This document shows positions 1-50,038 of a stretch of DNA of 50,038 nucleotides, in pieces. Within the stretch, counting starts at the first letter, position 1, and each line of letters begins with the position of its first letter. A model generated the notes under the pieces. That model saw only the letters and a list, made by a program, of their open reading frames with translations. It was not told the origin of the DNA and ran no database searches. The position numbers and the translations under genes are program-made. Source of the stretch: an uncultured Alphaproteobacteria bacterium (GTDB taxonomy: Bacteria; Pseudomonadota; Alphaproteobacteria; CAAGCB01; CAG-977); the NCBI GenBank assembly GCA_944393745.1, contig CALYBD010000016.1, positions 1 through 50,038 on the forward strand, written 5' to 3'.

Positions 1-50
1 TGCGCCCAATAGGTCGAGCCGTAAATCTCTATACGGTGTTTGAACATCCG

Positions 51-80
51 CCCACCTTTTCAGGTGGGTTTTGTTTATTT
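51..80 (+). terminator. Intrinsic terminator of a gene upstream of the window
   Basis: A perfect 7-bp stem (CCCACCT at 51-57, AGGTGGG at 62-68) with loop TTTC is followed by a T-rich tail. It separates whatever lies left of the window from the barrel gene that starts at 103. Confidence 0.8.
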
Positions 81-102
81 AATGCAAAAGGAATGTTCGA
101 AC

Positions 103-705
103 ATGAAAAAACTTTTAATTTTAATCGCCATAACGGAACTGATTTGCGCGCCGGCAAAAGCGCAGGAACAAACCGCGTCCTCTTTTAATGAAATCAGTCC
201 GTTTGTCGGCCTTGAATTAACAAAAAACGACTTAAGCATGACAGACGGATTAGATCAGATCGCCAAAGATTCTTATTCTTCTTTTTCCGTTTCCGCCGGC
301 GCTAAATTCAAAACAAACCTGCCCGTTTCCTTATCTTTGTTTTACCAGAAATCCGGCGAAGAAGACAAAACGACAAACATTTCCGGCTATCCCTATAAAA
401 CAACGGGGGAATTTGACGCATTCGGCATTGACGCCGCGGTACATTTTCCCCTTGCCGATAAATTTGAATTGTTCGGCGGCGTCGGATTCGGCCGGTATGA
501 ATTCGACATGTCGGACAACATCGGATTTATGAACGGTACGGAAAAACACACCGGCATACGTTACGCGGCCGGATTGGAATATAAACTGACGCATCGGCTT
601 TCTTTTGATGCGTTCATGCGTTATGTCGATTTTGATTATGATTCCGCGGAAGACTTCGTCGAAGATTTGACCGAAATCGGTATCGGATTAAAAATATCCT
701 TTTAA
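103..705 (+). CDS. Outer-membrane beta-barrel protein
   Basis: A 200-residue exported protein. Residues 1 to about 20 (MKKLLILIAITELICAPAKA) form a signal peptide ending in AKA, and the mature part has alternating hydrophobic/polar strands, several GVG/GAG turns and a C-terminal aromatic residue (..GLKISF), as expected for a small 8-stranded OmpA/OmpW-like porin family barrel. I chose ATG 103 rather than an ATG 63 nt upstream because it is preceded by AAAGGA and begins a clean signal peptide; the longer form would bury it. It stands alone between two terminators, so it is probably its own transcript. Ligand or role cannot be told from sequence; surface structural or small-solute roles are possible. 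Confidence 0.8.
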   Translation: MKKLLILIAITELICAPAKAQEQTASSFNEISPFVGLELTKNDLSMTDGLDQIAKDSYSSFSVSAGAKFKTNLPVSLSLFYQKSGEEDKTTNISGYPYKTTGEFDAFGIDAAVHFPLADKFELFGGVGFGRYEFDMSDNIGFMNGTEKHTGIRYAAGLEYKLTHRLSFDAFMRYVDFDYDSAEDFVEDLTEIGIGLKISF

Positions 706-709
706 AAAC

Positions 710-736
710 AAAAGCCCGTTTAAACAACGGGCTTTT
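710..736. terminator. Bidirectional intrinsic terminator
   Basis: A perfect 11-bp stem (AAAAGCCCGTT / AACGGGCTTTT) with a 5-nt loop has A-runs and T-runs on both sides. It lies between the convergent barrel gene and the guanine deaminase gene and can serve both strands. Confidence 0.9.
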
Positions 737-741
737 CCTTT

Positions 742-2007
742 TTATTTCACCTGCCGGCCGTCGCTGTAAACGGCAATGATATTGTCTTTGTTCATCAGAT
801 ATAAAGCGCGTTCAAAACGTTCCCTGACCGACAGCTTTTTCGCCGACGGCGGCAAAGACGCGTCGTCAACGACAACCGCGTGCAGTTTGTCGCCTTTGGC
901 AAAACCGTCGCCTGCGCCAAAAAATTTTGCGCCGCCGGTCGTACCCAGATAAAACGCTTCGGCCACCGTTAAAAAGTCGTCGCCCCAATTTGTTTCAATC
1001 CGCTTGGCTTTGGACGCGCGGATCGCCGCCGTGACGACCTGATTCATCGCCAGCAAAGCGCCGCCGGCAATATCGGATCCCAGCGTTACGCGTACCCCTT
1101 CGTTGATCATCTTGCGCACCGGCGCCGTGCCGCTGATTAAATTGATGTTGGAATCCGGACAATGCGCCACCCATACGCCGTTGTCTTTCATGGCTTTGCG
1201 TTCGCGTTCGTCGGAATGGACGCAATGCGCCATAACGGTTTTGTCGTTAAACAGGCCGAATTTTTTATAACTTTCCCAATATTGCGAACAATCGGGGTGC
1301 AGCTCTTTAACCCAGGCGATCTCCGAAGTGTTTTCGGATAAATGCGACTGCACGGGCAGATTTTTTTCCTGCGCCAGCCGCCCCAGAAAAGCCATTAATG
1401 CGTCAGAACAGGTCGGCGTAAAACGCGGCGTTAAAATCGGTTTGATATGTTCAAACTTATCCGACGCTTCGTCCAGCCAGCGTTCCGTTTCGCGTATGGA
1501 TTCTTCGGTCGTTTCGGTCAATACGTCGCCGGAATTGCGGTCCATATTGACCTTGCCGACACAGCCGGTCATGCCGGCTTTTTCAAATTCTTCCATTAAA
1601 ATCATCGTTGATTCGCGGTGCAGCGAAGAAAAAGCGCACACCCGCGTCGTTCCGTTGGCAATCATTTCCCGCGCCAGCTTTTGATAAACGCCGCGGGCAT
1701 AGTCCGTATCTTTAAACGCGGATTCCGTCTTGAACGTATACGTGTTCAGCCAATCCAGCAAAGGCAGATCCATACCCATGCCCAGCATGGCATACTGCGG
1801 CGCGTGCATATGCATATCGGTAAACGACGGCATAACCAGTCGGTCGCCGTAATCGACGGACGCGGCGGATTGATAGGGTTCCGGAACTTCGGCGAATACG
1901 CCGTCGATTTTACCGTTGTTTAAAACGATGCAGCCGTTTTCCAAAACGTCCAGCCGGCCGAAAGACGGCGCGTGCACAATATGACCTTTAATAACCTGAA
2001 CACTCAT
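742..2007 (-). CDS. guaD: Guanine deaminase
   Basis: A 421-residue amidohydrolase-superfamily enzyme that deaminates guanine to xanthine and ammonia in purine salvage or catabolism, in the cytoplasm. The metal site is visible: H66-x-H68 (MHMHAP), H222 with E225 (SHLSE), H261 (MAHC) and D312 (LGSD), the pattern of guanine deaminases. Length agrees with the family (about 430-450). I chose ATG at 2007 because AAGGA lies about 8 nt upstream and the MSVQVIKGHIVHAP opening fits the family; an upstream in-frame ATG would add 26 Cys/Arg-rich residues without family likeness. It is the last of three minus-strand genes, but 160 nt separates it from the methyltransferase gene, so it may have its own promoter. 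Confidence 0.9.
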   Translation of the reverse strand: MSVQVIKGHIVHAPSFGRLDVLENGCIVLNNGKIDGVFAEVPEPYQSAASVDYGDRLVMPSFTDMHMHAPQYAMLGMGMDLPLLDWLNTYTFKTESAFKDTDYARGVYQKLAREMIANGTTRVCAFSSLHRESTMILMEEFEKAGMTGCVGKVNMDRNSGDVLTETTEESIRETERWLDEASDKFEHIKPILTPRFTPTCSDALMAFLGRLAQEKNLPVQSHLSENTSEIAWVKELHPDCSQYWESYKKFGLFNDKTVMAHCVHSDERERKAMKDNGVWVAHCPDSNINLISGTAPVRKMINEGVRVTLGSDIAGGALLAMNQVVTAAIRASKAKRIETNWGDDFLTVAEAFYLGTTGGAKFFGAGDGFAKGDKLHAVVVDDASLPPSAKKLSVRERFERALYLMNKDNIIAVYSDGRQVK

Positions 2008-2171
2008 TCGCTTTTTCCTTTTCAAGACATAAAAAAATGCCCGACCGCCGCCGCGGCAGCGCTTCGAACACTCATAGCAGAACACGGACTTTGTTCAGTA
2101 GAAACTTCCCCCACAACGCGGCGGAATTATATGAGCCGTTTTTGATTTTATAAGGGCGGATCGTTTAAATG

Positions 2172-2786
2172 TCAAGACAACGCTTTGACCGCAATACCAT
2201 CAACAAACGCGCAGGGGCCGAAATAATCTTCTTCGGTTTCCGTCACGGCGGCGGTTTCAAAAGCGGACAAAACGTCCCGCATATACTCCGGGCGGAAAAA
2301 ATGGCGCGTCAGATCGTCGGAAAAAATATCTTCGCCGATTTGTTCTCCGATACCGTAAAAGCGGTCTTTAACGGACTTGCACCGGATAAAAAACAATCCG
2401 CCCGGCCGCAAAGCCCGATATATTTTGCCGATGATCCGCCGCGTCTGCAAATCGCCGAAATAATGCAGGGACAAACACGCGAAAACAGCGTCATATTTCT
2501 CAACGCCCAAATCCGCGACGGCGATATCCGCGCACACCGTCGTGATTTTCGGGTGGCGCAGACGATCAACCGTTTCCAGCGCTTCGTCCGAAATATCCGT
2601 TGCCGTGACATTCAGCCCGTTCGCGGCAAAAAACAAACTGTTGCGCCCTTTGCCGCACCCCAGATCCAAAACGTCGTGCAGATCTTTTATTTTGATCAGC
2701 TTCAAAGCCTTTTGCGCGAACGGCGAAGGTGTAAAATCCTCTTGCCATTCGGCCCAATTCGCGTTCCAAAACTGCTTATCTTGCAT
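2172..2786 (-). CDS. Class I SAM-dependent methyltransferase
   Basis: A 204-residue cytoplasmic methyltransferase. The SAM-binding motif I is clear at residues 39-49 (VLDLGCGKGRN), followed by an acidic end of strand beta2 (TATDIS), the motif with CADIAVADL, and a post-motif LRPGGLFF, in the order of a Rossmann-like class I fold. The overall shape recalls the TehB/UbiE-like small methyltransferases, but nothing here fixes the substrate. Its start overlaps the 3' end of the EamA transporter gene by 11 nt, so the two are translationally coupled; the transporter may export or import a compound related to the methylated product, which is inference only. Confidence 0.85.
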   Translation of the reverse strand: MQDKQFWNANWAEWQEDFTPSPFAQKALKLIKIKDLHDVLDLGCGKGRNSLFFAANGLNVTATDISDEALETVDRLRHPKITTVCADIAVADLGVEKYDAVFACLSLHYFGDLQTRRIIGKIYRALRPGGLFFIRCKSVKDRFYGIGEQIGEDIFSDDLTRHFFRPEYMRDVLSAFETAAVTETEEDYFGPCAFVDGIAVKALS

Positions 2787-3696
2787 GTTTTTTCCTTTTT
2801 ATTATGGCGGTAATTTCCGGTTCAATCAGTACCGCCCCGCAAATAATCAAAGCGCCGACCGTCTGCGAAAACGTAATACCTTCGCCCAGCCAGACAAAAG
2901 CGATCAGAGCCGTGCAGAACGGCGTAAAGTATTCGGACAGACTCAGCAGCGCCAAAGAAATATAGTTTTGCGCCGCGTTCCAGGCATAAAAAGCCACCGC
3001 CGCCGGAAAAGCCGCGAAGTACCCGACCAAAGCCCAAGCATACGGCGATTTCGGCCAGATCATCGCTTCATAATCCGCGATGTCGATCACCAGCAGCCAT
3101 AACGCCCCGAACAGCATCGTCCACGCCGTGAATTTATACGCTCCGACCCGCATGATCACGGGACGACCCAAAACGGAATACAACGACCAACACAAAGACG
3201 AACACAGAATCAAAAAATCCCCGAACTGATAGGATTCCAAAAAGAACCCGTCAAACGTCAGAACTTTTAAAACCATCAGACACCCGCCGAACCCGAACAG
3301 CAGCCCGGCGGCCTGCCACGCGGAAAATCGCCGCGTCAGGCACAGGTTTAAAATAAAAATCAACAACGGCGATAAAGCTTCGATCATCGACGAATTAACC
3401 GATGAAATCGTCTTTTGCGCCGTAAATAAAAAGATCGCCATCAGCGCCGTTCCCAACAGCCCCAGCAAAGCCAGACAAATACCGTCCTTAACCGAAAAAC
3501 GAAACAGCCCGCGCAGCTTTAAAAACGGCCCGAACGCCAACATCAGCACACCGCCCAGACCGAAACGCAACATACCCAGCGTAACCGGATCAATCATATG
3601 ATTTGAAATCAGCGTCCGCCCGACCGGAAAAGAACTGGCCCATAAAACCATACTCAACCCTGCCCAAAAAACGCCTTTAAATTTATCGTCTTTCAT
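2776..3696 (-). CDS. EamA-family (DMT) inner-membrane transporter
   Basis: A 306-residue protein with about ten hydrophobic segments in two internally related halves, typical of drug/metabolite transporters of the EamA (RhaT-like) family. The N-half begins with a conserved stretch GVFWAGLSMVLWASSFPVGR, and the second half repeats the pattern with LCSSLCWSLYSVLGRP. Substrate unknown. ATG 3696 has a weak GAAAGA about 8 nt upstream; ATG 3711 is an alternative 5 codons longer. The longest frame reaches 3840 but would run across the divergent thioesterase start at 3769. First gene of a two-gene minus-strand unit with the methyltransferase. Confidence 0.85.
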   Translation of the reverse strand: MKDDKFKGVFWAGLSMVLWASSFPVGRTLISNHMIDPVTLGMLRFGLGGVLMLAFGPFLKLRGLFRFSVKDGICLALLGLLGTALMAIFLFTAQKTISSVNSSMIEALSPLLIFILNLCLTRRFSAWQAAGLLFGFGGCLMVLKVLTFDGFFLESYQFGDFLILCSSLCWSLYSVLGRPVIMRVGAYKFTAWTMLFGALWLLVIDIADYEAMIWPKSPYAWALVGYFAAFPAAVAFYAWNAAQNYISLALLSLSEYFTPFCTALIAFVWLGEGITFSQTVGALIICGAVLIEPEITAIIKRKKHAR

Positions 3697-3768
3697 TATA
3701 AATTCTTTCATCAGCCAAAACGCGGCGCAGTATAACGCCGGACACAGGAAAAAACAAACGGAGAAAAC

Positions 3769-4500
3769 ATGGAAACGCTTGCTTTGCCACATACCGTCAA
3801 AATTTACGAATGCGACCGCAAAAAACAACTGCGCCTGCACTGTTTATTCAACCTGTTTCAAGACGCCGCGGACATGCACGCGGACGTGCTGGGCGTCGGA
3901 TACGAATACTGCCTGTCCCGCGGGATCGGCTGGGTCGGCGCGAATTATCATTTAAAGATCAACCGCCTGCCGTTATGGCAGGAAAAAATCGTTTTAACGA
4001 CATGGGCGTCAGGGAAAACGGTCGTCAGCGGTATCCGCGATTTCAAAGCGGAAACCGAAAACGGCGAACTTTTGTTTTTCGCGTCCAGCCAATGGGCCTT
4101 GATCAGCCTAGGAACACTGCGCCCCGTGGCCGTGTCCAAAAATCTGCCTGATTATATTTTACATAACGAACGCATGATCGATACGACATTTCCGGCCATT
4201 CCGCTGCCCGAAAATGAAGATTCCGCCGTTTCTTTCGGCGTACGTTATGATGACATAGACATCAACGATCATGTAAACAATGCCGTTTATCCTTTATGGG
4301 CGGCGGAAAGCGTTTCCCATGACTTCAGAAAAACACATGAAATTGCCGAAATGGAAATTGCCTTTAAAAAACCGGCCGTGTTTGACGATGATATTACGGT
4401 GTTTACGCAGACGGACCGCTTAACGACAACGCACAGAATAGCCTCTCCGGACAAGAGCAAAGACTTTTCACGCGTGCGGATTCACTGGAAAAAAGAATAA
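3769..4500 (+). CDS. Acyl-ACP thioesterase (FatA/FatB type)
   Basis: A 243-residue double hot-dog protein of the acyl-ACP thioesterase family (Pfam PF01643), which hydrolyses acyl-ACP to release free fatty acids and so ends elongation. The first hot-dog covers about residues 5-135 with the family's DAADMHA..G helix region; the second, about 155-240, carries the catalytic-type segment D-x-N-x-H-x-N (DIDINDHVNNAVY) followed by WAAE, matching the Asp/Asn/His/Glu active site of plant FatA/B and bacterial members. Start ATG follows GGAG. It is divergent from the transporter gene. Known in plants and many Firmicutes/Bacteroidetes; less usual in Alphaproteobacteria. Confidence 0.88.
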   Translation: METLALPHTVKIYECDRKKQLRLHCLFNLFQDAADMHADVLGVGYEYCLSRGIGWVGANYHLKINRLPLWQEKIVLTTWASGKTVVSGIRDFKAETENGELLFFASSQWALISLGTLRPVAVSKNLPDYILHNERMIDTTFPAIPLPENEDSAVSFGVRYDDIDINDHVNNAVYPLWAAESVSHDFRKTHEIAEMEIAFKKPAVFDDDITVFTQTDRLTTTHRIASPDKSKDFSRVRIHWKKE

Positions 4501-4518
4501 TTAAAAAAAATAAAACGA

Positions 4519-4535
4519 CTTAAGCGTTCCTTAAG
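4519..4535 (+). promoter_or_regulatory. Candidate QseB/PmrA-type response-regulator box
   Basis: CTTAAG-CGTTC-CTTAAG: two identical hexamers spaced by 5 nt, so repeats are 11 bp apart, exactly the layout of PmrA/QseB (OmpR-family) binding sites. It lies 60 nt before the first gene of a ygiW-qseB-qseC-like operon, where autoregulation by the response regulator is expected from E. coli. Confidence 0.65.
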
Positions 4536-4595
4536 TTCGCAATGTTGAACTGAAATCATCACGAAGACAACAACAACTGACTTAGGAGAAACAAA

Positions 4596-4964
4596 ATGAA
4601 TAAATTAGTACTTACGACATCTTTGGCTTTGGTTTTCGGTTTATCCGGCAACGCTTTGGCTCAGCAGCAGCCGGCGCGCGGCGGATTTCAAGGGCCCGGC
4701 CTGCCGGTCATGACGGTTGCGGACGCTTTAAAGGTTTCTGACGATACGCCCGTCAAGCTGGCCGGAAAAATCGAAAAAAGCTTAGGTGATGAAAAATACC
4801 TGTTCAAAGACGCAACCGGAACAATCACGATCGAAATCGATGACGATGATTGGAGAGGCGTGACCGCCACCCCCGAAAGCGAATTGATTATCGAAGGCGA
4901 AGTTGATAAAGATATGTTCCGTGATGCCGAAATTGACGTCAACACGGTCACTTTGAAAAAATAA
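4596..4964 (+). CDS. ygiW: YgiW/YdeI-family periplasmic OB-fold (BOF) protein
   Basis: A 122-residue exported protein of the bacterial OB-fold family (PF04076). Residues 1-22 form a signal peptide ending ALA-QQ. The BOF core is at about 38-120 with the hallmark pattern V-x-L-x-G-x-I (VKLAGKIEKSL), KYLFKDATGTITIEID and WRG. In enteric bacteria ygiW precedes qseBC and is linked to stress and quorum-type signalling; here too it sits 1 nt before a response regulator gene, so it forms a three-gene operon with a sensor kinase. AGGAG lies 7-8 nt before the ATG. Its exact biochemical role is not settled in any organism. Confidence 0.85.
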   Translation: MNKLVLTTSLALVFGLSGNALAQQQPARGGFQGPGLPVMTVADALKVSDDTPVKLAGKIEKSLGDEKYLFKDATGTITIEIDDDDWRGVTATPESELIIEGEVDKDMFRDAEIDVNTVTLKK

Positions 4965-4965
4965 A

Positions 4966-5622
4966 ATGCGAATATTATTGATCGAGGACGACAGCCTGAT
5001 CGGCGACGGCATCAAAAACGGTCTGGAAAAACTGGGCTTTAGCGTTGACTGGTTTTCCGACGGCGATGACGGACATGAAGCGTTGCTTCAGGCCGACTAT
5101 GATGCAGTCGTCCTTGATCTGGGTCTGCCGGGCCGCGACGGCCTGTCGATTTTGACGAACTGGCGCGCCCGCGGGTGTAAAGTTCCTGTTTTGATTTTAA
5201 CCGCCCGCGGCGATGTGGACGAACGGATTGCCGGTTTAAACAGCGGCGCGGACGATTATCTGGGCAAACCGTTTGCTTTAAAAGAAGTCCAAGCGCGCTT
5301 AAATGCACTGATTCGCCGCAGCAGCGGGCTCAGCACTCCTGAAATCAAGTACCGGGAAATTACCTTTAACCCGCAAAACCGCAAAACTTTTTTCAACGGC
5401 AAGGAAGTGACACTGTCCCCCAAAGAAACGGCACTTTTGGAACTTTTACTGCTTAACCGCAACAAAGTGTTGTCCAAAGAATCCATTGAAAGCAAAATTT
5501 ATTCCTGGGACGATGATGTTTCCAGCAATGCCGTGGAAGTCCACATTCACCATTTACGTAAAAAACTGGGCAAAGATATCGTCAAAACCATCAATAAAAT
5601 CGGCTATATCATGGAGGATTAA
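4966..5622 (+). CDS. qseB: OmpR/PhoB-family response regulator, QseB-like
   Basis: A 218-residue DNA-binding response regulator. The receiver domain (1 to about 115) shows the acidic pocket E7-D8-D9, the phospho-acceptor D51 (VVLDLGLPG), T79 (ILTAR) and K101 (GKPF). The C-terminal winged helix (about 125-218) has the OmpR pattern LSPKETALLELLLLN and VEVHIHHLRKKLG. QseB, PmrA and BasR share this layout, and the ygiW-RR-HK order favours QseB. It lies 1 nt after the ygiW stop and 4 nt before the kinase, so it is co-transcribed. The CTTAAG repeat at 4519-4535 is its likely operator (inference). Confidence 0.9.
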   Translation: MRILLIEDDSLIGDGIKNGLEKLGFSVDWFSDGDDGHEALLQADYDAVVLDLGLPGRDGLSILTNWRARGCKVPVLILTARGDVDERIAGLNSGADDYLGKPFALKEVQARLNALIRRSSGLSTPEIKYREITFNPQNRKTFFNGKEVTLSPKETALLELLLLNRNKVLSKESIESKIYSWDDDVSSNAVEVHIHHLRKKLGKDIVKTINKIGYIMED

Positions 5623-5626
5623 CCCC

Positions 5627-6979
5627 ATGCAAAAACTCAATCTGCGTTTCAGGCTGATTATTTTTTTCGGGTTGATTTCCCTGACTGTTTTTACGGTAGC
5701 GGGGCTTTTATCCTGGCAGGAATGCCGCGAAAAAGTGGATGAATTTTTTGATACGTATCAGCTGGCTTTGGCGCGCCAGCTGTCGACGGCGGACTGGACG
5801 CATGTCGTACCGGAAAGCCAGGAAATTACCGATCAACTGATCGAGGACGTTTCCAATGCGGAAAGCGAAGAAGATTCCATCGGTTTTGCTATTTTCAGCA
5901 ATGCCGGAGAACGCATTTTTCATGACGGAGAAAAAGGCAAAGATTTTCCGCCGTTCGGCAGAACGGGCAGTTTCGGGACGGAACGGATTGACGATGACGA
6001 CTGGCGTGTTATCAGACTGATGAGCACGGATCGGCAATACATTGTTGCCGTTGGTCAGGAATTGGATTTTCGCACCGAAATTGTCGAAGATATGTTCGAA
6101 GAGTTCATGACTCCCTGGGGAATCGGATTATTTGTCCTGCTGGCGGCAATCATTGTCATGCTGACAAAAGAATTTGCGTCGCTCAATCGCCTTGCGGCAC
6201 AGCTGAAGACCCGCTCTGCCGATGATTTATCCCCGATTGACGAAACAAACATTCCGGCCGAGGTCACGCCTTTAACCGGAGAAGTCAATCAGCTGTTCGC
6301 CAGAATAGAGGAAATGCTGAAAAGAGAACGCGATTTTATTGCCGATGCCGCCCATGAACTGCGCAGTCCGTTAACGGCTTTAAAAGTTCAGCTGGAAGTC
6401 GCACAAATGTCCGCAAATGACCCGCAGACGATTCGGGAATCGCTTCAAAAACTGGAACACGGCATTGACCGGTCAACCCGCCTGGTTGAACAGCTGTTGG
6501 CTTTTTCGCGGATCGAAAGCAATCTGACACCGGATTTGCACGATGAAGAATCTTTGGACTGGACACAAATCGTTGCCCGAATCAAGGACGAATACGCTCC
6601 GGGCGCCGCCGCAAAACAAATTACATTCATTGAACGTCTTTCCGGCCCGCCGCCTTTTCAAAAGGGCAATCCGGTTTGGGCGGATTTGATGCTGCGCAAT
6701 CTGGTGGATAATGCCGTTAAATACAGCCCTTGCGGCGCTGTGATTACAATAACGATTGAAGATGAAAAAATCAGCGTATGCAACTCTGATGTTTCCGTTT
6801 CCCCCGAACAACTGACACACCTGGGACAACGGTTTTATCGACCGGCCGGCCAAAAAATCGAAGGCAGCGGTCTGGGGTTGTCAATCATTGCCAAAATCGC
6901 TTCGATTTATCACTGCCGGGCAGACTGCACCAATACCTCGGACGGTTTTTGCGTAACAATTCTGCCGCAAACGAATTAA
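5627..6979 (+). CDS. qseC: Sensor histidine kinase, QseC-like
   Basis: A 450-residue inner-membrane kinase. TM1 is at about residues 9-28 and TM2 at about 163-181, flanking a periplasmic sensor region of about 130 residues rich in acidic patches. After a HAMP-like linker comes the H-box with phospho-acceptor H243 (DAAHELRSPLTALK), N-box N358/N362 (LRNLVDNAVKYSP) and G-box at 413-419 (GSGLGLSI). ATG 5627 was chosen because GGAGG lies about 10 nt upstream; the longer frame would overlap the regulator gene. It pairs with the regulator next to it. The stimulus is unknown; E. coli QseC responds to autoinducer-3/adrenergic signals, which cannot be assumed here. Confidence 0.9.
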   Translation: MQKLNLRFRLIIFFGLISLTVFTVAGLLSWQECREKVDEFFDTYQLALARQLSTADWTHVVPESQEITDQLIEDVSNAESEEDSIGFAIFSNAGERIFHDGEKGKDFPPFGRTGSFGTERIDDDDWRVIRLMSTDRQYIVAVGQELDFRTEIVEDMFEEFMTPWGIGLFVLLAAIIVMLTKEFASLNRLAAQLKTRSADDLSPIDETNIPAEVTPLTGEVNQLFARIEEMLKRERDFIADAAHELRSPLTALKVQLEVAQMSANDPQTIRESLQKLEHGIDRSTRLVEQLLAFSRIESNLTPDLHDEESLDWTQIVARIKDEYAPGAAAKQITFIERLSGPPPFQKGNPVWADLMLRNLVDNAVKYSPCGAVITITIEDEKISVCNSDVSVSPEQLTHLGQRFYRPAGQKIEGSGLGLSIIAKIASIYHCRADCTNTSDGFCVTILPQTN

Positions 6980-7065
6980 AGGCTTTTTTTATTTCCTTCC
7001 GTAAAATACCTCTTCTTTAAAATTTTTCCGGAAGATTTCTTTAAATTTCTCCGCCGAGAAAAACA

Positions 7066-7098
7066 AAAAGCTCCGGGTGAGCTTTTCTTTTGTTTTTT
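7066..7098 (+). terminator. Intrinsic terminator after the ygiW-qseBC operon
   Basis: An 8-bp stem (AAAAGCTC / GAGCTTTT) with loop CGGGT is followed by a T-rich tract. It lies 87 nt after the kinase stop and before the next gene. Confidence 0.85.
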
Positions 7099-7144
7099 TT
7101 CGGTTTTTCTGTATAATAAAATCCGTTTAAAAAAGGAGGTAAAA

Positions 7145-7534
7145 ATGCCCGAACTGCCGATAATTATGATTAATGATTTTCTGGATACGGATATCCGCGG
7201 CATTTTTACAACACAATATGTCGAACCTCAGGAAATGTTATTGCTGCATAACTTATCCGGATTAAAGGTAAAAATTGTCAAAGAACCGCCGACGATTGCC
7301 ACGTATTTGTTTTCTTTGACAAACGGTTGGCTGGAAATTCAGCGTGAACCGGTCAGCGGCGCCGTTACTTTTTTTCCGATGATGCTGCCTAAAGCAGACG
7401 AAGCCGTTGAGGCCGCCAAAAGAGAAGCCTCGATTGAAGAATACAGAAAGTATAACGGCCTGCGGTATTTAAAAAATCTGGCCATCTTGCTGGGGGAAAG
7501 TCCCGAAAGCCTGGACAGTATCGGACTGGAATAA
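7145..7534 (+). CDS. Hypothetical protein, small, cytoplasmic
   Basis: A 129-residue protein that I do not recognise. It has no signal peptide or membrane segment. The N-half has a mixed beta pattern (IIMINDFLDTDIRGIF, KVKIVKEPP) and the C-half (about 80-125) looks alpha-helical and charged. The gene is real by its very strong Shine-Dalgarno (AAAAAAGGAGG, 4-5 nt before ATG) and codon use like its neighbours. It has its own transcription unit after a terminator and is convergent with the deacetylase gene, whose stop lies 1 nt away. The many short hydrophobic stretches with acidic ends might indicate a small adaptor or phage-like fold, but no function is proposed. Confidence 0.7.
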   Translation: MPELPIIMINDFLDTDIRGIFTTQYVEPQEMLLLHNLSGLKVKIVKEPPTIATYLFSLTNGWLEIQREPVSGAVTFFPMMLPKADEAVEAAKREASIEEYRKYNGLRYLKNLAILLGESPESLDSIGLE

Positions 7535-7535
7535 C

Positions 7536-8543
7536 TTATTCCCCTTCATCATGCTGATTCAAAGCCCGGATATTTTCGGCGTTTTTTTCGTCTTGCAGAT
7601 AAACGGCAATCATGCTGATCGGTACAAAAACAAATCCTTTTTGTTTTGCCTGCGGAATCCAACGCTTTAACGCCTGCACCGTTTCTTTGTGCGGATGACC
7701 GATCCCGACGGCGAAACGGTGTTTGCGGGCGTGCCTTTCCAGCAAAGCCAGCTGTTTCATAATTTCCCGTTCATCTTGTGCGTTGTCCAAAAAAACGTTC
7801 CGTACCGCATACGGGATATTTTGTTCATCGGCAATTCTGCCGGCAACACTGCGGCTTGACGTCAAAGAATCCAAAAACAGCAACCCTCTTTTTTTGACTT
7901 CTTCCATGACAGGACGCATGACTTGTTCGTTTGCCGTAAAACGGCTGCCCATATGATTGTTGATGCCGACATAACCGGAAAAAGCCTCTAACATCAAATC
8001 CAGCCTGTCTGTTATTTCCTGCGCAGACATTTGCGTTTTCAAAGCCCCCGGCCCCGGATCAAATCCGGCATTAATCGGTTCCATCGGCGTATGAACCAAC
8101 AACTCGTGCCCGGCAGCTTCGGCCTGACGTGTTTGATCCGGCAGATCATCTGCATAATATAAAAAGGACGCTGTTAAAGGCCCCGGCAGCTCCAGAACTT
8201 CCTGCGTCATTTTACGATTGATTCCCAAATCATCAATGACGATCGCGATCATGGGCGATTCTTCGGCAACATCGGGAATTGCTACGGCATTTTCCAACCA
8301 CGGCGGCAAAGGAATATTTTCGCCTTCGCTTTCTTCTTTAAAAAATAATCCGGCAAGATCAAAAGTATTTTCCCGCTTTTCCCGTAACAGTTCTGGATTT
8401 TCGCCCCAGCTTCCCTTTAAAACGGCTCTGGGACGTTCGGAATCGGGATTTCCCCACAGCGAATCGGCAAAAGCCGAAAACCCGCAACAAACCGAAAAAA
8501 AACAAATCAAACTGAAAAATCGTATGAAAAACAAGATATTCAA
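7536..8543 (-). CDS. Divergent polysaccharide deacetylase (DUF610/YibQ family)
   Basis: A 335-residue exported protein of the divergent polysaccharide deacetylase family (PF04748). The catalytic-type motifs are MIAIVIDDLGI, HTPMEP, NNHMGSRF and VGIGHPH, in family order. The family is linked to the cell envelope and often to septal peptidoglycan factors; the substrate is not firmly known. Start: no ATG exists at the 5' end. I chose TTG 8543, preceded by CGGAG and opening a good signal peptide (NILFFIRFFSLICFF..AFA). The alternative TTG 8612 would lie directly against the LexA box and has no ribosome site. Confidence 0.8.
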   Translation of the reverse strand: MNILFFIRFFSLICFFSVCCGFSAFADSLWGNPDSERPRAVLKGSWGENPELLREKRENTFDLAGLFFKEESEGENIPLPPWLENAVAIPDVAEESPMIAIVIDDLGINRKMTQEVLELPGPLTASFLYYADDLPDQTRQAEAAGHELLVHTPMEPINAGFDPGPGALKTQMSAQEITDRLDLMLEAFSGYVGINNHMGSRFTANEQVMRPVMEEVKKRGLLFLDSLTSSRSVAGRIADEQNIPYAVRNVFLDNAQDEREIMKQLALLERHARKHRFAVGIGHPHKETVQALKRWIPQAKQKGFVFVPISMIAVYLQDEKNAENIRALNQHDEGE

Positions 8544-8598
8544 AGACTCCGAACAACTCCGATTTTTTTCACTATAAAAGAAAAGATTAAAAATTTTC

Positions 8599-8627
8599 TT
8601 GATAAAAACCAAGAACTAAAGTAGAAC
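8599..8627 (+). promoter_or_regulatory. lexA promoter overlapped by an SOS (LexA) box
   Basis: -35 TTGATA (8599-8604), 17-nt spacer and -10 TAGAAC (8622-8627). The sequence GAAC-N7-GAAC at 8613-8627, which reads GTTC-N7-GTTC on the other strand, is the alphaproteobacterial LexA operator; it covers the spacer and -10, so LexA should repress its own gene. The box is also near the divergent deacetylase start and could affect it. Confidence 0.85.
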
Positions 8628-8659
8628 AAAAGAAGAAAGTTTGTTCACGGGGGGAAACC

Positions 8660-9349
8660 ATGCTGACCAAAAGACAATACCAATTGCTGATGTTGATTGA
8701 AAAACGTTTACGCGAAGACGGGGTTTCTCCGTCATTTGAGGAAATGAAAGAAGCGATCGGATTAAAATCAAAATCCGGAATCCATCGTTTAATTTCCGGA
8801 TTAGAGGAACGCGGTTTTATCCGCCGACTGCCGAATCGGGCGCGGGCGTTGGAAATCTTACGTTTACCCGAAAATCAACCGGAATATCAGATTTTATCGG
8901 CCGGGGACTTGGTCAATCGGCAGACAGTCGGATCTTTTTCACGTTTAAGCGAGAATTTGGCGGCCAATTCGGTTGAACTGCCGCTTTACGGCAAAATTGC
9001 CGCCGGCACACCGATAGAAGCTTTACGCAGCAATGAAACGGTTGCCGTTCCGGCAAATATGATCGGCAACGGGGAACATTACGCATTGACCGTTGCCGGC
9101 GATTCAATGATCGAGGCCGGAATTTTAGACGGTGATACCGTTATCATTCGTCGGACGAACACGGTAGAAAACGGTGAAATTGCCGTTGCTTTGGTCGACG
9201 GCTGTGAAGTAACGCTGAAAAAAATCAGACGCAAAGGCAATGCCGTTTTGCTGGAACCGTGTAACAAAAATTATGAAACCCGGACGTACAGCCCCGAACG
9301 CATAACAATTCAAGGAAAACTGATCGGATTAATGCGCAATTACGATTAA
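8660..9349 (+). CDS. lexA: LexA repressor, SOS regulator
   Basis: A 229-residue transcription repressor and self-cleaving peptidase. The N-terminal winged helix-turn-helix (1 to about 68) has the alphaproteobacterial opening MLTKRQYQLL and GVSPSFEEMKEAIGLKSKSG. The S24 peptidase domain (about 105-229) shows the cleavage bond A115-G116 (KIAAGTPIEA), catalytic S149 (GDSM) and K187 (VTLKK). RecA-stimulated cleavage at this bond would induce the DNA-damage regulon. Length is near the usual alphaproteobacterial 230-240. A GGGGGGA site lies before the ATG and an SOS box overlaps the promoter. Confidence 0.97.
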   Translation: MLTKRQYQLLMLIEKRLREDGVSPSFEEMKEAIGLKSKSGIHRLISGLEERGFIRRLPNRARALEILRLPENQPEYQILSAGDLVNRQTVGSFSRLSENLAANSVELPLYGKIAAGTPIEALRSNETVAVPANMIGNGEHYALTVAGDSMIEAGILDGDTVIIRRTNTVENGEIAVALVDGCEVTLKKIRRKGNAVLLEPCNKNYETRTYSPERITIQGKLIGLMRNYD

Positions 9350-9383
9350 AATCAAAAAAAATACATTTTGTGTATAAAATATG

Positions 9384-9412
9384 TTGACGGCTGATCGGAT
9401 AATCTTTATATA
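9384..9412 (+). promoter_or_regulatory. Promoter of tRNA-Glu
   Basis: TTGACG, 17-nt spacer, TATATA, with the tRNA 5' end 20 nt downstream of the -10. A near-consensus sigma-70 promoter at the usual distance from a stable RNA gene. Confidence 0.8.
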
Positions 9413-9431
9413 TAAGCCGACTTAGCACGAT

Positions 9432-9507
9432 GACCCCATCGTCTAGAGGCCTAGGACATCGCCCTTTCACGGCGGTAACGGGGGTTCGAATCCCCCTGGG
9501 GTCGCCA
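9432..9507 (+). tRNA. tRNA-Glu (anticodon TTC)
   Basis: A 76-nt cloverleaf including encoded CCA. Acceptor arm GACCCCA / TGGGGTC with discriminator G, anticodon loop CTTTCAC (anticodon TTC, reads GAA/GAG), T-loop GGTTCGAATCC. An open frame runs antisense through it, but this is an accident of the recombinase remnant downstream. The tRNA 3' end borders that remnant, which makes it a likely old integration site. Confidence 0.97.
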
Positions 9508-9783
9508 TTCTTTAAAAAAGCCTGTTTGAACAAGATTTCAACTGGTTTACTTATTGAAAAGATTAGACTTTTTCCCTCCATCTCCAATTTCGAAAACAGA
9601 GAATTTAAAATCAGTCGTTTTTCATCAAAGTTAGAAATTTCAAACAGCAAAAACGCATTCGATACCAATGAAATCAAAGACTTAATATCTATCAACCTGT
9701 CTGTAAAGACGGAGTCATACTGACCTAATTCTTCTCTTAGTTTTTGCCTTTCTAACTCTATTTCGTTTGTCTTTTTTTGTGTA
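9508..9783 (-). pseudogene. 3' remnant of a serine site-specific recombinase
   Basis: On the minus strand the frame from about 9783 to 9508 reads like the C-terminal end of large serine recombinases: a coiled, charged stretch (TQKKTNEIELERQKLREEL), then LIDIKSLISLVSNAFLLFE, then DEKRLILNSLFSKLEMEGKS and LIFSISKPVEIL. This matches the familiar ending of the family (..EEKRxLLxxxFSNLxLEGKxLxYxxxKPF..). There is no catalytic domain, no proper start codon, and the frame runs on into the antisense of tRNA-Glu with no stop of its own. So the 5' part was lost and the 3' end was cut at the tRNA. Assignment rests on pattern recognition; a profile search would settle it. Confidence 0.65.
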
Positions 9784-9817
9784 AGACGAAAGATAGTTTT
9801 ATATTTTTTAAGGAAGT

Positions 9818-9858
9818 GGGATATAGCGGGATATACGGGGATATAACGGGATAGAAAC
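9818..9858 (+). repeat. Four tandem 10-bp repeats (GGGATATAxC)
   Basis: GGGATATAGC, GGGATATACG, GGGATATAAC and GGGATAGAAAC follow one another with an exact 10-bp period. One-helical-turn phasing suggests protein-binding iterons. They lie just upstream (minus-strand sense) of the recombinase remnant. Confidence 0.75.
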
Positions 9859-9880
9859 GGCAGGAAACTTTAATTTTTCG

Positions 9881-9910
9881 GGCGGCGATGATGCCGCCTT
9901 TAAATTTTTT
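9881..9910 (+). terminator. Terminator-like hairpin
   Basis: A 6-bp all-G/C stem (GGCGGC / GCCGCC) with loop GATGAT is followed by TTTAAATTTTTT. No intact plus-strand gene precedes it, so it may be a leftover of the element that carried the recombinase. Confidence 0.5.
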
Positions 9911-9913
9911 GGC

Positions 9914-10020
9914 GCAGGATAGTTTTAACTTTTTTTGTAAAAAATGCAGGATCGTTTTAACTTAATTCCATTCTGTGTTGTTGTTCTTAGATTTATTAAA
10001 AAAGTTAAACTTATGCTGCA
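9914..10020. repeat. Three copies of an 18-bp motif, two direct and one inverted
   Basis: GCAGGATAGTTTTAACTT (9914 on) and GCAGGATCGTTTTAACTT (9946-9963) differ at one base. A diverged inverted copy lies at 9997-10020 (reads TGCAGCATAAGTTTAACTT on the minus strand). A shorter GATCCTGTGC at about 10034 may be a fourth. No open frame covers this part of the 9508-10178 gap. Confidence 0.65.
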
Positions 10021-10124
10021 CTTTGATTGAAATGATCCTGTGCATTGCAGAATTATATGACGGTAATCGTTATTTCCTTTGAAATTAAATAAAAAATCCG
10101 ATTAGACCGTTGCCGTTAGTCTTC

Positions 10125-10139
10125 GGGGGGGGGGGGGGG
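10125..10139 (+). repeat. G15 homopolymer tract
   Basis: Fifteen consecutive G in otherwise AT-rich intergenic DNA, about 40 nt beyond the stop of the small minus-strand gene. Length may be uncertain for sequencing reasons. Confidence 0.7.
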
Positions 10140-10178
10140 CTTTTTATTATTTTAAGGACAGATAATAGATCGGGCAAG

Positions 10179-10346
10179 TTACCCGTTCAAAGAAGAAGAG
10201 CGCTTTTCCGTTAATGCTGTGTCACTGTCGGATTTTTGTTGTTCCGGTGTTTTCCGGATTAATCGCGGGGAACTGATATCCTTTCCGGTCAAAAGGCTTT
10301 TGACGGATCCGACGGCAAAAAACTGTTCATAAAGTGTGGCGGACAT
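10179..10346 (-). CDS. Small orphan protein of 55 residues
   Basis: A short gene with good expression signals: a near-consensus promoter 28-56 nt upstream, AAAGGGG before the ATG, and a 55-residue frame ending in TAA. The product begins MSATLYEQFFAVGSVKSLLT, with an amphipathic N-terminal helix, and ends in a polar Ser/Lys/Glu-rich tail (SDSDTALTEKRSSSLNG). It has no membrane segment or Cys. I do not recognise it. It lies in the scar next to the recombinase remnant, so it may be a leftover of the mobile element or a small regulator of it. A chance frame is possible, but the promoter and ribosome site argue against that. Confidence 0.55.
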   Translation of the reverse strand: MSATLYEQFFAVGSVKSLLTGKDISSPRLIRKTPEQQKSDSDTALTEKRSSSLNG

Positions 10347-10373
10347 AGCTAACCCCTTTCTGTAATACGAAAA

Positions 10374-10402
10374 AGTATCGGCTAAAAAGAAAAGTTTGTC
10401 AA
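10374..10402 (-). promoter_or_regulatory. Promoter of the 55-residue gene, with dyad
   Basis: On the minus strand TTGACA (10397-10402), 17-nt spacer, GATACT (10374-10379). The dyad ATAC-GAAAAA-GTAT (10365-10378) overlaps the -10 and start site and could be an operator (weak). Confidence 0.65.
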
Positions 10403-10526
10403 TTTATTCTCGAATATCCGTGATTGGGGTTATCAAGAGCAGTTGTGCGCACAGAAAAAAACAACGAAAAAGCATCTGTCTTGTCGATTTTTGTCTGCAG
10501 GTATATATAAAAAAGGACAGAGGAAA

Positions 10527-11075
10527 TTATGCGGCGCGTTCGTTAAAAAGTTCAGGCAGGGCATCAATGGCATCGTTAATCAATTTTTGCCCGGCTTCAC
10601 CGGATAATTTTTCCGATAAAATCTGTTCGCTGATTTGCAACGCAAGAGCGATAGCCTTGTCACGCACTTCCTGTGAAGCCTCTTGTGCCGCCCGGTTCAA
10701 GCGTTGTTCCGCTGCGATTTCCCGGGTTTTCAGTTTTTGTTCAAAATCTTTTTGAATTTCTTCTTTAAGTTTTTCAGCCCGTTCTTCGGCCTCTTTAAGG
10801 GCATCACGTGTTGTCTGTTCAATCGTGTTGTGCCGGACGGTATAATCATTCAGCAGTTCTTCGGCCTGCCGGCGCAGTTTCGCGGCTTCGTCCAGTTGAG
10901 AGGCGATTTTGTCGGCTCTGGCCTGTAACAAAGAAGAAACGGTTTTTCCGCACAATTTGATTAAAACAACAACTGTCAGGCAAAAGGCAACCCCGACCCA
11001 AAATGTCGGATCCTGAAACAGACTGTGTTCGGCCGTATGTGTTGATGTCGCGGCAAAAGCAGAGGAAATGATCAT
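10527..11075 (-). CDS. atpF: ATP synthase F0 subunit b
   Basis: A 182-residue stator subunit. One membrane segment near the N-terminus (about 25-42, FWVGVAFCLTVVVLIKLCG) is followed by a long charged coiled coil (about 50-160) that links F0 to F1, and a short C-terminal part that contacts delta. It overlaps the b' gene by 4 nt (ATGA) and closes the F0 operon. GGAAAA lies about 8 nt before the ATG. Having both b and b' is the rule in Alphaproteobacteria and phototrophs. F1 genes are not in the window, again as usual in this class, where F0 and F1 are separate operons. Confidence 0.93.
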   Translation of the reverse strand: MIISSAFAATSTHTAEHSLFQDPTFWVGVAFCLTVVVLIKLCGKTVSSLLQARADKIASQLDEAAKLRRQAEELLNDYTVRHNTIEQTTRDALKEAEERAEKLKEEIQKDFEQKLKTREIAAEQRLNRAAQEASQEVRDKAIALALQISEQILSEKLSGEAGQKLINDAIDALPELFNERAA

Positions 11076-11566
11076 GGCGTTTTTTCCATTACGGAAACAG
11101 TTTTTTGTTTTATTTCTTCGGCCGTTAAAGAAATTCCCGCAACTTTACGGGCAATCCGGTCCGTCAGATCGCCGGAAATTACGGATATGTCCTGCAAGGC
11201 TTTTTGTTTTGCCTGATTCAGTGTTTCTTCCTTTTCGGCAATATGCGCAGAAAGGCGTTGGGCAAAATCTGTTTCCATTTGTTTGGTTAATGCCTGCGCT
11301 TCTTCCTGAGCTTTGGCAAGCATTGCTTGTGTCTGCTGTTTTACCGAAGCCTGCGCCTCGTCCAATTCCTTGAGCAGGCGGGCGGCTTCGGTTTTTAATT
11401 CTTCTGTTTTCTTTATATCTTCTTCGATACGGGATCGACGCAAATCAACCGTTGCACGCATGGCCGGCATGACAAAACGCCACACCACCAAAAACATCAG
11501 ACAAAATGTAATCAGCATCCAAAAGCTTTGTGAAGCATACCATGTCGGATCTAATTGCGGCAACAT
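11072..11566 (-). CDS. atpF2: ATP synthase F0 subunit b'
   Basis: A 164-residue second stator subunit (b', also named AtpG in some annotations). It begins MLPQLDPTWYASQSFWMLI, the classic b' opening, with a membrane segment at about 13-32, then a coiled coil of Glu/Lys/Ala heptads to the C-terminus. It would pair with subunit b as a heterodimer. It follows atpE by 28 nt and overlaps atpF by 4 nt. No clear Shine-Dalgarno is seen, so translation may depend on coupling or on the leaderless-like AT-rich context upstream. Confidence 0.93.
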   Translation of the reverse strand: MLPQLDPTWYASQSFWMLITFCLMFLVVWRFVMPAMRATVDLRRSRIEEDIKKTEELKTEAARLLKELDEAQASVKQQTQAMLAKAQEEAQALTKQMETDFAQRLSAHIAEKEETLNQAKQKALQDISVISGDLTDRIARKVAGISLTAEEIKQKTVSVMEKTP

Positions 11567-11594
11567 TGTTCGGCAATCCCGTTCATATCGAAAA

Positions 11595-11840
11595 TTATAA
11601 GAACAACATAATCAATGCAATGACCAAAGCGTATAAGGCAATCGCTTCCGTTGCCGCAAAGCCGATCAGACCAAACGCATTGACATCATTTTTTACCGTC
11701 GGATTGCGCCCGACCGTGTCAATCATCGTAATCCAGATCTTGGATACCCCTTCCGCGGCGGTTTTCATACTTAAAGCGCACAATGCGGCAGCCAAAAACT
11801 TTGCTGCATCGGCAATGTATTTTGCATATTCGGCTTCCAT
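11595..11840 (-). CDS. atpE: ATP synthase F0 subunit c, with unusual helix 1
   Basis: An 81-residue ring subunit with two membrane helices joined by the polar loop R45-N46-P47. Helix 2 carries the ion-binding carboxylate E65 in GFAATEAIALYAL, close to the usual alphaproteobacterial GFAVTEALGIF, so proton coupling is likely. Helix 1 is odd: the glycine motif (normally GxGxGxG) is replaced by CALSMKTAAEGVSK, placing K26 and E30 inside the membrane span where related proteins have small or aliphatic residues. I chose ATG 11840, preceded by AGGAAGGA; the longer frame adds nine basic residues without support. Ring packing or size could differ from relatives (inference). Confidence 0.9.
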   Translation of the reverse strand: MEAEYAKYIADAAKFLAAALCALSMKTAAEGVSKIWITMIDTVGRNPTVKNDVNAFGLIGFAATEAIALYALVIALIMLFL

Positions 11841-11878
11841 ATTTTTTTCCTTCCTAAAAAGCACCACAAAAACAAGAA

Positions 11879-12607
11879 CTAATGCGCATGAATCGCATCG
11901 TTCAGATAAACACAGGTCAGAATAGTATAAATATACGCTTGCAAGACTGCAATCCCCATTTCAAAAACGGTCAGCAGGGATATGAACACAAGCGGTAACC
12001 ACCCGCCCCAAAAACTTAAACTGTAAATAAATCCGGCAATAACCTTTAACATAATGTGACCGACCATCATGTTGACGGTTAAACGCACGGTCAGGCTGAA
12101 CGGTTTCGAACAAAACGATATGATTTCAATCGGTACCAATATCGGCGCGATCGCTATCGGCGTTCCGCTGGGGAAAAAATTCGTAAACCAATTTAAACCG
12201 CGTTTTTTTAAACCGACAAACACAGTGATCAGTATGGAAAATACCGATAACGATCCGACGGCGGCAAAATGACTGGTGTATGTGAAACTGTACGGCAAAA
12301 GCCCTAACAGGTTGCCCAGTACAACAAACATAAACAGTGTAAAAATAAACGGTACGTACGGTTTGCCCGCCGGACCGACCATTTCATTGACCATACCGGT
12401 GATCAGTTCGTAAATGATTTCCGCAACAGACTGCAGTTTTGTCGGAATCAGGCTTCTTTTACGCATGGCCGCCACAAAGAAAACAGAGCACGCGACAACG
12501 CCCAACGCCATAAACAAAGAAGAATTCGTAAAGGATAAGTCAATCCCGTCCACTTTCGGTAAAGAAATAACGGGTTTTATTTCAAATTGTTCTATCGGTC
12601 CGGACAC
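11879..12607 (-). CDS. atpB: ATP synthase F0 subunit a
   Basis: A 242-residue inner-membrane subunit that forms the proton half-channels against the c ring. Five to six membrane segments are visible, with the essential arginine in FSLTVRLTVNMMVGH and a conserved IPIEIIS-type segment (VPIEIISFCSKPFSL). It starts with GTG at 12607, with AAGGAA about 7 nt upstream, 3 nt after the atpI stop. Length fits the alphaproteobacterial family (about 245-250). It is the second gene of the F0 operon. Confidence 0.94.
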   Translation of the reverse strand: MSGPIEQFEIKPVISLPKVDGIDLSFTNSSLFMALGVVACSVFFVAAMRKRSLIPTKLQSVAEIIYELITGMVNEMVGPAGKPYVPFIFTLFMFVVLGNLLGLLPYSFTYTSHFAAVGSLSVFSILITVFVGLKKRGLNWFTNFFPSGTPIAIAPILVPIEIISFCSKPFSLTVRLTVNMMVGHIMLKVIAGFIYSLSFWGGWLPLVFISLLTVFEMGIAVLQAYIYTILTCVYLNDAIHAH

Positions 12608-12610
12608 TGC

Positions 12611-12970
12611 TTATTCCTTTCCCTGCGAAAGCCGTTGGCCGTTTTGGTTCCGTTTGTCGCAACGTTGCAAAAAACGTACAGCGTTCAAAACGCCGGCAGC
12701 TCCCCCCAGTATTAAAAAAACGGCAATGAAAACGGGACGCGTCCCCAGCCAGTAATCCAGACCGTATCCGATTCCCAAGCCGCATATCACCCCGGCGATC
12801 AGATCCGAAACAACATTAAACGCCAGCCACATCATTCGTCCGACCGGGTGGGACGAAGACCCGGGCTGATCTTTCGAAACATCAAACGTTTGCCGCCGCA
12901 AAGCAGCCAAGCGTTCGTCAAGTTCCTGCAAAGCATCGGCAGATGCCCCGGTTTGTCGTTCTTCAGGCAC
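12611..12970 (-). CDS. atpI: ATP synthase assembly protein AtpI
   Basis: A 119-residue small membrane protein with two hydrophobic segments (about 52-72 and 82-102) containing the family-typical GLGIGYGLDYWLGTRP. AtpI helps assemble the c ring and is commonly the first gene of the F0 operon. The N-terminal 45 residues are polar and variable. Start is GTG 12970 with AAGGTG 5 nt upstream. A near-consensus promoter lies 23 nt before it, so the whole F0 operon probably starts there. Confidence 0.85.
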   Translation of the reverse strand: MPEERQTGASADALQELDERLAALRRQTFDVSKDQPGSSSHPVGRMMWLAFNVVSDLIAGVICGLGIGYGLDYWLGTRPVFIAVFLILGGAAGVLNAVRFLQRCDKRNQNGQRLSQGKE

Positions 12971-12992
12971 TGTTCACCTTCAGGCGTTGTGT

Positions 12993-13021
12993 ATGCTACG
13001 AAGTCAATCCGAAAATGTCAA
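12993..13021 (-). promoter_or_regulatory. Promoter of the F0 ATP synthase operon
   Basis: On the minus strand TTGACA (13016-13021), 17-nt spacer, TAGCAT (12993-12998). The predicted start near 12986 gives a 5' leader of only about 16 nt before the GTG start of atpI. Confidence 0.75.
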
Positions 13022-13032
13022 GAATTTCCGCG

Positions 13033-13842
13033 TTAAGGGGCTGCCGGAACCGGAGCCGCTTTTTCTTGTTCTGCCTGAGGCGCGGGCCACGGTCCCGTAT
13101 ATGTTTTTTTCAGCCGTTCAATGGCATTGTCAAGATCCGTACGACTGGGAACCCCCTCTATGACTTCTTTTTCTTTTCCTAACCGTAAAACGAATGTCGG
13201 CGTGGCGTGAATCTTAAACTGCATCAAGGCTAAATTACGCTGGCGGGTTAATTCCTTTAATGCCGATTCGTCCGTTGCACAGGCCAACATTTCTTCCTCG
13301 CTTAATCCGGCCAGCTTTGCATAAGGCAACAGAGCTTCCTGCAAATTAGGCGCCACCGCCCACTTCATCTGATTTTCGAATAAAGAGTCCATAAAAGCAA
13401 AATACTTATCCCCAGTCAGGCAACGCGAAACCAAAGAAGCTGTCATCGCCCGCGCATCAAGCGGGAAATCGGCCAAAATAACCATAACTTCGTTTGTGTC
13501 AATATACTTTTCCTGCAAATACGGCAACACCTGCGAATGAACGATGGGACAGTGCGAACAAGTTAACGAAGTGAAAATGTGCATTTTTAAAGGAGCATTC
13601 CGATTCCCTATCGTTTTTTCGGAAAAATCAAAAACAGGTTTCTTTTCCTGCGGTTCGGCAGTCACAGCCGGCTGTTCGGGTTCGGGAGCTTCTGTACTGA
13701 CCGTCGCCTGCGGTGCGGACGTGCCGGTAAAAAAGTTTTTAATCTTTTGAAACCATGACAGTTCGGTCTGAGCAAAAGCAGAAGAGCCGGTCAATGTTAA
13801 AAGCAAAAAGCCGAAAATAAAACTTTTTGTACTGTTTTTCAT
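13033..13842 (-). CDS. DsbA-family thiol-disulfide oxidoreductase
   Basis: A 269-residue periplasmic thioredoxin-fold protein. Residues 1-24 are a signal peptide ending AFA. A Pro/Glu-rich linker (about 41-68) leads to the catalytic domain with the active site C95-S-H-C98 and the cis-proline loop T214-P215 (HATPTF). The C-terminus is a Pro/Ala tail. DsbA-type proteins of this group (DsbA/Com1-like) introduce or shuffle disulfides in exported proteins. GGAG lies before the ATG. The window also encodes a DsbD/ScsB-type electron donor at 25859, which could reduce proteins of this kind; pairing is inference. Confidence 0.88.
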   Translation of the reverse strand: MKNSTKSFIFGFLLLTLTGSSAFAQTELSWFQKIKNFFTGTSAPQATVSTEAPEPEQPAVTAEPQEKKPVFDFSEKTIGNRNAPLKMHIFTSLTCSHCPIVHSQVLPYLQEKYIDTNEVMVILADFPLDARAMTASLVSRCLTGDKYFAFMDSLFENQMKWAVAPNLQEALLPYAKLAGLSEEEMLACATDESALKELTRQRNLALMQFKIHATPTFVLRLGKEKEVIEGVPSRTDLDNAIERLKKTYTGPWPAPQAEQEKAAPVPAAP

Positions 13843-13906
13843 CTTTAATCTCCTTTAATAAGAGCTGTTATCGTCCTTTATAAACGAAAAAATAAAAGCT
13901 GTATAA

Positions 13907-15516
<1,610 letters not shown>

Positions 15517-15544
15517 TTAAATCCCCTTGTCCGAATAACAACGG

Positions 15545-15573
15545 AGCTAAAACATTTTATCCGTAAAAGTCAA
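15545..15573 (-). promoter_or_regulatory. Candidate tgt promoter
   Basis: On the minus strand TTGACT (15568-15573), 17-nt spacer, TTAGCT (15545-15550), 29 nt before the tgt start. The -35 is good, the -10 poor. Confidence 0.45.
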
Positions 15574-15662
15574 GAGCTTTAGTCGTATGAAAGAAAACTG
15601 TGGACGAAGTCGGGAAACCGGCATACTCTGGAAATATACAGAGAATGTCCGGAGAGGTTCCC

Positions 15663-16757
15663 ATGCCTGAAACAATTCAATCCGTTTTTGATAATCAAAA
15701 GAATGTTGCCGGTGAATGCCGTCCGCAGAAACCGTCTTATCCTTTCCTGGCCTGGGAAAATCAGGAAGAGCTCGGCCGACTGGAAGATATTCTTAACCAT
15801 CTGCGCCAATCAAAAACAGGCCGCAGCCTGATTGCCGATGCCGAAAAACATCAAACGGTAATCCGATTGGAATCAAATATGCGGGCTTACGGTTCTTATG
15901 ATGAAGTAACCAATAATTTAAAAGTCAATGCCAACAGCGATCTGAACCGGCAAATCGGCACAATGGCTCATGAATTGCGCCATTCCCAGCAGTTCCAAAA
16001 GGGAATCCTGATGGATGCTTATCTGGACAGTCCCAAATGCTATATTCAAAATCAATCCGTTATCGAAGCCGATGCTTCGGCAACCGCTACGGCCGTTTGC
16101 TATGAACTGGCTTTGGCGGGAAATGACAAGCCTCTGGAGGCTTTGCGCGAAAAAGACGCTCATATCGTTAATCCGTTCCAAAATCAAGCCGTTAAAAACG
16201 GAAAAATTGACGAATCGGCTTATCAGGCCGCTTTTAAAGGCTGGTTTACGGATTATTCGACGCGTGACTGCTATGATATCCTGTATATAAAAATGGTTCG
16301 TCAGCGTTTTAAAAACTGTACCCGGGAAGAAGAAAACAAAAAATTCGAACGCGATGTCCCCGTAAACGATGTCGTTCAAAAGGTCTGTTCCTGTAACGGA
16401 AAACCGTATATGTCCGAACAGGAAACTCAGGCGTTTTTCAGTACGCAAGACGCTTGTTCCGTTTCTTTTGAGCGGTTTAATAATATCTATGGCAATTGCT
16501 GCATGAAATTTAATTTCGATTGGAATAAACCGCAGGAAGAAGTCATGAAAGAAAAATTGGGACTGTATTGTCGCCCGCATTCCGGATATATGCCGGCGAA
16601 AATTGTTCCTCAGCCGCTACCGATTCCAAAAACAGCAGACCGTCAGGCTTCGGCCGCGGAAAAAATAGCGGCAGTCAAAAAACAAAAAACGACGCAAATC
16701 GCGAAAAAAACACAGCTTTCCGCCATGTTAAAGTATAAAGCGGCACGGGAAAAATAA
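15663..16757 (+). CDS. Putative HExxH zinc metallopeptidase (DUF6782-like), at the edge of the phage module
   Basis: A 364-residue protein with a zincin-type site H103-E104-L-R-H107 (TMAHELRHSQQ) and a downstream acidic segment E135-A-D137 that could give the third ligand. This resembles the putative metallopeptidase family DUF6782 (family name from memory). There is no signal peptide. The middle is rich in Cys (C-S-C, C-C pairs, about 265-320) and the last 45 residues form a Lys/Ala/Gln helix. I chose ATG 15663 for its GGAGAGG site 6 nt upstream. It is the first plus-strand gene before the structural module and is separated from it by a promoter and terminator, so it may be a phage or host accessory gene. 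Substrate unknown. Confidence 0.7.
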   Translation: MPETIQSVFDNQKNVAGECRPQKPSYPFLAWENQEELGRLEDILNHLRQSKTGRSLIADAEKHQTVIRLESNMRAYGSYDEVTNNLKVNANSDLNRQIGTMAHELRHSQQFQKGILMDAYLDSPKCYIQNQSVIEADASATATAVCYELALAGNDKPLEALREKDAHIVNPFQNQAVKNGKIDESAYQAAFKGWFTDYSTRDCYDILYIKMVRQRFKNCTREEENKKFERDVPVNDVVQKVCSCNGKPYMSEQETQAFFSTQDACSVSFERFNNIYGNCCMKFNFDWNKPQEEVMKEKLGLYCRPHSGYMPAKIVPQPLPIPKTADRQASAAEKIAAVKKQKTTQIAKKTQLSAMLKYKAAREK

Positions 16758-16774
16758 AAATATAACAAAATGTG

Positions 16775-16803
16775 TTGACATTCTTTAAAACTTATGACAT
16801 ATT
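16775..16803 (+). promoter_or_regulatory. Promoter in front of the phage structural genes
   Basis: TTGACA (16775-16780), 17-nt spacer, CATATT (16798-16803). The predicted start near 16810 gives a leader of about 50 nt that runs straight into the terminator at 16840. Confidence 0.7.
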
Positions 16804-16839
16804 GTTAATACACTTGATTTTGTGTCTTTAAAAACAACA

Positions 16840-16867
16840 GCGTTTCTTTAAAAGAAGCGCTTTTTTT
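16840..16867 (+). terminator. Leader terminator before the phage structural genes
   Basis: A 9-bp stem (GCGTTTCTT at 16840-16848 pairing with AAGAAGCGC at 16852-16860, one G-T pair) with loop TAA, then T7. It lies between the promoter and the first structural gene, as in the pR'-tR' arrangement of lambdoid phages. Confidence 0.8.
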
Positions 16868-16888
16868 ATGTCGATAAAGGAGAAGAAA

Positions 16889-17212
16889 ATGGGGCTGGGG
16901 AAAAGCTTAAAAAAATTGGGCAAAAGAATTGTTTCGGCGGTAAGCGATCCGAAAAACCTGATTAATCCGTTGTTTTCCGTTACGGAATTAGGAGAAGGCG
17001 TTTATAGTGATTATAAAAAATCCGTACAGGAAGATAAAGCGAAAGAAGCAGCCAGGCAACAGGCTGAAATTGATGCATCCAATAAAGCGTTTCAGGAGGA
17101 TTTGGACAGAAAAAGGCGTAATTCGAAAAGGTCTAATGTCATCTTTGCCGGGGTGTTGGGGTCTGATAGAAATGTGGGACTGGGCGGACAAAAAAATCTG
17201 CTGGGGTTGTAA
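16889..17212 (+). CDS. Small phage structural protein preceding the portal
   Basis: A 107-residue basic protein. The N-part (MGLGKSLKKLGKRIVSAVSD) is amphipathic, the middle (about 45-80) is a Lys/Glu/Gln coiled coil, and the end (SNVIFAGVLGS..NLLGL) resembles the short G-L-G...LLG tail seen in small phage proteins next to podovirus portals. I chose ATG 16889 because AAGGAG lies 6 nt upstream; an ATG at 16868 abuts the terminator T-run and lacks a site. Its stop overlaps the portal start (TAATG). It is probably a virion or ejection component, but the function is unknown. Confidence 0.65.
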   Translation: MGLGKSLKKLGKRIVSAVSDPKNLINPLFSVTELGEGVYSDYKKSVQEDKAKEAARQQAEIDASNKAFQEDLDRKRRNSKRSNVIFAGVLGSDRNVGLGGQKNLLGL

Positions 17213-18714
17213 TGATGTCGGATTCATATTCTTTGGCAGATAAAATTATCCGTAAGACAGATGAGCTGAAATCAAAACGGGTTAATTTTGAAAAACTCTG
17301 GCAGGAAATATCGGAATTGGTTTTGCCGCGCAAAGCCGATTTTACCGTAAAGCAGGAACCCGGTGCGAAAAGAACACGAAAATTATATGAAACGACAGCC
17401 GTCAACGCTGCCGAAATTCTGGCGGCGGGACTGCACGGGTTGATGACGAATCCGTCCGGAAAATGGTTTTCTTTGTCTGTTCCGAAATATCAAAATGTGC
17501 CGGAAATCTCTGACTGGGTCGTCAGTGCCGAACAGGTCATCGCCGATGAAATCGGGCGCGCTTGTGCCGGTTTTGCAACGAATATCCACGAAGTCTATCT
17601 GGATCTGGCCGTATTGGGAACGGCCGGGCTGTATGTCGGCTGGAATGAAGAAAACGAAAGTCTATTATTTCAGTCGCGTTTCCCGGGAGAGCTGTTTTTG
17701 GAAGAAAATGCCGCCGGCCAGGTTGACCGGGTATATCGTGTTTTCAAAATGTCTTTGGATCAGATTGTTCAAACGTGGGGGCATAATGTTCTGCCTGAAA
17801 AAATGTTGTCTGATTTTGAAACGGGCAATCAAACAGAACGCGAATATGAAATTATTCATGCCGTTACTCCGAATGTCTTGTATAAAAAAGGCGATGTTTT
17901 TCAAAAACCCGTCAGTTCCGTTTATGTCTTAAAAGAAGAAAGAACGGTTCTTTTTTCCGGCGGATTTGAAGAAATGCCGTTGTTTGTTACGCGCTGGAGC
18001 AAAGCGTGTACGGAAATTTACGGCAGGTCTCCGGCAGCAACGGTGTTGCCGGATATCAAAATGATCCAGGAAATGATGAAAGAAACCATTATTGCCGCTC
18101 AGTTGGCCAACCGGCCGCCTTTGTTGGTCAGAGACGATGATCAGTTCGCGCCGGCCGCAACTGTTCCCGGCGGTATTATCCGATATACGGGAGAAGCACC
18201 GAAAGCTTTTGTCAGCGGTGCCAATTCCGGTGTCGGGCTGGAAATTATGAACGAAATCAGAACCCGGATCAAAACGGCATTTTACAACGATCAGCTGATC
18301 AGTACGGAAAATGTGCAGATGACGGCGACCGAAGTATTGCAGCGTACGGAAGAAAAAATGCGGTTGTTGGGACCGGTGTTCGGACGGCTGCAAACGGAGC
18401 TGCTGGGGCCGATGATGCTGAGAATTTTCGGTTTACTGGTTCGTCACGGTAAAATGATACTGCCCGAGGGGATTTCGTTCGGCGATGTCAAAGTCGAGTA
18501 TGTATCGCCGTTATCTTTGGCGCAAAAGCATTTGCAGGCACGTGCGGTTATGCAGACATTGGAACTGGCTGAAGAATTTCTGAAAATTCAGCCGGAAGCC
18601 GCAAGCGTGTTCAACGGACCCGAAGCAATTCGAAAAATCGGTGAAATGTACGGCGTCAGCAGTTCTTTGTTCAATACATGTGATGAAAGGAAAGAAAATG
18701 ACGGAGAACGCTGA
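17212..18714 (+). CDS. Podovirus portal (head-to-tail connector) protein
   Basis: A 500-residue portal of the head-to-tail connecting family (PF12236), the dodecameric ring through which DNA enters and leaves the capsid. Family features are the opening helix with FEKLWQEISELVLPRKADF, the LAAGLHGLMTNPSGKWFSL segment, YGRSPAATVLPDIKMIQEM and MTATEVLQRTEEKMRLLGP. Length matches the family (about 500-560). It is coupled to the small gene before it (TAATG) and overlaps the next gene by 17 nt. The frame is fully intact. This protein defines the module as derived from a short-tailed phage. Confidence 0.92.
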   Translation: MMSDSYSLADKIIRKTDELKSKRVNFEKLWQEISELVLPRKADFTVKQEPGAKRTRKLYETTAVNAAEILAAGLHGLMTNPSGKWFSLSVPKYQNVPEISDWVVSAEQVIADEIGRACAGFATNIHEVYLDLAVLGTAGLYVGWNEENESLLFQSRFPGELFLEENAAGQVDRVYRVFKMSLDQIVQTWGHNVLPEKMLSDFETGNQTEREYEIIHAVTPNVLYKKGDVFQKPVSSVYVLKEERTVLFSGGFEEMPLFVTRWSKACTEIYGRSPAATVLPDIKMIQEMMKETIIAAQLANRPPLLVRDDDQFAPAATVPGGIIRYTGEAPKAFVSGANSGVGLEIMNEIRTRIKTAFYNDQLISTENVQMTATEVLQRTEEKMRLLGPVFGRLQTELLGPMMLRIFGLLVRHGKMILPEGISFGDVKVEYVSPLSLAQKHLQARAVMQTLELAEEFLKIQPEAASVFNGPEAIRKIGEMYGVSSSLFNTCDERKENDGER

Positions 18715-18991
18715 AAAGAAAAAAATCAGTAAAGCCGTACAGCTGATTCAAGCGTATAAAGCTGTTTTTTTATCTGAAAACGGGCAGGTCGTCCTACGGG
18801 ATCTGGCCGTTAAATGTCATATGTTGTCTTCGGTAACAGACGTATCCAACCCGAACGGATTTTCTGCCGCAAGTGCTTTCTATGACGGTAAACGGGCAGC
18901 TTTTTTGGACATCATAAAAATGTCCGCCTGCGATGAGACAAGGCTTATCGCATTATTGCAAGAAACTGAAAGGAATAAAAATGAACTATGA
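18698..18991 (+). CDS. Bbp19-like small phage protein
   Basis: A 97-residue protein resembling the Bbp19 family found beside portal genes in short-tailed phages: a helix ending in GQVVLRDLAVKCHML, then a segment F-x-x-G-x-R (FYDGKRAAFLDII) and a short acidic helix. AAAGGAAAG precedes ATG 18698, inside the last codons of the portal gene. Role unknown; in phages it is structural or assembly-related. Next gene overlaps its end by 11 nt. Confidence 0.65.
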   Translation: MTENAEKKKISKAVQLIQAYKAVFLSENGQVVLRDLAVKCHMLSSVTDVSNPNGFSAASAFYDGKRAAFLDIIKMSACDETRLIALLQETERNKNEL

Positions 18992-19547
18992 TTTACCTTT
19001 GCCGCAGGAAAATATTTCCGGCGCAATGATTGATGAAATTATTGATGAAGCGGCCTTTGAAGAATTTAAAGAATTGGCTGAAACTTTGCAGCTGTCCGAA
19101 GAACAGGCGCAAGGAATCTGGGATTGGATTGTCGAAGGAGCTTTGCGCTTTGTCGGCGATCTGAACGTATCGGCGCGGGAATACTGCGATGAAACGGAAA
19201 ACCAGCTGCGCAGTCTTTACGGAAACGATTTCGAAGCAAAGCAAAAAGCCGCGCATAACCTGATCATGAAATACGGCGGCGAAGAAATGGCGACCTTTTT
19301 GAAAAAAAGCGGTATCGGAAATTGCCGGGAAATCGTTTCTTTTCTGATTAAGTTGGCTGATGCCGCCGGCGAAGACAGAGGATTGATCGGAGAAAAATCT
19401 TCCGTTTTGTCTTCGGAAGAAAAAATCAAAGCGGAAATTGCCAGATTGATGGCTGTTCCGGCTTATATGCAGGCAAGGCACCCCGAACACGAAGCGACGG
19501 TTCAGCAGGTGTATCGTTTAAGAAAACGTTTGTTCGGCGAAGAATAA
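18981..19547 (+). CDS. Phage scaffolding-like protein
   Basis: A 188-residue acidic, helical protein in the position where podoviruses encode the scaffold that guides capsid assembly, directly before the major capsid gene. It carries a pattern seen in such proteins: an E/Y-x-x-x-x-E-N-x-x-x...YGGEEMATFLKKSGIGNCREIVSFL stretch (a GxGNxPEVxxFL-like motif) at about 95-120. The end (VQQVYRLRKRLFGEE) is basic, as in scaffold tails that bind coat protein. ATG 18981 follows AAAGGA. Function is inferred from order and composition. A terminator follows. Confidence 0.6.
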   Translation: MNYDLPLPQENISGAMIDEIIDEAAFEEFKELAETLQLSEEQAQGIWDWIVEGALRFVGDLNVSAREYCDETENQLRSLYGNDFEAKQKAAHNLIMKYGGEEMATFLKKSGIGNCREIVSFLIKLADAAGEDRGLIGEKSSVLSSEEKIKAEIARLMAVPAYMQARHPEHEATVQQVYRLRKRLFGEE

Positions 19548-19571
19548 CCGTTTTTGAAAACGACGTTAAAT

Positions 19572-19598
19572 GCTCCGTTTTTAAACGGGGCTTTTTTT
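19572..19598 (+). terminator. Intrinsic terminator between scaffold and capsid genes
   Basis: Stem GCTCCGTT / AACGGGGC with one G-T pair and loop TTTA, followed by T7. Confidence 0.75.
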
Positions 19599-19625
19599 AT
19601 AACTGATTAAAAAAAAGAGGAAAAT

Positions 19626-20525
19626 ATGAGCACACAAATTACAACATCTTTCGTCAATCAGTACAGTTCCAATATTCAGGCGCTGGTACAGCAAAAAGGA
19701 TCTAAACTGCGTGATCTGGTCGGCTATGAAAGTGTTCGCGGCAAAAGTATGTTTATTGATCAGATCGGTCAGGTCGCCGCCGTAAAAAAAACGACAAGAC
19801 ATGCCGATACGCCGCAGTCCGATACGCCCCATAAACGTCGTAATTTGAAATTGGAAACATATCATTGGGCTGATTTGATTGATAATGACGACAAAGTCAG
19901 AATGTTGATTGATCCGACCAGCGATTATGCCAATGCCGCAGCTTGGGCAATGGGACGCGCTATTGACGAAGCCATCGTAACGGCGGCTCTGGGATCAGCC
20001 TATACGGGCGAAACAGGGGCAACGGCCGTCAGTCTGCCGGCAACACAGGTCATCGATTCAACGTGTTCGTCAAAGTTTACCTTTGACAAACTGCGTGAAG
20101 TAAAGCGTATGTTTGATAAATGTGATGCCCCCAGCGAAGGTCGCGTGATTGTTTTATCCGCGCAGCAGCTGGACGATTTATTAAGCGAAACAAAAGTAAC
20201 TTCGGCCGATTACGCTTCGGCCAAAGCGTTGGTTCGCGGTGAATTGGATACGTTTATGGGCTTTAAATTTGTTCAGTTGAATGCGAAAAACAGCAGCGGC
20301 GATTTGATTTTGCCGGACGTTACATCAACCGGTGATACCGTTATCGGGCGGTCTTGTCTGGCTTTTCAGTTTGACGGCATCAAACTGGGAATCGGTCAGG
20401 ATATTGTCGGCAAAATTACGGAACGCGACGACAAGTGCTTTGCAACGCAGGTCTATTACGAAATGTCAATCGGTGCCGTGCGTATGCAGGAAGAATTGGT
20501 CGTCCAGATTAATTGCAAAGAATAA
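19626..20525 (+). CDS. Major capsid protein
   Basis: A 299-residue coat protein of the phage capsid family PF19821-like (Phage_capsid_2). Typical traits are the opening with QYSSNIQALVQQKGSKLRDLV, the segment KTTRHADTPQSDTPHKRR...LETYHWADLID followed by a D-x-x-x-x-L segment, WAMGRAIDEAIVTAALGSAYTG, and a C-terminal GAVRMQEELVV strand. It would form the icosahedral shell with the HK97 fold. GAGG lies before the ATG. It stands between two terminators, so its dose can be set apart from the neighbours. The frame is intact, without internal stops. Confidence 0.85.
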   Translation: MSTQITTSFVNQYSSNIQALVQQKGSKLRDLVGYESVRGKSMFIDQIGQVAAVKKTTRHADTPQSDTPHKRRNLKLETYHWADLIDNDDKVRMLIDPTSDYANAAAWAMGRAIDEAIVTAALGSAYTGETGATAVSLPATQVIDSTCSSKFTFDKLREVKRMFDKCDAPSEGRVIVLSAQQLDDLLSETKVTSADYASAKALVRGELDTFMGFKFVQLNAKNSSGDLILPDVTSTGDTVIGRSCLAFQFDGIKLGIGQDIVGKITERDDKCFATQVYYEMSIGAVRMQEELVVQINCKE

Positions 20526-20534
20526 CTTTGTTTT

Positions 20535-20565
20535 AAAAGCGGCAGAATTTCTGCCGCTTTTTTTA
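20535..20565 (+). terminator. Intrinsic terminator after the capsid gene
   Basis: A perfect 11-bp stem (AAAAGCGGCAG / CTGCCGCTTTT) with loop AATTT, followed by T's. Strong. Confidence 0.9.
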
Positions 20566-20584
20566 TTTCTTTAAGGAGAAAAAT

Positions 20585-21142
20585 ATGACTTCCGTTGTTG
20601 CTGTTTGTAACCGGGCTTTGTCTAAAATCGGGGACGAATTGATTATTATGTCCTTGGACGATGACACAAAGCCTGCCCGGTATTGTAAGTCTTTATATGC
20701 CGATACGCGTGATTTTGTGCTCAGGTCTTATCCGTGGCGGTTTGCTTTAAAACGTTATATTCTGGCACCGTTAAAAGATCGTCCCTTGTTCGGGTACGAT
20801 TATCAGTTCGCTTTGCCGTCCGATTGTCTGCGCCTGTGGAAAACAGAAGAAGAACAACGTTATCAGCTTGAAGGACGTTGTATTCTGGCCGATCGGAATA
20901 TATTCGCTTTTATCGGTATTTCCAGAGTTGAAGACGCGACACAATTTGATCCCATGTTCGTTGAAGCTCTTTCTTTGCGTTTGGCGGCTGAATTGGCGGT
21001 GCCTTTAAGCGCTTCCGTTTCTTTGAAAGAAAATCTGACAAAAGAATATCAGCAGTTCGTTCAACAGGCAAAAACAGCATCGGCAATGGAAGGAATCCAG
21101 GATACATATACGCAGTCAGGGTGGGTGGAGGCCAGAATATAA
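20585..21142 (+). CDS. Tail tubular protein A-like (head-tail adaptor)
   Basis: A 185-residue protein like T7 gp11. The opening VVAVCNRALSKIGDELI and the segment FVLRSYPWRFALKRYILAPL, then YDYQFALPSDCLRLW, are hallmarks of this adaptor, which binds the portal and begins the short tail. AAGGAG precedes the ATG. Its stop overlaps the start of the nozzle gene (TAATG), so the two tail proteins are coupled. Confidence 0.85.
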   Translation: MTSVVAVCNRALSKIGDELIIMSLDDDTKPARYCKSLYADTRDFVLRSYPWRFALKRYILAPLKDRPLFGYDYQFALPSDCLRLWKTEEEQRYQLEGRCILADRNIFAFIGISRVEDATQFDPMFVEALSLRLAAELAVPLSASVSLKENLTKEYQQFVQQAKTASAMEGIQDTYTQSGWVEARI

Positions 21143-23145
21143 TGTCATACTCTACTGCTTTGGTTAGGTTTAATACCGGAGAAATTTCCGATTTAATGAG
21201 CGGCCGCATCGATACCGAAGAATATAAAGGAGCCTGCAAAATTTTAAGGAATTTTATTCCTTCGGTTCAAGGGCCTGTTTCCCGGCGCGGCGGGACACGT
21301 TTTATTGCTTCGGCAAAATACCATGATAAAAAGACCCGGCTTTATTCTTTTCAGTTTTCTGCGACACAGTCGTATCTGTTGGAATTCGGTGATCAGTATG
21401 TGCGCATTTTTTATCACCGTCAGCCGATTGTCGATACCAACGGCAATCCGGTAGAAGTTGTTTTGCCGTATACGCAAAATGATCTGGACAGCCTGTATTT
21501 TTCACAGTCCGGAGATGTGGTTTACATTGCTCATCCGTCTTTTCCGTTAAGGACGCTGACCCGTTATTCCCAAACCGACTGGCGAACGGCGGAAGTTCAA
21601 ATGACGGACGGTCCTTATTTGCCGGTTCATACGGGTGATATTACGTTGACACCTTCTGCGGTAAAGGGAAATATTACGATTACGGCTTCTGCCGACGTTT
21701 TTGTTTCAACCGATGTCGGTCGTCATGTCCGGATTATGCACCCGAATAATCCGAATGTGCAGTGGGGTGCGGCAAAAATTACGGGAGTTACCGGTCCGCG
21801 CAGTGTCAGTGCGACCGTGTTTGATGATTTTCCGTTTTTAAATACGACAGCTTCGAAAGCCTGGCGACTGGGCGTTTTTTCCGCCACAACGGGGTATCCC
21901 GCCGTCGTTACTTTTTTTGAACAAAGATTAATTTTGGCAAAAGGGAACGGTGTCTACGGATCAAAAACGGGACAATATGAGATTTTTTCGCCGACTTCGG
22001 CTTCTGCTGGCGTAACGTCACAGTACGGATACGGTTATGAACTGTCCTCGGATCAGATTAATGATGTGTGTTGGCTGTCTTCGGGCAGAGTTCTGGCGAT
22101 CGGAACGCTCGGCGCTGATTTTACTTTGGAAACCGCCGGCGGTGAAGGAACCATTCCGATGAGCGTTAAAGCCCAGCGGCATTCGACTTACGGCAGTGAA
22201 TCCGTCGCGCCGGTAAAAGTAGGCAGTACGACGTTGTTTGTTCAGCGATACGGCAGAAAATTACGCGCTTTTATGTATGACAGCAATTCCGACGGCTATA
22301 TTGCCAAAGATCTGACGACACTGGCGGCGCATATCACGTACAGCGGCATAAAAGAAATGGCTTTGCAGCAGGAGCCTGTTCCTGTTGTCTGGTGCGCACT
22401 GAAAAACGGAGCGCTGGCCGGATTGACCTATGAATCCGCCGAATCTGTCGAAGCCTGGCATTCTCACGAACTGTCCGGCGCTTTTGTGGAAAGCATTGCA
22501 ACTTTACCGGCACAAAACGGCGGACATGATGAATTGTTTTTGCTGGTTCAGCGGCAGATTAATGGCGAGACAAAACGTTATATCGAAGTCATGGAAAAAG
22601 GTATTGAAGAAGAGGCCGCAGGAACCGAAGAATGCTTTTTTGTCGACAGCGGATTATCGTACCACGGGGAACAGGTTTCTCAGCTGGCAGGACTGGATCA
22701 TCTGGAAGGCGAAACCGTCGCCATTTTGGCAGACGGTGCCGTTCAGACGGAAAAAGTCGTTCAAAACGGCATGATCAGTCTGGATACGCCGGCCGCAATC
22801 GTTCATGTCGGTCTGCCTTTTACGTCTGTTTTGCAGACAATGCCTTTGGCCGCAATCGGTCATGACGGCATCAGCGAATGTTCAACAAAGCGTGTTTCCG
22901 GTTTGTTGTTGCGTCTGTATAAAACTTTGGGATTTTCTGTCGGATCCTCTGAACATATTGAAAAACAAAGTTTTCGCAGCTCCAGCGATCCGATGAACGC
23001 CCCGCCGGCCTTGTTTACGGGGGACAAAAAAGTTTCGTTTTGCGCGCAATGGGAACGGCTGGCCGATATTCGTATTGAACAAACTCAGCCGTTGCCTTTG
23101 ACGATTTTGGGTATTTTCCCGCTGGTATCAACTTACAGGATTTAA
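21142..23145 (+). CDS. Tail tubular protein B-like (tail nozzle)
   Basis: A 667-residue protein like T7 gp12. The N-terminus has the usual LVRFNTGEISDLMSGRIDTEEY, FIPSVQGPVSRRGGTRFI and FQFSATQSYLLEFGDQYVRI, and the middle has beta-propeller-like repeats with TFFEQRLILAKG. The last third is the most divergent and contains a Ser-rich stretch. The protein forms the nozzle of the stubby tail. No separate tail-fibre gene follows, so the host-binding part is either in this C-terminal region or elsewhere in the genome. Confidence 0.85.
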   Translation: MSYSTALVRFNTGEISDLMSGRIDTEEYKGACKILRNFIPSVQGPVSRRGGTRFIASAKYHDKKTRLYSFQFSATQSYLLEFGDQYVRIFYHRQPIVDTNGNPVEVVLPYTQNDLDSLYFSQSGDVVYIAHPSFPLRTLTRYSQTDWRTAEVQMTDGPYLPVHTGDITLTPSAVKGNITITASADVFVSTDVGRHVRIMHPNNPNVQWGAAKITGVTGPRSVSATVFDDFPFLNTTASKAWRLGVFSATTGYPAVVTFFEQRLILAKGNGVYGSKTGQYEIFSPTSASAGVTSQYGYGYELSSDQINDVCWLSSGRVLAIGTLGADFTLETAGGEGTIPMSVKAQRHSTYGSESVAPVKVGSTTLFVQRYGRKLRAFMYDSNSDGYIAKDLTTLAAHITYSGIKEMALQQEPVPVVWCALKNGALAGLTYESAESVEAWHSHELSGAFVESIATLPAQNGGHDELFLLVQRQINGETKRYIEVMEKGIEEEAAGTEECFFVDSGLSYHGEQVSQLAGLDHLEGETVAILADGAVQTEKVVQNGMISLDTPAAIVHVGLPFTSVLQTMPLAAIGHDGISECSTKRVSGLLLRLYKTLGFSVGSSEHIEKQSFRSSSDPMNAPPALFTGDKKVSFCAQWERLADIRIEQTQPLPLTILGIFPLVSTYRI

Positions 23146-23157
23146 GGAGAATTGAAT

Positions 23158-23568
23158 ATGAGCAAAAAGGGCTTTTCAACGTTAATGAACAGTGCAAAAA
23201 ACACGTTTAATCTGCTGAAAGAATGGCAGGATTCAAAAAATACGGAAAAAGACTATTACCTGCAGGCACACAATACAATCAGGCAAAGTCGTGACGAAAC
23301 AGAACAGTTAAAACGTAAAAACAAAGAAGAAAGAGGAACGGCCATCGCAAAAGCCGGCGCTTCGGGAATCAATGTGTCCTCGTTTAATGATGCGCTGCTG
23401 TATAATGATCTGAAAACGGCACGCGAAGTCTATGACAAAGAACAAAACGCCCGTCAGCAGGCCGCCGGCTTGCGTCGTCAGGCCGCCAACGAACGCAGAA
23501 ACAGAAAAAGTAAGGCTTTTTCTTATACCGTCGGATTACTGTCGGATTTCGGCAGTTTCGGCAATTAA
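23158..23568 (+). CDS. Phage internal virion-like protein
   Basis: A 136-residue basic coiled-coil protein. It begins MSKKGFSTLMNSAKNTFNLL and has a long helix (about 30-60), then a GASGINVSSFNDALLYNDLKTAREVYDKE segment split here by a loop; similar segments are seen in small internal proteins that phages eject with DNA. The C-terminus ends in a short hydrophobic stretch (YTVGLLSDFGSFG). AAGGAG precedes ATG 23158. It is much smaller than the internal proteins of T7 (gp14-gp16), so the ejection machinery is reduced. Function inferred from order. Confidence 0.55.
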   Translation: MSKKGFSTLMNSAKNTFNLLKEWQDSKNTEKDYYLQAHNTIRQSRDETEQLKRKNKEERGTAIAKAGASGINVSSFNDALLYNDLKTAREVYDKEQNARQQAAGLRRQAANERRNRKSKAFSYTVGLLSDFGSFGN

Positions 23569-23587
23569 CTTTTAAAGGAGAGCCGTT

Positions 23588-23752
23588 ATGGGAAACGTCA
23601 AAGAGGGCGTTACAATTTCTGCCGGACTGACCGCACCGGCCTGGTTGCCGGTTTTTAACGAATGGGTCGGTTGTTTAATCGGTATCGCCACGCTGTTGTA
23701 TATCTGCGTGAAAATTTATGTCCTGTTGTCGCGTTCGGGAGCCGCCGAATGA
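23588..23752 (+). CDS. Holin-like protein
   Basis: A 54-residue membrane protein that opens the lysis cassette. One hydrophobic span (about 27-47, WVGCLIGIATLLYICVKIYV) follows a polar N-terminus with Gly/Pro (GLTAPAWLP), and the end is short and mildly basic. AAAGGAG precedes the ATG. Its TGA overlaps the ATG of the endolysin gene (ATGA), the usual holin-endolysin pairing. Holins form holes in the inner membrane and so time lysis. The gene was too short for standard gene length cut-offs. Confidence 0.75.
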   Translation: MGNVKEGVTISAGLTAPAWLPVFNEWVGCLIGIATLLYICVKIYVLLSRSGAAE

Positions 23753-24207
23753 TCTCTGAAAAAGGAATAGAATTCATCAAGGGATTTGAAGGCTTTGCGC
23801 CGCTGGAATATACGTGTGTCGCCGGGAAAAGAACAATCGGTTACGGTCATGTGTTGGGGCCTGAAGAAAAGTATGTCTGCGGTGTTTGTGAACGCGAAGC
23901 AGAAAAGCTGTTAAAACATGATCTGAACATTGCCGAACAGGCCGTTGACAATCTGGTCGATGTGCCGTTATCGGAAAATCAAAAAGATGCTTTGGTCAGT
24001 TTTATCTTTAATATCGGTGTCAGAGCTTTTTCAAAATCCACGCTGTTAAAAAAACTCAATGAAGGAGAGTATGAACAAGTACCCAAGCAACTACAGCGTT
24101 GGATATATGTCAATGGGCGCCCCTGCGGCGGGTTGATCCGTCGCAGGCGAGCTGAAGCCGCTTTATTTACAAAATCGGCGGGACGGAAACGTCCCGTTTT
24201 TTTATGA
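23749..24207 (+). CDS. Endolysin, GH24 lysozyme with Glu-Cys-Thr triad
   Basis: A 152-residue muramidase of glycoside hydrolase family 24 (T4/R21-like). Catalytic E14 is followed by x8, then C23 where most members have Asp, then x5 and T29 before IGYGH. The T4 D20C mutant is known to keep activity, and natural Glu-Cys-Thr lysozymes exist. The C-terminus reads GRPCGGLIRRRRAEAALF, the family motif. ATG 23749 is coupled to the holin. No signal-anchor, so release should need the holin. The last codons and stop overlap a terminator hairpin. Confidence 0.9.
   Translation: MISEKGIEFIKGFEGFAPLEYTCVAGKRTIGYGHVLGPEEKYVCGVCEREAEKLLKHDLNIAEQAVDNLVDVPLSENQKDALVSFIFNIGVRAFSKSTLLKKLNEGEYEQVPKQLQRWIYVNGRPCGGLIRRRRAEAALFTKSAGRKRPVFL
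24179..24203 (+). terminator. Intrinsic terminator overlapping the endolysin 3' end
   Basis: A 7-bp stem (CGGGACG / CGTCCCG) with a GAAA tetraloop, followed by T7. The hairpin is inside the last codons of the endolysin gene. Confidence 0.85.
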
Positions 24208-24218
24208 AAGGAAAAAAT

Positions 24219-24434
24219 ATGAATTTGGAAAACATGATTGTTTTTTTGGAACAGGCCGTTTTTTGGTTTGGAACCGTTGTCGCGGCAGCCTCCGTGATTA
24301 TCAAGGCTACCCCGACGCAAAAAGACGATACAATTCTGGCAAAGGTTGTTAAAGTGTTGGATTTGGTCTCTATTGTAAACGCAAAGATTCAGGAAAACAA
24401 AACGTCGGAATCAAAAGAAGAAAATGTTGTCTGA
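24219..24434 (+). CDS. Second small membrane protein of the lysis cassette
   Basis: A 71-residue protein with one membrane span (about 8-30, FLEQAVFWFGTVVAAASVIIKA) and a cytoplasmic helix with TPTQKDDTILAKVVKVLDLV. This TPTxKDD-type motif recurs in phage holin or antiholin-like proteins. Start ATG 24219 follows AAAGGA; the upstream ATG 24204 lies in the terminator tail. It may be an antiholin or a second holin. It overlaps the next gene by 11 nt. Confidence 0.65.
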   Translation: MNLENMIVFLEQAVFWFGTVVAAASVIIKATPTQKDDTILAKVVKVLDLVSIVNAKIQENKTSESKEENVV

Positions 24435-24633
24435 AGGCAGTGTTTTTATAGTTTTTGGCGGTGTATTTTTTGTTTTTTTGTCGTCTTTTTTGGCATATAA
24501 GCTTGGAAAAAATCAGGAAAAAATCGATCGTGAAAACAAACGATCTCAAATGCTGGCCGACATCCGTTCTGTGCGCAGTCGTCTTGACGATACTGATGTT
24601 GTTGAACGGTTGCACGATACGTTTAAACGGTGA
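24424..24633 (+). CDS. Candidate i-spanin (Rz-like)
   Basis: A 69-residue protein with an N-terminal membrane anchor (about 7-25, VFIVFGGVFFVFLSSFLA) and a short charged coiled coil (KLGKNQEKIDRENKRSQML..). This is the layout of inner-membrane spanins that span the periplasm, though far shorter than lambda Rz (about 150). A lipoprotein gene lies embedded in another frame, as in Rz/Rz1. AAGAAG precedes the ATG. A lysis function is inferred from order. Confidence 0.6.
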   Translation: MLSEGSVFIVFGGVFFVFLSSFLAYKLGKNQEKIDRENKRSQMLADIRSVRSRLDDTDVVERLHDTFKR

Positions 24634-24739
24634 ATTTTGTGATCTGTATCTGCCGGTTTATCCCGATTATGAAAAAGATACGCCGGAAACAATCAGACAG
24701 ATTGACCAAAACAATATCGTTTATTTAAAATGTTTATAA
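24530..24739 (+). CDS. Candidate o-spanin lipoprotein (Rz1-like), overlapping frame
   Basis: A 69-residue lipoprotein in a second frame overlapping the i-spanin gene by 104 nt. GTG 24530 gives a fine signal sequence (KTNDLKCW, then VLCAVVLTILMLLNGC) with lipobox L-N-G-C. The mature part (CTIRLNGEFCDLYLP..YPDYEKDTPETIRQIDQNN) has the DTPETxRQIxxNN motif common in phage o-spanins and small phage lipoproteins. AGGAAAAAA lies about 9-11 nt before the GTG. A longer frame from ATG 24455 lacks the signal and is less likely. A terminator follows 1 nt after the stop. Confidence 0.7.
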   Translation: MKTNDLKCWPTSVLCAVVLTILMLLNGCTIRLNGEFCDLYLPVYPDYEKDTPETIRQIDQNNIVYLKCL

Positions 24740-24740
24740 A

Positions 24741-24768
24741 AAGCAGCCCGTAACGGGCTGCTTTTTTT
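24741..24768 (+). terminator. Intrinsic terminator closing the phage module
   Basis: A perfect 10-bp stem (AAGCAGCCCG / CGGGCTGCTT) with loop TAA, followed by T's. Strong. Confidence 0.92.
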
Positions 24769-24879
24769 ATGCCGGAAAAAATTCAAAAACCGGATTTTAT
24801 GAATCAATGAAAAAGCACATACGTCATGATCACCAGGAAACGGATAGTTTTTCACAATATCGTTATAAGCAAAAATTTC

Positions 24880-24919
24880 AAACAAAGCGCTTTTTATACC
24901 CGGAATATTCGCTTTGTTT
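24880..24919 (-). terminator. Weak hairpin downstream of the Sel1 gene
   Basis: The 10-bp arms AAACAAAGCG and CGCTTTGTTT (24880-24889, 24910-24919) enclose a 20-nt loop. It could end the minus-strand Sel1 transcript, but the U-run is poor. The rest of 24769-24990 shows no convincing gene. Confidence 0.35.
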
Positions 24920-24990
24920 AAAGCGTTTGCGGCACCGATTAAAGAATTATCCTGCCTGTCTTTCTTTCCTTTGTGTGAAAAAAACTTTTA

Positions 24991-25776
24991 TCAGGGAGTT
25001 GCAGCTATTCTTGCCGGTCTGACACGTCTTTCCGTTTCGGTTTGCGTTTGTTCTTCTTCGTTTTGTCTTCGTGACCGTCTGCGCCGGCGACGGGGAGCTT
25101 CTTCGTCCATGTTGACTTCTTCCACGCCTTGTTCTTTTGCTTCTTTCGCCCTTTGATCACGGATCAAAGCTTCGATCAAAGGATTATCGAAGACGTTCTT
25201 TTCTTCTTCTTTTGTTTCATATTGTGAAATATCAACGCCGAAATCCATGTATTGCTGAGCAATTTGAGACTCCATTCTTTCAAGATGTTCCTGTTGGCGC
25301 TGATTAAACAGTTCGATTAAATCCAACGTGCTCTGGATCATCGGGTTGGCCAGAGAAATCTCATCAAGAGACATACGGGCTTCAAGTTGATTACGGAACG
25401 GAACGGCTTCCTGATTTCCCAGTAAAACAGCCGTTTGATACCATTTATAAGCAAAAATATTGCTTTGACTGACACCGTTGCCCTGTTCGTATAATTTCCC
25501 TAATTCAAGTTGGGACGGTGTATGGTTTCTCATCGCAGCGGAGGTAAAGCAATCCGCTGCCGCCATATAGGCGTCCATGTTGGCATCGCTTAACAGCAGC
25601 ATACCGCGTTCATATAGTGCCGCGGGGTCTGTCATTTTGGCGCACACGGCGCTGGCATTAATATATTTTGCCAGCATGTTTTCCTGATCTCCTTCCGAAT
25701 CTTTAAAGCTTGACTGTGCATAAGCGCTGCCGGATCCGATAAAAAAGAACAAAAAAAGAAGAAATGCCTTGAACAC
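24991..25776 (-). CDS. Exported Sel1-repeat protein with arginine-rich tail
   Basis: A 261-residue protein. Residues 1-20 are a signal peptide ending AYA. Tetratrico-like Sel1 repeats occupy about 50-125 (AALYERGMLLL..., QLELGKLYEQGNGVSQSNIFAYKWYQTAVLLG), followed by a helical region with QRQQEHLERMESQIAQQ, then an acidic part and a tail with six consecutive Arg (PRRRRRRSRRQ) in a Glu/Arg context. Start is GTG 25776 with AAGGAT upstream. Such proteins usually scaffold protein contacts in the periplasm; no partner is evident. Probably host, not phage. Confidence 0.75.
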   Translation of the reverse strand: MFKAFLLFLFFFIGSGSAYAQSSFKDSEGDQENMLAKYINASAVCAKMTDPAALYERGMLLLSDANMDAYMAAADCFTSAAMRNHTPSQLELGKLYEQGNGVSQSNIFAYKWYQTAVLLGNQEAVPFRNQLEARMSLDEISLANPMIQSTLDLIELFNQRQQEHLERMESQIAQQYMDFGVDISQYETKEEEKNVFDNPLIEALIRDQRAKEAKEQGVEEVNMDEEAPRRRRRRSRRQNEEEQTQTETERRVRPARIAATP

Positions 25777-25811
25777 GGGATCATATCCTTAAATAATAGG
25801 TTATTTCATTA

Positions 25812-25833
25812 ACGACGGGGCGTCGTCTTTTTT
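25812..25833 (+). terminator. Hairpin in the leader of the DsbD-like gene
   Basis: A 6-bp stem (ACGACG / CGTCGT) with loop GGG, then CTTTTTT. It sits 26 nt upstream of the dsbD-like start and points toward it, so it could attenuate that gene or block read-through. Confidence 0.45.
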
Positions 25834-25858
25834 AAAGTTTAAGCTAAACGGGCAAAAA

Positions 25859-27898
25859 ATGAAACGGCTTTTATATATTTTTTCTTTTTTTCTGATTTTT
25901 ACCGCGTCGTGTGCACGGGCGCAAAGCACGGGCGGTGCGGAATTGCTGGCACAAAGAGAAAACATCATGCCGGGCCAGACGTTTTATCTGGCATTAAAGC
26001 TGACACTGCCGCGTGCCAGTCACGTTTATTGGAAAAATCCGGGTGATGCGGGGGAAGCCATTCGTTTGGATCTGAATTTGCCGGAAGGGTTCCGGGAAAC
26101 GGGGCGTTATTGGCCGGCGCCGGAAAAATTTAAAATCGGTTCGTTTACGGAATACGGTTATCGCGATAAAGCTTATCTGTTGATAAAAATTCAGGCGCCC
26201 CGGGATTTACCGGCAGGGGAAATATTGACGATTTCCGGCCGGGCAAGCTGGTTGGTCTGCCGCAATGAGTGTATTCCCATGGCGCAAGAAGTTGCCGCTT
26301 TGATCGCTGTCGGACAGGGAAAAGACGGACAGGATAATGCGGAAGTCGCCCGGGTCATTTCCGCACTGCCGGCAGAGGAAAAAGACGCGGTCTTTTTTGA
26401 AACGCCGGATTCTTTGATTTTATCTCTTTTTATGCCGGAACAGGCCGAAAGCGCTTATTTTTTCCCGGCCGATCCGAAAGTACTGACATATTCCGCCTCT
26501 CAAAATATGAAGTCGGCGGACAAAAAAGCGTATTTGTTTATGAAAAAAGCGCCGGCGGAATTTTTTGTTCCGTCTGAACAGCTGAACGGAACGATTGTTT
26601 TTTATAATGTTCAGGGGGAACAGATTCGAACGGCGGACGTAAGCGCGCGCAAAACGGACGAAAATCTGCCGGTGTTTTCGGAACCGTTTATTTTGTTTGA
26701 TTTTGTAACGGCATTATTGTTTGCTTTTCTGGGCGGTGTTTTATTAAATCTGATGCCGTGTGTTTTTCCCGTACTGTCGTTAAAGGCGTTTCGTTTGTTA
26801 AATGCCGGGCAGAATGTTTCATCTGCACAGCGGCGCCGAGCGGGGCTTTATTATACGGCGGGAATTTTGCTGTCTTTCGCCGCCATCGGTTTTGTTTTAA
26901 TTGCTTTGCGTGCGGCGGGGTCGCAAATGGGGTGGGGCTTTCAACTGCAATATCCGCCGTTCGTATTGGGTTTAAGCCTGTTTATTTTTTTCCTGGGACT
27001 TGTTTTTTCCGATATTGTCAGTATCGGGGAAAGGTTATCGGCCTTTAGTCTGAATGTCGGCCGGAATTGGGGCGATTTCGGAACGGGAGTTCTGGCTGTC
27101 TTGGTGGCGACACCGTGTGCGGCGCCGTTTATGGGAACGGCTTTGGGGTATGGATTGATGAATCCGGCCGCCGTGACGATCTGTGTTTTTTTGGCAATGG
27201 GGCTGGGGCTGGCTTTTCCGTTTTTGTTGCTGGATTTTTATCCGTCTCTGGGACGTTTTTTGCCCAAAGCAGGATCATGGATGGTATTGTTTCGGCAGTT
27301 TTTGGCTTTTCCGTTATATGCCGCATCGGCCTGGCTGCTGTGGGTATTGGCCGCGCAAGAGGGCAGTTCCGCTTTGGCGGCCGGGCTGTGCTGTCTGGTT
27401 TGTATAGCTTTTGCCGCCTGGCTGTCCGCAGCGGCGGGGCAAAGAAAAAAGTTAAGAAAAGTCTCTTTTGCCGTGACGGGATCGGTCGTTTTGCTGGTTT
27501 GTTTTTGCCTGTATTCGCTTTCTCCCGTCCGTGTCAATGAAAAGCATGAAACGGGAATCGAATGGCTGACATATAACACGGAAAGCATTCAGGAATACAG
27601 ACGTGCGGGAGTACCGGTCTTTATTAAATTCTCGGCCAAATGGTGTCTGACGTGCCTGGTGAATGAAAAAACGGCTTTTTCGTCGCGTGCGCTGGCGGAA
27701 GTGTTTCGTCAAAAAGGCGTGGTTGCTTTTTATGCGGACTGGACCAGTCGCAGCGATGAAATTACCGCGGCATTGGAAAGCTTCGGCCGCGGCGGGATTC
27801 CGTTATATGTTTACTATGGTCCTCATGCGCGGGAACCGGTTATTTTACCGCAGATTATAACGGAAAAAACGGTGCTTTCTTTAATTGACGGACTGTGA
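25859..27898 (+). CDS. DsbD/ScsB-type thiol-disulfide interchange protein
   Basis: A 679-residue membrane reductase that carries electrons from cytoplasmic thioredoxin to periplasmic targets. It has a signal peptide (1-22), a periplasmic N-domain with a Cys pair (LVCRNECIPM, about 140), a central eight-helix transport domain with Cys at LNLMPCVFP and VATPCAAP (about 300 and 420), and a C-terminal thioredoxin-like domain with the active site W-C-L-T-C (KWCLTC, about 597). The N-domain style is closer to ScsB than to E. coli DsbD. No clear ribosome site precedes the ATG. A DsbA-like protein lies at 13033. Confidence 0.88.
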   Translation: MKRLLYIFSFFLIFTASCARAQSTGGAELLAQRENIMPGQTFYLALKLTLPRASHVYWKNPGDAGEAIRLDLNLPEGFRETGRYWPAPEKFKIGSFTEYGYRDKAYLLIKIQAPRDLPAGEILTISGRASWLVCRNECIPMAQEVAALIAVGQGKDGQDNAEVARVISALPAEEKDAVFFETPDSLILSLFMPEQAESAYFFPADPKVLTYSASQNMKSADKKAYLFMKKAPAEFFVPSEQLNGTIVFYNVQGEQIRTADVSARKTDENLPVFSEPFILFDFVTALLFAFLGGVLLNLMPCVFPVLSLKAFRLLNAGQNVSSAQRRRAGLYYTAGILLSFAAIGFVLIALRAAGSQMGWGFQLQYPPFVLGLSLFIFFLGLVFSDIVSIGERLSAFSLNVGRNWGDFGTGVLAVLVATPCAAPFMGTALGYGLMNPAAVTICVFLAMGLGLAFPFLLLDFYPSLGRFLPKAGSWMVLFRQFLAFPLYAASAWLLWVLAAQEGSSALAAGLCCLVCIAFAAWLSAAAGQRKKLRKVSFAVTGSVVLLVCFCLYSLSPVRVNEKHETGIEWLTYNTESIQEYRRAGVPVFIKFSAKWCLTCLVNEKTAFSSRALAEVFRQKGVVAFYADWTSRSDEITAALESFGRGGIPLYVYYGPHAREPVILPQIITEKTVLSLIDGL

Positions 27899-29359
27899 TT
27901 ATTTCGGAGGAACGCCTTGTTTTGCAACGATTGTTACGGTATGGGGAAAGATCTCTTTACCGTCCGGGACGTTTTGAGGCTCAAATCGAATTAAAGCCGA
28001 ACCGGGTCTGCGAATAACGAACCGCCGACTCAGCCAGCTTTCCCGGCGTGCCGTTTGGGCCGATAACGGCGTTAGGACAAAAGAACCGTCTGCGGCCAGT
28101 ACCTTGCCCGGATCACGGATTTTCAGCCGGTATCCGGTATTTTTAATATACATATGACCGCCTTTGCGCGTGGCATCTGTTTCATGCAACGGCGTATAAA
28201 CGGTCAGTGTCAGAATATCCCCGACCATGACGGGAACGGCGCTGTTTTCATCGGTTAAAGTTAAATGGATAAAACGGGGATCCGACGGCCTGAAGTACAG
28301 TGCCGTAATCGCCTGCGTTTCCTGCGGCGCGGGGGCGGGCAAAGATTTTCCCTTTAAATTCGGATTTCTTTTGCCGGGTTTTTTGACACCGACCCAATCA
28401 GGCATCAAAGGAAAAAAAGTTTTATATCTGTTGTCAAAGGCGTCTTTTCGGATAAATTTCATAAAAGGCGTTTCTTCAATCATTTCTTTCGGCGGCAACG
28501 GCAGATCGGCCGGGACATCAAATTGTTCCGTTTCCCGGGCGGACAAAACGGGCGTCAGCCATGACGGTCTGAATTTTTCCAGATAAGCCGTTTGCAAAGG
28601 GGATAATTGCTTTTCCGATTGCGTCAGCAGCTCTTTCATACGGGCATATTTTTTTTTGTCGTTGTCCGGATCGATCCTGTTCAGCCCTAGTTCGGCCAAC
28701 AGACGCGCCTGCAGAAAATCTTTTTGATCGGCATACAGCAGTCCCAGATTGTAAAAAGCCTTGACGTTATTTTTTAAAACGGCTTTTTTCAGCAATTCTT
28801 CGGCTTTTTTTTCGTCTTTTTTTATGCCGATACCGAATCTAAAATAAACCCCCAAAGAATTCAGAGCATCAGGATTGCCGGTTTCGGCGGCCTGTTGAAA
28901 AAAGCGGGCTGCCGCATTAAAATTTAAATTTGCGCCGCGTCCTTCCTGATGCAGCAATCCCATTTGAAAAGCTGCCGAAGCATTGCCGCGTTTGGCCCGA
29001 TCGTTTAAAGAATGCACATACATGGCGCCCGAAAAACCGCTGATTTGTTCATTAAAACGGTCAATCATGGCAATTTTGTCAAACTGAGACAAATCCCCCT
29101 TATCAAGAGCGTTTAAGAAAAGATCGTATGATCGGGATTGATCTTTTTGTTCTGTTTGCATTAAAGAACAGATTTTGACGACATATGCGGCGATCGGCTG
29201 TGTTTTTTCGTATTTTTTCATAATCCGCAAAGCTTCTTTGCAGTTGCCTGCGTTAAAAGCTTCCACGCCGACATCAAAAGAATCCCGTTCTGTTGTTTGC
29301 GCCGCGGCAGCCGTGTAAAAGAAAAAGGAAATAAAAGCGGATAAGACGACAATTTTCAT
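27899..29359 (-). CDS. Exported Sel1-repeat protein with C-terminal beta domain
   Basis: A 486-residue secreted protein. Residues 1-20 are a signal peptide (ending AAA-QT). Sel1 repeats cover about 115-230 (AAFQMGLLHQEGRG..FFQQAAETG..ALNSLGVYFRFGIG, KAFYNLGLLYADQ). A Pro-rich linker leads to a beta-rich C-domain (about 345-486) that might bind sugar or protein. It overlaps the 29356 gene by 4 nt and its stop touches the dsbD-like stop. Role unknown. Confidence 0.72.
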   Translation of the reverse strand: MKIVVLSAFISFFFYTAAAAQTTERDSFDVGVEAFNAGNCKEALRIMKKYEKTQPIAAYVVKICSLMQTEQKDQSRSYDLFLNALDKGDLSQFDKIAMIDRFNEQISGFSGAMYVHSLNDRAKRGNASAAFQMGLLHQEGRGANLNFNAAARFFQQAAETGNPDALNSLGVYFRFGIGIKKDEKKAEELLKKAVLKNNVKAFYNLGLLYADQKDFLQARLLAELGLNRIDPDNDKKKYARMKELLTQSEKQLSPLQTAYLEKFRPSWLTPVLSARETEQFDVPADLPLPPKEMIEETPFMKFIRKDAFDNRYKTFFPLMPDWVGVKKPGKRNPNLKGKSLPAPAPQETQAITALYFRPSDPRFIHLTLTDENSAVPVMVGDILTLTVYTPLHETDATRKGGHMYIKNTGYRLKIRDPGKVLAADGSFVLTPLSAQTARRESWLSRRFVIRRPGSALIRFEPQNVPDGKEIFPHTVTIVAKQGVPPK

Positions 29360-30048
29360 TGCGAAGCTTTGGGAATATAGTTTGCCGGCAGATTTCGGAA
29401 AATATTTTCAAATTTTTTCTGTTCCTGAATGCTTTTTTCCCATCTGGCCGCCGTATAAGGATTCGCCGTGATTTGATCTGATCCGTTTTTATAAATGACG
29501 GACAAAGCGATTTTGGCATTAATATCTCCTTGTTGGGCGGCTTTTTTATAAAAGGAAACGGCTTTGTTCATATCTTTTTCAACGTAGGTGCCGTTTTCAT
29601 ACCATCCGGCCAGCATCATTTGGGCTTCGGAATCTCCGTTTTCAGCGGCCTTTTTTGCATATTCCGCCCCTTTTTCAAGATCCTGAACAACATGTATGCC
29701 GTTAATATATATAATGGCCAAAGTCGTTTGAGCCGGTGCATAACCGGCTTTGGCTGCTTTTTCGTAATAAGACAGCGCCAACGGAATATTAACGGGCATT
29801 CCTTTGCCGGAAAAATTCATGGCCCCCAGCGCAAAAGCAGCTTCGGGCGCATTCAAAACATCAGCCTGGGCAAAATAAGTTATTGCCTGTTTAAAATCTC
29901 CTTGTTCATAAAGACTCAACGCTCGTTCCAATGGATTATAAGAAAAATCGGCAGGCTTTTGGCGCAGAAATAAAAACAAGGTTGCCAAAAGCAAAATTCC
30001 GACAAGGCCGAGCGCCTTGTAAAGCGAAGTCCGTTCTTTTTCCTGCAT
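29356..30048 (-). CDS. Membrane-anchored Sel1-repeat protein
   Basis: A 230-residue protein with one membrane anchor (about 11-28, LGLVGILLLATLFLFL) and at least four Sel1 repeats in the periplasmic part (AALYE.., ALSYYEKAAKAGYAPAQTTLAIIYINGIHV, EGAEYAKKAAENGDSEAQMMLAGWYENGTYV, AVSFYKKAAQQGDINAKIALSVIYKNG). The gene starts the two-gene minus-strand unit, with AAGGAT before the ATG, and is coupled (ATGA) to the second Sel1 gene. A shared periplasmic assembly is plausible. Confidence 0.78.
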   Translation of the reverse strand: MQEKERTSLYKALGLVGILLLATLFLFLRQKPADFSYNPLERALSLYEQGDFKQAITYFAQADVLNAPEAAFALGAMNFSGKGMPVNIPLALSYYEKAAKAGYAPAQTTLAIIYINGIHVVQDLEKGAEYAKKAAENGDSEAQMMLAGWYENGTYVEKDMNKAVSFYKKAAQQGDINAKIALSVIYKNGSDQITANPYTAARWEKSIQEQKKFENIFRNLPANYIPKASQ

Positions 30049-30123
30049 ACGTCTAATCCTTGTTTTTTGCCTTTTCCCGCAATCGCAGTATAAACGGTCA
30101 AACGTTTTTAAAAAGTAAAAAGA

Positions 30124-30152
30124 TTGAAAAAAACATACTTTTCTGTTAGCTT
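30124..30152 (+). promoter_or_regulatory. Candidate promoter of murL-murD2
   Basis: TTGAAA (30124-30129), 17-nt spacer, TAGCTT (30147-30152), 28 nt before the murL start, which has AGGAGG. Confidence 0.45.
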
Positions 30153-30179
30153 TAAACGCCTTTTGACAGGAGGTTTCTT

Positions 30180-31571
30180 ATGCTGTTTCTTCAGCGCGAT
30201 CAGGTTCGGTCATTTCATTTTACGCGTTGTTTTTTTGACGAAAAAGCAAAAACGGCTCATCTGTGTTATGCTTTTAACAACGGAGCAATGACATTTAAAG
30301 AAACAATCTGTTTTCATCAGGCACCCGATTTTGATACGCCGGAACGCCGTCATGCCTTTGAACAGTGTCTGCGTTTTTTGCATCTGGCGGCCGGCGTCAG
30401 CTATTATAAAGCGTTCGTTCCCGAACGGATCAAGGTTGATTCAACCGAATTAACCAAAGAAGAGGCCGCGTTTTTTAATTTGTTTTATACGGCCGGACTG
30501 GGGGAATTTTCATACAGAAACAATGTTTCTTTGAATATTTCGTTTCCCTTTGCCGATCATGTCGTGCGTGAAAAAACGGATCTTCGGTTAAAAAAACGGG
30601 CTGTCGTTCCCGTCGGCGGCGGCAAGGATTCGATTGTTTCCGTCGAAACATTAAAATCCGTCGGCCTTGCGCCTGTTTTGTTTTCGGTGGGATTGCCCCG
30701 CCCGATCAAAGAAACGATTGAAATATCCGGTCTTTCTTCAATTTTGGTGACACGACATATTTCGCCGGATTTAACGACGCTTAACAATCAGGCGGTTCGA
30801 TACGGCGCGTTAAACGGTCATGTGCCCGTTACGGGCATTATTGCTTTTATTTTAATGGCGGCGGCCGTGTTGTATGATTTTTCGGACGCGGTTTTATCAA
30901 ACGAACGTTCGGCCAATGCCGGCAATACGGAAAAAGACGGCCGGATTATTAATCATCAATGGAGCAAATCGCTGGAATTTGAAAAAGCCTTTCAGCAATT
31001 AACGGCACCCGTCATAAAAGATTTTCGTTATTTTTCCCTGCTTCGGCCTTTGTCCGAACTGGCGATTGCCAAATTGTTTTCCCGAACGCGAAAATACGAC
31101 ATGATTTTTACCAGCTGTAACAAAGCTTTTAAATTGGACGAAAAAAAACGGCTGGATCGCTGGTGCGCCGACTGTGACAAATGTCGTTTCGTTTTTTTGG
31201 CGTTGGCTCCTTTTATGGAAAAGGAAAAGCTGATTCGCATTTTCGGCCGCAATTTGCTGGACGATCTTTCGCAGCAACGAGGGTATGAAGAATTGCTGGG
31301 GTTGTCGGCGTTTAAACCGTTTGAATGTGTCGGCGAAATTGAAGAATCGGTTTTGGCTTTTTTGATGTTGGCGGACAATCCGGCCTGGCAGGGCGATGCC
31401 GTTATCAAGGCTTTGGCCGATCGGCTGCGGCAGCGTTGGGGAAAAAAACGGGAAAGTTTGTTTGAAAAAATTTTTACATTGTCGGATAATCATCTGATAC
31501 CGGAGGAATATGCTGATGTTATTGGAATCTTTGAAAAACAAACCGGTTACGGTATGGGGAAACGGAGTTGA
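30180..31571 (+). CDS. murL: UDP-MurNAc-L-Ala-L-Glu epimerase (MurL)
   Basis: A 463-residue enzyme that epimerises the terminal L-Glu of UDP-MurNAc-L-Ala-L-Glu to D-Glu, replacing the glutamate racemase route of peptidoglycan synthesis (pathway described in Xanthomonas). It has a PP-loop-like ATP site (VVPVGGGKDSIVS, 142-154), the segments GALNGHVPVTGI and SNERSANAGNT, and a C-terminal Cys cluster WCADCDKCRF (about 327-336), as in the MurL family. AGGAGG precedes the ATG. It overlaps murD2 by 56 nt, and the two form the complete bypass pathway. Confidence 0.88.
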   Translation: MLFLQRDQVRSFHFTRCFFDEKAKTAHLCYAFNNGAMTFKETICFHQAPDFDTPERRHAFEQCLRFLHLAAGVSYYKAFVPERIKVDSTELTKEEAAFFNLFYTAGLGEFSYRNNVSLNISFPFADHVVREKTDLRLKKRAVVPVGGGKDSIVSVETLKSVGLAPVLFSVGLPRPIKETIEISGLSSILVTRHISPDLTTLNNQAVRYGALNGHVPVTGIIAFILMAAAVLYDFSDAVLSNERSANAGNTEKDGRIINHQWSKSLEFEKAFQQLTAPVIKDFRYFSLLRPLSELAIAKLFSRTRKYDMIFTSCNKAFKLDEKKRLDRWCADCDKCRFVFLALAPFMEKEKLIRIFGRNLLDDLSQQRGYEELLGLSAFKPFECVGEIEESVLAFLMLADNPAWQGDAVIKALADRLRQRWGKKRESLFEKIFTLSDNHLIPEEYADVIGIFEKQTGYGMGKRS

Positions 31572-32793
31572 AGGCCGCGCCGCAACGGCTTTTTTGGAAA
31601 AAAGAGGCTGTACGGTAACGGTTGTGGAAGATCCGGTATCCATTCCGTTTTCCGGCGTCATCGTCAAATCGCCGGGGATCAGTCTGTATCGTCATGAAAT
31701 CAAGATGGCAAAACAATACGGCGCCGTTTTTACTTCCGGTATTAATTTATTTATGGAAGCCGCTTTGTCTCAGCCGGAATATCGGCCTTTGCTGATCGGC
31801 GTCACGGGGACAAAAGGCAAATCAACAACGTCGTCTTTGATTGCGCATTTGCTGCGCGCGCAGGGAAACAGAGTCGCTTTATGCGGCAATATCGGCGAAC
31901 CGGCCATTTCCTATGCGGACGATCTGGGCGATTACGAAGTCGTCGTCGTTGAAATGTCCAGTTATCAATGCGCGGATTTGCAATACGCGTTTGATATTTC
32001 CGTTGTTTTAAACCTTTATCCCGAACATCTTGACTGGCATAAAACGCATGAACGGTATTTTCAGGACAAGCTGAATATTCTGTCGCATCGTTCCGCCGAA
32101 CAGGTGGCGGTTTTGAATTCTCAGGATCCGTTAACGGCAATTCATGTCAAAGATCCCGAAAATGCCGTTTATTTTGATGCGTTAAACACGATTCATGTGA
32201 TGGGGGATTATTTTTACAAAGGGGGACAAAAGCTGTTTAAAACGGACGTTGTGCCTTTGCGCGGCGATCATAACCTGAAAAATGTTTGTGCCGCTTTGAC
32301 GGTTGTCGAACAGGCCGGCGGAACGTTGTCGGAATGTGAGGAGGCTTTGAAAAGTTTTAAACCTTTGCCGCATCGGTTGCAGACCGTTGCCGTGAAAAAC
32401 GGGGTGACTTATGTGGACGACAGCATTTCAACGACGCCGGAAACGGCAATCGCTGCCCTGAAATCGTTCGGATATACCAATGTCATTTTGATTGCCGGCG
32501 GATTTGACAGGGAACAGGATTATAAAGAACTGGCTTCTTTTATTGTGCACGGCGGGGCGCGCGGCGTTGTTACTTTGCCGCAGACGGGGCAAAGACTGGC
32601 CGAAGCCATCTGGGACGAAGGCGGTGATGCCGTATCGGCCAGAAATATGAAGGACGCCGTTCAAAAGGCAGCTTCTTTGGCGCATTTCGGCGATGTTGTT
32701 CTTTTATCCCCGGCGGCGCCCAGTTACGGGGCTTATAAGGATTTTCAGGAACGCGGCAACGATTTCTTAAAATGCGTTAACGAACTGGAATAA
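31516..32793 (+). CDS. murD2: UDP-MurNAc-L-Ala--L-glutamate ligase (MurD2)
   Basis: A 425-residue Mur ligase that adds L-Glu (not D-Glu) to UDP-MurNAc-L-Ala using ATP. It shows the N-terminal Rossmann part (TVWGNGVEGRAATAFL), the P-loop GVTGTKGKSTTS (about 97), the conserved NLYPEHLDWH and the C-terminal domain with PHRLQTV and DDSISTTPETAIAAL. The specificity for L-Glu is inferred from its tight overlap with murL. I chose ATG 31516, since the GGAGG site is 9 nt upstream; ATG 31510 is too close to it. Confidence 0.85.
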   Translation: MLLESLKNKPVTVWGNGVEGRAATAFLEKRGCTVTVVEDPVSIPFSGVIVKSPGISLYRHEIKMAKQYGAVFTSGINLFMEAALSQPEYRPLLIGVTGTKGKSTTSSLIAHLLRAQGNRVALCGNIGEPAISYADDLGDYEVVVVEMSSYQCADLQYAFDISVVLNLYPEHLDWHKTHERYFQDKLNILSHRSAEQVAVLNSQDPLTAIHVKDPENAVYFDALNTIHVMGDYFYKGGQKLFKTDVVPLRGDHNLKNVCAALTVVEQAGGTLSECEEALKSFKPLPHRLQTVAVKNGVTYVDDSISTTPETAIAALKSFGYTNVILIAGGFDREQDYKELASFIVHGGARGVVTLPQTGQRLAEAIWDEGGDAVSARNMKDAVQKAASLAHFGDVVLLSPAAPSYGAYKDFQERGNDFLKCVNELE

Positions 32794-32798
32794 CGTCT

Positions 32799-33377
32799 TT
32801 ATTTTTTTCTTCTTCTGTTTGCAAAAGCGGTTCCGGCTCCTGCGGCGGCCAACATTCCCGAATAAGCTTTTGATGGAGATTCGCTTTTAGAAGAAGCCGT
32901 TATGGTCAAAGGGATATGTGTTTTCGGATTTGTTGCAACATATATGTGCCAACCGATCAAAAAAGCAGTACCGTAAGCCACCGTACGTATCTGAGATCTG
33001 TTTTCCTCCCAAGGAAAAGTTTCAGCCCAAAGAAGAATAAACAAACAAAAAAGAAGCGTTGTTTTGAAAAACAGATTTCCGTCAAAAAATAAAATGTAAA
33101 ACATTCTTTTTAATTCATAAAAATTTATTTCATAGTATCTTAATAAAGAAAAAGAAATAAAACAGATCAACAGTATAAACAGAAAATGAAATATAAGAGT
33201 TGTATATGTTTTATTGTTTTTGTTTTCTTTTAAAAGAATATTTTTGATCAAAGAAAATATTTTGATTGTAACAAAGGTTATTAAAAAGAGAAAAGAAAGA
33301 AACGGCAAATGGTGAAATTCCGGTGTAACGGCATACAAAAGGGAAAAGAAGCCGATAAAAATCAAAAAAATATTCAT
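32799..33377 (-). CDS. Hypothetical multi-span membrane protein
   Basis: A 192-residue protein with about five hydrophobic spans (about 1-20, 25-45, 60-80, 105-117, 130-147) and a low-complexity Ser/Ala/Gly C-terminus that ends in NRRRKK. Codon and base use is more AT-rich than neighbours, which may signal transfer or just membrane composition. It overlaps recR by 4 nt (ATGA) and ends 5 nt from murD2. I do not recognise it. Its place in the dnaX-ybaB-recR unit is by co-transcription only. Confidence 0.65.
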   Translation of the reverse strand: MNIFLIFIGFFSLLYAVTPEFHHLPFLSFLFLITFVTIKIFSLIKNILLKENKNNKTYTTLIFHFLFILLICFISFSLLRYYEINFYELKRMFYILFFDGNLFFKTTLLFCLFILLWAETFPWEENRSQIRTVAYGTAFLIGWHIYVATNPKTHIPLTITASSKSESPSKAYSGMLAAAGAGTAFANRRRKK

Positions 33378-33961
33378 CGTCTTGACTTTAACGCCGTTTG
33401 AATTGTTCCGTCGTCCAGATAATCCAGTTCTCCGCCAATGGGAATTCCTTGTGCCAGCGAAGAAATTTTAACGGGCAGCTCTTTGAATCGTTCGGTGATG
33501 TAATGCCCTGTTGTCTGGCCGTCAACCGTGGCCGGCAGCGCTAAAATCAGTTCCGTAACGCCGCTTTGATGCAGCCTTTGTTCCAATACGGGCAGACGCA
33601 ATTCTTCCGGTCCCGTTCCTTCTATGGCGGACAGCAGGCCCCCCAAAACATGATAACGTCCCCGAAAAGCCGCACTGCGTTCAATCGCCCACAAATCGGC
33701 CACGTCCTGAACGACACAGATCAGATTTTCGTCACGGCGTTCATCGCGACAGATACGACATGGCGCCTGTGAATCCAAATTACCGCATATCGGACAGGTT
33801 TGAACGTGATCAATCACGTTTTGAATGGCGCCGGCCAAAGGAATCAGCTGCGTTTCTTTTTTCTTGATCAAATACAGAACGGCTCGCCGCGCCGATCTTC
33901 GCCCGAAACCGGGCAGGCGCGAAAAAAGACGGATCAAGGTGTCAATTTCTGTTTCCGGCAC
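33374..33961 (-). CDS. recR: Recombination mediator RecR
   Basis: A 195-residue DNA-repair protein that works with RecO and RecF to load RecA. It has the helix-hairpin-helix (LPGFGRRSARRAVLYLI, about 15-31), the C4 zinc finger (CPICG...CRIC, about 56-71), the Toprim domain (ICVVQDVADLWAIE..YHVLGGLLSAIEG) and a C-terminal GIPIGGELDYLDDGT motif. Length is standard. It lies 14 nt after ybaB. Confidence 0.96.
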   Translation of the reverse strand: MPETEIDTLIRLFSRLPGFGRRSARRAVLYLIKKKETQLIPLAGAIQNVIDHVQTCPICGNLDSQAPCRICRDERRDENLICVVQDVADLWAIERSAAFRGRYHVLGGLLSAIEGTGPEELRLPVLEQRLHQSGVTELILALPATVDGQTTGHYITERFKELPVKISSLAQGIPIGGELDYLDDGTIQTALKSRR

Positions 33962-33975
33962 AAAAAAATCCCCGA

Positions 33976-34284
33976 TCAGAACGGCAGCTTCATTCCGGGC
34001 GGTAAAATACCGCTTAATCCCTGATTCATTTCGGACATAACCTTTTGCTGGGCGTCGTTAAAGGCAGCTGCCAGCAAATCTTCCAAAACGGTAACGTCCT
34101 CGGGATCAATCAAAGAGGGGTCGATTTTTACCTTTCGGACTTCGTTTTTTCCGGTCATGGTTACTTCAACCAATCCGCCGCCGGCAGATCCGGTAATTTC
34201 CGTTTGCGCCAGTTTTTCCTGTTCAGCCATCAGTTTTGCCTGCATTTGCTGAGCTTGCTTCATAATCTGATTAAAATCGGTCAT
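33976..34284 (-). CDS. ybaB: YbaB/EbfC-family nucleoid-associated protein
   Basis: A 102-residue DNA-binding dimer. It shows the N-terminal helix with [19 protein letters not shown], the segment [25 protein letters not shown] and the C-terminal helix [19 protein letters not shown]. The family binds DNA with a loose consensus and often sits between dnaX and recR, as here. It overlaps dnaX by 4 nt. Confidence 0.93.
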
Positions 34285-36005
34285 TCGTCATATCCTTCAT
34301 TGAATTGGGCTGTATCGTCGTTATTTTCTTCCGATTCGTTTTCTTCTTTTTGAGGTCGGACCGTGTCGATCCGCGTCCCCGGAAAAGTCATCAGAACGGC
34401 CGTCACCAAGGGATTTTGTGACATGTTTCTTTTCAGGTTTTCCGTGTTTGTCCGCGCCTGCTGAATCAAAGTTTGTCCGCCCGGGCGGTTAACAACGCTG
34501 ACGACCCACGGCTGTCCCGTCCATTCACGCAGCTTTTTGACCATTTCGCCGGCCAGGTTATGCGGCGCCCGTCCGGTCGGACAAAATTCGATTTTGCCCT
34601 GTTCGAAAGAAACCAGACTGACGAAATTTTCAATATTATAAGCAAACATCATTTCGTTTTTTTTGTACGCATAGGCGGCAATATCGGCCAACGAACAAAA
34701 AACGGGAGTTTCCTGCGGCGCCGTTTGAGCGGCAACCGGCACGGCGTTGCCGGAAAGGCGTATGCCGCTCCATTCGCTTTGGGCGTTGCCCGATAAAGGC
34801 GCGGCCGGTGCCACAGTCGACTGATTCGGTGCGACGGCGGATGTCTTTCCGGATTTTATTTCTTTGATCAGATCACCGGGCGTCGGCAGATCGGCCGCAT
34901 AAGCCAGACGGATTAAAACCATTTCCGCGGCTTGTTTTTCAGAGGGCGCTTTTAATGTTTCGTCAATGCCTTTTAACAACATCTGCCATGTTCTTGTCAG
35001 AACAGACATCGGCAACTTTTCCGCCATTTCCGTGCAGCGTTGCCGTTCCGCGGCGGCCATGGATCCGTCATCTGCCAGTTCCGGGGAAATTTTTACTCTG
35101 GTCAGCCAGTGCGTCAAATCCAGCAGATCCTGTAAAACAATAACGGGATCTGCTCCGGCGGCATATTGGCCGGAAAAAGAATCCAGCGCTTCTTTTATAT
35201 TGCCGTTCATCACCTGTTCATACAGATCGACAACGGCGGCCCGGTCGGCCAGCCCGATCATTGCGCGGACAAAATCCGCCGTGACGTTTCCGCCGCCGTG
35301 CGCGATTGCCTGATCCAGCAAAGACAACCCGTCGCGCACCGATCCGTCCGCAGCGCGCGCAATCAGTTTTAGGGCTTCTTCTTCTGCCGTCACATTTTCT
35401 TTTTGCACAATATTTTTAAAATGATCGGTCAGCACTTCGGGTTCGACCCGGCGTAAGTCAAAACGCTGGCAACGCGACAGGACGGTTGTCGGGACCTTGC
35501 GGATTTCCGTTGTGGCAAAGATAAACTTGACGCGTTCCGGCGGTTCTTCCAGTGTTTTTAACAACGCGTTGAACGCCGCGGTCGATAACATGTGCACTTC
35601 GTCGATGATGTAAATTTTAAACCGGGCGGAAGTCGGATTGTAGCGCGTTGTTTCAATAATTTCTCGTACGTTGGCAACGCCGGTATTGCTGGCCGCGTCG
35701 ATTTCGACGACATCGACGTGGCGGTCTTCGGCAATAGCGCGGCAGTGTTCGCAGACACCGCACGGTTGAGTCGTCATGCCGCCTTTGCCGTCCGGTCCGA
35801 TACAGTTTAAAGCGCGGGCAATAATGCGGGCGGAAGTCGTTTTTCCCACGCCGCGAATGCCGGTTAAGATATACGCCTGCGCCACTCTGTTTGTTTCAAT
35901 GGCGTTTTTTAAAGTGCGTACCAAGGCTTCCTGGCCGACCAGGTCGGCAAAAGTCGTCGGGCGGTATTTGCGGGCTAGGACGCGGTATTCTGTTTTGTCG
36001 GTCAT
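34281..36005 (-). CDS. dnaX: DNA polymerase III subunits gamma/tau
   Basis: A 574-residue clamp-loader ATPase. Walker A lies at about 47-57 ([13 protein letters not shown]), then the zinc module ([15 protein letters not shown]), Walker B (YIIDEVHML), SRC finger ([14 protein letters not shown]) and the lid domains; the C-terminal third (from about 380) is the tau-specific region binding polymerase and helicase. The last 30 residues are acidic. No ribosome site is seen before the ATG, so start is less sure; [16 protein letters not shown] is the standard opening. I did not find an obvious programmed frameshift signal. Confidence 0.95.
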
Positions 36006-36035
36006 GATTTTTGCGGCGTTTAAGAAAATTTAAAA

Positions 36036-36128
36036 GGAAACCGGACAGCGACCCGTTTTAAAACCGTTACGGCTGCTTTCTTCCGAACCTGACCGGGTTG
36101 GCGGCCAAAACGTCCGCGGCCGGTTTCC
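36036..36128 (-). ncRNA. ffs: Signal recognition particle RNA, small bacterial type (4.5S)
   Basis: On the minus strand a hairpin closes with GGAAACCGG / CCGGTTTCC and contains the universal SRP tip sequence GGTCAGGTTCGGAAGAAAGC, where the GGAA tetraloop and the symmetric bulge bind Ffh. Length (about 93 nt) is that of the short bacterial form. It is followed by a T-run and lies in front of dnaX. A promoter (36135-36164) is suitably placed. Confidence 0.95.
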
Positions 36129-36134
36129 GCTTTC

Positions 36135-36164
36135 TATTTATGAGTATTTTTGTTTTAAGTGCAA
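36135..36164 (-). promoter_or_regulatory. Promoter of SRP RNA
   Basis: On the minus strand TTGCAC (36159-36164), 18-nt spacer, TAAATA (36135-36140), placing transcription start at the RNA 5' end. Confidence 0.65.
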
Positions 36165-36299
36165 GCAGAACTTTTTTTATTTTAAAAATCAGCTCGAAAA
36201 GGCTTTGTTTTAAGCCGTTTTTTGATCAGGACTTGACAAAAGGCGTTTTTATGTTTTTCCTGTTGTCCACTTGATTTGATTTTTCCAGGAGTATGCTTT

Positions 36300-37241
36300 A
36301 TGGCTAAAGCGATTGTTTTTCCCGGCCAGGGGTCGCAGACCGTCGGTATGGGAAAGGATTTGGCAGACGCGTTTACGGTTGCCAAAGAAGTTTTTTTGGA
36401 AGTCGATGACGCTTTATCTGAAAATCTCAGTAAGAAAATGTTTGACGGCCCGGCCGAAGAACTGTTGCTGACCGAAAACGCTCAGCCGGCACTGATGGCC
36501 GTCAGTATGGCTGTTGTGCGTGTTTTGCAGCAGGAAGGAAAAATTTCTCTGGCGGATACGTTTAAGTATGCGGCCGGTCATTCTTTGGGGGAATATTCGG
36601 CTTTGTGTGCTGCCGGTGCCTTTGATATTACAACGGCGGCCCGTTTGTTGCGCACGCGCGGCAAGGCCATGCAGCAGGCGGTTCCCGTCGGACAAGGCGG
36701 TATGGCGGCTTTGATCGGCGCCGATTTGGAACAGGCCAAAGAAGTAGCGGCCGAGGCGGCTCAGGGCGATGTTTGTGTCGCGGCAAACGACAATGCGCCG
36801 GGACAGGTTGTCCTCAGCGGGACGACGGCGGCGATTGACCGTGCAGTTGAAATTGCTGCCAAAAAGGGCATTAAACGGGCGGTAAAACTGGCTGTCAGTG
36901 CACCTTTTCACAGCCCGCTGATGCAGCCGGCGGCCGATGTCATGGCTGAAGCTTTGGCGGCCGTACGGATTAAAACGCCGCGTTTTCCGGTGATTGCAAA
37001 CGTAACGGCTCAGCCGGTGACGGAATCCGAAGAAATCGCCCGGCTGCTGGTAGCGCAGGTGACCGGATCCGTGCGTTGGCGCGAAAGCATGCTGTTTGCA
37101 CAAGAAAACGGCGTGGATACACTGGTAGAGGCCGGGGCCGGCAAAGTACTGACCGGCATGGCGAAACGCATTCACCCCGATCTGAAGGGAATCGCGCTGA
37201 ATACGCCACAGGATATTGAAAATTTTTTAAAAACACTTTAG
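36300..37241 (+). CDS. fabD: Malonyl-CoA:ACP transacylase
   Basis: A 313-residue enzyme that loads malonyl groups on ACP for fatty acid synthesis. Nucleophile S95 is in AAGHSLGEYSALCAAG, the partner His in VSAPFHSPLM, and the opening AIVFPGQGSQTVGMGK is standard. ATG 36300 has AGGAG 8 nt upstream; a longer frame from 36276 lacks this. It starts the fab block. A TTGACA at 36233 may be its -35, though no good -10 follows. Confidence 0.96.
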   Translation: MAKAIVFPGQGSQTVGMGKDLADAFTVAKEVFLEVDDALSENLSKKMFDGPAEELLLTENAQPALMAVSMAVVRVLQQEGKISLADTFKYAAGHSLGEYSALCAAGAFDITTAARLLRTRGKAMQQAVPVGQGGMAALIGADLEQAKEVAAEAAQGDVCVAANDNAPGQVVLSGTTAAIDRAVEIAAKKGIKRAVKLAVSAPFHSPLMQPAADVMAEALAAVRIKTPRFPVIANVTAQPVTESEEIARLLVAQVTGSVRWRESMLFAQENGVDTLVEAGAGKVLTGMAKRIHPDLKGIALNTPQDIENFLKTL

Positions 37242-37274
37242 TGTGAACACTCAACTTTGAAGTTAGGATAAAAG

Positions 37275-38009
37275 ATGGATTTTACAGGAAAATGCGCTCT
37301 GGTTACCGGAGCAACCGGCGGGATCGGCCGCGTCATCGTCAAAAAGCTGCACGATGCGGGGGCTACCGTGATTATAACGGATATACGTCAGGAAACGCTT
37401 GACGAATTTGCCGCCGAATTAAAAGATCGAGTTTTTGCTTTTGCCTGCAATTTGGGGGATCCGGCCGACATTGACGCGCTGGTTGCCAAGGCAGAAAAAG
37501 CAGCCGGCGCCGTTGACATTTTGGTCAACAATGCCGGATTGACCAAAGACAATTTGTTCATACGCATGAAGGACGAAGATTGGAATTTGGTCTTAAATGT
37601 AAACCTGACCGCAGGTTTTCGTCTGGCGCGCGCCGTTGTCCGCGGAATGATGAAACGCCGTTACGGGCGTATTGTTTCGATGGCATCGGTGGTCGGCGTG
37701 ACGGGAAACCCGGGACAGGCGAACTATTCCGCTTCCAAAGCGGGCATGATCGGTATGACGAAATGCCTGGCGGCGGAGGTTGCTTCCCGCGGAATTACGG
37801 CGAACTGCGTGGCTCCGGGCTTTATTAAGACCGCGATGACGGACGCTTTGCCCGAAGAAGCAAAGGAAAAACTGGCGCACAGTATTCCGATGGCCCGTCT
37901 GGGGCTGCCGGAAGACGTTGCAAATGCCGTTGTTTTCCTGGCCAGTGACGAAGCGTCTTACATTACCGGACAGACGATCCACGTTAACGGCGGAATGGCA
38001 ATGATTTAA
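37275..38009 (+). CDS. fabG: 3-oxoacyl-ACP reductase
   Basis: A 244-residue short-chain dehydrogenase using NADPH. The cofactor motif is TGATGGIG (11-18); the catalytic S138, Y151 and K155 are in MASVVGVTGNPGQANYSASK; NNAG at 85-88. It is the second step of each elongation cycle. AGGATAAAAG precedes the ATG, 33 nt after fabD. Confidence 0.96.
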   Translation: MDFTGKCALVTGATGGIGRVIVKKLHDAGATVIITDIRQETLDEFAAELKDRVFAFACNLGDPADIDALVAKAEKAAGAVDILVNNAGLTKDNLFIRMKDEDWNLVLNVNLTAGFRLARAVVRGMMKRRYGRIVSMASVVGVTGNPGQANYSASKAGMIGMTKCLAAEVASRGITANCVAPGFIKTAMTDALPEEAKEKLAHSIPMARLGLPEDVANAVVFLASDEASYITGQTIHVNGGMAMI

Positions 38010-38054
38010 AGGACGTTTTCCCGCCGGGAGAACGGACTTTTGATCTGCGCCGTA

Positions 38055-38078
38055 TTTTTGACTGGTAAAGGTCAAAAA
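38055..38078 (+). promoter_or_regulatory. Inverted repeat in the acpP leader region
   Basis: TTTTTGAC-N8-GTCAAAAA, a perfect 8-bp dyad that includes a TTGACT hexamer usable as a -35. It is 81 nt before acpP and could be an operator or RNA hairpin; no matching -10 is convincing. Confidence 0.4.
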
Positions 38079-38158
38079 AGTGTGCTAAAAAGTGTTGCTT
38101 TCGTGATAGTCCTTTGTCTTTCGGACAGGGACATCGTGTTTAACAAGAGGAATATAAA

Positions 38159-38392
38159 ATGAGTGATATTGCCGAACGCGTAAAGAAAATTGTCGTAGAA
38201 CATTTGGGAGTCGATCCCGCCAAGGTGACCGATTCTTCAAGCTTTATCGACGACTTGAACGCAGATAGTTTGGATACCGTTGAATTGGTCATGGCGTTTG
38301 AAGAAGAATTTTCCGTTGAAATTCCCGATGACGCCGCCGAAAAAATCCTGACCGTTCAGGACGCTATCGACTACATCAGCAAGAACGCTTAA
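38159..38392 (+). CDS. acpP: Acyl carrier protein
   Basis: A 77-residue acidic four-helix carrier. The phosphopantetheine site is S37 in [12 protein letters not shown]. It is the substrate handle for all fab enzymes here, and also for the acyl-ACP thioesterase at 3769. AGAGGAA precedes the ATG. It is flanked by an upstream dyad and a downstream hairpin, so its high expression may be set independently. Confidence 0.97.
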
Positions 38393-38407
38393 TAACGTTG
38401 AAATATC

Positions 38408-38445
38408 CGTGCCGATTTTTTCCGATGAGTCGGAAAGTCGGCACG
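38408..38445 (+). terminator. Two-tier hairpin after acpP
   Basis: Outer 8-bp stem CGTGCCGA / TCGGCACG encloses an inner 5-bp stem TCCGA / TCGGA. There is no T-run after it, so it may be a partial terminator or an mRNA-protecting structure between acpP and fabF. Confidence 0.55.
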
Positions 38446-38489
38446 TCTTGCATTAAATCAATCAGTTCTTTTTTGAAAAAGAGGTCAGC

Positions 38490-39749
38490 ATGAGAAGAGT
38501 CGTCGTTACGGGTATGGGACTGTTGTCGCCGATGGGGCGTGGTGTGGAAACGACCTGGCAGGGGTTGATTCAGGGAAAATCTGCAATTACGCCGGTAACC
38601 CGGTACGACGTTTCCGAATCTCCGGCCAAAATTGCCGGCCAAATTCCTTTCGGAACCGCAGAGGGGCAGTTTGATCCGGATTCCGTTATGGCGCCTAAAG
38701 AACAGCGTCGTGTCGATCCTTTTATTTTATATGGAATTTGTGCCGGTACGGACGCTATAGAAGATTCCGGTTGGAAACCGGAAACGGACGAAGATCGTTT
38801 TCGTACCGGGGTAATGATCGGCGCCGGAATCGGCGGCTTAAGCGCTATTTCCGACAATGCCGTTATTTTAAAAGAACAGGGACCGCGTCGGATCAGTCCG
38901 TTTTTTATCCCGTCCTGCCTGATTAATTTAATTTCCGGCCAGTTGTCCATTAAGTACGGGTTATGCGGACCGAATCATTCTTGTGTGACGGCGTGCGCGA
39001 CAGGAACGCATGCGATCGGTGATGCCGCTCGTCTGATTATGTGGGGGGACGCCGATGTGATGGTTGCAGGCGGTGCCGAAGCTGCTGTTCATCCTTTGGC
39101 GATGGCAGGATTTGCACAGGCCAAGGCTTTGTCCACGCATTATAATGACACGCCGGAAAAGGCTTCCCGTCCTTGGGATAAAGGACATGACGGTTTTGTC
39201 ATGGGCGAAGGAGCCGGTGTTGTCGTTTTGGAAGAATATGAACACGCCAAAAAACGCGGTGCGAAAATTTACGGCGAAATTGCCGGTTACGGTTTGTCCG
39301 GCGACGGATATCACGTAACGGCGCCGGCACCCGACAGCCGCGGGTCGAAACATGCAATGCGCATGGCTTTAAAAAATGGCGGCATTAATGTAGATGATAT
39401 CGGTTATATTAACGCTCACGGGACAGCAACCCCTGCAGGCGATATTTTGGAAATCAATGCGGTGAAGGACGTTTTCGGTTCTTATGCGACAAAGGTTTCC
39501 ATGTCTTCGACAAAATCCAGCATCGGCCATTTACTGGGCGCTGCCGGTGCGGTAGAGGCCGTTATTTGCCTGAAAGCATTACAGGAAGGCATTCTGCCGC
39601 CGACACTGAATCTGGAAGATCCGATCGAAGGCGCCGAAGATATGGATCTGGTTGCCTTAAAAGCCAAAGAACGCAAACTGAATGCCGTTATGTCCAATTC
39701 ATTCGGTTTTGGCGGAACGAACGCTTCGGTTGTGTTCAAGGCCGTTTAG
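38490..39749 (+). CDS. fabF: 3-oxoacyl-ACP synthase II
   Basis: A 419-residue condensing enzyme that elongates acyl-ACP with malonyl-ACP. Catalytic C169 is in CVTACATGTHAIG, and two His are in NAHGTATPAGD and IGHLLGAAGA. GAGGT precedes the ATG. Length and motifs are canonical. It lies between acpP and mltG, the common order. Confidence 0.96.
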   Translation: MRRVVVTGMGLLSPMGRGVETTWQGLIQGKSAITPVTRYDVSESPAKIAGQIPFGTAEGQFDPDSVMAPKEQRRVDPFILYGICAGTDAIEDSGWKPETDEDRFRTGVMIGAGIGGLSAISDNAVILKEQGPRRISPFFIPSCLINLISGQLSIKYGLCGPNHSCVTACATGTHAIGDAARLIMWGDADVMVAGGAEAAVHPLAMAGFAQAKALSTHYNDTPEKASRPWDKGHDGFVMGEGAGVVVLEEYEHAKKRGAKIYGEIAGYGLSGDGYHVTAPAPDSRGSKHAMRMALKNGGINVDDIGYINAHGTATPAGDILEINAVKDVFGSYATKVSMSSTKSSIGHLLGAAGAVEAVICLKALQEGILPPTLNLEDPIEGAEDMDLVALKAKERKLNAVMSNSFGFGGTNASVVFKAV

Positions 39750-39759
39750 GAATGCTTGA

Positions 39760-40989
39760 ATGGCTGCCGGCGGGAAATTTCTTTTCAGATTATTTGTGCT
39801 GGTTGTGCTTTGTCTTTCCGGCGGCAGCGTTTTCAGTTTTTATTCTTTGCTGTACGAGCAAAGTGATGTTGCCGAATCAACGGTTTTTCTGGTTGAAAAA
39901 GGGGAAAGCCTGAACCGGATCGCCGAACGTTTAAAACAGGATAATCTGTTAAGCAGCAAAGCCCTTTTTAAAATTGCGGCCAGACTGTCGGGCAAATCGA
40001 CACAACTGAAAGCCGGGGAATACCGTATTCCCGCGCGGGCCAGCGCCAAAGAAATATTGGATATTTTGGTTTCCGGCCAGACTGTTGTCCGCCGCGTAAC
40101 CGTTCCGGAAGGCAAAACCAGCAAACAGATTTTTGATTTATTGCTGCAAACGCCGGGGTTGTTCGGCGATTTGCCGGAACCGCCGCCGAACGGGACGCTG
40201 TTACCGGAAACGTATGTGTTCAGTTATGGTTTGCCGCGCACGGTTATTTTGGAACGTATGCGCAGCGGCATGAACAAAACCATCGAGGAACTTTGGCCGC
40301 TGCGTGATCCTGATTTGCCGTATACGACAAAAGAAGAAGCGTTAATTCTGGCGTCAATCGTGGAAAAGGAAACTTCTTTGCCGGAGGAACGCCCGCGCAT
40401 TGCCGGCGTGTTTGTTAATCGTCTGCGCAAAGGTATGCGCCTGCAGACGGATCCGACGGTGATTTATGCGATAACAAACGGCAGTATGGAATTAAACCGC
40501 CGTTTAACGCATAAAGATCTAAGAACGGATCACCCGTTTAATACGTATGTCAACAAAGGTCTGCCGCCGGCACCGATCTGCAATCCGGGGCGTGAATCCA
40601 TACAGGCGGTCTTGCAGCCGCAAAAAACGAATGAAATTTACTTTGTTGCCGACGGGACGGGCGGTCATGTGTTTTCCCGGACGTTTGACGAACATAAGCG
40701 CAACATCGCCAATTGGAAACGGACGCGGCGCAGAAAGCAGCTGGCCGCCAGAAAGGCTAAAGCCGCGGCCGTGAAAAAAGCAAAAGCAAGTACGACAAAA
40801 AAAGCAAAACCGGCGGCTTCGAAAACATCAAAAGCGGCGTCAAAGCCGGCAGTAAAGAAAAAAGCGACTGCTGCTGCTTCTAAGCCGGCAGAAAAACAAA
40901 ATCCGAATCAAAAAGCTGCTTCGTCCGCCGACAAATCCGTAAAACCGTCCGTACAGCAAAAAGCTGCTTCGTCAGGAGAGAAAAAATGA
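39760..40989 (+). CDS. mltG: Endolytic transglycosylase MltG with Lys/Ala-rich tail
   Basis: A 409-residue inner-membrane lytic transglycosylase that cuts growing glycan strands and sets their length. TM at about 7-28; a LysM-like part (about 40-105); the YceG domain with catalytic E202 (ASIVEKETSLPEER), LQTDPTVIYA and YVNKGLPPAPICNPG. The family normally ends near residue 325. Here about 85 more residues follow, dominated by Lys, Ala and Ser (KKAKASTTKKAKPAASKTSK), ending with two copies of QKAASS. The tail would lie in the periplasm. Start chosen by the TM; the ribosome site is weak. Confidence 0.92.
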   Translation: MAAGGKFLFRLFVLVVLCLSGGSVFSFYSLLYEQSDVAESTVFLVEKGESLNRIAERLKQDNLLSSKALFKIAARLSGKSTQLKAGEYRIPARASAKEILDILVSGQTVVRRVTVPEGKTSKQIFDLLLQTPGLFGDLPEPPPNGTLLPETYVFSYGLPRTVILERMRSGMNKTIEELWPLRDPDLPYTTKEEALILASIVEKETSLPEERPRIAGVFVNRLRKGMRLQTDPTVIYAITNGSMELNRRLTHKDLRTDHPFNTYVNKGLPPAPICNPGRESIQAVLQPQKTNEIYFVADGTGGHVFSRTFDEHKRNIANWKRTRRRKQLAARKAKAAAVKKAKASTTKKAKPAASKTSKAASKPAVKKKATAAASKPAEKQNPNQKAASSADKSVKPSVQQKAASSGEKK

Positions 40990-41741
40990 AAATTCTTTTC
41001 TTGTTTATGCTGCTGTTTTGTTCTGAAGCTTTTGCTTCATTGGAAGACGGCCGGAAAGCCTTTATGCAGGGGGATTATAACAAAGCGTTCGAACAATGGC
41101 GTCAGGCGGCCGAAGAAGGTGATTTGACGGCACAGCGCAATATCGGTCATTTATACCGCTGGGGCATGGGGGTGCCGCAGGATTTAACGCAGGCGGCTTT
41201 TTGGTATTATACCGCGGCAAAAGGCGGACTGGATACGGCGCAATATAATTTGGGCATTATGTATCTGCGCGGCGAAGGCGTTCCCCGAAACGAAGAAGAA
41301 GGAATAATATGGCTGGAACGCGCGGCAGAACAAAATAACGATAAAGCCAGAAAAAAACTGGCACATCTGAAAGTTGAAATTGAACACGAATTGCCGACGC
41401 AAGAAGAACTGCTGGCACCGATCAAGCAGGAAAAATCCAAAACAAAAGCCAAGACAAAAACAAAAACGCCCGTTAAAGTAATGACGGTCAGCAAAAAAGA
41501 ACCGCCTTTGTATGCGCATTTAGCGTCTTATTACACACAGGAAACTTTGGAAAAAGGCTGGAAGGAATTAAAGCAGACTTTTCCCGAACTGGCGCCCTTT
41601 AAAACGCTGGAAACGCAGGTGACATTGCCCGAAAAGGGAAAATATATCCGCTTGTACATCAAAGGAAAAGCCGCTGACATTCGCAACGTCTGCGCCCGGT
41701 TAAACGAAAAGAAACAATATTGTCTGATCAGCTATCCGTAG
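40986..41741 (+). CDS. Exported Sel1-repeat protein, SPOR-like C-terminus
   Basis: A 251-residue periplasmic protein. Residues 1-17 are a signal peptide ending AFA. Two or three Sel1 repeats cover about 35-120 (AFEQWRQAAEEGDLTAQRNIGHLYRWGMGV, AAFWYYTAAKGGLDTAQYNLGIMYLRGEGV). A Lys/Thr linker leads to a C-domain (about 170-251) with the length and beta-alpha-beta pattern of a SPOR domain (YAHLASYYTQETLEKGW..., IRLYIKGKAADIRNVCARL), which binds denuded septal glycan. The gene overlaps mltG by 4 nt, which fits a joint role in cell-wall remodelling. Confidence 0.78.
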   Translation: MKILFLFMLLFCSEAFASLEDGRKAFMQGDYNKAFEQWRQAAEEGDLTAQRNIGHLYRWGMGVPQDLTQAAFWYYTAAKGGLDTAQYNLGIMYLRGEGVPRNEEEGIIWLERAAEQNNDKARKKLAHLKVEIEHELPTQEELLAPIKQEKSKTKAKTKTKTPVKVMTVSKKEPPLYAHLASYYTQETLEKGWKELKQTFPELAPFKTLETQVTLPEKGKYIRLYIKGKAADIRNVCARLNEKKQYCLISYP

Positions 41742-42798
41742 GCTGTTGCGGCGTGATCTGATTTATTTTATAAGATTTTTTTTCTTTTTTCTTGTTGGAC
41801 CAGATTAATTTGGCATACGTGCGCATATCAATGACTTTGTCCGTTTCATCTAAGATTTCTTGTCCCAAAATTGTTTCCAGAATATCTTCCATCGTGACAA
41901 TGCCCAACCACGTTCCCAGTTCGTCATAAACAACGCCGATCGGATCATGTGAACGCAGCATTTCCGTAAAAACGTAATCAACGCTGGACGTGGAAGCAAT
42001 TTCCAAAATAGGACGAACGGAATCGTTAATGCTTCGTGTGGGGTCTTTTCCCAGCATATCGGATTTGTGGACATATCCCAAAAAGAGTTCTTCTTCTTCG
42101 TTTTTCATGACGGGGTAACGCGAAAAAGAATGTTGCGTGGCGGTTTCGATAAACTCTCCGATTGAAATGCCGGACAGAACGGTGGCGCAGACATTGCGCG
42201 GTGTCAGCAGGTTTTTGATTTTTATTTCTTCCAGCTTCAGCGTATTGCAGATCATATGATATTCGTCATCGTCCAGAAAATTTTCCGTATGTCCCATTTC
42301 CGTTAACGCTTTTATTTCTTCGCGGATATCTGTTTTGACGCCGTTTTCGGGAGTAATCAGAGCCGTTATTAATTCGAACAGTTTCAAAAACGGTTTTAAT
42401 AGTGTCAGCATGATGCTTAAAACAAAGCACAATAATCCGACCAGCTTTGGCCAATACGTCGCGCCGATCGTTTTGGGAATAATTTCGCTGCAGGTCAGGA
42501 TCAGAACGGTCATAACGGCAGAGGTCAAAGCGACATATTCGGAACCGAATACAACAGCGGCCTGCGCCCCGATGCACGAAGCGCCGGCGGTATTGGCAAT
42601 TGTGTTCAGCATTAAAATCGCGGCCAGAGGACGGTCGATATGCGCTTTAAAGAAGGAAATTTTTTTATAAAGTTTGGGGTTGCTTTCTTCCAGTCGGGCG
42701 ATGTAACTGGGTGTGACGGACAGCAAAGCAGCTTCCATCATCGAACATAAAAAAGACGTGCTGACGGTCAGCACGACCAAAACGATTAAAAGAGTCAT
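41728..42798 (-). CDS. CNNM/CorC-type membrane protein with CBS pair
   Basis: A 356-residue protein with an N-terminal DUF21/CNNM membrane domain (about 1-165; MMEAALLSV, then MLNTIANTAGASCIGAQAA) and two cytoplasmic CBS domains (about 195-315). Relatives in bacteria (CorC/HlyC family, MpfA) export Mg2+ or Co2+, with nucleotide sensing by the CBS pair. ATG 42798 has GGGG about 9 nt upstream; a TTG at 42813 is possible. The 3' end overlaps the convergent Sel1 gene by 14 nt. Confidence 0.82.
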   Translation of the reverse strand: MTLLIVLVVLTVSTSFLCSMMEAALLSVTPSYIARLEESNPKLYKKISFFKAHIDRPLAAILMLNTIANTAGASCIGAQAAVVFGSEYVALTSAVMTVLILTCSEIIPKTIGATYWPKLVGLLCFVLSIMLTLLKPFLKLFELITALITPENGVKTDIREEIKALTEMGHTENFLDDDEYHMICNTLKLEEIKIKNLLTPRNVCATVLSGISIGEFIETATQHSFSRYPVMKNEEEELFLGYVHKSDMLGKDPTRSINDSVRPILEIASTSSVDYVFTEMLRSHDPIGVVYDELGTWLGIVTMEDILETILGQEILDETDKVIDMRTYAKLIWSNKKKEKKSYKINQITPQQPTDS

Positions 42799-42862
42799 TA
42801 AAATATTCCCCAAAAACAGGTTAACTTTAAAAAGGTAACACCAAAGTTTTTCGGGGTAAAGT

Positions 42863-42891
42863 AAAAAACGGCAGAGTTTCCGCCGTTTTTT
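42863..42891 (-). terminator. Intrinsic terminator after aaxC
   Basis: A 10-bp stem (AAAAAACGGC / GCCGTTTTTT) with a 9-nt loop lies 14 nt after the aaxC stop. It can work on both strands. Confidence 0.8.
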
Positions 42892-42904
42892 CGTTGATCT
42901 TTTT

Positions 42905-44362
42905 TTAAAACTTTAAAATTCCGCGCCAGAATAAAAACAAGGCAATCAGAGAAATCAGCCCCAACAGACAGGCAAAAGATAATTCCCGGTCGGTAAAGAT
43001 TTTTTCCGTCGGATTGTTTTCTTTGCGTGACCAAATGAAGACAGGAATACCGATCGTCAGAAACAAAACGGCCATCAACAGGTATTTCAGTCCGGCGGCA
43101 TAAATCAGCCATAGAGCGTAAAATGACCCCAGAATAGAACAGATCAGGGCGCCGGAACGCGGTACGCCGGCCGTTGCGGGATAGTCTCCGTCTTCGCAGA
43201 TTTTCCACAGATAAGCCATGCTGGACAGATAGGCCGGCAACACCATAACGCCCGTAATGGACAACATGGTATTCCAGGCATTGTTGGAAAAGTAGACCAT
43301 TAAGATGGCCAGCTGCATTAAAAAGCTGGTGACCCACAAAGAAACAGCAGGGGATTTGTGTTCGTTTTCGCCGGCGAAGACTTTCGGAAAAGTGCCGTTT
43401 TGGGCGGCGGCAAAAGGAATTTCCGCCGTAATCATCGTCCAGGCCAACCAGCTGGCCAAAACGGCAATCAATAACCCGATATTCATCAGCCAGCTGCCCC
43501 ATTTTCCGACAACAAGTTCCAGAATGCCGGCGGTTGACGGATTCGGTACGGCGGCCAATTCCGCCTGGCTCATAAATCCGTAAGGCAAAACGGAAAGCAA
43601 AACATAAATAATCAGACAGCCCAGAAAACCGATAAAAGTTGCTTTTCCGACTTCCGCTTTGTTTTCGGCGCGATCGGACAGTACGACGGCACCTTCGATC
43701 CCGATAAAAGCCCATAAAGTGACCAGCATGGTGCTTTTGACCTGTTCGGGCAAAGACCCCAGCGCCGCTTGTCCGTGAGAACTCAGATTCCCCCAGAAAT
43801 CCGTTTCAAACTGATGGACTTTAAAGGCAAAAAATAAAATCAGAATAAACAGAAACAACGGCAGCATTTTAAATACGGTTGCAACCGTATTGATAAAGCT
43901 GGCCTGTTGAACGCCGCGCAGGACGACAAAGTTAAAAAACCAAATCAAAGCCGAACCGCCGATAATGGAATAAATCGTATTGCCGCCTTTGAAATACGGC
44001 GGGAAAAAGTAGTTTAAGGCGTCCATGGTGATGACGGCATAGCCGACATTGCCGAAAATCTGACAAAGCCAATATCCCCAGCCGATCGTAAATCCCATGA
44101 ACGGACCGAATCCTTCGCGTGCATACATATAAATACCGGCGGTCAGATCCGGTTTCGCATCTGAAAGAATGCGAAAAGAATTGGCCAGGAAATACATGCC
44201 GATGCCGGTAATTGCCCAGGCGATCAGAACGGCGCCGACCGAAGCGCCGGCGGCCATATTTTGCGGCAGGCTGTAAATGCCTCCGCCGACCATTGAACTG
44301 ATGACAACGCTGGCCAGCGCGATCAGCCCCAATTTTTTTTGTGTGTTTTGCTGCTGTGGCAT
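42905..44362 (-). CDS. aaxC: Arginine/agmatine antiporter-like APC permease
   Basis: A 485-residue inner-membrane amino-acid antiporter of the APC/basic amino acid-polyamine group, about 12-13 spans. Motifs are [20 protein letters not shown], the [11 protein letters not shown] span, and [18 protein letters not shown], the signature of ArcD/AaxC/AdiC-like exchangers. It stands next to a pyruvoyl-dependent arginine decarboxylase, so arginine-in/agmatine-out exchange is inferred, giving proton consumption. I chose ATG 44362: AAGGA is 7 nt upstream, while ATG 44368 is too close to it. A hairpin separates it from aaxB. Confidence 0.85.
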
Positions 44363-44383
44363 TTTCATATCCTTTTAAACAAA

Positions 44384-44419
44384 AAAGCGGCACCGTTTTT
44401 TAAAAAACGATACCGCTTT
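44384..44419 (-). terminator. Attenuator-like hairpin between aaxB and aaxC
   Basis: Nested stems AAAGCGG / CCGCTTT and CGTTTTTT / AAAAAACG, followed on the minus strand by TTTTTTG. It may stop part of the transcripts after aaxB. Confidence 0.65.
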
Positions 44420-44425
44420 AAAAAA

Positions 44426-45007
44426 TTACAGTTTAACGGGGTCTGCTGTTTCAAAGTTCAGGAATCCCAAAGCCGTTAAACAATATGCAAATTGCTGCGT
44501 GATATTGACATAATTGTGAAACAGCTGGAATTCGCTGTGTTTTTCAACGCCGCGCAGTTTCAGTTCGTGGTTTAAGGATTTGTTCAGCCACATTTCCGCA
44601 TGACCTTTGGCGATTTCATCGTCAATATAGGTCGGGAAATATTCGACATATTCGGCAGCCCAGCCGCCGATCAGTTTTCCGTCCTTGTCTTTTCCCCAAC
44701 AGACGCCGACACCGGTCGCAATGGCACGGTGTTCGTTGATACTGGCGCCGTTTCCGGCAATAATGACTTCCAAAACGGCACCGTGTTTAAAAAATTTCGT
44801 GACCTTGTCCACGGGTACGATGTTGTTATAAAGTTCCGGCGGTAAAACAGAAGTGTACGGAACAACGTTAAAATCCTGGATTTTTGCCTGTGTCAAAGCC
44901 GAATCATAGCAGAATGTTTCGTACGGCTGCGGGGGAATGCCGTCATCTGCCTGCCCGGCGCCGCCCGTGTGAAATGCCAAAGTCGGATAGCGTGTACCTA
45001 CTAACAT
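44426..45007 (-). CDS. aaxB: Pyruvoyl-dependent arginine decarboxylase
   Basis: A 193-residue enzyme that turns arginine into agmatine and CO2. The proenzyme self-cleaves to make a pyruvoyl group; the site is T52-S53 in [13 protein letters not shown], the same position and residues as in Chlamydia AaxB. Other family features are [29 protein letters not shown] lies 8 nt before ATG 45007; the longer frame adds a basic hydrophobic stretch that is not part of the family. It precedes the antiporter and is divergent from the porin, giving the full aaxABC set for acid resistance or arginine depletion. Confidence 0.93.
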
Positions 45008-45171
45008 ATTTTTTCTCCTGAAAATAAAAAACAAAAAAGAACACTTTCTTTTTCGAAAAAAGAGTAGAAAAAATAAAAAAGTATTTATAGATAGACTTGT
45101 TTTCATAAATAATTATGTTTTTACACGTTTTTATATAATAATTTTATCATATTTTATTTTTAATAAGATGC

Positions 45172-45196
45172 TTTATTTTGATTGTTTATTTTGATT
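45172..45196 (+). repeat. Tandem 12-bp repeat in the aaxA-aaxB intergenic region
   Basis: Two perfect copies of TTTATTTTGATT with 13-bp period, 14 nt before the aaxA start. The 200-nt divergent region is very AT-rich and has a TATAAT at 45134-45139 without a good -35. Confidence 0.6.
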
Positions 45197-45209
45197 ATGA
45201 GAGGAGCAG

Positions 45210-46475
45210 ATGAAAAATAAGTCTTTTAAAAAACGACTGTTGTTTTTGCTTTCGGCTTTGATGATGTCGGTTTCACCGTCTGTTGATGCTCAGCAAACGA
45301 AACAGGTTGATTTTTTTGTCGTACAGCCGCAGTTGAACAACGCCGGCAGATTGTCGAGGCGTTTGAAAAACGCAATGAAGCGTTTGGAAAACGACGTTGA
45401 CGGGGTAGAAAAAGACTATAATCAGTTTAAATCCATGCTGTCGAATGATTTCGGGATCCAGTATTCTCTGGACGTTTCTTTCATGGGGCAGAAAGGGGTT
45501 CCGAACGGGGGAAAAACGGCGACTCAAAGCATTTATGCGCCGACGATTTCCTGGCAGATTTTTAATGATGACACGTTTGGTTCCGGAACGCTTAATGCGT
45601 CTTATACGGCAGTGCGTTATTGGGGAAACAAAGCCGAAAATATCAGTGACAAACTGTTTTTGGCCAATTCGATCAATGATTATTCGACGCCGTCCGACGC
45701 CATAGACCAGTTAAGTTATACGCAGTCTTTGTTTTCAAATAAATTTTCGATTACCGTCGGGCAGTTTCCTCTGTCCGATTTTGACGGGACGCAATACGAT
45801 TCCAACCAACAGACAAACTTTATCAATTATGCTTTGTCCCAAAATGCCAGCGAAACGTATCCGATTGCCGGGTTAGGGGCGTATATCCAAATTAATCCGA
45901 ATGAAGAATGGTCTTTTGCCGGCGGTTTCCAAAACGCCCGCAATATAACGGGGCAGACGTTGTCGGCAAAAGGTTGGGGCGATCACCGCTTTACGACATT
46001 CGGTTCCGTTTCCTATACGCCGACGATTAACGGCAAAACGGGCGAGTATTCTTTATTGGTTTATAATCAGCCGGGAGTCGAAACTCAACCGCAGAATACG
46101 ACGGGGTGGTCTGTCAATATGTCGCAGAATTTAACACAAAAGTGGGGTGTTTTTCTGCGCGCCAACGCCGCGACGGGCGATTCAATGCCGATAACGCAGT
46201 CGTATGTTTTGGGCGGCGTATATAATAATCCTTTGGACCGTAATCCGCTGGATCAGATCGGTTTCGCCGTGGCTTATAATAAAGTCAGCAAAGACTATTT
46301 TGATTCTTCTGAACCGATGCGTCGGTACGAAACGGTTATGGAAGCTTATTGGAATATCGGGATTACGCAGTTTTTTACGATTGCGCCGGATATTCAGCTG
46401 TATGTTCACCCCGCTTCAAAACGCGACAGGGATTTCGGCACGGTATTCAGTTTACGCGGCACGATCTTGCTGTAG
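45210..46475 (+). CDS. aaxA: OprB-family porin, AaxA-like
   Basis: A 421-residue outer-membrane porin. It has a signal peptide (1-28, ..SVDA-QQ), a short charged helix region (about 45-75), then a 16-strand-type barrel with OprB hallmarks (FSITVGQFPLSDFDG, LGAYIQINPNEEWSFAGGFQNA, PLDRNPLDQIGFAVAYN) and a terminal aromatic-poor LRGTILL. In Chlamydia the OprB-type AaxA lets arginine cross the outer membrane for AaxBC. Divergent placement next to aaxB supports this. GAGGAG precedes the ATG. Confidence 0.85.
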   Translation: MKNKSFKKRLLFLLSALMMSVSPSVDAQQTKQVDFFVVQPQLNNAGRLSRRLKNAMKRLENDVDGVEKDYNQFKSMLSNDFGIQYSLDVSFMGQKGVPNGGKTATQSIYAPTISWQIFNDDTFGSGTLNASYTAVRYWGNKAENISDKLFLANSINDYSTPSDAIDQLSYTQSLFSNKFSITVGQFPLSDFDGTQYDSNQQTNFINYALSQNASETYPIAGLGAYIQINPNEEWSFAGGFQNARNITGQTLSAKGWGDHRFTTFGSVSYTPTINGKTGEYSLLVYNQPGVETQPQNTTGWSVNMSQNLTQKWGVFLRANAATGDSMPITQSYVLGGVYNNPLDRNPLDQIGFAVAYNKVSKDYFDSSEPMRRYETVMEAYWNIGITQFFTIAPDIQLYVHPASKRDRDFGTVFSLRGTILL

Positions 46476-47000
46476 TTTCACGGAAGAGCCCGAATCGTTC
46501 AGGCTCTTTTTTTGATCTTTTTTCATACGCCAAAGCGTAAAAGAATAAATTAAAATGCTGGTTATATCTTCAACGGCGCCGCCGACGGATCGGCCGGCAA
46601 TATCGTGGATCAGCCACAGACAACAGCAAAAAATAAAGCATATTCTTAATTTTATGCCGCCGGAATAAGCCGCGACAAACGTTGCCAAAACGACGGCCGC
46701 GACCGGTAACAGACTGTATGGGTTCTTATAGCTGAAGTAGCCGGAAATCAAAGCGATGGCGGCGAACGGATAGGCTATGACGGCGCCTTTGAAATGAATG
46801 TTTAAATACATTCGGCTGCCGACGATGATTTTAGACAGGCAGGCGCTGATGTTTCCCAACAGAAAATGATGTATGCCGAACAAAGCGTTTGACGCGGCGA
46901 ACAATAAAAACAGCTTTTTATCATTTTTTTGCAAAGCTCCCGTCAGCGAAACGGTGTAAGCAATATATCCCAGCAGTTGAGGTAGCGAAAAAAAATCCAT
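46452..47000 (-). CDS. YgjV-family inner-membrane protein
   Basis: A 182-residue protein of the Imp-YgjV family (PF10688): about five to six spans, with GYIAYTVSLTGALQKNDKKLFLLFAASNALFGIHHFLLG and a C-terminal span containing LIHDIAGRSVGGAVEDIT. Function unknown in the family. AAGGAA is about 9 nt before the ATG, 11 nt after the hisF stop, so it ends a four-gene operon. Its 3' end overlaps the convergent porin gene by 24 nt. Confidence 0.8.
   Translation of the reverse strand: MDFFSLPQLLGYIAYTVSLTGALQKNDKKLFLLFAASNALFGIHHFLLGNISACLSKIIVGSRMYLNIHFKGAVIAYPFAAIALISGYFSYKNPYSLLPVAAVVLATFVAAYSGGIKLRICFIFCCCLWLIHDIAGRSVGGAVEDITSILIYSFTLWRMKKDQKKSLNDSGSSVKLQQDRAA
46485..46514 (+). terminator. Intrinsic terminator of aaxA
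   Basis: Stem AGAGCC / GGCTCT, extended by GAA / TTC past a mismatch, then T7. It lies inside the 3' coding part of the convergent YgjV-like gene. Confidence 0.8.
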
Positions 47001-47011
47001 GATAAATTTCC

Positions 47012-47773
47012 TTATCCCAGCCGGACGTCAATATGCTTTTGCTGCAGCGCAAGCTTTAAATCCGCAACGGGCAAAGTGCCGTAATGAAAAATCGACGCCG
47101 CCAACGCCGCGTCCGCATGGCCTTTTGTAAACACGTCGACAAAGTGTTCGGGATCAGGACCTGCCCCGCCCGAAGCAATGACGGGCAGATTTGTATTTTG
47201 GGATACCAGAGCCGTCAGCTCCAGATCAAATCCTTTCTGCGTTCCGTCTGCGTCCATCGAGGTCAGCAGGATTTCTCCGGCGCCCAGAGATTCGATTTCT
47301 TTGATCCAGTCAAGGACTTTTTTATCTGTTTTTTTTTGTCCCGCATTGACGACGACATAAAAATCTCCGTCAAAACGCCGGGCGTCGACAGCGATCACAA
47401 CACACTGCGATCCGAACTGCCCGGCGGCCTGTTTAATCAGCTGCGGATTTGCAACGGCGGCGGTGTTCAGTGAAACTTTGTCCGCTCCGGCCAGCAGCAA
47501 AGCGCGAATATCTTCGATTGTTTTTATGCCGCCCCCGACAGTAAAGGGGATAAAGACTTCTTTTGCAACGCGTTCCACGACGTCCAGCATCGTTTTACGC
47601 CCGTCGTTCGTTGCCGTAATGTCCAGAAAAACCAGTTCGTCCGCCCCTTCCTGCGAATACCTGCGCGCCAAAGAAACCGGATCGCCGGCGTATTTCAGAT
47701 TTTCAAAGTTGACTCCTTTGACGGTTTGTCCGTCTTTGACGTCCAGACAGGGAATAATGCGTTTTGTCAGCAT
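47012..47773 (-). CDS. hisF: Imidazole glycerol phosphate synthase, cyclase subunit
   Basis: A 253-residue TIM barrel that makes imidazole glycerol phosphate and AICAR from PRFAR and ammonia supplied by HisH. Catalytic D11 (CLDVKDG) and D130 (VIAVDARR) are present, as is [10 protein letters not shown] and [10 protein letters not shown]. The sequence is of the true histidine-synthesis type. AAGGAG precedes ATG 47773; the longer frame runs into hisH. No other his genes are in the window. Confidence 0.95.
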
Positions 47774-47783
47774 GGTTTTCTCC

Positions 47784-48368
47784 TTATCCTTCAACCCATC
47801 TGCGGATTGTTTCGTGCCCCGTCCGTCCGCTTTTTTCGGGGTGGAACTGTGTCGCCGTAATGTTTTCGACCTGAACGGCTGCCGTAAACGGAATATAGTA
47901 TTCGGCTGTTGCGGAAATGACGGCCGGGTCGTCGCACACAACGTGATAAGAGTTTACAAAATAATAAAAATCTTCGTTCAGAAAGGTGTTTGCCTTTGTC
48001 GTTTTGATTTTATTCCAGCCGATCTGCGGAATTTTTCCTCGGGTAAAGCGGATATTTTTTCCTTTTAACAGTCCCAATCCGTTGACGCCCGGCGCTTCTT
48101 CCGAAGAATCAAACAAAACCTGCAGCCCGACGCATATTCCCAGAAAAGGAACGCCGCTTAAAATCGTTTGGCGCAGCGGTTCAGCCAGCCCTTTGAACTT
48201 CAAAGCTTCCATCACCTGCCCGAAATGCCCTTGTCCCGGAAAGATCAGCCTGTCCGCCCGGGCGATGTCTTCGGCTTTGTCCGTGACGCCGTACGGCAAT
48301 CCGAAAGAATCCAGCATATTGATAACGCTTTTTAAATTGCCGCCGCCGTAATCCAGGACCGTCAGCAT
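47784..48368 (-). CDS. hisH: Imidazole glycerol phosphate synthase, glutamine amidotransferase subunit
   Basis: A 194-residue class I amidotransferase. Catalytic C79 (LGICVGLQ) with His-Glu in FHPEKSG (about 175-177); opening [12 protein letters not shown]. It hydrolyses glutamine and passes ammonia to HisF, which lies 10 nt downstream. AAGGAGG is before the ATG. Confidence 0.95.
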
Positions 48369-48378
48369 TTTTTCCTCC

Positions 48379-49275
48379 TTAAAAAAACAGCCGGCCGTAC
48401 ATTAACAGGATCATGTACAAACCGTATAAAACCACCAAAAGAATCAAAACCTTGTCAGATGTCAAAACATCTACGGGATCAGCATACGTTTTTGATTCAA
48501 TCAGCAGACTGTAACGCATACAGATCAATAAAACCAGCGGAACCGTCCAGATTCTGGCATTTGACGGGTCGGGCAGAACGGGAATCGGTGAAATGGCCCA
48601 CAACGCATAAAAGGCAATTGTCAGCGTTAAGCACATATACATGTTTTTATCCAGAAATTCAGGCGTATAGAACTTTAAAACACCGTTGATTTCGTGGTTA
48701 TTGTCGATTCTTTTTTGCAATTCGTTGCGCCGTTTGCCCAATCCCAGATAAGCCGACATTGTCGTGACGGTCAGATACAGCCAGACCGAAACCGTTTCGA
48801 TAATCAGACTGGCGCCGTAGAAAATTCTGATCAAAAAGCCCAGTACCAGAAAAGCAATATCCAGCAGCGGTATTTTTTTTATTCGCAGAGAATAAAGGAC
48901 GTTCATTATCAGATATAACAGCAGCAATCCGGCCGGTTTAAGGCAAGTTGACGCCGTCAAATTAATTCCGGCAGCGGCAATGATCAGCAAACAAAACAAA
49001 ATTTTTGCAGTTGTCGGAGTGACCTGTCCTGCGGCCAGAGGGCGATTTTTTTTGATTTCGTGCAGTTTATCCGTTTCAATATCGCGCAGATCGTTAAAGA
49101 TATAAACGGCCGAAGCCGTAAAATTAAAAGCGATCCAGCCTAATAAGGTTTTAAAAAAATTTTCCGGATTTAATAAATTTCCGCTGAAGATCAGAGGCGC
49201 GAAAATCAACACGTTTTTCAGCCAATGTTTCGGCCGGCACAAACGGATCAAGGGGAATATTTTAAAAAAAGGCAT
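48379..49275 (-). CDS. UbiA-family prenyltransferase, decaprenyl-phosphate phosphoribosyltransferase-like
   Basis: A 298-residue membrane enzyme with about nine spans. The Asp-rich motif is N-D-L-R-D-I-E-T-D (FNDLRDIETDKLHEIKKNRPLAAG), and the opening RLCRPKHWLKNVLIFAPLIFSG is that of the 5-phosphoribose-1-diphosphate:decaprenyl-phosphate transferase group, which starts polyprenyl-phosphate arabinose synthesis in actinobacteria. It is the first gene of an operon with hisH, hisF and the YgjV-like gene (10-11 nt gaps). The substrate in this organism is unknown. Confidence 0.8.
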   Translation of the reverse strand: MPFFKIFPLIRLCRPKHWLKNVLIFAPLIFSGNLLNPENFFKTLLGWIAFNFTASAVYIFNDLRDIETDKLHEIKKNRPLAAGQVTPTTAKILFCLLIIAAAGINLTASTCLKPAGLLLLYLIMNVLYSLRIKKIPLLDIAFLVLGFLIRIFYGASLIIETVSVWLYLTVTTMSAYLGLGKRRNELQKRIDNNHEINGVLKFYTPEFLDKNMYMCLTLTIAFYALWAISPIPVLPDPSNARIWTVPLVLLICMRYSLLIESKTYADPVDVLTSDKVLILLVVLYGLYMILLMYGRLFF

Positions 49276-49373
49276 TACAGTCTCCGAAATTTTTTTAACA
49301 ATAGCATTGTTTTTTTTAAAATGAAAGGGCGGGTCGTTTTTGTTAAAAAGAGTAGATTTTTTCTAAAAATTTA

Positions 49374-49402
49374 TTGCAAAATAAGATTTAAGAGGCTATA
49401 AC
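49374..49402 (+). promoter_or_regulatory. Promoter of tRNA-Lys
   Basis: TTGCAA (49374-49379), 17-nt spacer, TATAAC (49397-49402), 14 nt before the tRNA. Confidence 0.75.
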
Positions 49403-49416
49403 TTTTTGTAATTTAC

Positions 49417-49492
<76 letters not shown>

Positions 49493-49494
49493 TT

Positions 49495-49525
49495 AAAAAG
49501 TCCTTGATTAATCAAGGACTTTTTT
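49495..49525. terminator. Terminator after tRNA-Lys
   Basis: A perfect inverted repeat of 15 nt per arm (AAAAAGTCCTTGATT / AATCAAGGACTTTTT). Confidence 0.9.
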
Positions 49526-49693
49526 GTTGACCGAAAGAATATATGATTTTTATAAGAATTGAATTTTCTAACAAAAAAATTTTTTCTGACATTTGAGAAC
49601 AAAAAATTTTAAGCTCACAACGCCTCTTTTCAGATTTTGGGATAAGGGAAAAATCGGAAATCCCGTTTCAAACATAAAGAAATGCGCTGTTGT

Positions 49694-49766
49694 AAGGCCG
49701 CGGCAATCCATTCTGCGTCCTCTGTGATACAGTGGACTGCTTCACGCTTCGCGTTCGCAGTTTCGA
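49694..49766. repeat. REP-like dispersed repeat, copy 1
   Basis: 73 bp beginning AAGGCCGCGGCAATCCA and ending GCAGTTTCGA, 72/73 identical to the copy at 49958-50030. It contains palindromic parts and no gene. Confidence 0.85.
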
Positions 49767-49893
49767 GAGAGTATTTTTCGCGTTTGCAATTTCAGTTTGT
49801 TTTTATTTCATATACCTATCGAAATCGCGAACGAAGTGACGCGATCCATCGATCCGTACCGGCAAAAGCGGCATCTGTTGATCGGGCTGATAA

Positions 49894-49935
49894 TGGACTG
49901 CTTCACACTTCATGTTCGCAGTTTCGATTATTTTC
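49894..49935. repeat. REP-like dispersed repeat, partial copy 2
   Basis: 42 bp from TGGACTGCTTCAC to the TTATTTT after TTTCGA, about 3 substitutions from the third copy. Another related piece (AACGAAGTGACGCGATCCA) lies at about 49830. Confidence 0.75.
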
Positions 49936-49957
49936 CTTTTTCGAAATTGCGAGGCCG

Positions 49958-50030
49958 AAGGCCGCGGCAATCCATTCTGCCTCCTCTGTGATACAGTGGA
50001 CTGCTTCACGCTTCGCGTTCGCAGTTTCGA
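49958..50030. repeat. REP-like dispersed repeat, copy 3
   Basis: 73 bp, one mismatch to copy 1. The sequence before it (TTGCGAGGCCGAAGGCCG) folds into a short hairpin, as in the dispersed palindromes common in alphaproteobacterial genomes. The gap 49526-50038 holds only these repeats and AT-rich DNA. Confidence 0.85.
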
Positions 50031-50038
50031 TTATTTTT

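What the first reader, a model, noticed from the sequence alone, without database searches (positions are those of the whole stretch)
15663..24768. Compact podovirus-like particle and lysis module without terminase, integrase, repressor or tail fibre
Seen: an unbroken series of open frames for portal, Bbp19-like, scaffold-like, capsid, two tail-tube proteins, an internal protein and a five-gene lysis set, about 8 kb, between ordinary host genes (tgt and Sel1/dsbD). Known: functional phages need a terminase, and prophages usually have integration and control genes. Inference: intact frames despite missing essentials suggest selection, as for a gene transfer agent, a satellite using a helper's terminase, or a domesticated particle; a recently trimmed prophage is the plain alternative.
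Basis: partly seen in the sequence, partly recalled or inferred. Interest (0 to 1): 0.78.

Follow-up and report, generated by a model that had tools for sequence, protein, structure and literature searches.

The report
Dispersed podovirus-like gene transfer agent
A group of rumen bacteria has kept a virus-like particle for a long evolutionary time: its shell, DNA-packaging motor and variable tail fibres are coded at separate places in the chromosome, share one type of genetic switch and are under strong selection, so it is probably a new device for passing the cell's own DNA to relatives.

Summary
The gene series is real, but 'without terminase or tail fibre' is true only of this locus. A solo terminase large subunit, a probable small subunit and one to four solo tail-fibre genes lie elsewhere in the same genome. 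All sit behind the promoter found at window 16762-16806 (TTGAC-N13..19-ACAWWWTGTK). At the head module, TerL and fibre genes an intrinsic terminator follows just before the start codon. In the window's genome 6 of 8 promoter-pattern hits lie at these genes; the reversed control gives 0. The head/tail/lysis module sits at the same tgt / sel1-dsbD site in 6 of 7 same-genus genomes and beside tgt in two genomes of a sister genus. TerL is in 10 of 12 family genomes. The one genome with no capsid or TerL also has no fibre. Capsid dN/dS is about 0.04, TerL about 0.06, as low as tgt, atpB and acrB. No capsid above 57% identity was found among viral contigs. Best reading: a vertically inherited, dispersed, co-regulated gene transfer agent (GTA) of podoviral descent, apparently separate from known GTA lineages. 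Fibres have a conserved anchor, unrelated tips, and usually lie beside surface-glycan genes, suggesting kin-targeted delivery. DNA packaging and transfer are inferred, not shown.

The parts
16762..16806 (+). Module promoter: operator ATAACAAAATGTGTT (16762-16776), then TTGACA (-35) and ACATATTGTT overlapping the -10 (16775-16806); same element as at TerL, TerS and fibre genes
   Evidence: (0.03 expected by chance in window)
16839..16861 (+). Promoter-proximal intrinsic-terminator hairpin followed by a T run, directly before the first gene; present in 7 of 7 orthologous leaders
16889..17212 (+). Small conserved protein (107 aa) preceding portal, function unknown; same position as small proteins before portal in related prophages
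   Evidence: syntenic orthologues in 7 further genomes
17212..18714 (+). Portal protein (head-tail connector, PF12236)
   Evidence: dN/dS about 0.09
18698..18991 (+). Bbp19-like protein (start codon uncertain)
   Evidence: PF25181
18981..19547 (+). Scaffold-like protein
   Evidence: phrog_3742; position before capsid
19572..19591 (+). Intrinsic-terminator-like hairpin before capsid, also seen before capsid in two congeners
19626..20525 (+). Major capsid protein (PF19821)
   Evidence: dN/dS about 0.04
20535..20561 (+). Intrinsic-terminator-like hairpin after capsid
20585..21142 (+). Tail tubular protein A (phrog_394)
21142..23145 (+). Tail tubular protein B / nozzle (phrog_376)
23158..23568 (+). 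gp14-like internal virion protein
   Evidence: PF24072, phrog_418
23588..23752 (+). Small membrane protein, probable holin (54 aa)
   Evidence: sequence and position only; no family match
23749..24207 (+). Lysozyme-type endolysin with E-8-C-5-T arrangement (KGFEGFAPLEYTCVAGKRT)
   Evidence: (PF00959), sequence
24177..24198 (+). Intrinsic-terminator-like hairpin at the end of the endolysin gene
24219..24434 (+). Small membrane protein (phrog_9685), possibly second holin
24424..24633 (+). Probable inner-membrane spanin (N-terminal membrane segment plus coiled coil)
   Evidence: sequence, position nested with the outer spanin frame
24455..24739 (+). Outer-membrane spanin-like lipoprotein (Rz-like, phrog_1275), nested out of frame; true start inside this frame
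   Evidence: E 2.5e-4
15600..16757 (+). DUF6782 putative metallopeptidase; upstream of the module promoter, absent at this site in G005 and G006; neighbour, probably not part of the module

Best explanation
The locus is the head, tail-tube and lysis operon of a podovirus-derived gene transfer agent whose genes are dispersed over the host chromosome. Shown by sequence: (1) the operon is at one fixed site, intact and under strong purifying selection; (2) a solo terminase large subunit, a probable small subunit without a recognisable helix-turn-helix, and several solo tail-fibre genes (usually followed by a small probable tail-assembly chaperone gene) stand at other conserved or glycan-linked sites; (3) these genes share one promoter/operator element, and module, TerL and fibre genes also an early intrinsic terminator. 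Inferred mechanism: a host-controlled regulator recognises the palindrome ACAWWWTGT at the promoter and also lets RNA polymerase read through the leader and intra-operon terminators, as GafZ does for the Caulobacter GTA, so all parts are made together in a few cells. The capsid is built on portal and scaffold and filled with host DNA by the solo TerL (ATPase and nuclease motifs intact) with little sequence choice. The short tail gets one of several fibres. Holin, endolysin and spanins burst the cell. Fibres bind surface glycans of sibling cells and deliver the DNA. Packaging, release and delivery are inferred; the regulator is not identified.
For: Vertical, fixed, selected: same tgt / sel1-dsbD site in G000, G001, G002, G004, G005, G006 (in G004 split over two contigs); tgt side in G007 and G011; capsid 89-92% identical in genus, 83-84% in sister genera; dN/dS capsid 0.040, TerL 0.060, portal 0.087 against tgt 0.050, atpB 0.047, acrB 0.061 (dS saturated); host topology not rejected by the module genes (AU p = 0.30). 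Terminase in trans: solo TerL 83-90% in genus and 76-80% in sister genera, in the same host context between a TRL-like lipoprotein and an RND pump, present in 10 of 12 family genomes; Walker A (HRRAGKDS) and C-terminal nuclease-type motifs kept in full-length copies; 57% identical to TerL of the G010 prophage, whose capsid is also the closest prophage relative. TerS candidate: conserved, GTA promoter, best phage matches annotated 'terminase small subunit' (E 3e-3). Fibres: T7-type N-terminus, 69% mean identity over the first 140 aa but 21% in the tips, PF16778 chaperone next door in the case tested, absent in G009, which also lacks capsid and TerL. Common regulon: promoter pattern hits GTA genes at 29 of 43 places in 12 genomes (my count), reversed control 12 hits, and 0 of 3 in the two genomes without the system; operator alone in G000: module, TerL, TerS, 4 fibres, one small gene and one other place, control 2. 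Early terminator: g1 7/7, TerL 6/9 by a strict rule, nearly all fibres.
Against: No particle, packaged DNA or transfer has been observed. Large gp15/gp16-type ejection proteins of related prophages were not found outside prophages, bar one 370-aa piece in G001, so the DNA-delivery step lacks a known part. The TerS assignment rests on weak similarity; no Pfam or PHROG match. The short TerL+TerS alignment mildly rejects the host topology (AU p = 0.016). No GafA/GafY/GafZ search was run. G008 has an altered capsid neighbourhood and G003 lacks the module in its assembly.
Confidence: 0.82

Rival explanations
1. A recently trimmed, dying prophage that happens to have open frames.
For: Locus lacks integrase, repressor, replication and terminase genes; related prophages exist in some genomes (G000:C60, G001:C8, G010:C54).
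Against: Same insertion site and intact genes across species and a sister genus with synonymous saturation; dN/dS 0.04-0.25; co-regulated solo TerL and fibres conserved separately. No complete phage of this lineage at this site in any relative; nothing above 57% capsid identity among 2.9 million viral contigs.
Confidence: 0.03
2. A satellite (PICI-like) that parasitises a helper phage for packaging.
For: No terminase in the locus itself.
Against: It codes its own capsid, tail and lysis genes; no integrase or mobility; fixed location; host carries a dedicated co-regulated TerL in 10 of 12 family genomes.
Confidence: 0.01
3. A domesticated particle with another job, such as a short-tailed bacteriocin-like killer, a lysis or biofilm-DNA device, or a capsid that interferes with phages, not DNA transfer.
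For: Ejection proteins gp15/gp16 are missing; variable fibres beside glycan loci would also suit a killer of relatives; lysis genes look complete.
Against: Strong conservation of TerL, portal and capsid, needed together only if DNA is packaged; dispersed layout and terminator-studded operon match known GTAs (PMC9662315, PMC11150451). Tailocins keep tails and lose heads and terminase (general knowledge).
Confidence: 0.12
4. A member of a known GTA family (Rhodogtaviriformidae, Bartogtaviriformidae, or the FpGTA kind) rather than an independent lineage.
For: Alphaproteobacterial host as for RcGTA; podovirus-like parts and two-locus layout as for FpGTA (PMC12946183).
Against: Portal, capsid and tail genes belong to T7/HTVC010P-like podovirus families, not a siphovirus set; FpGTA is in Gram-positive Faecalibacterium and keeps TerL and portal in one operon. 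No direct sequence comparison with RcGTA, BaGTA or FpGTA proteins was made here.
Confidence: 0.02

Closest known systems
FpGTA of Faecalibacterium prausnitzii (PMC12946183, 2026)
   Same: Podovirus-like head/tail genes, at least two dispersed loci, fibre and lysis genes, terminase retained, all tested Faecalibacterium genomes carry locus I; [quoted passage not shown]
   Different: Gram-positive host; TerS, TerL, portal and capsid in one operon; fibre with lysis in a second. Here TerL, TerS and each fibre stand alone, fibres are multiple and variable, and one promoter type marks all loci. Particles shown for FpGTA, not here.
RcGTA (Rhodobacter capsulatus) and CcGTA (Caulobacter)
   Same: Alphaproteobacterial host, dispersed loci, vertical inheritance, TerS without a DNA-binding domain (PMC6854486), capsule-binding fibres (PMC10218006), promoter palindrome and terminator read-through control in CcGTA (PMC11150451).
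   Different: Siphovirus-like set with terminase in the main cluster (general knowledge); the CcGTA GafZ site lies between -35 and -10, here the palindrome overlaps the -10; no GafA/Y/Z homologue was searched for here.
HTVC010P-like pelagiphages and related podoviruses
   Same: Closest isolated-phage capsid (52-53% identity over full length); T7-type portal, tail tubes and gp14.
   Different: Those are complete phages; here ejection gp15/gp16, replication and integration genes are absent and the particle genes are chromosomal and dispersed.
Prophage in G010 contig C54 (L040, L140)
   Same: Capsid 55%, TerL 57%, fibre N-terminus 44% identical: nearest virus seen for several separate parts at once.
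   Different: Contiguous prophage with terminase, decoration-like protein, gp15/gp16, long fibre and a reverse transcriptase-like gene; no GTA promoter upstream of its fibre.

Membership tests
Gene transfer agent (definition of PMC9662315) | Caudoviricete-derived proteins able to form a particle | tested here: met
   portal, scaffold, capsid, tail tubes, gp14-like, TerL, fibre: (protein similarity; no images)
Gene transfer agent (definition of PMC9662315) | Genome fully endogenised, often across multiple loci | tested here: met
   module, TerL, TerS and 1-4 fibre loci at separate host sites:
Gene transfer agent (definition of PMC9662315) | Mostly vertical inheritance and co-diversification with host | tested here: met
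   conserved synteny in two genera; module genes do not reject the host tree, AU p 0.30; TerL+TerS alone p 0.016, so support is not uniform
Gene transfer agent (definition of PMC9662315) | Packages mostly random host DNA | not testable with these tools
   needs DNase-protected DNA from particles
Gene transfer agent (definition of PMC9662315) | Cannot package its whole genome | not testable with these tools
   head size unknown; loci are far apart, which makes full packaging implausible (inference)
Gene transfer agent (definition of PMC9662315) | DNA delivered to other cells | not testable with these tools
   no culture or transfer data; gp15/gp16 ejection proteins not found
Prophage | Contiguous genome with integration/control/replication genes | tested here: not met
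   module flanked by host genes tgt and sel1/dsbD; none of these genes between them
Phage satellite (PICI-like) | Mobile element with integrase that takes structural proteins from a helper | tested here: not met
   own structural genes, no integrase, fixed site
Rhodogtaviriformidae (RcGTA type) | RcGTA-homologous structural cluster | not tested
   families found are podoviral; no RcGTA sequence was compared directly
GafA/GafYZ-controlled GTA | GafY/GafZ regulators | not tested
   only the analogous promoter palindrome and terminators were seen

The most novel reading that the evidence does not exclude
An independent GTA lineage with a repertoire of interchangeable, scattered tail-fibre cassettes, each placed beside a surface-glycan biosynthesis locus and driven by the common GTA promoter, so that fibre specificity tracks the glycan types of the bacterium's own population: a genetically built-in, kin-directed DNA-exchange system.
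Probability: 0.45. Interest if true: 0.92.

Novelty: new variant of a known kind. Interest (0 to 1): 0.85.

Why it matters
Few GTA lineages are known and, by PMC12946183, only one podovirus-like. This would be a further independent domestication, in uncultured rumen/gut Alphaproteobacteria, with terminase and fibres cut loose from the particle operon, which prophage finders would miss. The shared promoter plus early terminator gives a search key for whole dispersed systems, and fibre cassettes beside glycan loci make the open question of why GTAs persist, and whom they target, directly testable.

Tried and rejected
Pfam Terminase_6N found no terminase in the window's genome; phrog_2 and phrog_38 did. 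TerL in G000:C25 belongs to a Mu-like prophage and TerL in G000:C60 to a podovirus-like prophage; both set aside. DUF6782 was considered as part of the module and dropped (upstream of promoter, missing at the site in two congeners, paralogue elsewhere). Several operator-only hits in other genomes lie inside coding genes and were taken as chance. The 1,253-residue piece of the related prophage's gp16-like protein gave no match in G002-G008 and G011. Profile of the TerS candidate against frames of viral contigs in hand: no hit; no similarity to a small protein next to another phage's TerL.
Full report
OBSERVATION. Pfam and PHROGs identify portal, Bbp19-like, scaffold-like, capsid, tail tubes A and B, a gp14-like internal protein and a phage lysozyme; the last frames include a spanin-like protein. 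The module proper starts with a promoter at 16762-16806 and a small gene at 16889, and ends at 24739. The DUF6782 peptidase at 15600-16757 lies upstream of that promoter, is missing at this site in two congeners and has a paralogue elsewhere.

FIXED AND SELECTED. The window is a whole contig of a 2.25-Mb alphaproteobacterial genome. Named relatives are uncultured Alphaproteobacteria/Rhodospirillales assemblies, several from rumen. The capsid is 89-92% identical in five congeners and 83-84% in three genomes of two other genera of the family; the portal is 77-81% in the genus. The neighbourhood atpB-atpI-dsbA-DUF721-tgt / module / sel1-dsbD is the same in six genomes of the genus, and the tgt side also in G007 and G011; in G004 the two halves are on two contigs that break inside tail tube B. 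dN/dS (Nei-Gojobori, synonymous sites saturated) is 0.040 for capsid, 0.087 portal, 0.086 and 0.095 tail tubes, against 0.050 tgt, 0.047 atpB, 0.171 dsbD. The module alignment does not reject the host tree (AU p = 0.30); the short TerL+TerS alignment does weakly (p = 0.016). G003 lacks module and dsbD in its assembly, probably a gap; G009 lacks the system; G010 has only a related prophage; in G008 the genes around the capsid are altered.

THE MISSING PARTS ARE ELSEWHERE. A broad terminase profile rings in 11 of 12 family genomes. One class is a lone TerL in the same host context, between a TRL-like lipoprotein gene and an RND pump, with no other phage gene beside it; it is found in all seven genomes of the genus and in G007, G008 and G011. 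Its ATPase and nuclease motifs are conserved by eye. It is 57% identical to the TerL of the G010 prophage, which also carries the closest prophage capsid (55%), so module and TerL probably come from one phage lineage. About 7 kb away, next to rlmJ, lies a conserved 107-aa protein; two of its four weak phage matches are annotated 'terminase small subunit' (E 3e-3). It shows no helix-turn-helix family match, as reported for RcGTA TerS (PMC6854486).

FIBRES. A T7 fibre profile finds solo genes of about 300 aa. With their own N-terminus as query there are four intact in the window's genome, and one to four in every other genome that has the solo TerL; none in G009; only the prophage one in G010. 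The first 140 residues are 69% identical on average, the rest 21%. Next to most lies a small gene; the one tested is PF16778, phage tail assembly chaperone. In 12 of 14 cassettes examined a surface-glycan enzyme (glycosyltransferase 2 or 8, NeuB, capsule synthesis, sugar acyltransferase, CDP-glycerol transferase, cytidylyltransferase) lies within about 4 kb, usually convergent. No background rate was computed, so this association is an observation, not a statistic.

ONE SWITCH. Upstream of module, TerL, TerS and fibres lies the same element: TTGAC, 13-19 bases, then the palindrome ACAWWWTGT at the -10. The pattern occurs once in the window against 0.03 expected. Genome-wide it has 8 hits in G000, six of them at these genes and one at a new 77-aa gene; reversed control 0. 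Over 12 genomes 29 of 43 hits are at these genes by my count, control 12 hits in all. The palindrome alone in G000 marks module, TerL, TerS, four fibres, the 77-aa gene and one other place. In module, TerL and fibre leaders a hairpin plus T run follows directly before the start codon: 7 of 7, 6 of 9 by a strict rule, and nearly all fibres; the TerS leader has none. 25 of 144 control leaders pass the same rule, several of them GTA genes themselves and many with weak hairpins. Further terminator-like hairpins flank the capsid gene and end the endolysin gene. This recalls Caulobacter, where GafZ binds a promoter palindrome and lets RNA polymerase pass terminators in the GTA cluster (PMC11150451). 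Homology of regulators was not tested.

NO FREE PHAGE. The best capsid among isolated phages is 53% (HTVC010P-like pelagiphages) and among 2.9 million viral contigs 57%; TerL 52% and 56%. The large ejection protein of the related prophage is found only in genomes with prophages, so the particle either delivers DNA without gp15/gp16 or uses an unrecognised part. This is the main gap in the model.

INTERPRETATION. Of the six features that define GTAs (PMC9662315), three were tested and met (phage-derived proteins, endogenised at multiple loci, vertical inheritance); three need experiments (random host DNA, incomplete self-packaging, delivery). It works like a GTA by the genomic criteria available; formal membership waits for particles. 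Closest in kind is FpGTA (PMC12946183), from which it differs in host, gene layout, stand-alone terminase and multiple fibres. I found no paper describing such an element in rumen Alphaproteobacteria in the held library. A capsule receptor for GTA fibres is known in RcGTA (PMC10218006), which supports the kin-targeting idea by analogy only.

Noticed in passing
G000:C20, L244:7090-7323 (-); also L247:4023-4252 and L249 near 739-998: A small gene (77 aa, no family) carries the same GTA promoter but no leader terminator; 51% identical in G004, same nusB/glyA neighbourhood. Possible further regulon member.
   Followed up: partly
L244:8914-9315 (-), L247:2255-2680 (+): An XRE/Cro-type helix-turn-helix regulator lies about 2 kb from that small gene in two genomes; candidate regulator of the operator, untested.
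   Followed up: no
L112 (G000:C25:4500-24000): A Mu-like prophage with its own terminase and portal in the same genome.
   Followed up: no
L042 (G000:C60) and L043 (G001:C8:68000-87900): Podovirus-like prophages with TerS, TerL, decoration-like protein and very large (about 1,900-aa) internal proteins; distant (34-38%) from the module capsid.
   Followed up: partly
L140:4428-8698 (G010:C54): Prophage in a genome that has no GTA: a long tail fibre is followed by a reverse transcriptase-like gene, as in a diversity-generating retroelement.
   Followed up: no
L039:1235-2773 (G008:C58): In G008 a 512-aa membrane protein sits between scaffold and capsid, and tail tube A does not follow the capsid: rearranged or decaying copy.
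   Followed up: no
window 15600-16757: DUF6782 putative metallopeptidase family with paralogues in this bacterial family, one at the module's edge.
   Followed up: partly
G001:C11:223-256 (-): GTA-type promoter and terminator leader pointing off a contig end; probably another fibre gene cut by assembly.
   Followed up: no
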